Of a stretch of 29,958 nt of DNA, positions 1 through 29,958 are shown in pieces. The translations under genes were made by a program, and so were the position numbers. The DNA is taken from positions 1-29,958 of the IMG/VR virus record IMGVR_UViG_3300047510_000436; one strand, 5' to 3'. Position 1 is the first letter of the stretch. Every line of letters begins with the position of its first letter. This stretch comes from a virus. Under the pieces are notes generated by a model. It searched no databases, was not told the origin of the DNA, and saw only the letters and a program-made list of their open reading frames with translations.

Positions 1-2
1 CC

Positions 3-194
3 TCTGCAGCTTATACAGCGATGGAACCGAAAGTCTTGAGCCGGACTGATTTCGAGGCCGGAAGTTATATCGAAGTTCTAGAACCTGCCGACGGCGGCGA
101 GATGTATTACCGCACTTGCTACAAAGGTGTTTGTAGATATTCAAGCGATCTTTGGCAGGCCCAGGTTTACGAGCATCAGATGACTTCACCGTAA
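3..194 (+). CDS. Small hypothetical protein, probably partial at the window edge
   Basis: An open plus-strand frame runs from the left edge to a TAA at 192-194. An ATG lies at 21, but no ribosome binding site precedes it and the frame is open to the edge, so the gene may start outside the window. The 58 residues from the ATG are acidic and aromatic, with an even composition that reads like real protein (for example GEMYYRTCYKGVCRYSSDLW). I recognise no family. It converges on the HNH gene and overlaps its 3' end by 19 bases. Confidence 0.4.
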   Translation, partial: SAAYTAMEPKVLSRTDFEAGSYIEVLEPADGGEMYYRTCYKGVCRYSSDLWQAQVYEHQMTSP

Positions 195-508
195 TCAATA
201 TCTTGATTGATCCAATCCATTATTCGAGCTTCACCAATCTCTGACCAAAAAGGCAAACTTCTATACCAAACCCGCCAATCTTTATGGCCCTTCGACATAT
301 TGCAGCCGAAGCAACATGCCACGAGGTTGGTTAATTCACTGTTGCCGCCTTTGGCCTTGGGGACAACATGATCAAGTGTTGGCGATCTACCTAACGGCTC
401 AAAACAATATGCACAGTGATGGTTAAAGTGACTCAGAACAGCATCACGGAAACGCCGTTTTGCCTCGTGTTTCGGGATTAACTCCGAACCGTCAATGTGT
501 TCAACCAC
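176..508 (-). CDS. HNH endonuclease
   Basis: A 110-aa protein with a compact zinc-binding HNH nuclease fold. CxxC is at residues 32-35, the DH pair of the catalytic strand at 46-47, the structural Asn at 61, and a second CxxC with Asn at 66-70. This is the standard HNH (McrA/5-methylcytosine-type) pattern: a metal-dependent DNA nuclease, in phages often a homing or packaging-associated endonuclease. The start is a GTG at 508; the in-frame TAG seven codons upstream rules out a much longer protein. It lies beyond the terminator that closes the late region, so it needs its own transcription or read-through. Homing and packaging roles cannot be told apart here. Confidence 0.85.
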   Translation of the reverse strand: MVEHIDGSELIPKHEAKRRFRDAVLSHFNHHCAYCFEPLGRSPTLDHVVPKAKGGNSELTNLVACCFGCNMSKGHKDWRVWYRSLPFWSEIGEARIMDWINQDIDYGEVI

Positions 509-551
509 AAGCCGCCGCTTGATTCCCTAAACGGTAGCGAACGAAACCCAA

Positions 552-722
552 ATGGCCTATTACCTTAAGCTTCCAGACGGAACACGAGTAGGACCGTTCT
601 CAACCATCGTTGAGGCTCACGATTGGGCAGAGCTACGCAAGATCACAGGTCATGCGTTCCACCTTCTGCAGAGCCCTGATATCCCCTGCAACCGCAGACA
701 TGAACAAGGGCCAGATCACTAG
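552..722 (+). CDS. Small hypothetical protein (56 aa)
   Basis: ATG at 552 to TAG at 720-722 gives 56 aa. The N-terminal half, with a VGPFSTIVEAHDWAE segment, resembles short soluble proteins that turn amino-acid cues of the form GPF...EA..WA into a small alpha/beta fold, but I cannot name a family. No strong Shine-Dalgarno sequence is seen. It stands alone on the plus strand between the HNH gene and the late-region terminator. Confidence 0.5.
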   Translation: MAYYLKLPDGTRVGPFSTIVEAHDWAELRKITGHAFHLLQSPDIPCNRRHEQGPDH

Positions 723-727
723 CCAAT

Positions 728-752
728 AAAAAGCCGCCCCCTCCAGAGCGGC
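728..752 (-). terminator. Rho-independent terminator of the late region
   Basis: Read on the minus strand, GCCGC (752-748) pairs with GCGGC (737-733) around a 10-base loop and is followed directly by TTTTT (732-728). It lies 25 bases after the dCTP deaminase stop codon, where the long minus-strand transcript would be expected to end. The plus strand has no T-run after the stem, so it is directional. Confidence 0.8.
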
Positions 753-777
753 CCGTCCCCTTATCTCCGGTTGAATC

Positions 778-1323
778 TTAGGTCGAAACGCCAGGTCTCG
801 CCTTAAATGTTTCCCAAGAAGGCATTACGGTTCTGTTGTTGTTGTAATGGCCCTTGGCGGAATAGCTGTGTTCCACCGTTTCGGACATCATGAACACGAC
901 GATCTGACCGATTAGCATTCCAGGCCAAATCGGAAGCCTGTGTTTTTGCCGAACATTTTTGATCTCAAGGGTCAACACGGAGCCATTGAATCCAGGGTCA
1001 ATCCAACCCGCGAGCATATGCTGATAGCCCTGCCTTGCCCGGCTTGACTTCAATACAAATTGACCAGCAACGTCATCGGTGAAATTAAATATCTCCTGAG
1101 TCTCAGCAAGAATAAATTCGCCAGGAGAAAGCCAATACGGATCAGCTTGAGTGTGAGTGGCGATGCTATGCCTAATAAACTCAGGAGTTTCAGCCACTTC
1201 AATCATGATGTTGTCGCCCAGTGCCACGTCGTAGCTAGCAGGGTTCAAACGCTCAGGATCAAACGGATGAATCAGTGCATGGCTTTGGCACAAGGCGCGA
1301 ATCTCGTGATCAGACAGCAGCAT
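778..1323 (-). CDS. dcd: dCTP deaminase
   Basis: A 181-aa member of the dCTP deaminase/dUTPase superfamily; dCTP deaminase converts dCTP to dUTP, feeding dTMP synthesis. Visible family signatures are NPASYDVALG (27-36), SSRAR (93-97) and the active-site stretch GWIDPGFNG...LTLE, whose Glu120 matches the catalytic glutamate of the family. Length is close to the usual 180-200 aa. The DCD subgroup is favoured over a plain dUTPase by the N-terminal LSDHEI start and the SSxAR block, but a bifunctional DCD-DUT cannot be excluded by eye. It is the last gene of the late transcript, 6 bases after the endolysin gene. Confidence 0.88.
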   Translation of the reverse strand: MLLSDHEIRALCQSHALIHPFDPERLNPASYDVALGDNIMIEVAETPEFIRHSIATHTQADPYWLSPGEFILAETQEIFNFTDDVAGQFVLKSSRARQGYQHMLAGWIDPGFNGSVLTLEIKNVRQKHRLPIWPGMLIGQIVVFMMSETVEHSYSAKGHYNNNRTVMPSWETFKARPGVST

Positions 1324-1329
1324 CGAAGC

Positions 1330-2379
1330 TCAATAATTCCAGACCACGGTAGGTCGTCCAGGTCTGATTCCGCTATGGATGAAACCTTTTGGCGCACCCT
1401 TGCCAGTGCTGTAAGACCAGTTGGCTAAGCACCAATTCTGAAGCGTGTAAATGTCAACGCCTTCGATGTACCAATCAACGGCACCCGTATCCGGCGCATC
1501 GTATAAATGCTCAGATCGCGCCGATCCTCCAATAGCAGCATTGACCTTAGGCGGACGATAACCGCTCGTAATTACAACAGGCTTATTACCAAATGCCTTA
1601 CGCGCACGTTCAAGGAATTGACACAACACCATTGCCGTGTCGCATTGATATTGATGCTTAAATTTGCGCTCCTCAAGGTTTAACGCCAGCTCGCCATATT
1701 TAATGTTTGGCGTCACATTGAAACTAAACGGTTTATCAGGCGTAAAGGTCACATCCTTAGTGACAGGTTTACTGCCAGCCAAAAACAGATCGAGTTCATC
1801 ACGGCGGCGACGAATCAAGCCCTCAAGAATCTCACCGCCGCCCTTGTTCCACCTAGGCAGCTCCTCCATCGCCACCTTCTGAGGATTTTCCCCATTGTTC
1901 AGCCGCTTACGCAACGTGCTATCAAGCAGCGCACCAACGCCAACATTGAAGGCAAAACTGATCAACGCGCAACGCTGGTTATTCGTCAGCGGCACCCTGA
2001 TTTGATTGTCAACAGCTTTGGCAAAGCGTTCAACATCAGATGCCAGCAACGCATCAGCATCGGCTTGGGTAATCTTCATCCCTACCGATACATTCGGCCC
2101 TGTATGGCCATAGCCCACGGTCGGCACACCAGCAGGGCACACATAACCCTCAAGCCGTAACCCCTCCCACTTCTTGATGATGTCCAGAGCAGGTTTCAAA
2201 TCGTTTTCAGCCTGTTTGCCCGATTGACTCCAGACCTTGAACCATTCTTGGTCACGATCCAGCACGGAATCATCTGCAGCACAAATCGCCGCCTCAAGTA
2301 AATGCAACGCCGCCATCTGATGCGGAAGCTGCTTGTAATACTTGAAAAGATCAATCAGGCGAACTGGCGCTTTCGTCAT
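1330..2379 (-). CDS. Endolysin: GH24 lysozyme plus M15 peptidase
   Basis: A 349-aa two-domain cell-wall hydrolase. The N-terminus (about 8-32, LFKYYKQLPHQ) is a short extension I associate with cyanophage lysins. Residues 62-202 are a GH24 muramidase with the E-8aa-C-5aa-T form of the catalytic triad (Glu72, Cys81, Thr87), where T4 lysozyme has Asp in the middle; the Cys variant is known in P21/P1-type endolysins. Residues 240-349 are an M15-type D-Ala-D-Ala peptidase with TSGYRPP, His291, Asp302 and His335 as likely zinc ligands. The enzyme should cut both glycan and peptide bonds. No signal peptide or N-terminal anchor is seen, so export should depend on a holin. The start overlaps the preceding ORF by 29 bases. 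Confidence 0.92.
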   Translation of the reverse strand: MTKAPVRLIDLFKYYKQLPHQMAALHLLEAAICAADDSVLDRDQEWFKVWSQSGKQAENDLKPALDIIKKWEGLRLEGYVCPAGVPTVGYGHTGPNVSVGMKITQADADALLASDVERFAKAVDNQIRVPLTNNQRCALISFAFNVGVGALLDSTLRKRLNNGENPQKVAMEELPRWNKGGGEILEGLIRRRRDELDLFLAGSKPVTKDVTFTPDKPFSFNVTPNIKYGELALNLEERKFKHQYQCDTAMVLCQFLERARKAFGNKPVVITSGYRPPKVNAAIGGSARSEHLYDAPDTGAVDWYIEGVDIYTLQNWCLANWSYSTGKGAPKGFIHSGIRPGRPTVVWNY

Positions 2380-2635
2380 CGGTCCAAGGTGCCCGGATGT
2401 GAAGATTCTCTAGATCAATAATTGGCGGAGGAATGGCCGGTGGCTGCGTTTCATGCCACTCCTCAATCGCTCGATCAAGTCTTGGCGACAAGGTGGCATT
2501 GAATTTGTGCCGTTGTGCAGCACGATTTAAGTGATGCCGCCAATCCCTATCGCCAAAACGCGCTAGCCATACGGTGTCAGTATTCAGCGCTTTGGGAAGA
2601 TGATCTTCAGCGCCTTGACGATGAGCTGGATCCAA
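2351..2635 (-). CDS. Hypothetical protein, start uncertain
   Basis: An open frame of 94 codons from a TTG at 2635. Its first ~17 codons lie inside the 45-aa membrane gene, read in another frame, so the true N-terminus is probably later. No in-frame ATG is available after that gene's stop codon. The remainder, with DRDWRHHLNRAAQRHKFN followed by a proline-rich PPAIPPP segment, reads like real protein. It ends 29 bases inside the endolysin gene. Function is unknown. Position between a membrane mini-protein and the endolysin suggests a lysis role, but that is position only. Confidence 0.45.
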   Translation of the reverse strand: MDPAHRQGAEDHLPKALNTDTVWLARFGDRDWRHHLNRAAQRHKFNATLSPRLDRAIEEWHETQPPAIPPPIIDLENLHIRAPWTDDESASSPD

Positions 2636-2721
2636 GAATTCTCTTTGATGGGCAGCAGGGTGATGATCTCAGAGCCAGCGGCAATAACGATGGCAACAAC
2701 AGCGGCAGTGGTGGGGTCCAT
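2584..2721 (-). CDS. Small membrane protein, candidate holin component (45 aa)
   Basis: ATG at 2721 to TGA at 2584-2586. The protein opens with an uninterrupted hydrophobic helix, MDPTTAAVVAIVIAAG, then carries SEIITLLPIKENSW and a basic amphipathic C-terminus ending FPKR. One transmembrane segment plus a positive tail, directly before the endolysin on the late transcript, fits a small membrane protein of the lysis module. Similar mini-proteins are, to my recollection, widespread in cyanophages. Holin function is inference. Confidence 0.65.
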   Translation of the reverse strand: MDPTTAAVVAIVIAAGSEIITLLPIKENSWIQLIVKALKIIFPKR

Positions 2722-2754
2722 GATTCAAAAGCTGATGGTTTAACTGTAAGGCGG

Positions 2755-3006
2755 TCAAGGGCGCCTGCCAATAGTCATTTCAATTTGCCTAACCCGACCT
2801 TCAAGATCGCTAAGTCGCTCCTTGCTGTCGTTCTTCAGCTCTTGAATATCAGCCGCCACCGTATTAACCGATTGATCCAGTTTGGCGACCTGCATAAAAA
2901 GGCCGCCCAACCCAACGACTGCGGCAGTCAACAGGGCGGGAACGGCTTGGTTGAACGGATTGTCGGGTGGCTTGGCTGCGATAAACGCCTCTTCGTGGTG
3001 CTCCAT
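2755..3006 (-). CDS. Membrane protein with coiled coil, candidate holin
   Basis: An 83-aa protein with a soluble N-terminus (1-20), one transmembrane segment (about 21-40, AVPALLTAAVVGLGGLFMQV) and a heptad-like coiled coil (about 43-77, with DIQELKNDSKERLSDLEGRV). A single membrane helix plus a coiled coil next to an endolysin is typical of small class III holins or holin regulators such as the XhlA type, although XhlA puts its membrane helix at the C-terminus. The ATG at 3006 is clear. It is the first of the membrane proteins upstream of the endolysin. A spanin is less likely because there is no signal or lipobox. Confidence 0.7.
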   Translation of the reverse strand: MEHHEEAFIAAKPPDNPFNQAVPALLTAAVVGLGGLFMQVAKLDQSVNTVAADIQELKNDSKERLSDLEGRVRQIEMTIGRRP

Positions 3007-3046
3007 TGCGAGGCGTGTTGCCGATCTTTTTACAGATTAGCGGCTA

Positions 3047-3181
3047 TCAGCCCTTGCCCTGGCCGCGCAATTTTTTGCGGTTACGCGGGCGTGAGTGTTG
3101 TCCCATCCCGATGCTGGTGCGCTTTGGTTTGCCGGGCTTGTGCTCGACGCGCCCCAGTGCGGTCTTACTTTTTACTGCCAT
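3047..3181 (-). CDS. Small basic protein (44 aa)
   Basis: ATG at 3181 to TGA at 3047-3049. The sequence is strongly basic (LGRVEHKPGKPKRTSIG, then HSRPRNRKKLRGQGKG). The motif of an SRPRN/K-type stretch ending RGQG is one I recall from small cyanophage proteins of unknown function. The start follows the stop of the 29-aa ORF by three bases, consistent with translational coupling. No membrane segment is present. A nucleic-acid-binding role is conceivable from charge alone but is not demonstrated. Confidence 0.6.
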   Translation of the reverse strand: MAVKSKTALGRVEHKPGKPKRTSIGMGQHSRPRNRKKLRGQGKG

Positions 3182-3184
3182 GAC

Positions 3185-3274
3185 TTACCAAGGCACACCA
3201 GCAGCTTTGGTCAGGGCGCGTTGCTTGTCAAGGCTGGCTTCGCAGTATTCCTCGTAGGCAGTGGTGTCAGACAT
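3185..3274 (-). CDS. Very short putative protein (29 aa)
   Basis: ATG at 3274 to TAA at 3185-3187, giving a 29-residue acidic then basic peptide that starts MSDTTAYEEYCEASLDKQR and ends GVPW. It fits exactly between the tail fibre stop (3289) and the next start (3181), leaving almost no gap on either side, as expected for a packed phage operon. Its codons are not those of an obvious shadow frame. No function can be proposed. Confidence 0.5.
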   Translation of the reverse strand: MSDTTAYEEYCEASLDKQRALTKAAGVPW

Positions 3275-3288
3275 AGAAGAGAAGGGGA

Positions 3289-5217
3289 CTACTGGGCTTT
3301 GAGAGCTGCTACTTCAGCCTCAAGGGTTTCAATACGTCCGATGGCTTCCTGCAGCGCAGCCGTCAGCAGGGGCACCAGCTTGGATTGGTCGATGCCTTGG
3401 TAGACGGGGTTGCCGTTTTCATCTACTTCATCCTTAGTTCCGGTTACACACTCAGGCACCACCTCAGCAGCTTCGTGAGCGATAAAACCATCTACTACGG
3501 TATCAGGGTCAGCAATGAAGTTGAAGCGGCTTGGTTTCAGTTGCTGAAGACGAGTGATGCCGTCCGTGACTGCGGTGACGTTTTCTTTTAGGCGGTAGTC
3601 GGAGGAGGTTGCATAAGTAGTTGCAGATGCGTTTGTTGTAATTGCACCAACAACGCCATTGGGGTTGCTAAACAATATGTGCCGGGAGGTGCCTGTGCTA
3701 GTTGAATACCCCTCCATTTGAGTATTTGCTTCTTGTGTAGGCGCTCGCCAACGAAACCCCCCATTGCCGCCACCTCCATACCCTGCGGAATTGGGTTCAG
3801 CGTCAACAATATAAATATGGCTACCGCTGATGCGGGCGCGTTCGGAGCCACCAGTGCTGATGGCTACTTGGTCTGCGCCGGGTGAAAAAATGCCGGTGTT
3901 GGTGTCGCCGGTAAAGGTAAGGCTTGGAGTAGCAGCAGCGCCAAGGGCAGCGCTTACTACGCCCGTGGTGGTAATGGTTTGACTGCCGAAATCAGGGCTG
4001 ATCTTGGTGCCAGCAATTGCTGCACTGGCGTTAATGTCGCCGTTGACGATGGTGCCGTCGGCAATCATTGTGCTAGTGACGGTGCCCGTGTCACCCGTGC
4101 TGACCAGTGTGCTGTCCAAATAGGTCTTGCTAATAGCAGTGCCCTGCCATATGCCGGTGCCAATTGTGCCGACGCTTGTCAGGCTGCTGCTGACAACGCC
4201 ACTGCCCAAGCTGGTGCCATCTAGCACTTTGGCGCCATCAATCCGATATTCCTTGCCGCTTGCAATGTTGACGTGTTCGCTACTCGTCCACGCATCCGTC
4301 GCATCGACCCAGTTCAGGGTCTTGTCAGTGCTGCCCTTCAGCGTGATACCGCCGCCATCTGCCGTGATGTTCGTCGGGCTGGTGACATTACCGATAACAA
4401 CGTTCTTATCTTCAACCAACAGGTTCTGAGTGTCGATCGTGGTGGTCGTGCCGTTGACCGTTAGATCGCCCTGAACCGTGACGTTGTTATCGAACGTGGC
4501 GGCGCCAGTTACATCCAGCGTGCCAGGCACATCAATGTTGTCGGTCCACTCAACGCCAGTGCCCGCTGCATCAGTCTGCAGCAGTTGACGTGCGGCACCA
4601 TCAGCCAACTTGCTGACGGCAATTTCTGCAGTGGCGCTGATGTCGGCATTAACGATCACGCCGCTACCAATCGCGGTCACCCCACTGCTACTGACAGTCA
4701 CATCACCAGACAATGCCGTCGCGGTAGGCACGTTGCTGGCATTACCAATCAGCACAAAGCCAGCTGTCATGCTTGCCAACTTGCTATGGGCGATAGCGGC
4801 AGAAGCATTTACATCGGCATTAACGATCGTGCCATCGGCAATCATCGTGCTGGTGACAGTGCCCGTGTCGCCGGTCGTGATGACCGTGCCAGTCACATTG
4901 GGCAGCGTGATCGTCCGGTCAGCAGTTGGATTGACAACAGCCAGCGTCGTCTCAAAGCCATCCGCACTGCTGCCCTCAAATGTCAGCGTGCCAGTGGTGC
5001 CAATTTCAAGGTTGCCGGTAACAACACCGCCCGACACCACGAACGGAAAATAACCAAGGCTGTTCCATGTCGTTGACCCGTTGCCGATCTTGATCTTGTT
5101 CGTATCACGTTCTAGCCCGATCTCGGCGCTCAGCAGCGTTGGGTTGATGCTGGTCCAATTCGCTGCCGTGTCGGCGCGAAGCTGCATCCGAACCTGAACG
5201 GTGGTAGGTGTGGTCAT
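3289..5217 (-). CDS. Tail fibre with S74 self-cleaving chaperone domain
   Basis: A 642-aa receptor-binding fibre. Residues 5-58 (MQLRADTAANW ... EIGLERDTNKIKIGNG) resemble the N-terminal domain of Bordetella phage Mtd and other fibre anchors. The long middle is glycine-, threonine- and alanine-rich with repeated modules (DGTIVNADVNASAAIAHSKL near 125-145 and again near 390-410), as in trimeric beta-structured shafts. Residues 538-642 are a peptidase S74 intramolecular chaperone: SSDYRLKEN gives Ser539 and Lys544, matching the Ser/Lys cleavage pair of endosialidase-type chaperones, followed by DGFIAHE and a C-terminal coiled coil. The chaperone should trimerise the shaft and then cleave itself off. 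ATG at 5217 overlaps the preceding stop by 4 bases. Confidence 0.9.
   Translation of the reverse strand: MTTPTTVQVRMQLRADTAANWTSINPTLLSAEIGLERDTNKIKIGNGSTTWNSLGYFPFVVSGGVVTGNLEIGTTGTLTFEGSSADGFETTLAVVNPTADRTITLPNVTGTVITTGDTGTVTSTMIADGTIVNADVNASAAIAHSKLASMTAGFVLIGNASNVPTATALSGDVTVSSSGVTAIGSGVIVNADISATAEIAVSKLADGAARQLLQTDAAGTGVEWTDNIDVPGTLDVTGAATFDNNVTVQGDLTVNGTTTTIDTQNLLVEDKNVVIGNVTSPTNITADGGGITLKGSTDKTLNWVDATDAWTSSEHVNIASGKEYRIDGAKVLDGTSLGSGVVSSSLTSVGTIGTGIWQGTAISKTYLDSTLVSTGDTGTVTSTMIADGTIVNGDINASAAIAGTKISPDFGSQTITTTGVVSAALGAAATPSLTFTGDTNTGIFSPGADQVAISTGGSERARISGSHIYIVDAEPNSAGYGGGGNGGFRWRAPTQEANTQMEGYSTSTGTSRHILFSNPNGVVGAITTNASATTYATSSDYRLKENVTAVTDGITRLQQLKPSRFNFIADPDTVVDGFIAHEAAEVVPECVTGTKDEVDENGNPVYQGIDQSKLVPLLTAALQEAIGRIETLEAEVAALKAQ
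4022..4105. repeat. Intragenic repeat in the tail fibre, copy 1
   Basis: This stretch is closely similar to 4802-4885, including the shared block TCGGCAATCAT and a following GTGCCCGTGTC. It encodes the C-terminal copy of the shaft module TSTMIADGTIVNGDINASAA. A third, more diverged copy lies around 4622-4672. The copies are in frame, so gain or loss would change shaft length only. Confidence 0.75.
4802..4885. repeat. Intragenic repeat in the tail fibre, copy 2
   Basis: Partner of 4022-4105. It encodes TSTMIADGTIVNADVNASAA. Differences between the copies are mostly at third codon positions, so the protein repeat is kept by selection or by recent duplication followed by silent drift. Confidence 0.75.
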
Positions 5218-5747
5218 CGGTCAGCGCCTTTGCCTTCAAGAATAAGCGTGGCAGCCGGGCTGTCAGGATCCGCTGCACCTCCGTTAAGGATAAATGGGGC
5301 GTAGCCCTGGAACGCAAATGAGGTAAAAGATGTCGCCGCAATCGTTGATTGGTTCGCCCCGCCACCTTGCAGGTCGTACAGCAGGTTGACACCAAAAATC
5401 ACGCGGAGCGTGACTGAGACCTCATAGTGCAGCCCTGTATGAATTTCTTCTGGCGGTGCGGCGTATTTGTACAGCGAAGTTGTTGCCGCAACGTTTAGAT
5501 TGCCCCAGATAGATGCCGGAACATCGAACTCGCGGTATGTACCGTCAACTTCGTTGTAGTGCTCACGCAGGGATTCAACTTGTGCTTGCGTTAAGGCGCG
5601 ATATACAAGCCGCAAGTTGTAGCCGGTAGTGCGGAGCGAATGACGAAAACGGATTGGACCGCTACCCAGCAGTTGCTGCTCACTGATGTTCATTCGACCG
5701 AGGTCGAAGTCGATGCTCTGCGGAACCAGCGTTGGGTAGGTCGTCAT
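5214..5747 (-). CDS. Minor tail protein, paralogue of the next upstream gene
   Basis: 177 aa. Residues 55-115 align by eye with the C-terminal two thirds of the adjacent upstream protein: a YxxxxGxxxxFDxPxSI block followed by a hydrophobic YxYAxxP and an EVSVxLxxI strand. This fold resembles small tail-tip-associated proteins of siphophages. A glycine- and alanine-rich tail (about 125-177) is extra and could be a connector to the fibre encoded next. The ATG at 5747 follows the upstream stop by two bases and the stop overlaps the fibre start by 4. Assignment as a tail-tip structural protein is from context. Confidence 0.7.
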   Translation of the reverse strand: MTTYPTLVPQSIDFDLGRMNISEQQLLGSGPIRFRHSLRTTGYNLRLVYRALTQAQVESLREHYNEVDGTYREFDVPASIWGNLNVAATTSLYKYAAPPEEIHTGLHYEVSVTLRVIFGVNLLYDLQGGGANQSTIAATSFTSFAFQGYAPFILNGGAADPDSPAATLILEGKGADR

Positions 5748-5749
5748 CC

Positions 5750-6118
5750 TCAGAGCGTGTAGGGGGGAATCAGTTCCAGGCTTACTTCAACGCTAACGAC
5801 GCCGGGGTTATATGTCGTCTTCGGTGTGTCGGCGTAGATCCAAATGTAACCGGCTGGGAAGGTGATGTTCGAGCCTTCTGTGATTGAGCTTGGGATGTCA
5901 AACGATTCAAAGCGACCATGCAAGCCGTAATGGCTAACAATCTCAAAATGTTCGTCTGTTGTCAGCCCATTAAATCGCAAGCGAAGGATATGTCCCAAGC
6001 CAGCATTACTGTGGCGCACGCCGATCTCATCACCGTCAAGAGTCTGCAGCGCGGTGTTTGGATGCTGCCCTGGGATGTAAGTGCGTCCGTTGGGTTTTAG
6101 CGCGGGGAAGGTTGCCAT
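5750..6118 (-). CDS. Minor tail protein
   Basis: 122 aa from the ATG at 6118. The frame stays open further upstream into the tail tip gene, but that gene's stop (6121-6123) and normal spacing favour 6118. The protein has FDIPSSI near residues 75-81 and a C-terminal strand VSVEVSLELIPPY, shared with the paralogue downstream. No membrane or catalytic motif is seen. It lies between the tail tip protein and the fibre, so a structural role at the distal tail is likely. Confidence 0.7.
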   Translation of the reverse strand: MATFPALKPNGRTYIPGQHPNTALQTLDGDEIGVRHSNAGLGHILRLRFNGLTTDEHFEIVSHYGLHGRFESFDIPSSITEGSNITFPAGYIWIYADTPKTTYNPGVVSVEVSLELIPPYTL

Positions 6119-6120
6119 GA

Positions 6121-8307
6121 TTAAGAAGTGCAGCCGACCGAATAACTCCAAACGGTGCCAGGGAGAGGTGCGTTCACTGTTACCGTGATCCATGCACCTG
6201 CCGAGGTTTTGGTAATCGTTGCCGAACCACCGCCGGAAACTGCGCCAGTGCTGAAACTTGCGGCGCCGCTAATGCTAAAGCTATCTGGAACAGTAAATGC
6301 TTGCCAACTAAATGTAAAACTGCCAAGTCCTTCGCCAACATTGACCAGTCGTGAATATGTGCCCTGAGTGCCTGATCCCGAGCCACCGGGACAATAGAGG
6401 GGCGGCACTGGGGGCTCGCCAATTTCCATCTCCTCGGATTCTTGACATTCGCTATATCCAGATGGCGAACCCGGATCTGGGCAGCACCCAACGACATAAA
6501 CACGCTTGCCGGTCAAATCAGGATCAAGAATCAGATACTTAGCCGCAACACCAGCGGAAACAAGTGTCTTGTTGCCATTTTCATCGACTAAATACCACTT
6601 GTTGTAACGACCTGGGCAGTCTGGTCCCGTGTCATCGCAAATGCTCAGTTCGTCGCCAGGTAAAGGCGAACCACCAGGACCGCTGCCGCCGCAGATTTCA
6701 GGCGGATTCGGCTCAATAGGATCAGGCGGATTTGGGCCATCGCTCGGTGGTGGCTGCGGTGGATCAGCAGGAGGCTCATCAGGATCCGGCAAAATCTTGT
6801 CTCCAATATCAGGCGGGACTGGTGGACTTGGCGGCACATATGGATCCTCAGGAATTGGGTCTGGGTCTTCGCGTCGTCCTTCATCATCACAGTCGAAGTT
6901 GTCGCGCCCTGTTGGAAGCAACTCGCCATTGCCAACAGCAGCGTCGACAATCTTGGCAATCACACTTTCCTTATTGGCATTGACAGGGAAATGAACTAAA
7001 TCAAGTTCAATGCTCCCTCTTATGTCGCGGTTGATAGTTTCAACTTCGTAGTGATAATCAAATATTGAAACTTGGTCAACGCTGGTTTCTCTTCTGAGCT
7101 GAACCCGCACAATGTCGCCCAGTACCAAGGTACTATTAAAGGCATCAGGCTTCACAGTTAACCGCAGAACATGCGTAACGTATCGGCGTTTGCTTACTTC
7201 ATAAGCTCCAACCTTGACGGCATGATCCTCAGATGTGCAAAACGTGCTTAGGTCATATTGCTGATAAGGTCCATTCGCCGCATCCGCACCTAGGCGAACT
7301 TCTGTGGTTCTGATGATACCAATATCCGTGTCTGGTTGCTGTCGCCAAATGACTTGCGCGGCTATTGGCTTGCGCTCTTCTAATGGCACATAACTAATTT
7401 TGAAACCACCTGGGAGGACGTGCTCTTCTGTGAATGTAAAAACTGCCGATATAGCACCCGTATTGATGGTGCCATCATTATTGACTGGCAGTCTTGGTTT
7501 CAGCAATTTCTTGCCCTGCTTGTCAGCAACGCGCAAGATAAAGCTCTGCGCTATTGACTGAAGCCAGTCCTCAAGATTTACCGACTGATTAAAGATGCCA
7601 TTAAAGAACAATCCATTCACATCGGTGAAAAGCGCTGCCGCTTCCATCCCGTCAAGATCTAGCAAGTCCTCGGGCAACCGGCTGCTTTCGCGTATTAAGT
7701 ACAGAGCCAGGTCAATCAGGTTATTGCTTGGTCCATAAGTATTATCAAGGATCCGCGTGACCTGCATTCCTTGGCGTACAAAGCAATGCAGTTGCTTCGC
7801 CCAGTTTTGATCGCCGTCCGCGTAAGTATTTAGAAAACTCAGAGTTGTAAGGTTGTCATAAAATCCGCCGGTCCCGCAGTAGACAGGGCAATCCCAAAAC
7901 TCTTTCCCGGCTACGGCTGTGATGAAGTTGCCAGGCGTCCAGCTTTCGGCGCGTGCGTCATAAGCCTGCTTCCATGTTCCAATGCGGCAGGCACGTTGGA
8001 AAACGTCGCGGATCTGTAGCGGCGGTAATTCACCCTCGCTAACAACCAACTGCAACCGCATGGTCAACTCATTGGTTGTTCCATTATTTTGAAATCTTCC
8101 TTCGGTAGCGCCAGGACTAACAAGCACTCCGCCAGTTGTGCCAATACGCCTGCAAAACACTATTGGTACTGGTGTGCCAAGCGCAATCGCGATCTGTGGC
8201 GTGTCCAGATTTGATTGCCCCTTTGCCGCCGTCTCCTCAAGTGGGGTTGCTACCAGCCCAGACTGGTAAGGGACAAGCTCTAAAGGATCGTTAGGGCGGA
8301 TATTCAT
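6121..8307 (-). CDS. Tail tip / central fibre (gpJ-like) protein
   Basis: 728 aa. The N-terminal 450 residues have the arrangement of siphophage tail tip hub proteins: an early GTPVPIVFCRRIGTTGGVLV segment, a hub region with ESSRLPEDLLDLDGMEAAAL, and a strand-rich part with LVLGDIVRVQL (around 400) like gpJ/gp27-type baseplate hub domains. Residues about 485-545 are a proline- and aspartate-rich linker (PPSPPVPPD, PQPPPSDGPNPP). The C-terminus is two small beta-rich domains, the last Ser/Gly/Thr-rich and ending in GC. It should close the tail tube and carry host-contact domains. The position after the tape measure and one small gene, before the fibre, agrees. Confidence 0.75.
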   Translation of the reverse strand: MNIRPNDPLELVPYQSGLVATPLEETAAKGQSNLDTPQIAIALGTPVPIVFCRRIGTTGGVLVSPGATEGRFQNNGTTNELTMRLQLVVSEGELPPLQIRDVFQRACRIGTWKQAYDARAESWTPGNFITAVAGKEFWDCPVYCGTGGFYDNLTTLSFLNTYADGDQNWAKQLHCFVRQGMQVTRILDNTYGPSNNLIDLALYLIRESSRLPEDLLDLDGMEAAALFTDVNGLFFNGIFNQSVNLEDWLQSIAQSFILRVADKQGKKLLKPRLPVNNDGTINTGAISAVFTFTEEHVLPGGFKISYVPLEERKPIAAQVIWRQQPDTDIGIIRTTEVRLGADAANGPYQQYDLSTFCTSEDHAVKVGAYEVSKRRYVTHVLRLTVKPDAFNSTLVLGDIVRVQLRRETSVDQVSIFDYHYEVETINRDIRGSIELDLVHFPVNANKESVIAKIVDAAVGNGELLPTGRDNFDCDDEGRREDPDPIPEDPYVPPSPPVPPDIGDKILPDPDEPPADPPQPPPSDGPNPPDPIEPNPPEICGGSGPGGSPLPGDELSICDDTGPDCPGRYNKWYLVDENGNKTLVSAGVAAKYLILDPDLTGKRVYVVGCCPDPGSPSGYSECQESEEMEIGEPPVPPLYCPGGSGSGTQGTYSRLVNVGEGLGSFTFSWQAFTVPDSFSISGAASFSTGAVSGGGSATITKTSAGAWITVTVNAPLPGTVWSYSVGCTS

Positions 8308-8768
8308 ATTCTCAAAGGCACTCCAATGAGTCGCGTGTTGAACTTGCGTGGAGGCGCCTGTGCGCCAACAGGTGCTAAACCGGATCCTAGCTCAATCTCA
8401 AGCATTGAAAATGTCCCGGTGATGCCCGTGACTTCTCCTACAAATGCTCCGATTAAAACTTGTGATGCTGGCGGCTGATCTTGCCCTTGATAGAAGTTAA
8501 ACTCATAAACCTTTAATTCAACCAGTCGGTTTAAATTCAACGCATCTTGAAACGCAAAGACTGCAGTTTCAGTCGCTGGCACAGTGATAGAAACCCCTGC
8601 ATTGCCGCCAGAGCTGCCACCAATAAATCCCTCAGCGACAAATGCGAAGTAGCTCCATTGCTGGCCTGCAAGAGTAACAGTTTGGTTGATGTAGTAACTT
8701 TGCCACCTGGCGTATGTGCCCGCTTCATCGTAGATACGCAAAAACTGGGACTGACCTCTGTTAGTCAT
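8304..8768 (-). CDS. Minor tail protein
   Basis: 154 aa, between the tape measure and the tail tip hub, overlapping both neighbours by 4 bases (ATGA-type coupling). Visible features are an early QFLRIYDE strand, a central YFAFVAEGF, and a C-terminal PPRKFNTRLIGVPLRI. The position matches the lambda gpM/gpL or DUF1833-like tail-tip proteins that link tube and hub. I cannot choose between these families by eye. Confidence 0.65.
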   Translation of the reverse strand: MTNRGQSQFLRIYDEAGTYARWQSYYINQTVTLAGQQWSYFAFVAEGFIGGSSGGNAGVSITVPATETAVFAFQDALNLNRLVELKVYEFNFYQGQDQPPASQVLIGAFVGEVTGITGTFSMLEIELGSGLAPVGAQAPPRKFNTRLIGVPLRI

Positions 8769-10603
8769 CGGACCCCCTGAAAGCGACGACCGCCTGCTGT
8801 TCTGTTATTGAAAAGCAAGGATGAAGCAAAGTTCTGCAATGCGTCTTCCATGTCATTCAGCGTGACATACAGCTTGCCGTCTTGCTGCATGACTGGTCCC
8901 GTTTGGATTGTAATGCTGGGCATTTGATTGCTAGTCCCGATTGTCCCCTTGCCTTTTTGATCAAGCCACTGTCTAGCAAATGATGTTGCTTTCGATTCGG
9001 GGACCACATATTCACCCTCGCCGCCTTCGCCAATCAACGCCACCGTTGGCTTGTTAACGTAGCCACCCTGAGCAAAGCGAGGAAGATTCACTTCTGGCAA
9101 GAACGGAATCTGAGGCAGTTTCAGACGTGACAAGGCTCGATTGGCGCCGTTAATCAAACTGTTGATTGCCCTAATCACGGAATTCATGGCATTGCCAATA
9201 CCGTACAGCATCTGATTGACAACACCGCGTATGAAGCTTGAAGCTGCTTCAAATGGCTTGCGAAGTGCATTGCCAAGTGCATTAAAAATATCTACAGTTT
9301 GCTTATACAAAAACTCGGTCAGATAAATAATTGGATCAATGAACATTGCCTTAAAGGCTTTGCCACCATCAGCAAAGATTTTGCCGATAGCTTGAAATGC
9401 TGCGCCGATTTTGTCTCTGAAGGCATAGATAGCAATGCCTGCCGTGACTAGCAAGGCAACCCAGCCAACAGGACCAGTGAAGAGACCAGCAATGACACGT
9501 CCCAACGTGCCAAGTACCGTCAGAACTTTACCGATTGCTGGAATTAACCCACCCAGCCAGCCTGCAACAGTTGCAAAGATCTGCAAGCCTTTTAATGCCC
9601 CAACCACTCCGGTGACAACTTGAATAATTGAGCCAAGAGCCTGAAGGAAGATGCCAAGCGGTACAACGATCAATGCAAAGACACCAGCAATAGCACCAAG
9701 CTGAATCAAGAATGACTGAACGCCTTGAGGAAGCTGGTTAAATGCTTCCAGCAGCTTAGTTGCCATCCCGACCAAAGGCATCAATGAATTAGCAACAGTT
9801 TCCGCTGCGCCAAGCTCAAGAATCTTGCCTACCAACTCAGAGATTTTTTGAACCAGCGGCGTAAAGGATGGCAGCAGTTTTGTACCGATAGTCGTACTCA
9901 AATCTTCCATTGTTTTCTGGAAGAGCTTGAAAGCATCAGGTGGTGGTGGCTGCAGCTTCTGAAGCTCTTGCATTGCCTGGATGATCACATCAGTAGTGAT
10001 TTTCCCGTCAGCACCAAGCTGTTTAATATCGCCAACTGTCACGCCCATAACCTTGGCAACAGCCTGACCAACAGCGGGCAGTCGTTCCATGATTGAACGA
10101 AGTTCATCCCCTTGCAGTGCGCCAGAACCCATTGCCTGACTTAACTGAAGCATCACGCCTTCCGTGTCAGCGGCGCTGAGATTCATTAAACCAGCAGCTT
10201 TATTGACACCAGTAAATGTTGTTTGAATGTTTTCAAGAGAAACACCCATCGGGCGCAAACGACCATATAGATCAGCAACAGATTTTGCAGCAGTTGTCTG
10301 CCCTAGACCAAACTGCTCGGCTGCCTCAGCAGCAAAACGCGTTACACGCTCGGTTTCTCCGTATTGACCAGCTAGAGCCTTAACTGTCTTAGCAGTTCGA
10401 TCAGCCTCAATACCTGCCTTGATGAAACCACTCAGCGCAGCGCCCGCACCAAGCGATGCCGCAAGACCACCAAGACCAGTCAACGACTGACCAATACCCT
10501 TGATCTTTCCGCCTAACCCATCAACTGCAGCCCCAAGCCTGTTTAAGCCAGCTAACGCGCCACTGGCGTCAAGATTTACGGCTACGTTGGCGACAGCAGA
10601 CAC
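8765..10603 (-). CDS. Tape measure protein
   Basis: 612 aa. Residues about 70-260 match the tape-measure N-terminal domain of the TIGR02675 type (QGDELRSIMERLPAVGQAVA, TDVIIQAMQEL). Residues about 300-400 hold several long hydrophobic segments (FALIVVPLGIFLQALGSII, GWLGGLIPAIGKVLTVLGTL), expected of proteins that move DNA across the membrane. Near 530-555 is the FAQGGYV...GEGGEGEYVVPES motif common in tape measures. By the usual rule of about 0.15 nm per residue, the tail should be near 90 nm. It follows the G/GT chaperone pair, as in most siphophages. Confidence 0.93.
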   Translation of the reverse strand: MSAVANVAVNLDASGALAGLNRLGAAVDGLGGKIKGIGQSLTGLGGLAASLGAGAALSGFIKAGIEADRTAKTVKALAGQYGETERVTRFAAEAAEQFGLGQTTAAKSVADLYGRLRPMGVSLENIQTTFTGVNKAAGLMNLSAADTEGVMLQLSQAMGSGALQGDELRSIMERLPAVGQAVAKVMGVTVGDIKQLGADGKITTDVIIQAMQELQKLQPPPPDAFKLFQKTMEDLSTTIGTKLLPSFTPLVQKISELVGKILELGAAETVANSLMPLVGMATKLLEAFNQLPQGVQSFLIQLGAIAGVFALIVVPLGIFLQALGSIIQVVTGVVGALKGLQIFATVAGWLGGLIPAIGKVLTVLGTLGRVIAGLFTGPVGWVALLVTAGIAIYAFRDKIGAAFQAIGKIFADGGKAFKAMFIDPIIYLTEFLYKQTVDIFNALGNALRKPFEAASSFIRGVVNQMLYGIGNAMNSVIRAINSLINGANRALSRLKLPQIPFLPEVNLPRFAQGGYVNKPTVALIGEGGEGEYVVPESKATSFARQWLDQKGKGTIGTSNQMPSITIQTGPVMQQDGKLYVTLNDMEDALQNFASSLLFNNRTAGGRRFQGVR

Positions 10604-10629
10604 AGCCGGTCCCTAAGGCTCCCTTGATT

Positions 10630-11150
10630 CTACCGCCGCTTTTCTGCCTTCTTGATCTTATCGCTTTCGATTTCAAAGAACGCTGCCCAGAGCTGCAACT
10701 CTTCAAGCGTGACCTTCCGATTCAGGTCACATAAAGGCAGTCCTAACTCTTTGGCAACGTGCATTTGAAGCTGCAGCAACGCATCGCGCTTCAGCTCCTG
10801 TTTGACTTTCCCAGATCAATGTCAACCAGGTCATCCTGAACAAGGGTCAAGATAATGCGCTGCAGGTCACTATCCCTGACTTCGTTTTTCAATTCAGCAA
10901 CCTCACCAGCGGCGAACATGCGATTGCCGTTCTCGTCTAAAGCCTTCGCTACCAGCAGTTGAATCGCAAGAGCATTGGGGTCACTGCTGCCAGCAGCCTT
11001 TTGCGCCTTCTCACGCTCTGCCATCGTTAAGGCAGTATGCCAAAACTCAAACTCAGAACCATCACCAAGCGTGACGACCTTTTTTGTCGGGACAAGATTC
11101 GCAGCCTTCTTTAGGCGATCCAATGCCCGAACTGGTTGTCCCGTAGCCAT
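10630..11150 (-). CDS. Tail assembly chaperone, frameshifted GT form
   Basis: If ribosomes slip back one base at GGGAAAG (10812-10806), residues 1-115 of the G protein are joined to a 58-residue extension read from 10806 to a TAG at 10630-10632. The extension begins VKQELKRDALLQLQ and contains LEELQLWAAFFEIESDKIKK, typical of the T part of lambda-like GT proteins, and gives a product of 173 aa. GT is thought to bridge the tape measure and tube subunits during tail assembly. The extension has no plausible start codon of its own near the G stop. It ends 26 bases before the tape measure start. Confidence 0.85.
10791..11150 (-). CDS. Tail assembly chaperone, G form
   Basis: 119 aa, ATG at 11150 to TGA at 10791-10793. 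It has the short alpha-rich layout of gpG-like chaperones: a basic N-terminus, a FEFWHTALTMAEREKAQ segment, a central helix LAIQLLVAKAL followed by DENGNRMF, and a C-terminal helix LQRIILTLVQ. Such proteins coat the tape measure before the tube forms. Most ribosomes should end here. The gene sits between the tail tube and tape measure genes, separated from the tube gene by a terminator. Confidence 0.85.
   Translation of the reverse strand: MATGQPVRALDRLKKAANLVPTKKVVTLGDGSEFEFWHTALTMAEREKAQKAAGSSDPNALAIQLLVAKALDENGNRMFAAGEVAELKNEVRDSDLQRIILTLVQDDLVDIDLGKSNRS
10806..10812 (-). promoter_or_regulatory. Programmed -1 ribosomal frameshift site GGGAAAG
   Basis: On the minus strand the G reading frame ends CTG GGA AAG TCA and carries the heptamer G GGA AAG in exactly the X XXY YYZ register for a -1 slip. 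GGGAAAG is the same heptamer used by the lambda G/GT pair. The G stop codon follows 13 bases after the heptamer and the -1 frame then stays open for 58 codons. Confidence 0.88.
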
Positions 11151-11182
11151 AAAAACCTGTTGTTTGTTGATACCTTACACAT

Positions 11183-11210
11183 AAAAAAGCCCCCGGTGCA
11201 ACCCAGGGGC
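11183..11210 (-). terminator. Terminator after the tail tube gene
   Basis: On the minus strand GCCCCTGG pairs with CCGGGGGC around GTTGCA (11210-11189), followed by TTTTTT (11188-11183). It lies 21 bases after the tail tube stop. A stop between the very abundant tube protein and the low-abundance chaperones would lower downstream expression; partial read-through must occur unless an unseen promoter serves the tape measure. Confidence 0.85.
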
Positions 11211-11231
11211 ATGATTTGATCAGAAGACCGA

Positions 11232-11999
11232 TCAGGACTTGCTGAAGTCGAAGGTCGGAGCACCGGCAGGGCGGAAGTTGATTTCAACCACCTGTGCATC
11301 GTCAGGGTTGACGGTCAGGCTGGCAGAAGTCAGCACTGCTTCAAACTCGATGCTACGGCTGAGGGAAGCACTGACGCTACCGGCGCTGATAACACGGTCG
11401 ATATACAGCTTGAAAGCTGCGCCGGTCTGTTGACGCTGAATCACGTCTTCGATCATCCGGCTGGACAGGTTGGTGTCATCATCGGTCGTGTAGACCGTGC
11501 AGCTACCAGAACCATCGGCAAAACCGGTGATGTAAGTACGGAAGGGTGCGTACTGACCGAGGGTTTGACCGATCGTGGTGACGTCGATCTCCTCACGGGT
11601 CATTTCAAACGACCACTCACGCACATCACCCACAGCGGCATAGGTTGCGTACTCAACCTGGAAGGCATTAGGCGCAACAGCCGTGCCGTCATCCGTGATG
11701 GCGATAGTCGAACCGCCAAGTGTTGCAGAAACCTGCAGCACGCCAGTCGATGCGGTGTAACCGATGACGTAATAGGTGGTCGCAGCCGAGATGCCAGCAG
11801 GCAAGGTGCCAGAACCAGCAGCGCCGGTCTCGGTGTTCACCACACTGAACTGAACAGGGTCACCGACCTTGAAGTTCAGATAGGTGGCAACAGTGATCTC
11901 GTCATCAGCCACATCAACAGCGGCTTCTGCGAAGGTTGCCTTGGTGCCCGCAGGCTTGTAGTAAAGAGCGCCGGACGTACCGGACAGAACAGTAGCCAT
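11232..11999 (-). CDS. Major tail tube protein
   Basis: 255 aa. The second half carries the tube-protein pattern VGDVREWSFEMTREEIDVTTIGQ (about 122-144), then TYITGFADGSGSCTVY and a C-terminal strand set ending FRPAGAP, consistent with the siphophage tail-tube fold. The first half contains an extra alanine/threonine-rich beta domain (about 25-105) that could be an exposed Ig-like or decoration insertion. It polymerises into hexameric rings around the tape measure. A strong terminator directly downstream fits a highly expressed gene. Confidence 0.85.
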   Translation of the reverse strand: MATVLSGTSGALYYKPAGTKATFAEAAVDVADDEITVATYLNFKVGDPVQFSVVNTETGAAGSGTLPAGISAATTYYVIGYTASTGVLQVSATLGGSTIAITDDGTAVAPNAFQVEYATYAAVGDVREWSFEMTREEIDVTTIGQTLGQYAPFRTYITGFADGSGSCTVYTTDDDTNLSSRMIEDVIQRQQTGAAFKLYIDRVISAGSVSASLSRSIEFEAVLTSASLTVNPDDAQVVEINFRPAGAPTFDFSKS

Positions 12000-12029
12000 T
12001 GTCGTGAACGGTAGGTGGCTAAGTTGATT

Positions 12030-12461
12030 CTAGCTTTGCTCAAAAGCAGAAAAACTGATGGTCACCTGAACCTGGTAAAACCCTTCTGGCGCAGCAGGAG
12101 TCGAGGTTCGCGGACCATTTGCAGCATCAAAAATTATATTTTGCAGCTTCAAACGTGAGAAAAGGTCAATGCAGCGTTGGGCGATAGTGAGCCCCGTGCC
12201 TGGTCCTTGCCCGCTTGGGCTGAAGATGTTGAAGGTCAAGACGCCATTACGCCGGTCGTAGCCATCACCACTGCCGCGATCAGATTCAGTCAGGATGGTG
12301 GCATAGGCAGAATCGCCCCAGGCAATGCCGCATTGAATCCAGCTCGCATTATTGGGCGGGCTGAATGGCACGTTGTCGTAAGCAATCTGCAGAGTGGGTG
12401 ATTCTGCAAACTCAGCAGCGATGCGCTCCTCGATTAAGGCGCGAAGACTATTAAGGCTCAT
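12030..12461 (-). CDS. Tail terminator protein (DUF4128-like)
   Basis: 143 aa. The N-terminus has a helix (SLRALIEERIAAEF) followed by IAYDNVPFSPPNN, the pattern of DUF4128/gpU-like proteins that cap the tail tube and join it to the head. A second helix (QRCIDLFSRLKLQNIIF) and a C-terminal YQVQVTISFSAF strand match the small alpha/beta fold. It directly precedes the tube gene and overlaps the gp10-like gene by 4 bases. Confidence 0.75.
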   Translation of the reverse strand: MSLNSLRALIEERIAAEFAESPTLQIAYDNVPFSPPNNASWIQCGIAWGDSAYATILTESDRGSGDGYDRRNGVLTFNIFSPSGQGPGTGLTIAQRCIDLFSRLKLQNIIFDAANGPRTSTPAAPEGFYQVQVTISFSAFEQS

Positions 12462-12805
12462 GAGCTGCTAGCAATACGGGCTGCTTCTGCCAAAACATAG
12501 GACTGCATATCCTTTGCCACAACATCAAGGAATGGGCTTGCACCTTGACGACTCCGATAGCGACCACCCCAGGAAGGCGGCAAATCAACGCCTGCAATGA
12601 CCGGAGCGGCATAAGCGACATTGTTGAAGACGCTGCTTCGATAGTCACCAAGCGTTGTTTGCCAGCCAACGCGCAAACGCCCTGTATCAACAGGAGTCAG
12701 CAGTTTTAGCCGTCGCTCTGTTTCCAGAGTCGCAACAGAAATCAGCTTTTTAAGCTGTCCTGCAACATATTCGTCAATCTGATCAAACTTGATTTGCTTA
12801 GCCAT
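12458..12805 (-). CDS. HK97 gp10-like head-tail / tail completion protein
   Basis: 115 aa with TPVDTGRLRVGW near residues 37-48 and VFNNVAYAAPVIAG near 60-72, the recognisable core of HK97 gp10-type proteins, and a C-terminal helix. These act at the head-tail joint or in tail completion. The order adaptor - gp10 - terminator - tube is the standard one. The N-terminal helix (EYVAGQLKKLISVATLETERR) is also typical. Confidence 0.8.
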   Translation of the reverse strand: MAKQIKFDQIDEYVAGQLKKLISVATLETERRLKLLTPVDTGRLRVGWQTTLGDYRSSVFNNVAYAAPVIAGVDLPPSWGGRYRSRQGASPFLDVVAKDMQSYVLAEAARIASSS

Positions 12806-12806
12806 T

Positions 12807-13163
12807 TCACTCCCTCAGAAAGATCTCGAACACAATCGCTGTGTTGTCCTGCTCGATTTTGGTGACCTGCACGATTTGCATGATGCGGCTGCCAACAGTG
12901 ACCTGATCTGATACTGAAGGCTCAAAACTCAAGTCAGCAGCAGCGATCGTCAGCTTCTTGTCAGTGCCCTTGATGAGGTCGTTAACCTCACGCTCAGTCA
13001 CATCCTCCAGGACACCACGGACGGTGGTCTCGGATGCACTCACGCTCGCAGTACCTGTTGTTGGGTTGTAAATGCCCGTTGTGATCCTGCGAATCGTGAT
13101 CTCGCCACCGAACTTGAGCATCAGCTTCGATGCAACCTTTCGTAGCGAGGTGGATAGCGTCAT
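12807..13163 (-). CDS. Head-tail stopper/adaptor protein
   Basis: 118 aa, mostly beta strands: ITIRRITTGIYNPTTGT, a VRGVLEDVT strand, a KKLTIAAADLSFEPSVSDQVTVG loop and a C-terminal VTKIEQDNTAIVFEIFLRE. This is the layout of head closure (stopper) proteins of the SPP1 gp16 / HK97 type. The position just before the gp10-like gene supports it. No catalytic residues are expected. Confidence 0.7.
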   Translation of the reverse strand: MTLSTSLRKVASKLMLKFGGEITIRRITTGIYNPTTGTASVSASETTVRGVLEDVTEREVNDLIKGTDKKLTIAAADLSFEPSVSDQVTVGSRIMQIVQVTKIEQDNTAIVFEIFLRE

Positions 13164-14014
13164 GCGTTTTCAAGTGCCGTGACCCGTGCTTCCAATAGCG
13201 TAAGCCTATCGCTAGGTTCCCACCGTTGATCAGTAGCATCCCAATTCAAAATATCACCATCTGATTTGTTGCCGTTCGCTTCCACGTCATGCAAGTCCTT
13301 GAGGCGAGAGCCTGCAGTAGAACGTACAAAGATGGTCCCGTTATTTGCTGAGCTGATGACCGCAGCTACTGCCAGCTTCAAATTAGGCGCAAGCGGTTCT
13401 ATCTTTGTAAAACCGCCAGGGACAGCAGGATTGCACCAAAGGATGTCACCTTCTAGGTAGGCAGTCGTATTGATGCCGCGAATCTTGCCGAAGGTGCTGA
13501 CATAACCATCACTAGCACCGGCAATAGCCTGATCAGTGACGCCAAAGAAAACGTAACCAGGGTAAGTCCCATCAGCCACCATTGGTGCCACTTTTAGCCT
13601 TCCACTAGCACCTAGCGTGCCAGCAAACATAACGGCAGTTCCCTTTGGAATTGTGGTGACGTTGCTGTTATTACGGCAGAGCACCATTGTCTCCTGCCCG
13701 ATGTAATTGCTGATGTCGCCCTTGCCAAGCTCAAGCGTACCTTCGTCAGCGTTCCAAACAAGCTGACCATTTGCAGGGTCTAATCCTGTAGCAAGGTCAA
13801 ATTGCAACGCATTAACTTCCGGCGTTGCTGTCCACTCGCTGTGATAATCGGTCGCGCTGGATTTAACGAGCAGATCTTTTGGATTACCGCCAGGTGGCAC
13901 ACCAGCCTGATTAACTTCTACCGCAGTCGTACTAACTGTCGGGACAACGGTTGTAGCACCATCCTCTGTAACCTCAACGGTGGCCTGCGTTTGGGTGACG
14001 GATACTATCGTCAT
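13160..14014 (-). CDS. Fibre-like structural protein
   Basis: 284 aa. The N-terminus is low-complexity Val/Thr. The middle (about 100-230) has a strand-rich pattern common in phage fibre and collar proteins: NVTTIPKGTAVMFAGTLG, a VFFGVTDQAIAGASDGYVSTFGKIRGINT run, a GDILWCNP loop, and a GTIFVR end. The C-terminus has LHDVEANGNKSDGDILNW followed by a coiled coil (LTLLEARVTALE), usual in trimeric fibres. It is unusual to find it between the head-tail connector genes; it could be a head or neck fibre. The stop overlaps the adaptor start. Confidence 0.6.
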   Translation of the reverse strand: MTIVSVTQTQATVEVTEDGATTVVPTVSTTAVEVNQAGVPPGGNPKDLLVKSSATDYHSEWTATPEVNALQFDLATGLDPANGQLVWNADEGTLELGKGDISNYIGQETMVLCRNNSNVTTIPKGTAVMFAGTLGASGRLKVAPMVADGTYPGYVFFGVTDQAIAGASDGYVSTFGKIRGINTTAYLEGDILWCNPAVPGGFTKIEPLAPNLKLAVAAVISSANNGTIFVRSTAGSRLKDLHDVEANGNKSDGDILNWDATDQRWEPSDRLTLLEARVTALENA

Positions 14015-14358
14015 GGCGCTGGCTGGGTATAACCCTCGGAAACGTAGACGATGCCCTCTAGGTAATAGTTTCGCAATCCTGCCGTATCTTCCAAGAGAAC
14101 GTCATAGAACGCCTCGTTAGGGAAATCAGCAGTTTGCGTATCGGTCAACGCAATCTTGATTTGACCAGTAGCTCGATCCGTATAGGTGATCGCAAAGTCT
14201 GCGTATTTTGTTGTGCGCCCTTGATTCCAGACCTGTGCGTAAGCAGTCCAGCCTGTCAGATCAATGCCAACACCAGCAGAGTTTTTGAACTGCAGTTGCA
14301 GGTCATAATCTGCGCGGCGCTGGACCGTAATGTTGTGCTGCCCAGGCTGTACGCTCAT
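14011..14358 (-). CDS. Structural protein, possible fibre-assembly subunit
   Basis: 115 aa rich in beta strands. The block DYDLQLQFKNSAGVGIDLTGW (split over about 18-38) is the start of an Ig-like module seen in BppU-type and other phage baseplate proteins, followed by a DRATGQIKIALTDTQTADF segment. It overlaps the fibre-like gene by 4 bases, so the two are probably made together and may form one appendage. Family assignment is tentative. Confidence 0.5.
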   Translation of the reverse strand: MSVQPGQHNITVQRRADYDLQLQFKNSAGVGIDLTGWTAYAQVWNQGRTTKYADFAITYTDRATGQIKIALTDTQTADFPNEAFYDVLLEDTAGLRNYYLEGIVYVSEGYTQPAP

Positions 14359-14360
14359 AA

Positions 14361-14597
14361 TCAGATTTTGTAGGCGAGGATCTTACCGGAAGCCAAAGTC
14401 ACGCTAGTAAAGACACCTTCAATTTCGTCGCCCTTGCCAAGTGGCACTGAGCTGAAGGTGTTACCGCTTGCATTCTGCACGGTGGCTGTATTGATAACAG
14501 CATCGGCCAATGCGTACAGCTTCCGGAATCGACCCGTGTGAGCCACAGTGTCTGAGATGTATTCGAAACCAATGCTGTAGGCGGTGTTATCAGACAT
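14361..14597 (-). CDS. Hypothetical structural protein (78 aa)
   Basis: A small beta-rich protein: an early HTGRFRKLYALADAV, then GNTFSSVPLGKGDEIEG and VTLASGKILAYKI. This reads like the short spike/decoration-type proteins found beside connector genes in many phages. It is packed two bases from both neighbours in the operon. Function is not assigned; a virion protein is likely by position. Confidence 0.55.
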   Translation of the reverse strand: MSDNTAYSIGFEYISDTVAHTGRFRKLYALADAVINTATVQNASGNTFSSVPLGKGDEIEGVFTSVTLASGKILAYKI

Positions 14598-14599
14598 GA

Positions 14600-15166
14600 T
14601 CAGCTCCGGCGGATAGCAAAGTTTCCTGGTCCACTAATTCTAAGGCCAGTCAAATACCGTTCAAAGATCGGCGGCACACGGTCGGCACCTGTCGCCATGC
14701 TGCTAGCACCTGCGGTCGTAACACTCAGACTGCCGATGCTGACAGATTTGTAATCCTCAAGGCCGCTAAGGCCCATACCATCCTTGTTGTTGTTCAGATA
14801 AACAGCCAATACAACCTGAGCCTGCTGGATCTGAACAGGGATCTCAGTGTCGGTGAAATAATCAGTGGTGATCTTGAACGGAAAGCCGATTGAATAGGTG
14901 TTGATGTAGGTGTCGGGCTTGCGAACACCAGTGCGGGGCCACTGCAGAGCTTGAGTATCAGTAGCCCTTGCACCTAGATAACGCTCACGATCAAGCCGTT
15001 GCGTGGCAGAATACAGCGCACGGTTTTTCTGATCCGTGGTGGCAGTTGCCCATGCCGTCACATCGTCATTTTCGACCATGCCATCAATCAATGCCTGCGC
15101 TGCAGCAAGCGTCAGATAGCTATTTGCGCTAGCACCGCCAACAGTGGCGTCAATCGTGATTGCCAT
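14600..15166 (-). CDS. Head-tail connector (DnaT-like family)
   Basis: 188 aa. The start ASANSYLTLAAAQALIDGM, the central KNRALYSATQRLDRERYLGA and the LQWPRTG motif (about residue 75) are characteristic of the phage family labelled DnaT-like ssDNA-binding in databases. In gene-order terms it is the gp6/gp15-like head-tail connector bound under the portal. A helix VQIQQAQVVLAVYLN follows. The position after the capsid and decoration genes supports the connector role rather than replication. The start overlaps the previous small gene by 17 bases. Confidence 0.75.
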   Translation of the reverse strand: MAITIDATVGGASANSYLTLAAAQALIDGMVENDDVTAWATATTDQKNRALYSATQRLDRERYLGARATDTQALQWPRTGVRKPDTYINTYSIGFPFKITTDYFTDTEIPVQIQQAQVVLAVYLNNNKDGMGLSGLEDYKSVSIGSLSVTTAGASSMATGADRVPPIFERYLTGLRISGPGNFAIRRS

Positions 15167-15326
15167 CAGCAGGCTCCGCCTTGGGCTTTACCGTACGACG
15201 TTTTTTAGGCGTCGCTTGTTCCGGTGTTGATTCAAGTTTAGGGGTAGGCTCCGCATCAGAAAAAGAGGCCCCAGCCGAAGCCAGAGCCTCCTGTTCACGC
15301 AGTCGCCGGAAGGCGAGCATCCCCAT
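15150..15326 (-). CDS. Small hypothetical protein (58 aa)
   Basis: ATG at 15326 shares a base with the stop of the decoration-like gene (TGATG), so translation is coupled; TGA at 15150-15152. The N-terminus is a basic helix (MLAFRRLREQEA) and the rest is a flexible Pro/Glu/Lys/Arg-rich tail with PKKRRTVKPKAEP. Short genes of this kind, an RRLREQE helix followed by a disordered tail, are to my recollection common right after capsid genes in cyanophages. Function is unknown. Confidence 0.65.
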   Translation of the reverse strand: MGMLAFRRLREQEALASAGASFSDAEPTPKLESTPEQATPKKRRTVKPKAEPADGNHD

Positions 15327-15697
15327 CAGGCTGCAGCAGCTTTGATGACAGCGAAAGTAAGAACAATCGCTTGGGACAGAGCGCCAGCAGACACGTTGCT
15401 CACCGTGATCTTGAAAGAACCTGCGGCGATGGTGTTGGCCTGCACGAGGTAGGAGCCACCAGTGCCAGCAGAGCTGTGGTTGACCATCACGAGATCGCTA
15501 GCAGCAACTTCGCTATTGGTAACCGTGAAGGAAACTTCAGCGCCAGCGGCCAGCTCGGCGTCATGCATGGTGATCTGACCACAGGGCTTGTTAAGGACCA
15601 CAGTGGTGGACTTGCTGGTTTCTTGGGTAACAGCACCGCCGAGACCGGAGGTGTAGCCAATCGCCTTACCAGCAGAAACTTCGAATTGAGAAGCCAT
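15326..15697 (-). CDS. Capsid decoration-like protein
   Basis: 123 aa, small and beta-rich. Features are GGAVTQETSKSTTVVLNK (about 20-38), GQITMHDAELAAGAEVSF and FKITVSNVSAGALSQAI. Proteins with this TSKST/ITM..A.L pattern are found beside capsid genes and in virions of many phages, where they are usually called head decoration or structural proteins. The position directly after the major capsid gene, 15 bases on, fits. Role on the capsid surface is inferred. Confidence 0.65.
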   Translation of the reverse strand: MASQFEVSAGKAIGYTSGLGGAVTQETSKSTTVVLNKPCGQITMHDAELAAGAEVSFTVTNSEVAASDLVMVNHSSAGTGGSYLVQANTIAAGSFKITVSNVSAGALSQAIVLTFAVIKAAAA

Positions 15698-15712
15698 GAC
15701 TAATGTCTCCTA

Positions 15713-16738
15713 TCAGTCGAAGTTGGAAGTGATGGTGGCGCGCACGATGCCAATGTTCTTGGTTTCGTACACCTTCGACCAGTTACCAACGGTGGCCAGC
15801 TGAGCGCGGGTCGGGTTGGTGGTGGTCACTGCCCACTTAGCACCCACAGGGTGATAGATGTAGTGCATGTCAACCGACATTGCATCGCTCTTAGCGAGGA
15901 TGTCACGATCGGTTTCAGTACGCAGGGCAGCTTGCTCACCAGAGGCAACGGCGCCTTCAGTGAAGAAGTAGCAGGCGTAATTACCAGCACTGTTGGTGAT
16001 GTCATCGGAGACGATCACGCGCAGACCCATGTAGGTCGGAACGCTCACATCGCCATAAGCAGCAGCCACAGAACCGCCAACAGCGTTGATGGTGCTAGCG
16101 CCGGTTGCCAGGGTGCTCAGACGTGCTTCCGTGTTGGTCACGTAGTCAATCGCCTTACGCTCCACGAGGTCGTAGAAGCAAGCCGAGTGCATGGCCACAG
16201 CGGTCAGCTTGTCGCCTTGATCGCCCAGAATTGCACGAGCCTTAGCCACCTGACGGGGACCAAGGGCGGTCATGCCGCTGGTGTCAAAACGCAGAGCATC
16301 GAAGGCGGGGGAATCAGAGCCGGTCAGGCTGCCGAACACACCTTCAAGGCACTTGAGCAGGTCAGCCTGCTGTTGGTTAGCCAAATAAGCACCAACTTTC
16401 TGACCGATAGCGGCCATGGGGTCAGCACCTGCGGCCAGAGCAGCAAGGTCACGAGCTTCAAAAGCGCGACCACGGTGCAGGACAACGCCGATTTGCTTAT
16501 CAGCGGTGATCTTGCCAGGGGTCAGGCTAGAAGAATCGGTCAGAACTTCCAGATCGCCAGACAGGTTGGCTTTCCAGAAGGGAATGTTGACGAAATCGCC
16601 ACCATCTTCAGAGGTATTCAGCTCCGCAAGAGGCTGAACAACACCGCTAGCGAGAAACGCGTTCCGCTGGGTGGTTTGTTCAATAACGTAGGGAGTGAAA
16701 ATCTCAGGGATGATGACATCAGAGCGAAGAGTCGCCAT
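15713..16738 (-). CDS. Major capsid protein
   Basis: 341 aa with the features of an HK97-fold coat protein of the gp13-like group. The N-terminus (VIIPEIFTPYVIEQTTQRNAF) is followed by a region with VNIPFWKANLSGDLEVL and LHRGRAFEARDLAALAAGADPM. The core helix holds GDKLTAVAMHSACFYDLVE, and the C-terminal strands YMGLRVIVSDDI and YACYFFTEGAV are typical of the A-domain. Scaffold upstream and decoration protein downstream agree. An AGGT sequence nine bases before the ATG is the likely ribosome binding site. Confidence 0.92.
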   Translation of the reverse strand: MATLRSDVIIPEIFTPYVIEQTTQRNAFLASGVVQPLAELNTSEDGGDFVNIPFWKANLSGDLEVLTDSSSLTPGKITADKQIGVVLHRGRAFEARDLAALAAGADPMAAIGQKVGAYLANQQQADLLKCLEGVFGSLTGSDSPAFDALRFDTSGMTALGPRQVAKARAILGDQGDKLTAVAMHSACFYDLVERKAIDYVTNTEARLSTLATGASTINAVGGSVAAAYGDVSVPTYMGLRVIVSDDITNSAGNYACYFFTEGAVASGEQAALRTETDRDILAKSDAMSVDMHYIYHPVGAKWAVTTTNPTRAQLATVGNWSKVYETKNIGIVRATITSNFD

Positions 16739-16821
16739 GAGTCGTTACCTAAAAAATTCGTGGTTTTGCGGGCGTAACCCAATGGCGCTCTGGCGTAGCC
16801 GTCACACCTAACGCATACATA

Positions 16822-17517
16822 TTAAGCATTGTTTGCGGCGGCCTTCAACCTGTCGTACATATCCCGATCAGTACGGAATAGACGCGATTGCTCAGTCAGG
16901 TTGAAATGCTCACGGCTGAATGGGTTTTTGGTGCCTGCAGGAATCTCAGCGGAAGCTGAACGGATGCCAACAGGAGCGCCGGAGCCTTTGACGCTGGGCG
17001 GACGGAACAGATAGCCGCGCTCGGCCTTGAGCCTTTCGACCCATTGATCCATCGGGACTTCGTTGTAACCATCAACGGCCACAGGATTCCCGGATTCGTC
17101 CAGCTTCAACTGATCACGTACTAAACGCAACGCATCATGCGGATTGTGAGCACCTTGCTCAGCAAGAATTGCCACCACTCGATTGTCTAGCTGGTTGACG
17201 GTCAGCTTTGATTCAAGGTCGGCAATCCTGCGCTTCAGTTCATCCTCACGCTCGGAGAATTGCTGAGCGTATTGCTTTAGGGCCTCGTCATACTTGCCTT
17301 TGGATTCGAGTTCCTCTTGCTCCTTGCGGCGCTTGAACTCAACCAGCTCCTTGACGTCAACACCATCAGGGACAACAGGCGCCTTCTCCTTCTGCTCCTT
17401 GAGCTTGCCGATCAGTTCAAAGTTTTTGCGTTCAAGGGCTTCAATGCTGCGCTTCAGCGCATCAAGCTCCTGATTATCTGCAGTCGGCGTAGCGTCCTGC
17501 ATTTGCTCTTCAGACAT
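16822..17517 (-). CDS. Capsid scaffolding protein
   Basis: 231 aa, highly charged. Heptad-type coiled coils cover about 15-45 and 62-112 (LDALKRSIEALERKNFEL, FSEREDELKRRIADLESKL), followed by a conserved VVAILAEQGAHNPHDALRLV segment and a C-terminal part near 190-230 likely to bind the coat protein. This is the standard design of a phage scaffold that shapes the procapsid and is then released. No protease motif is seen. Position just before the major capsid gene agrees. Confidence 0.85.
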   Translation of the reverse strand: MSEEQMQDATPTADNQELDALKRSIEALERKNFELIGKLKEQKEKAPVVPDGVDVKELVEFKRRKEQEELESKGKYDEALKQYAQQFSEREDELKRRIADLESKLTVNQLDNRVVAILAEQGAHNPHDALRLVRDQLKLDESGNPVAVDGYNEVPMDQWVERLKAERGYLFRPPSVKGSGAPVGIRSASAEIPAGTKNPFSREHFNLTEQSRLFRTDRDMYDRLKAAANNA

Positions 17518-17603
17518 GAAAGACCCGTAGGGTTACGGATGGAGTTTACCTCTGTTTTAACCCAGAACAATCAGACTGGTGTGGTCTGCCCGCTACAGGG
17601 ACA

Positions 17604-17792
17604 ATGCGCGAATGGAATACACCGATACGTGAGCCGTGGAATCCGGTAATCGCTCAGTTGCTAAAAGCTGTTGACCTGCACACACGGCAGTATTTCAGCA
17701 CGGGCGATAAATGGCACGCAGAACAAGCGGATACGCTGCGGCGCTATGTGATCGAACTGAAGGAATGGATCTTCAAAATGGAAGGCCGTTAG
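17604..17792 (+). CDS. Small plus-strand protein inside the late block (62 aa)
   Basis: ATG at 17604, preceded by AGGGA a few bases upstream, to TAG at 17790-17792. The protein is rich in Trp and helices (REWNTPIREPWNPVIAQLL, then DKWHAEQADTLRRYVIELK), which looks like true coding. It fills the gap between two minus-strand genes and ends exactly where the DUF5872-like gene ends, so the two converge without overlap. The high tryptophan content and lack of a matching minus-strand gene argue against a shadow frame. Function is unknown. Confidence 0.65.
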   Translation: MREWNTPIREPWNPVIAQLLKAVDLHTRQYFSTGDKWHAEQADTLRRYVIELKEWIFKMEGR

Positions 17793-18068
17793 TCACCATT
17801 TGACCTTATCTGCCCAGAAAGCTGCCGACATTTTGCCCTTGGCAATATCTTTCGCGTGTCGCGCCTTAAACGATGCCCTTCTGGCTTTGTCCGCTGCTGA
17901 TTCTCCTTTTTGCGGCGGTGAGCCTTTCACGCCCTGCTGACCGAACCTAATCAGCTTCACCTGATCGCCTTCTTTGGCCAAAACGGCGTGGGATTTATTT
18001 GGATGATTTGGCGTGCGCTTGGGCTTGTTGTAGCCCTCGAACTCTTCGCCGCGATACTTAATCGCCAT
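17793..18068 (-). CDS. DUF5872-like protein
   Basis: 91 aa from the ATG at 18068; a GAGGA-type ribosome binding site just upstream makes this a better start than codons further out. The sequence carries the conserved core of a small family I know as DUF5872: KYRGEEFEGYNKPKRTP, then SHAVLAKEGDQVKLIRFGQQG and a C-terminal SFKARHAKDIAKGKMSAAFW. It is found in many phages of cyanobacteria and other bacteria without a known function. The protein is basic and probably soluble. It overlaps the preceding gene by 11 bases. Confidence 0.8.
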   Translation of the reverse strand: MAIKYRGEEFEGYNKPKRTPNHPNKSHAVLAKEGDQVKLIRFGQQGVKGSPPQKGESAADKARRASFKARHAKDIAKGKMSAAFWADKVKW

Positions 18069-18237
18069 CTTCCTCATCCTCCGTACAGGTAATAACCTCA
18101 ACGCCTTCGGCCAACCGGCCCATCAAGGCGCCAAGAATTTCAGGGCTATTTGGTGTTGGGAAAATAAATCGGCCTTCAACAAAGCCATCGGCACACTTGA
18201 GGTAAGTGCAGCTACCTTCCCAAATCCTGCCGTTCAT
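18058..18237 (-). CDS. Small acidic hypothetical protein (59 aa)
   Basis: ATG at 18237 to TAA at 18058-18060. The sequence has a short N-terminal GRIWEGSCTYLKCADGFVEG, then a helix PEILGALMGRLAEGVEV and a strongly acidic end (TEDEEDGD). It overlaps its neighbours at both ends (4 and 11 bases), which is normal for a translated phage gene and unlikely by chance. No family is recognised. Confidence 0.6.
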   Translation of the reverse strand: MNGRIWEGSCTYLKCADGFVEGRFIFPTPNSPEILGALMGRLAEGVEVITCTEDEEDGD

Positions 18238-18401
18238 TTTTTGGGTTTGCGTTTTTTGGCCGTCTTGGCAGCAGCCTTGAAGGCACCGGCCTCAGGGTAA
18301 TCGGCTTCACCACGACGCGCTTTGCGTTCCTTTGAGCCAGCTTCAATCCGCTTGCGCTTGGCGTTGATGTTGGCGTAAAGGCCGGGTTTCTTGGGTGCCA
18401 T
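18234..18401 (-). CDS. Small lysine-rich protein (55 aa)
   Basis: ATG at 18401 to TGA at 18234-18236. It begins MAPKKPGLYANINAKRKRIEAGS and ends in a basic KTAKKRKPKK tail. The PGLYANINAKRKRI start belongs to a widely distributed small phage protein found near capsid and portal genes; its function is unknown. The usual glycine-rich middle of that family is partly replaced by RRGEADYPEAGAFKAAA. The stop and start overlaps with both neighbours show coupling. Confidence 0.75.
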   Translation of the reverse strand: MAPKKPGLYANINAKRKRIEAGSKERKARRGEADYPEAGAFKAAAKTAKKRKPKK

Positions 18402-18583
18402 CACTTCTTACCTTTGGGCTTACGGGCTTTGCCAGCTTCGCTTAGGGCGATGGCTCGGGCTTGAGCCAGATTTTTTACTACCGGTCCCTTTTTGCTGCCC
18501 GAATGCAGTTGCCCTGTCTTGTATTCTCGCATGACCTTGGCCACCTTCTTGTCGGCTTTTGTCGGTTTCTTTGCCATGGCCAT
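18401..18583 (-). CDS. Small lysine-rich protein, DUF6496-like (60 aa)
   Basis: ATG at 18583 (a second ATG is at 18577). The protein has TKADKKVAKVMREYKTGQLHSGS followed by QARAIALSEAGKARKPKGKK; the VAKVMREYK...QARAIALSEA pattern matches a small phage protein family annotated as DUF6496. Basic and probably alpha-helical. Its promoter region overlaps that of the divergent HNH gene. Function is unknown. Confidence 0.75.
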   Translation of the reverse strand: MAMAKKPTKADKKVAKVMREYKTGQLHSGSKKGPVVKNLAQARAIALSEAGKARKPKGKK

Positions 18584-18598
18584 GCAAAAGGCTATAGT
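18571..18598 (+). promoter_or_regulatory. Sigma-70-like promoter of the HNH gene
   Basis: TTGCCA (18571-18576), a 16-base spacer and TATAGT (18593-18598) point to transcription from about 18605, only a few bases before the ATG at 18610. It lies over the 5' end of the DUF6496-like gene on the other strand. The match is good but unproven. Confidence 0.5.
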
Positions 18599-18609
18599 TA
18601 TTGGGCGTT

Positions 18610-19140
18610 ATGGCTCACATGGAACCCAAGCCCTGCCGTCACTGTAGCGAGCTTTTTGTGCCCGCCAAGAAAATAACTGCCTTCTGCTCCAGATCCTGCC
18701 AAGGTAAATGGTTGCATACGCAAAAAATACTTCAGCCCAAAGCTAAACGAGGCGTCAGCAAAAAATGCAAACATTGCGATGCTGATTTTTACGTTCCCCA
18801 GTATCGAGCTGAAACGGCAATTTACTGCTCACGTAGCTGCATGGCACTCGCCAATCCAGGGCGCGGTGAAAAGGCAAGAAACAATTCACCAATCATGGCC
18901 AGAAAAGGCACAGGCTCACCGCGTCAATACAAAACAATTGTTGTTGAGGGCAAACAAGTTAGGGAGCACCGTCATTTAATGGAACAATTTCTTGGAAGAA
19001 AACTGGAACCATGGGAGCATGTTCACCATGTGGATGGCAACCATTTGAATAACGATATTTCCAATTTGCAAATTCTGTCTAATTCGGAACACCAAAAAAT
19101 TGAATTGGCTCGCTGGAAAGTTAAACCCGAGGCTTTTTAG
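18610..19140 (+). CDS. HNH homing-endonuclease-like protein
   Basis: 176 aa from the ATG at 18610 (another ATG is at 18619). Two zinc-ribbon-like modules come first: CRHC...CSRSC at 9-30 and CKHC...CSRSC at 53-77. Residues 105-165 form an HNH_3-type domain with a VREHRHLMEQFLGRKL stretch, the HVHHVDGNHLNND metal site (137-149) and SNLQILSNSEH. This is the form of free-standing phage homing endonucleases. It is transcribed against the late genes and its stop overlaps the end of the MuF-type gene by 4 bases, as expected of a later insertion. It is AT-richer than its neighbours. Confidence 0.88.
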   Translation: MAHMEPKPCRHCSELFVPAKKITAFCSRSCQGKWLHTQKILQPKAKRGVSKKCKHCDADFYVPQYRAETAIYCSRSCMALANPGRGEKARNNSPIMARKGTGSPRQYKTIVVEGKQVREHRHLMEQFLGRKLEPWEHVHHVDGNHLNNDISNLQILSNSEHQKIELARWKVKPEAF

Positions 19141-20459
19141 CCATCGGTTGAACCGTAGCGTTCCCTCAAAATTTTAAGCGGCACCTCTGAGCCGTCTTCA
19201 CGGACCAATTTGACCAACGCCTGCTGTGGCCCGTATTTATTCGCCAGCTTGTCAAAATAACTAGCGCGGGACTTGCCCAAGATCTCCTCTTGATACGCCT
19301 GTGGTTGCAAACGCAGCCATTCGCCGTATGTCATGCTGGCTTTTACTGGACCGCCTTCTGCCGCACGCTTGAAAACCAAGCTGCCCTTATCCAATACTTC
19401 CTCTGGTGGACGCAAGCCAAGCCCCCGATAATCAATCACCGGAACGATGGTCGAACGGCAGTTGAAATGCACTGGCGGCATTGGACCGTCACCATATTTG
19501 AACTCTTTGCCATCGAGACTGCGACAAATGGCTGATGTACGCCCATCAAGCGTTGCAACGTAGCGATATTTTCGCGTGACATCTTTATTGGCGCTATAAA
19601 CATTGTCGCTTGCCGCGTTGGCGACTTGCTGAATCGACGTGCGGACAATAGTTAATACCTGATGATCGGCCATTTTTGTTAGTTCACCACCAGCTAAAGC
19701 CTGTTGCCGTGCTGTTTTTGCAAGTTGTCCAAAATCAAGGTTGCCAACTAAACGCCGCGCAATCTGTGGCGTCGGCTCACCGGCCAGCAATCCGGTACGT
19801 ACAACCGCGTTGAAACGCTGAGCCTGGGATTCGGCCAAGCCGCGAAATGCCTTGCTGACTACTTGACCATTTGGCAATGTGATCGTTGCACCTTGGCCTG
19901 CTGTCAAATTAAAAGCCCCGGTGCCAGGCAACGTGAAATTGATGTCTGTTGGATCAACCGTGGCGACAGTGGCGGCAAAATTTGGGGCAACCTCAACAGT
20001 TCTCACAGCCTGCTGGGCAACAACGCTTGGCTCGATTTGACGCGCACCGACCTGTCCACCCTCAACGGCAAGACGTAATTGATTAGTGACAAATTCAGTT
20101 TGCAACTCAGCTAAGCCTTGCAATTCGCCAGTCACATAAACCGTGCTGCGGTCTGCCCAACCATCAAGTGATTCTTTGAGCTGAGCGAGGATGGCACGCA
20201 ACCGCTGAGCCTGGTAGGACTGCGGGCTAACAATGCCAGCACCTGCAGTGGGGGCGCCAATATCGATCGCTTTTAGATCAGCAACGGCGCTAAGGATGAT
20301 CTCGTTGTAATCACGAACAATCTGCCGTGCAACAGCATTGCTGAAGCGATTCAGGTCTATTGCATTGCGGAACAGGTTGGCGACAGGTTGATTTGGGTCA
20401 ATCCGCCGCTTGAACTGCTCAATGTTGAGTAGGCGCGGGGTTACGCCGGATTGCGTCAT
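19137..20459 (-). CDS. MuF/SPP1 gp7-type head morphogenesis protein
   Basis: 440 aa. Residues 298-342 carry the MuF C-terminal motif: KYRYVATLDGRTSAICRSLDG, then PPVHFNCRST with Cys312, His331 and Cys334 in the conserved positions. The N-terminal 250 residues are helical. Such proteins associate with the portal, enter the procapsid in few copies and help DNA ejection or assembly. The gene overlaps the portal gene by 4 bases. Residues after about 380 (YGEWLRLQPQAYQEEILG) form an extra domain seen in many MuF proteins. Confidence 0.85.
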   Translation of the reverse strand: MTQSGVTPRLLNIEQFKRRIDPNQPVANLFRNAIDLNRFSNAVARQIVRDYNEIILSAVADLKAIDIGAPTAGAGIVSPQSYQAQRLRAILAQLKESLDGWADRSTVYVTGELQGLAELQTEFVTNQLRLAVEGGQVGARQIEPSVVAQQAVRTVEVAPNFAATVATVDPTDINFTLPGTGAFNLTAGQGATITLPNGQVVSKAFRGLAESQAQRFNAVVRTGLLAGEPTPQIARRLVGNLDFGQLAKTARQQALAGGELTKMADHQVLTIVRTSIQQVANAASDNVYSANKDVTRKYRYVATLDGRTSAICRSLDGKEFKYGDGPMPPVHFNCRSTIVPVIDYRGLGLRPPEEVLDKGSLVFKRAAEGGPVKASMTYGEWLRLQPQAYQEEILGKSRASYFDKLANKYGPQQALVKLVREDGSEVPLKILRERYGSTDG

Positions 20460-21940
20460 TGTTCAATCGGTGCTTGATCGTCTTCGATCGAAACTTGCTC
20501 GGCTGGCATATCACCAGAAATCATGTCCATGCCGCCGCCCATTTCAATCAGGCCACCGGCTTGGGTTGCTTCCAGCTCTTCCTCAACATCAAAATCGTCA
20601 CCCAGAACTTCACCCTCAGCAAGCTGATCAAGGAGAGTTTTCTGCGTGATGGATCCTGCGGTGTAGAGCTGCAGCAGGGCGAGGATTTCCGCAGGCTCAA
20701 GGCGTGCGCCCACAAAATCCCGGTTGACATAGCTGGAACCGGCTTGAGGTTGGCCGACGAAATCAGCGTGGAATTGCAGGCAGTTATCAATCAGGTCTTG
20801 TACCTGCTGAGCGATCACCATCATTGTGGAATCGCCTTGGCTGCGATCAATCCGCTTGGCTTCAGCGGTTTCGGCTGATAACTTCTGGCCAAGAACAGCA
20901 GACAGGCCTAGTTCGTTGATCTGACCGGCAAGTTGCTCAAGACGGCGGAACTGAGCTTCAAAGCTCTTGCCGTCAGGTTCGATGTATTCAGCGCGGCCTT
21001 CGGCTGGGAATGCGATCGCTTCACCGGGACCGGCTGATACTTCCTCGGCAGAACTTGGGAACCCGAAGAACGCCAGCATCGGCACGGCGCTGATATGCAG
21101 CATGTTGTCAAGATCGCTCTGGATTTGATACGCCTTTAGGTTTAGCTCTGCGATGTCTTCCATCGGTGGCCGCGATTCAAGCAGCCCGACACGGTTGGAG
21201 TAACCAACAGCAAAGGGGATGTAATCGAGGCTGGTTTGGCCTTCGGATACTTTCTCAAATTCACCCGTTGTTTCGTCTTGGCGGTATAGCTCATAAGAGC
21301 CAGGACGTAGCACGCGAATTTGCTCAAGGTATTTTTCGCCAAACTCTCCATCGGCAACAACGACGCGCTCCATTAGGCGGAGCATGGTCAGCTGCTGTGC
21401 GCCGTTCAAGATTTCAGAGCGCCAGCCAAGGATGTCACGCGGGGTGTAACAAACCCAGTAAGGACGCAGGCTCGCCACGTCGGTAATGTTCTGGGTTTCG
21501 TCGTCGGTGGCAGTCGGAAAATCAACTAGAACGCCAACGTGGCCGTAACGAACAATCTTCCGCGTTAATTCATACGTGAAGATATTGAGATCGTTGCCCT
21601 GCAGGTCTACGTCAAACAGCTGCTCGCGGATTTGATCAGGTACGTTGTCTAGCTTGACCGGCTTACGGGTCAACATGCCAGCCAACATGCGCTCAAGACG
21701 CTGGTAGTAAGGCGGGCAAACAGAACGCGCCAGACGGTTATCAAAGCTCTCGTCTAGCTCGCGTGGCTCCTGCGGCAGATAACGGCGATGCTTACGACGC
21801 ATTCCATAGGTGCCTTCCATCAGATCTTCAATCAAGATCCAATGGGGCTCCATGCTGGCCCAAGCCGAACCGGGATCCTGCACCTGCGTCGCTTGGCGCT
21901 GAATGTTCCGGTCGTAACGCTTGAAACCGGTGTAAGTCAT
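20456..21940 (-). CDS. Portal protein (DUF4055-like)
   Basis: 494 aa. The N-terminus (RYLPQEPRELDESFDNRLARSVCPPYYQRLERMLAGML) and the central DYIPFAVGYSN, LNLKAYQIQSDLDNMLHISAVPML and KSFEAQFRRLEQLAGQIN match the DUF4055 group of portal proteins. It forms the dodecameric channel for DNA entry at one capsid vertex and binds the terminase. The C-terminal 60 residues are acidic and glycine-rich, likely disordered. Order after the terminase and before MuF is as usual. Confidence 0.85.
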   Translation of the reverse strand: MTYTGFKRYDRNIQRQATQVQDPGSAWASMEPHWILIEDLMEGTYGMRRKHRRYLPQEPRELDESFDNRLARSVCPPYYQRLERMLAGMLTRKPVKLDNVPDQIREQLFDVDLQGNDLNIFTYELTRKIVRYGHVGVLVDFPTATDDETQNITDVASLRPYWVCYTPRDILGWRSEILNGAQQLTMLRLMERVVVADGEFGEKYLEQIRVLRPGSYELYRQDETTGEFEKVSEGQTSLDYIPFAVGYSNRVGLLESRPPMEDIAELNLKAYQIQSDLDNMLHISAVPMLAFFGFPSSAEEVSAGPGEAIAFPAEGRAEYIEPDGKSFEAQFRRLEQLAGQINELGLSAVLGQKLSAETAEAKRIDRSQGDSTMMVIAQQVQDLIDNCLQFHADFVGQPQAGSSYVNRDFVGARLEPAEILALLQLYTAGSITQKTLLDQLAEGEVLGDDFDVEEELEATQAGGLIEMGGGMDMISGDMPAEQVSIEDDQAPIEQ

Positions 21941-22057
21941 CTTGCGCGCCTAGCCATGCACAAATTCTATGGTTCTAGGTTAATGCTGAATGTTGGCTGG
22001 GCCTCCGATACCGCCACACACGGCGTTCATCCTTACGGGTAGAACCGACCCAGCAAA

Positions 22058-22246
22058 TCAATCAGCCTCTTCGGCGTGGAAGATCTCTTCGTCTAGGGAA
22101 TCAGCCGCTTCGTCGTAGCCCTCTTCATAAAGCCATTGCTGAATGACAGAAAGCATTGCGGCTGCAATGAAGTTGAAGTCAGAGCCATCAAGATCTTCGG
22201 CTGCATCAAAGGCGGCCTCCATCTCGTGCCAAAGGTAGGTTGCCAT
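22058..22246 (-). CDS. Small acidic hypothetical protein (62 aa)
   Basis: ATG at 22246. The protein is very acidic and helical (ATYLWHEMEAAFDAAEDLDGSD, then a C-terminal EEGYDEAADSLDEEIFHAEEAD). No family is recognised. It lies between the RlpA-like gene and the portal; 117 bases without a gene follow before the portal start, and I see only weak promoter-like matches in them. Its codons and short spacing suggest a real gene. Confidence 0.6.
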   Translation of the reverse strand: MATYLWHEMEAAFDAAEDLDGSDFNFIAAAMLSVIQQWLYEEGYDEAADSLDEEIFHAEEAD

Positions 22247-22288
22247 TGAAAGTGTGCGGCAGGTTCAGGGTAATCGGGATGGCAAGGG

Positions 22289-22621
22289 TTAGTAACTGAT
22301 ACGGACGGTGGCAATGCCGTCGGTTGGGACACCAAGGCGTTGAGCAGCAGCGGCTGAGAGGTCAATGCTGTTGCAATCGCAGCGGTCAGTAATTGGCACG
22401 ATCAAAGATCGGCCTTTGTGTGAGACGCGGACTTTGGTGCCGCATGAAAGCCAAGGATGGGCGGCGGAGATGCCGGAATAGTGGCGGTAGGTCTGACCGC
22501 AATATGTGGTGCGGCCATCGAACCAAGGGTGATAGACGGTGGCAGTGACGGGACGGCCAGTGTGATGAGCAAAGGCGGGACCGTTGAGCAGCAGCACTGC
22601 AGCGAAAAGAAGTCGTTTCAT
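22289..22621 (-). CDS. Secreted RlpA-like double-psi beta-barrel protein
   Basis: 110 aa. Residues 1-18 (MKRLLFAAVLLLNGPAFA) are a clear signal peptide with an AFA cleavage site, so the mature protein should be exported. The rest is a double-psi beta-barrel of the RlpA/expansin type: TATVYHPWFDGRTTYCGQ, AAHPWLSCGTKVRV, and VPITDRCDCNSIDLSAAAAQRLG with Asp79 and Asp87 in the family's active-cleft positions. Four cysteines (41, 60, 81, 83) could form disulphides. RlpA proteins cleave denuded glycan or bind peptidoglycan. The family is usually bacterial, so its place between terminase and portal in a phage is unusual. Confidence 0.82.
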   Translation of the reverse strand: MKRLLFAAVLLLNGPAFAHHTGRPVTATVYHPWFDGRTTYCGQTYRHYSGISAAHPWLSCGTKVRVSHKGRSLIVPITDRCDCNSIDLSAAAAQRLGVPTDGIATVRISY

Positions 22622-22644
22622 TGTGTGAGCGGGTCGCCCCGAAG

Positions 22645-22665
22645 AAAAAGGCCCCCGAAGGGGCC
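22645..22665 (-). terminator. Terminator after the 77-aa gene
   Basis: On the minus strand GGCCCC-TTCG-GGGGCC (22665-22650) is followed by TTTTT (22649-22645). A perfect 6-bp stem with a stable TTCG-type tetraloop makes this a strong terminator. It lies just after the 77-aa gene and in the leader of the RlpA-like gene, so late genes from RlpA onward need read-through or another start. Confidence 0.85.
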
Positions 22666-22671
22666 GAGTGG

Positions 22672-22905
22672 TCAGCCGATTTTGCGGTAGCCCTTAGCAG
22701 TAAAGGCTTGATAACGCTGGCGCATGATGCCAACCCAGTTGAAACCGCCACTTTGAATCACCCATTCGCCAGCTTCAATAGCAAAGCGATTCATGAGCAT
22801 CTGATGGTCGCCGGCATCAGAGAAACGAATCAGCTCAGTGCCATCGGCAGAGATCAGGAAGTGGCCGGCGCTGGTGGGGAGAGCGGGGATGGTTGCGGTG
22901 GTCAT
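22672..22905 (-). CDS. Hypothetical protein between promoter and terminator (77 aa)
   Basis: ATG at 22905. Visible features are TSAGHFLISADGTELIRFSD and a C-terminal WVIQSGGFNWVGIMRQRYQAF with several aromatics; small soluble alpha/beta fold expected. It has a strong promoter just upstream and a strong terminator just downstream, so it forms its own short transcription unit inside the packaging genes. No family recognised. This isolated arrangement suggests a product needed early or in large amounts, but that is inference. Confidence 0.65.
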   Translation of the reverse strand: MTTATIPALPTSAGHFLISADGTELIRFSDAGDHQMLMNRFAIEAGEWVIQSGGFNWVGIMRQRYQAFTAKGYRKIG

Positions 22906-22941
22906 GATCTTGTGTGTGGTGGGGTCGCCCCCTGTCCCCTA

Positions 22942-22971
22942 ATTATGGGGTATACCCCGACCTTCTGTCAA
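22942..22971 (-). promoter_or_regulatory. Strong promoter with a palindromic spacer
   Basis: On the minus strand TTGACA (22971-22966), an 18-base spacer and CATAAT (22947-22942) form a near-consensus sigma-70 promoter; the -35 box overlaps the terminase stop codon. The spacer contains the perfect 12-base palindrome GGGGTATACCCC (22947-22958), well placed for a repressor or activator. The same element, with one base changed, recurs at 29592-29605. Confidence 0.7.
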
Positions 22972-24308
22972 TAGAGCCTGATGCCCGTGCCACGGCCCGC
23001 GCCCTTGTGCAGCGGGTTGAACTCTCGCCACACCACATAGCCCAAGGCGTCAACCATATGGTCATGGCCAGCCTCCTTGTCAGGCTCGCCCTTCTCCGTC
23101 CAGCTCTGCAGCTCTAAGCACTCGATCAACCGCGTGCAGCCCTGCGCCACATTCAGTCTGATTTCGCCCTTGCCGTTTTCCAGCAGACCCTGAACAGCAC
23201 TGACCCGATCACGAACGGCAGGATTTGATCGGCCCGACTGATTGCTGAACCCATAGCTCTCAAGGATCTGAATGTCAGTCCTGCTGGCATTGGTACTGCG
23301 GTTGCCGCCCGAGGCGTCGGGATACACATATATAAGGTGCATCGGGTAGCGCCGCTTCAGCTCCTGAGCCAGGGCATCGGTGTCATGAGCTCCGCTGATC
23401 TCATCCACCACGGTCAGCCTGTCGCCATTCCGCACTGTGACCACAGCGGACATGTTGCCCACGTTGAAGTCCACCCCAACGCGCAAAGGCTCACCACTGA
23501 AGTCGGCCACGCTGGCCACCACATGCTTGGCGCGGTCAAAGCGGTCATAGACCTGACCCGTGTTGAGGTTGACCCATTGGCCTTCAAGGTATGACTTGAT
23601 TAGCTGCGGCGGGTAGTTGGCAATCAGGCTGTCCACAAATCCCGCTGGCAGATGCGGGTTATCCATCGTGCGAGCACGGATCAGCGCGGTGTCTTCCCCG
23701 GCGTTGCGGTCGAACGTATCGAATGCCCAGCCGTAACCCTCAGGCGTTGTGGCGGCATAGAACTGTTGGATGTTGCCATCACGAAGACGGGCAAGAGCCA
23801 TGCGTGTGGCCTGCTCTGCAACCCGCTTATTGGCGGTGTCAGCTTCGTCAAATCCAATGGCGCAGAGGTTCTGGCCGCGTATCCGGTTCCATGTCTCCAT
23901 GGTCCGAAGCAGGATGGTGTGGCTGCCTTCAGCGAAATGCAGCGTGTATTCCGGCAACGGGCTGACGCGGAAATCAAAGGGGATTTCCCATTCGTCCAAT
24001 AGGTCATCCATGGTGCGCTGCAGGATGTCACGCAGCATCGGGGCGACAGGCTCGAACAGGGCTGAGACGTAGCCGATATTGAGGGCTGCCATATGAACAG
24101 CCTTGGCAACGAGGCCGTGGGTTTTGCCAGCACCGAACCCGCAGACCAAAGCGAGCTTGCGGTGCTCCGTGTCTTCTAAGAACTTTTGCTGATGGGGCAG
24201 CAGATTGGTTTTGACACGGGCGATGGCATCGGCTGCTGTTGGCAAGTTTTCAGCAAAACCCGGAATGGCAAGGATGCCACGGGATTCAACAGCAGCAAGA
24301 ACGCTCAC
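22968..24308 (-). CDS. terL: Terminase large subunit
   Basis: 446 aa from the GTG at 24308, which overlaps the small-subunit stop codon (GTGA); the frame remains open further upstream but would overlap more. The ATPase domain shows Walker A GFGAGKTH (57-64) and Walker B AIGFDEAD (150-157), with the coupling motif near AATTPEG (185-191). The nuclease domain has GVDFNVGN with Asp280, Asp331 in PDASGG and DHMVDAL with Asp416 and Asp420, a RNase H-like metal site. It cuts concatemeric DNA and pumps it into the procapsid through the portal. The packaging strategy (cos or headful) cannot be read from the sequence. Confidence 0.92.
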   Translation of the reverse strand: MSVLAAVESRGILAIPGFAENLPTAADAIARVKTNLLPHQQKFLEDTEHRKLALVCGFGAGKTHGLVAKAVHMAALNIGYVSALFEPVAPMLRDILQRTMDDLLDEWEIPFDFRVSPLPEYTLHFAEGSHTILLRTMETWNRIRGQNLCAIGFDEADTANKRVAEQATRMALARLRDGNIQQFYAATTPEGYGWAFDTFDRNAGEDTALIRARTMDNPHLPAGFVDSLIANYPPQLIKSYLEGQWVNLNTGQVYDRFDRAKHVVASVADFSGEPLRVGVDFNVGNMSAVVTVRNGDRLTVVDEISGAHDTDALAQELKRRYPMHLIYVYPDASGGNRSTNASRTDIQILESYGFSNQSGRSNPAVRDRVSAVQGLLENGKGEIRLNVAQGCTRLIECLELQSWTEKGEPDKEAGHDHMVDALGYVVWREFNPLHKGAGRGTGIRLY

Positions 24309-24628
24309 GCGATGAGCTTGGCCAACTTGGCCATAGTGTTGATGCAACCCAAAGCAATGTGTAGCTGACCAGCCTTACGGGCTTCCATGTGCAGCGTGCT
24401 GGTTTGGCTTAGCAAATCGGCCAGCATTTGTGTTGTGTCATGCGCCCAATCTTCCCGTATTTGTTCACGCGCAAGCTTGAGGTATTTGTCGATTGAACGC
24501 TCTGTAACCCCCCACGTCTCAGTACCGTATCGAACGCAATCAGACCGTTTTCCGCCGTTGGCGATGATGCGAGCAAGGCGACTGGCGCGGTATTGAACCT
24601 CAGCTTTTGTGCTTTCTTTGGCGGCCAT
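24305..24628 (-). CDS. terS: Terminase small subunit
   Basis: 107 aa. The N-terminal half (RASRLARIIANGGKRSDCVRYGTETWGVTERSIDKYLKLA) contains a helix-turn-helix of the kind seen in small terminase subunits, and the C-terminal half is helical for oligomerisation. It should recognise viral DNA and load the large subunit. The start shares bases with the stop of the methyltransferase (TAATG) and the end overlaps terL by 4 bases, so the three genes are coupled. Assignment rests on the HTH and on position. Confidence 0.78.
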   Translation of the reverse strand: MAAKESTKAEVQYRASRLARIIANGGKRSDCVRYGTETWGVTERSIDKYLKLAREQIREDWAHDTTQMLADLLSQTSTLHMEARKAGQLHIALGCINTMAKLAKLIA

Positions 24629-25875
24629 TAGATGTCATCCTGAGTGGCAAAGTGATTAGCCGGGGGAGGACAGACAGCAGCGAAGTGCGCCTCTGAAGGC
24701 TGGCAAATGGCGGTGTTGCCCGTAAAATCTTCCCAGCGCTTGACGATCACGTCGCAGTAGGCGGGGGACAGCTCCATGCCGTAACAGGCTCGGCGGGTTT
24801 GTTCACAGGCAATAAGGGTAGAGCCAGAGCCTAGAAAGAGGTCTAGGACGGTTTTAGGGTCGCCATAATTTTCAAAGCACCATTCGGCGAGGGCGACTGG
24901 TTTTTGTGTGGGGTGAACACGCTTCTGTCCCCGCTCAGACGCTTTAAGCATCCCGTTCCACATGTGCTTGAAGATGCGAACGGCTGTGTCTTGATTTGTC
25001 CAGGCGAGTTCAGCGTCAGCAAAATTACCTGTGTTTTCCTTATCCCAAACAATCCAACATGAGCTGTTGGGTAAAGCATTGGCGTAATAGTTACCTCCCC
25101 AAATGACTTGAGTTTTGGAGCCAAGGGTTTTGATCAGCTCGATTGCATCTAGAGCAGTTTCAATTGAATCGTCACCAGCAACTGGCGCATAAAAACCCGC
25201 CTTAACGACGTTGCTGCCGCCAACAGAGCCAAAAGGTTTTGAGCCTCCTACAGAATTGCCGCTGACAATGCTTATGCCGTAGGGAGGGTCGGTGTAGACC
25301 ATCTCAGGTGTCACGCCATCCATCAGCCGTTTGACGTGCTGAATGTTGGTGCTGTCGCCGCAGAGCAGGCGGTGATTGCCGAGTATCCAAAGGTCACCAG
25401 GCTTGGTGATCGGGTCTGCTGGTGGTTCGGGCGACTCCTCAGGGTCGGTATTGCCTTCTACGGGGTCAAGTTTTTCGACCTGCTCCAGAAGCGCCTCAAC
25501 GTCGTCGTCTTGAAACCACGGGGCGATGTCGTGCTCTTGGCTGAGCTGCTGCAACATTTCCGCGTCCCATTCGGCTAGGTCAGCGGTGCGGTTATCGGCA
25601 AGGGCAAGGCCGACCTTTTGATCTTCGGTAAGGCCGGTGCGGCGAACGGCAATCAGCTCATCGGGTGCAGCGTCGATGATGCGTAGGCCATCGATGCCAA
25701 TGCTGATGGCGGCTTCAACGGTGCCGTTACCGGCAAGGATGCGGTTTTCTTCGTCAATGACGATGGAGCGGGCGGGCCCGTAGCGCTGAAGGGACTCCTG
25801 AAGGAGGGATGCGGACGTCTGGGTGCGCTTGCGGGCGTTTTTGTGATCTTGCTTTAGGTCTGACAGCGTAGCCAT
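24628..25875 (-). CDS. ParB-like nuclease domain fused to DNA methyltransferase
   Basis: 415 aa from the ATG at 25875; a TTG at 25920 would add 15 residues that look non-coding. Residues 1-110 are a ParB/Srx-like domain (GPARSIVIDEENRILAGNGTVEA near 33-55, then ADNRTADL). Residues 155-385 are a beta-class amino-methyltransferase: catalytic TDPPYG at 195-200, HPTQKP at 321-326 and the SAM-binding DLFLGSGST at 345-353. Such proteins methylate adenine-N6 or cytosine-N4. Many phages place this fusion beside the terminase. No partner restriction enzyme is seen, so self-protection or marking of DNA is likely. Target site is unknown. Confidence 0.9.
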   Translation of the reverse strand: MATLSDLKQDHKNARKRTQTSASLLQESLQRYGPARSIVIDEENRILAGNGTVEAAISIGIDGLRIIDAAPDELIAVRRTGLTEDQKVGLALADNRTADLAEWDAEMLQQLSQEHDIAPWFQDDDVEALLEQVEKLDPVEGNTDPEESPEPPADPITKPGDLWILGNHRLLCGDSTNIQHVKRLMDGVTPEMVYTDPPYGISIVSGNSVGGSKPFGSVGGSNVVKAGFYAPVAGDDSIETALDAIELIKTLGSKTQVIWGGNYYANALPNSSCWIVWDKENTGNFADAELAWTNQDTAVRIFKHMWNGMLKASERGQKRVHPTQKPVALAEWCFENYGDPKTVLDLFLGSGSTLIACEQTRRACYGMELSPAYCDVIVKRWEDFTGNTAICQPSEAHFAAVCPPPANHFATQDDI

Positions 25876-25916
25876 CAGGCGTCTCTGAATGATGTTGAGA
25901 GTGTATAGGGATTCGG

Positions 25917-25969
25917 TCAATAACGCACGCTATTGAGTCGCAGGTTGCGACACGTTGGACAGTATTGAG
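25917..25969. promoter_or_regulatory. Divergent control region with repeats
   Basis: The 206-base gap between the two divergent transcription units holds several ordered elements. TCAATA (25917-25922) and TATTGA (25931-25936) form an inverted pair with an 8-base spacer. TATTGAG recurs at 25931-25937 and 25963-25969. Between these lies the dyad GTCGCA-GGT-TGCGAC (25937-25951). This looks like a regulator binding cluster, or possibly a replication origin, but no binding protein is identified. Confidence 0.5.
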
Positions 25970-26006
25970 CTGTGGAAAAGTCTCCGAAATCAGTTGACCG
26001 AGTGCC

Positions 26007-26034
26007 TTGACACCCCGTTTTTTACGGCTAAGGT
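26007..26034 (+). promoter_or_regulatory. Promoter of the early plus-strand block
   Basis: TTGACA (26007-26012), a 16-base spacer and TAAGGT (26029-26034) would start transcription about 40 bases before the ATG at 26082. The -35 is perfect, the -10 weak, which fits a regulated promoter. A second TTGACC (25994-25999) lies just upstream. Confidence 0.5.
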
Positions 26035-26081
26035 GTCCCCGTTGTTTCCCGGAAAATCCCGGACGACCCCGAAGACCTCCG

Positions 26082-26744
26082 ATGCGCCTTGAACTGCAAA
26101 TTCCCGATGATTTGGCCGAGGACCTGGCCAGATTTAAGCCGAGAACCCTGTCCCTGCCTATGTTTTGCGCCTATCTACTAGAGATAGGGATTGACAGGGA
26201 CGCTAGAGTACCCGCGTACCGTGTCGGTGCGGGGACACCACCTCTAGGTAACTCCCAACCGAAGCAGGTTCAGCTATCTACGCCTCAGCAACCTTCCAGC
26301 GAAGGGAAGGCTGTTTCGGCTGTTGGTTCAAAGGGCTGTTTGGATTTTCCGCTCTTGCCCGAAGAATGCGACACAAAAAAAGAAATAGGTCAGAAAAACG
26401 CCAAAAAATCGGCAAAAACTGAGTACAGCGAGGGCTTCACTGCCCTGTGGAAAACCTACCAATCTGCTCCTGATCGTGTCTCATCTCAGTCCAAGCCGAA
26501 GGCTTATGCAGAGTGGAAGAAGGTGGCCAAGGCTGAGGGCGAGGATCGGCTGCTTGGCGCCGTGAACAATGCCATTGCCGAGCAGAAGCGGAAGATGACA
26601 GCCGGGGAGTTTGTCGGGAGCCTTCCTGACCTGTTCCGCTGGCTGCGTGACGGTAAATACGAGGTCTACCTCGAAGAGCACAAGCGGCAGAGCGGCGGCA
26701 AGTATTGGGACGAGGAAAACCGCTGCTGGGTCTATGACGATTGA
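26082..26744 (+). CDS. Possible replication-organiser protein
   Basis: 220 aa from the ATG at 26082; the frame is open upstream but that part overlaps the promoter. The N-terminus (RLELQIPDDLAEDLARF) resembles a ribbon-helix-helix or short DNA-binding arm. A polar linker (50-112) follows. The C-terminal part (113-200), with FTALWKTYQSAP...KAYAEWKKVAKAEG and FVGSLPDLFRWLRDGK, matches the WxxY...K..AY..W pattern found at the C-termini of phage replication-initiation or helicase-loader proteins. It is the first gene of the early block, where such proteins usually lie. A binding site in its own gene, as for lambda O, is possible but not shown. Confidence 0.6.
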   Translation: MRLELQIPDDLAEDLARFKPRTLSLPMFCAYLLEIGIDRDARVPAYRVGAGTPPLGNSQPKQVQLSTPQQPSSEGKAVSAVGSKGCLDFPLLPEECDTKKEIGQKNAKKSAKTEYSEGFTALWKTYQSAPDRVSSQSKPKAYAEWKKVAKAEGEDRLLGAVNNAIAEQKRKMTAGEFVGSLPDLFRWLRDGKYEVYLEEHKRQSGGKYWDEENRCWVYDD

Positions 26745-26776
26745 ATACGTCCCTTGTTAATCAACTGAGTCTCACC

Positions 26777-27064
26777 ATGAAACTGTTCGCGCCAGAAAGC
26801 AAGGGCAAATACGTCTGGCAAACCGCTGACGCCAAGACCCGTGCCGTGTCCTATTCCGTGACCACAGGCCGCACGCCGCCCCCTGACGCCTGCTACGGGC
26901 ACCCGATGGGCAAATACGACGATCAGGGCGTCTACATGACGTTCTGCCCAAATGTCGGCGCTGATGACCCGAAGAGCCCGCTTGCCGCCCGGTACGTGGT
27001 TCATCCACTGGCCTACGCGGAACGCGACCGAAGCGAGCGCGAGCGCATGTGGCGTGAAATCTAA
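26777..27064 (+). CDS. Hypothetical protein (95 aa)
   Basis: ATG at 26777 is chosen over a TTG at 26741 that overlaps the previous gene. The sequence (FAPESKGKYVWQTADAKTRAV ... GQ-free, with HPMGKYDDQGVYMTFCPNVG and a basic-acidic helix ERDRSERERMWREI at the end) looks like a small beta-rich domain with a charged tail. No family is recognised and no metal-binding cluster is evident. It belongs to the early plus-strand set. Confidence 0.6.
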   Translation: MKLFAPESKGKYVWQTADAKTRAVSYSVTTGRTPPPDACYGHPMGKYDDQGVYMTFCPNVGADDPKSPLAARYVVHPLAYAERDRSERERMWREI

Positions 27065-27086
27065 AGCGTGCTACCGTGGCACCGCA

Positions 27087-27884
27087 ATGGATTCAACTAT
27101 GACAGCAACGCTGACCACAGCGCCGGAAATGAACGAGCAGGAAGCTCGGCAGGCGGTCGATGACATCAAGCGCGGGATTAACACCGTTCGCGCTCGCATT
27201 TATGACTTGGACCAGCGCAAAGGCTGGAAGGCGCTTGGTTATCGCAGCTTTACCGCCTGCTGCATGGAGGAGTTTCCAGAGCTACATGAGCGGACCATCC
27301 GCAAGCAGTTGCACGCTGCTCAAGTCGAAGAAGCGTTGAAGCGAGAGTTAGGCCCATCTGGGCCTAAGAAGATCGGCGAAATCCCCGAAGCCCATCTACG
27401 CCCGCTGGTCTCCGTCAAAAACGACGACGAAATTCTTGTTGCCGCTTACACCAAAGCTCAAGAAATCGCCAACAATGAGAATCAAGGCAGGCTTACGGAA
27501 TCAATCGTTACTCGCGCTGTTGATCAGGTTCGGCCTGAATATGAGTGGTCAGAATCTGAACTTGACCGCCGAGTGATCGTTGAAAAGGGTGGCACTGTTG
27601 TCGCCAATATGCACCAAGAGACAGATCGGGCTCTAATTCATTGGGCGAAAACAACCGGTCGTTTTGCTCGCATTGACCGAAATAGCGATTGGGGCAATCC
27701 TTTTGAGATGCCTAGCGACGGCGACAGGGATACGGTTTGTGATTCCTATGAAATCTTCTTCCCGCGCAAATTTAGTCTTCACAATCGACTTGATGAATTG
27801 AAGGGAAAAGTTCTTGGCTGCTGGTGTTATCCGCAACGCTGTCACGGAGACTATTTGACAAGCAAGATCAATGAAGAGTTTTGA
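27087..27884 (+). CDS. ParB-HTH-like protein fused to a DUF4326 domain
   Basis: 265 aa from the ATG at 27087; the frame opens earlier but inside the previous gene. Residues 18-150 resemble the DNA-binding protein type found on plasmids and phages of cyanobacteria (RARIYDLDQRKGWKALGYRSF, then an HERTIRKQLHAAQVEEAL helix and EIPEAHLRPL). Residues 195-260 are a DUF4326 domain: DWGNPF at 201-206 and CWCYPQRCHGDYL at 245-257, with conserved Cys and His that could bind a metal or a base. DUF4326 is common in phages but its function is not established to my knowledge. The fusion suggests a DNA-directed activity. It overlaps the next gene by 14 bases. Confidence 0.75.
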   Translation: MDSTMTATLTTAPEMNEQEARQAVDDIKRGINTVRARIYDLDQRKGWKALGYRSFTACCMEEFPELHERTIRKQLHAAQVEEALKRELGPSGPKKIGEIPEAHLRPLVSVKNDDEILVAAYTKAQEIANNENQGRLTESIVTRAVDQVRPEYEWSESELDRRVIVEKGGTVVANMHQETDRALIHWAKTTGRFARIDRNSDWGNPFEMPSDGDRDTVCDSYEIFFPRKFSLHNRLDELKGKVLGCWCYPQRCHGDYLTSKINEEF

Positions 27885-28578
27885 AAGCTGTATCTGCATC
27901 GCCCAAGCGCGAATTATTGAGGGCAAGCGAAAGAAGGCTCATATTTGCACAATCGCTTTTCACCCGCCAACTGATTCATTTATTCGGATATGCCTGCCCT
28001 TCCAGCCGGGGAGGGAAACAGGCATTAGGCGATGGCATCAATTTTCATTTGCCGGAACTAGATCGCCTAATGACACTCGATTTGAAAGTTTCGAGTTTGG
28101 CGAGCTGATCAGTATTGATGGGCAACTGAAACATCAGGAACGCATTGCGATCCACAGAAAAATTCTTTCGCTTTACCGCTATGAATCAGAATTGAATGAA
28201 CTTAAGCAGTCAATCGGTCTGCTGATTCCAGAGCGCGGCTCTTTGCGATTTAGGCAGAAACCGCTAACGGAGCGAGAACAGGAGCATCGACAAATGATGC
28301 TTCAGAAAGGATTGTTTTTCCCAGATTACAAAATTCATGTCACGGGCAGAAGCGCGCAATTCAAAAACAGATTTGACAAACAATTAGTGCAATGGGATTT
28401 GTTTGAGGCAATTAGAAAAGGTGTTGACCCTTTCGTTGCCATAAACAGCTTTAAGGATCCCTATATCATTCTTGGGAATACCCCGTGGCGGCGGGATTCA
28501 TTTATGGCCATTTCAATTCTTTCTGCCCCGGCTGGCGCCAAGACTCACGCTCATCACCAACAACTGTCTTTAGTTTGA
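27871..28578 (+). CDS. Hypothetical protein coupled to the DUF4326 gene (235 aa)
   Basis: ATG at 27871, inside the end of the previous gene, to TGA at 28576-28578. The N-terminal half has IIEGKRKKAHICTIAF and FIRICLPFQPGRETGIRRWHQFSFAG, then HRKILSLYRYESELNELKQS; the C-terminal part has DPYIILGNTPWRRDSFMAIS. Several Cys, His and Arg clusters suggest a nucleic-acid or nucleotide-related role but no known motif is complete. It is visibly AT-richer (about 44% GC in 28141-28260) than the genes on either side, which suggests transfer. I do not recognise a family. Confidence 0.7.
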   Translation: MKSFESCICIAQARIIEGKRKKAHICTIAFHPPTDSFIRICLPFQPGRETGIRRWHQFSFAGTRSPNDTRFESFEFGELISIDGQLKHQERIAIHRKILSLYRYESELNELKQSIGLLIPERGSLRFRQKPLTEREQEHRQMMLQKGLFFPDYKIHVTGRSAQFKNRFDKQLVQWDLFEAIRKGVDPFVAINSFKDPYIILGNTPWRRDSFMAISILSAPAGAKTHAHHQQLSLV

Positions 28579-28579
28579 A

Positions 28580-28729
28580 ATGCCTTCAAATCTTCCTCGC
28601 TTGAACGTCGTTTTGCCACCTGAAATGCGTGAATGGCTTGAAACACAAAGACTTCCCTGCGAATCCACTGCAGCGGTGATCCGCCGAATCCTGCACGAAT
28701 ATATGAAAAGCCATGAAACAAGCGTTTGA
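28580..28729 (+). CDS. Ribbon-helix-helix-like protein (49 aa)
   Basis: ATG at 28580 directly follows the previous stop codon; TGA at 28727-28729. The layout is a beta strand (LPRLNVVLPPEM), helix A (REWLETQRL) and helix B (ESTAAVIRRILHEYMKSH), the pattern of CopG/Arc-type ribbon-helix-helix proteins. These bind DNA as dimers. A possible target is one of the promoter palindromes in this window, but no evidence links them. Confidence 0.7.
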   Translation: MPSNLPRLNVVLPPEMREWLETQRLPCESTAAVIRRILHEYMKSHETSV

Positions 28730-29153
28730 TTTAGCCGAAGTTCGCCGTCTCCTAAGGCGTGGCATTGAGGCGAAGCACTGGACCCTGCAGGACTTAGACG
28801 TGCCATCACGCGGCTGGGTCATCACAATGGAGGACGCCAAGCGCATCCCCGGCTTTACACCACCGACCTACCGCAACCTTCTCAGAGATGAGCCCACACC
28901 AACAGAGCGCGTCGAAATCGTCAGCCCCCGAGACTTCGCGGTGGTTGAAGCCCCTCCCAATCACATTCAACGAGGAGGCGCACCGCTATCAATGGGAGCC
29001 GACCGGGCAATGGTTGAGCCATTCGGTCACGAAGGTCTGCAAGGGCACGAAGGATCCGTGGGCAATGAAGCGGATCATGGAGACGAAGCACATCTGGGAA
29101 CCGCGTGGGAAGTCAGTGCATCTGGCGTTGGAGAATTTTCTGACGACTGGTGA
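28713..29153 (+). CDS. N-terminal region of a nuclease-linked protein; frame shifts near residue 82
   Basis: Residues 1-82 (FDLAEVRRLLRRGIEAKHW, LQDLDVPSRGW, RIPGFTPPTYRNLLRDEP) read as a real domain of a type I recall from cyanophage genes lying before a nuclease. After about 28963 the frame only gives low-complexity Gly/Glu/Ala text that mirrors the nuclease read one base off. So the true product is either a short protein with a chance tail or the front end of the nuclease, joined by a +1 shift. It overlaps the RHH gene by 17 bases. Confidence 0.55.
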   Translation: MKQAFDLAEVRRLLRRGIEAKHWTLQDLDVPSRGWVITMEDAKRIPGFTPPTYRNLLRDEPTPTERVEIVSPRDFAVVEAPPNHIQRGGAPLSMGADRAMVEPFGHEGLQGHEGSVGNEADHGDEAHLGTAWEVSASGVGEFSDDW

Positions 29154-29568
29154 CCCTGGCGATTGGCCTGCGGAATACAGCGAATGGGTGGAGCCGTTAA
29201 TTGAGCATTCCGTATGGCAGACCTATGAGGCGGTGGCGTGTGAGTACAGGCTGGCCGATGTTGAGCGTTCGATTGCCGGGAGCTTTGATTGCCTGCTGAG
29301 GCGGAAGGATGATCATCGGCAGTTGGTGCTGGTGGATCTGAAGACCCAAGGGAAGGCCGATGCCAGCCCGTATGACGTGAGCCCGCAGTTGGGCGGCTAC
29401 CTGGGGATGCTGAGCCTTCACTGGCCTGATTTGTACGTACAGAAAGCGGGTGTGCTGTGGGCTAGGCCGGGGTCAACGACGCTGCAGAAGGTGGATGTGG
29501 ATGAGGCGGTGATTGAGTGGCAGGGCGCTCGTGATGCGTTTTTGATGCTGAACGAACCTGAGTTCTAG
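28888..29568 (+). CDS. RecB-type PD-(D/E)XK nuclease
   Basis: Open from an ATG at 28888 (226 aa), but the domain starts near residue 25 (ITFNEEAHRY), so a TTG at 28945 or a shift from the preceding frame is equally possible. RecB-family residues are in order: GKSVHLALE with His78, GSFD with Asp134, VDLKT with Asp150 and Lys152, and QLGGY with Gln167 and Tyr171. This is the Cas4/AddB/RecB nuclease pattern, so a metal-dependent 5'-3' or 3'-5' exonuclease in phage replication or recombination. The first 20 residues from ATG 28888 look like shadow translation. Confidence 0.8.
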   Translation: MSPHQQSASKSSAPETSRWLKPLPITFNEEAHRYQWEPTGQWLSHSVTKVCKGTKDPWAMKRIMETKHIWEPRGKSVHLALENFLTTGDPGDWPAEYSEWVEPLIEHSVWQTYEAVACEYRLADVERSIAGSFDCLLRRKDDHRQLVLVDLKTQGKADASPYDVSPQLGGYLGMLSLHWPDLYVQKAGVLWARPGSTTLQKVDVDEAVIEWQGARDAFLMLNEPEF

Positions 29569-29571
29569 GGG

Positions 29572-29601
29572 TTGGCAGCCTTGCCCCTTTAGGGGTATAC
29601 T
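29572..29601 (+). promoter_or_regulatory. Promoter of the 102-aa gene
   Basis: TTGGCA (29572-29577), an 18-base spacer and TATACT (29596-29601). The -10 lies within GGGGTATACTCCAT (29592-29605), one base different from the palindromic element of the 22.9 kb promoter. A nearby CCCCTTTAGGGG (29584-29595) adds a second imperfect dyad. Confidence 0.65.
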
Positions 29602-29624
29602 CCATCTGCAGAGATGCCCCACGC

Positions 29625-29933
29625 ATGACGAACCCCCACCTCCTCCTTGGCGCCATCGCCAGCACCAAAGCCGAAATCAAGCGCCACGAAGACGCCCTTC
29701 AAGTCCTGATGGACGACCTTGCCCTGATGTACGCCACGGGCGAGATGGACGACCTCAAAGACGAAGATGGCAACCTTGTTGGCGAAGCCGTTAAGGTGTC
29801 CCGCTGCACCCGCGCAAGTTGGCAATACAGCAATGCCGTCAAGGAGCTGCAGCAGCTTGAGCAGTTCGAGGGCATAGCGACTAAAAAGGAGACGGAGTAT
29901 TGGCGGGTGACCCTGCCGAAAGCAGAGTTCTAA
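29625..29933 (+). CDS. Hypothetical phage protein (102 aa)
   Basis: ATG at 29625. The N-terminal half is helical (IASTKAEIKRHEDALQVLMDDLALM), the second half has CTRASWQYSNAVKELQQLEQFEG and ends in TKKETEYWRVTLP. The WxYSxxVKxLQxxEQxxGxA pattern is one I recall from small early phage proteins of unknown function. It has its own promoter just upstream. Its stop and the next start share a base (TAATG). Confidence 0.7.
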   Translation: MTNPHLLLGAIASTKAEIKRHEDALQVLMDDLALMYATGEMDDLKDEDGNLVGEAVKVSRCTRASWQYSNAVKELQQLEQFEGIATKKETEYWRVTLPKAEF

Positions 29934-29958
29934 TGTCTGACACTCCCGTAGACGACCG
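29933..29958 (+). CDS. Start of a further early gene, truncated by the window
   Basis: ATG at 29933 overlaps the previous stop (TAATG) and is followed by eight open codons (MSDTPVDD) to the window edge. Coupling to the gene before it is the only evidence. Nothing can be said about function. Confidence 0.4.

What the first reader, a model, noticed from the sequence alone, without database searches (positions are those of the whole stretch)
27087..28578. DUF4326 domain fused to a DNA-binding-like domain and coupled to a 235-aa unknown
A ParB-HTH-like N-terminus joined to DUF4326 is an uncommon combination, and the next gene overlaps it by 14 bases, so the two products probably work together. 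DUF4326 has no established function. Its conserved WGNPF and CWC...CHGD residues suggest metal or base binding. A role in DNA modification or in countering host defence would fit an early operon. This is the best candidate here for an undescribed two-gene system.
Basis: inference. Interest (0 to 1): 0.6.

Follow-up and report, generated by a model that had tools for sequence, protein, structure and literature searches.

The report
Phage enzyme paired with DNA-binding partner
Two overlapping genes in a virus related to cyanobacterial phages encode a DNA-docking enzyme of unknown chemistry and a partner shaped like single-stranded-DNA-binding proteins, and the same partnership recurs in many phages and, with a similar-looking enzyme, in bacteria and an archaeal plasmid, where it is listed as an untested candidate antiviral defence.

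Summary
ORF1 (27087-27884, 265 aa) has a ParB-type helix-turn-helix region plus DUF4326; ORF2 (27871-28578, 235 aa) overlaps it by 14 bases. Both are under purifying selection. 73 other bacterial DUF4326 loci and 8 generic DUF488 loci have none.

ORF2 is not featureless. Its model (pLDDT 93.8) is a tandem OB fold, resembling RPA70-AB, LEF-3 and HIN domains. By profile it is homologous to PADLOC's PDC-M19B, half of an untested two-gene defence candidate whose other half is a DUF488 protein. Every bacterial ORF2 relative examined sits beside DUF488 or DUF4326, and a Haloquadratum plasmid has ORF2 followed by ParB_N-HTH-DUF488. The window pair is therefore the viral, DUF4326-based form of a widespread module: a DNA-docked Cys enzyme plus a tandem-OB partner.

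Most likely mechanism (inferred): ORF2 holds single-stranded DNA or DNA ends and DUF4326 acts on terminal sugar-phosphate or ADP-ribose-type groups, in phage recombination, defence or counter-defence. Reaction and direction are untested.

The parts
27087..27884 (+). ORF1, 265 aa: ParB-type helix-turn-helix N-terminal region (about residues 16-150), extension 'W..EL.RR..VE.GGTVVANM....DRALIHWA' (about 154-190), DUF4326 (194-258) with WGNPF and LGCWC.P..CHG motifs
27546..27881 (+). conserved C-terminal unit of ORF1 (extension plus DUF4326), the part shared by relatives whose N-terminal domains differ
27871..28578 (+). ORF2, 235 aa: predicted tandem OB-fold protein, remote homologue of PADLOC PDC-M19B; invariant across 49 relatives C26, R39, P43, G202, nearly so D68, R70, E72, N109, S114, N203
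27871..27884 (+). 14-base overlap of ORF1 and ORF2, consistent with translational coupling; same arrangement in L003 and L004

Best explanation
The pair is the viral form of a two-component nucleic-acid-processing module. ORF1 is a DNA-docking protein (ParB-type HTH) carrying a DUF4326 domain, probably a Cys-based enzyme. ORF2 is a tandem OB-fold, RPA/LEF-3-like single-strand-binding partner. Shown: gene identity, co-occurrence, swappable N-terminal domains, DUF488 standing in for DUF4326 with ORF2 retained, and remote homology of ORF2 to PDC-M19B. Predicted from models: OB folds and HTH. Inferred: ORF2 captures single-stranded DNA or DNA ends and presents them to DUF4326, which acts on terminal sugar-phosphate or ADP-ribose-type groups. 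In bacteria this would be a defence-type activity. In the phage, where it lies among replication and recombination genes, it would protect or process phage DNA ends or act against rival or host DNA.
For: 77 of 80 viral loci carry both genes, with 68 ORF2 genes beginning -10 to +14 nt from the end of ORF1. Cyanophage KBS-S-2A has the pair at 75% and 60% identity. Seven bacterial contigs carry the DUF4326 form. In all 28 bacterial genomes found with ORF2 profiles in four group surveys, ORF2 has DUF488 or DUF4326 beside it. Haloquadratum walsbyi plasmid PL100 has ORF2 followed by ParB_N-HTH_ParB-DUF488. ORF2 profile versus PDC-M19B-type profile: hhalign probability 99.7%, E 1.9e-25 over 230 columns; 29 of 49 members hit PDC-M19B directly. 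ORF2 model pLDDT 93.8; Foldseek hits are mostly OB-fold DNA binders; VIA gives RPA70-AB 1jmc Z 6.1, rmsd 4.5 A over 184 residues, and single OB domains at 2.0-2.8 A over residues 1-87. Published predictions link DUF4326 to the rhodanese-phosphatase superfamily, ADPr derivatives and DNA-acting partners (PMC9503650, PMC7824862); an archaeal ParB fusion with DUF488-HTH binds CTP (PMC12704722).
Against: No biochemistry was found for either protein. DALI-scale Z values for ORF2 are 5-6.5, a range that can reflect a common arrangement. The invariant polar residues of ORF2 (DxRxE, GN...R) are unusual for a plain single-strand-binding protein. DUF488-DUF4326 homology is not significant here (hhalign P 0.0025 and 0.017, probabilities 12% and 3%). 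Related cyanophages S-H1 and MED4-184 lack both genes, so the module is accessory. No complex could be modelled.
Confidence: 0.5

Rival explanations
1. Counter-defence: the phage pair undoes a host modification or lesion, for instance ADP-ribose on single-stranded DNA or nucleotide signals from NAD+-based immunity; ORF2 finds the single-stranded DNA and DUF4326 trims the ADP-ribose remnant.
For: DUF4326 is reported fused to Macro, NADAR and SLOG domains in viruses and predicted to process phosphates of ADPr derivatives (PMC9503650, PMC7824862). Mostly viral distribution of the DUF4326 form with ORF2.
Against: No Macro, NADAR or ART gene was noticed beside the pair in the loci read, though this was not searched systematically. 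The same ORF2 family sits in cellular genomes with DUF488 and is classed as candidate defence.
Confidence: 0.2
2. Phage-carried defence: the pair excludes competing phages, as the bacterial PDC-M19 form is suspected to do.
For: Remote homology of ORF2 to PDC-M19B; accessory distribution among cyanophages; one bacterial copy next to a ResIII-type helicase.
Against: No experimental test of PDC-M19 was found in the held library, and two other PDCs tested in a native host showed no activity (PMC12409345). The phage copies lie among replication genes, not in an isolated cargo spot.
Confidence: 0.2
3. Ordinary replication/recombination accessory: ORF2 is a phage single-strand-binding or annealing factor and ORF1 a DNA-bound regulator or end-processing factor, with no role in conflict.
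For: Neighbours include exonuclease, replication initiation, primase/helicase and Holliday junction resolvase families; L166 has a nuclease-like gene, a RecT-like gene and a canonical-looking SSB just upstream (read by eye from sequence).
Against: Coexists with a canonical-looking SSB in L166; partnership conserved in cellular genomes outside phage replication modules.
Confidence: 0.15

Closest known systems
PADLOC candidate defence system PDC-M19 (M19A = DUF488 protein, M19B)
   Same: M19B is homologous to ORF2; two adjacent genes; enzyme half has a C..(E/C)..CH motif and often an HTH or other N-terminal domain
   Different: Enzyme half is DUF488, not DUF4326; the window proteins themselves do not hit the PADLOC models; PDC-M19 is catalogued for cellular genomes, this is a phage
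DUF4326 (PF14216) proteins of jumbo phages and NCLDVs, predicted rhodanese-phosphatase-type ADPr phosphatases (PMC9503650, PMC7824862)
   Same: DUF4326 domain with WGNPF and CWC...CH motifs
   Different: Partner is a tandem-OB gene and a ParB-type DNA-binding fusion rather than Macro, NADAR or SLOG
Archaeal ParB-CTPase fusion with DUF488-HTH (PMC12704722)
   Same: ParB-type part joined to a candidate Cys enzyme; the Haloquadratum ParB_N-DUF488 protein follows an ORF2 homologue
   Different: Window ORF1 has no detectable ParB_N CTPase domain and uses DUF4326; whether the Haloquadratum protein is the one tested for CTP binding was not checked
RPA70 DBD-A/B, baculovirus LEF-3, telomere end-binding proteins, HIN domains
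   Same: Tandem OB arrangement of the ORF2 model
   Different: Sequence identity about 4-11%; ORF2 has family-specific invariant polar residues

Membership tests
DUF4326 (PF14216) | score above Pfam gathering threshold | tested here: met
   67.6 bits against cut-off 25
PDC-M19 (PADLOC) | M19B-family protein | tested here: inconclusive
   window ORF2 alone has no hit; 29 of 49 relatives hit PDLC04508; profile-profile E 1.9e-25
PDC-M19 (PADLOC) | M19A (DUF488) partner | tested here: not met
   ORF1 has DUF4326 and no DUF488 or M19A hit
PDC-M19 (PADLOC) | antiphage activity | not testable with these tools
   no experiment; no held paper mentions PDC-M19
ParB/Srx CTPase (ParB_N) proteins | ParB_N domain | tested here: not met
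   no Pfam hit in window ORF1, though related C-termini are fused to ParB_N-type domains elsewhere
ParB/Noc/KorB-type DNA-binding (HTH) domain | fold of the DNA-binding domain | tested here: inconclusive
   VIA Z 5.6-6.5 to 6s6h, 7nfu, 7bnk, 1r71 over 92-115 residues, below Raf1 at Z 10.1
Tandem OB-fold ssDNA-binding proteins (RPA/LEF-3 type) | two OB folds | tested here: inconclusive
   high-confidence model, OB proteins dominate the hits, but Z only 5-6.5
Tandem OB-fold ssDNA-binding proteins (RPA/LEF-3 type) | ssDNA binding | not testable with these tools
   needs a binding assay
Rhodanese-phosphatase superfamily | Cys-containing Rossmann-like fold shared with DUF488 | tested here: inconclusive
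   hhalign DUF4326 vs DUF488 P 0.0025 and 0.017 with the C...CH motif aligned; published assignment in PMC9503650

The most novel reading that the evidence does not exclude
A tandem-OB DNA sensor plus a DUF488/DUF4326 end-modifying enzyme is one host-virus conflict system spread over bacteria, archaea and phages. Phages carry a version with the enzyme exchanged (DUF4326 for DUF488), used against or in place of the host version.
Probability: 0.3. Interest if true: 0.8.

Novelty: new variant of a known kind. Interest (0 to 1): 0.6.

Why it matters
It gives DUF4326 and DUF488, both still named as domains of unknown function, a constant partner with a predicted fold, and links a catalogued but apparently untested defence candidate (PDC-M19) to a viral counterpart. 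That makes function testable: one binding assay, one interaction assay and one plaque assay would decide much. It also shows that the enzymatic half can be exchanged while the OB partner stays, which points to a shared substrate, probably DNA.

Tried and rejected
Pfam, NCBIfam, PHROGs and PADLOC on the window ORF2 alone: nothing significant; PDB sequence search with the ORF2 profile: nothing. tblastn of distant ORF2 members in the phage collection: no match, or only KBS-S-2A. First genome-contig scan with the ORF2 alignment: none confirmed; solved by scanning with the DUF4326 part and by profile searches of genomes. DUF488-DUF4326 homology by hhalign: suggestive only. Spt6 hits for DUF4326 in the PDB (E 0.04-0.3) judged chance. 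Idea that a DNA-binding fusion is strictly required for ORF2: rejected, L158 and L162 have ORF2 without an evident N-terminal DNA-binding domain. Idea that ORF2 simply replaces the phage SSB: weakened by a canonical-looking SSB in L166. A DOI look-up for a paper I recall on a RapZ-C-DUF488-DUF4326 clade failed because it is not held, so that resemblance stays memory only. A literature search for the screen behind the PDCs returned nothing relevant.

Full report
Observation. ORF1 (27087-27884) and ORF2 (27871-28578) are real, overlap by 14 bases and are read in the same direction. ORF1 has DUF4326 at residues 194-258 and matches phrog_464 over nearly its whole length. ORF2 alone has no significant match in Pfam, PHROGs, NCBIfam or PADLOC. 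Between the window and L003, dN/dS is 0.087/1.386 for ORF1 and 0.035/2.839 for ORF2, so both are translated and constrained. The window is an IMG/VR virus record with head and tail genes of a tailed phage. Its terminase is closest to cyanophages MED4-184, S-H1 and KBS-S-2A at 53-57% identity.

Co-occurrence. Cyanophage KBS-S-2A has the pair in the same order. IMG/VR contigs found by close ORF1 similarity also have ORF2 wherever the contig runs far enough. When only the C-terminal DUF4326 unit was used as query, the best 80 loci (down to about 44% identity) gave 77 with ORF2: 68 directly downstream, 5 with one gene between, 4 with ORF2 upstream. The exceptions L120, L124 and L156 carry short DUF4326 genes. 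The 80 include near-identical contigs, so they are not 80 independent cases, but they span several unrelated N-terminal domains: ParB_N-like, HTH types and others. In bacterial genomes, seven of the 80 best DUF4326 loci carry ORF2. The other 73, and eight loci of generic DUF488 genes, do not. So ORF2 implies the enzyme, but the enzyme does not imply ORF2.

Identity of ORF2. With 49 relatives the model is confident (pLDDT 93.8, pTM 0.90). Foldseek in the PDB lists mainly OB-fold DNA binders: RPA, Teb1, HIN domains, SSB and RecO. In the viral library the top hits are baculovirus LEF-3. VIA-align gives 1jmc (RPA70-AB) Z 6.1, rmsd 4.5 A, 184 residues, and single OB domains at 2.0-2.8 A over residues 1-87. 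Z under 8 is not proof of kinship, but the consistency across rows makes a tandem OB fold likely. The family has invariant C26, R39, P43 and G202 and near-invariant D68, R70, E72, N109, S114 and N203, which suggests a specific site beyond generic ssDNA binding.

The cellular counterpart. Profile searches in four bacterial groups found distant ORF2 relatives in roughly 2-3% of genomes. In all 28 genomes with a hit, a DUF488 gene (or DUF4326 in L262, L272, L285 and the G015 locus L160) lies beside ORF2, usually overlapping or within a few bases; in one genome (G337, L265) both genes are split over two reading frames. PADLOC names these PDC-M19A (DUF488) and PDC-M19B, a two-gene candidate defence system. 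PDCs come from a 'guilt-by-embedding' screen and are mostly untested (PMC12988326). Phage ORF2 and bacterial M19B are homologous: hhalign 97.7%, E 2.3e-12 without most intermediate sequences and 99.7%, E 1.9e-25 with them; 29 of 49 ORF2 relatives hit M19B directly. The Haloquadratum walsbyi plasmid PL100 bridges the two arms: its ORF2 homologue scores better with the phage profile (4e-48) than with the bacterial one (5e-19), yet is followed by ParB_N-HTH_ParB-DUF488. The one ORF2 homologue without a recognised partner is in Natronococcus, L238.

Mechanism. The DUF4326 motif L-G-C-W-C-x-P-x-x-C-H-G and the DUF488 motif L-x-C-x-E-...-C-H-R line up in hhalign, but the score is not significant. 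Published work places DUF4326 in the rhodanese-phosphatase superfamily and predicts action on terminal phosphates of ADPr derivatives (PMC9503650), and notes fusions to replication or R-M parts (PMC7824862). From memory only, a later classification joins RapZ-C, DUF488 and DUF4326 and predicts DNA-end processing; that paper is not held. Combining a DNA-docking domain, a likely Cys enzyme and a tandem-OB partner, the best reading is action on single-stranded DNA or DNA ends. In phages the genes lie among exonuclease, primase, helicase, replication-initiation and Holliday-resolvase genes (the window itself has replication-initiation and exonuclease matches); no control set was run, so this context is descriptive. 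The module is accessory: S-H1 and MED4-184 lack it. ORF2 diverges faster than ORF1 (for example L014: 85% vs 42%), and the two distance matrices correlate only moderately (r 0.52, or 0.35 without L030), which suggests exchange or diversifying pressure on ORF2.

Verdict. The two-gene unit is real and strongly linked, but it is not a wholly new kind: it is the viral DUF4326 variant of a catalogued, uncharacterised module. What this work adds is the tandem-OB assignment, the PDC-M19 link and the DUF488/DUF4326 exchange. Reaction, substrate and whether it attacks, protects or counters remain open.

Noticed in passing
window 28580-28729 (+): A 49-aa ORF directly after ORF2, MPSNLPRLNVVLPPEMREWLETQRLPCESTAAVIRRILHEYMKSHETSV, looks by eye like a ribbon-helix-helix DNA-binding protein; possibly an operon regulator.
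   Followed up: no
window 24628-25920 (-): ParB-like domain fused to an N6/N4 DNA methyltransferase (phrog_620 plus phrog_498, Pfam N6_N4_Mtase), a second ParB-type fusion in the same phage.
   Followed up: no
L253-L256, L258, L268, L273, L274: Bacterial DUF488 partners of the ORF2 family carry an N-terminal domain resembling DUF4065/SocA by eye, two of them with weak similarity to the DarG C-terminal region (E 0.005-0.05). This could link the module to toxin-antitoxin regulation.
   Followed up: partly
L238:5983-6756 (Natronococcus sp. AD-5 plasmid): An ORF2 homologue with no DUF488 or DUF4326 nearby; the next gene is an uncharacterised 115-aa protein.
   Followed up: no
L287:17129-17914 (cyanophage MED4-184): The related cyanophage has a queuine tRNA-ribosyltransferase-like gene and a DNA methylase next to its terminase, suggesting modified phage DNA.
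   Followed up: no
L072, L073: Profile hits to ORF2 were reported with one TAA inside the matched stretch, although the ORF there reads open over 237 codons.
   Followed up: no
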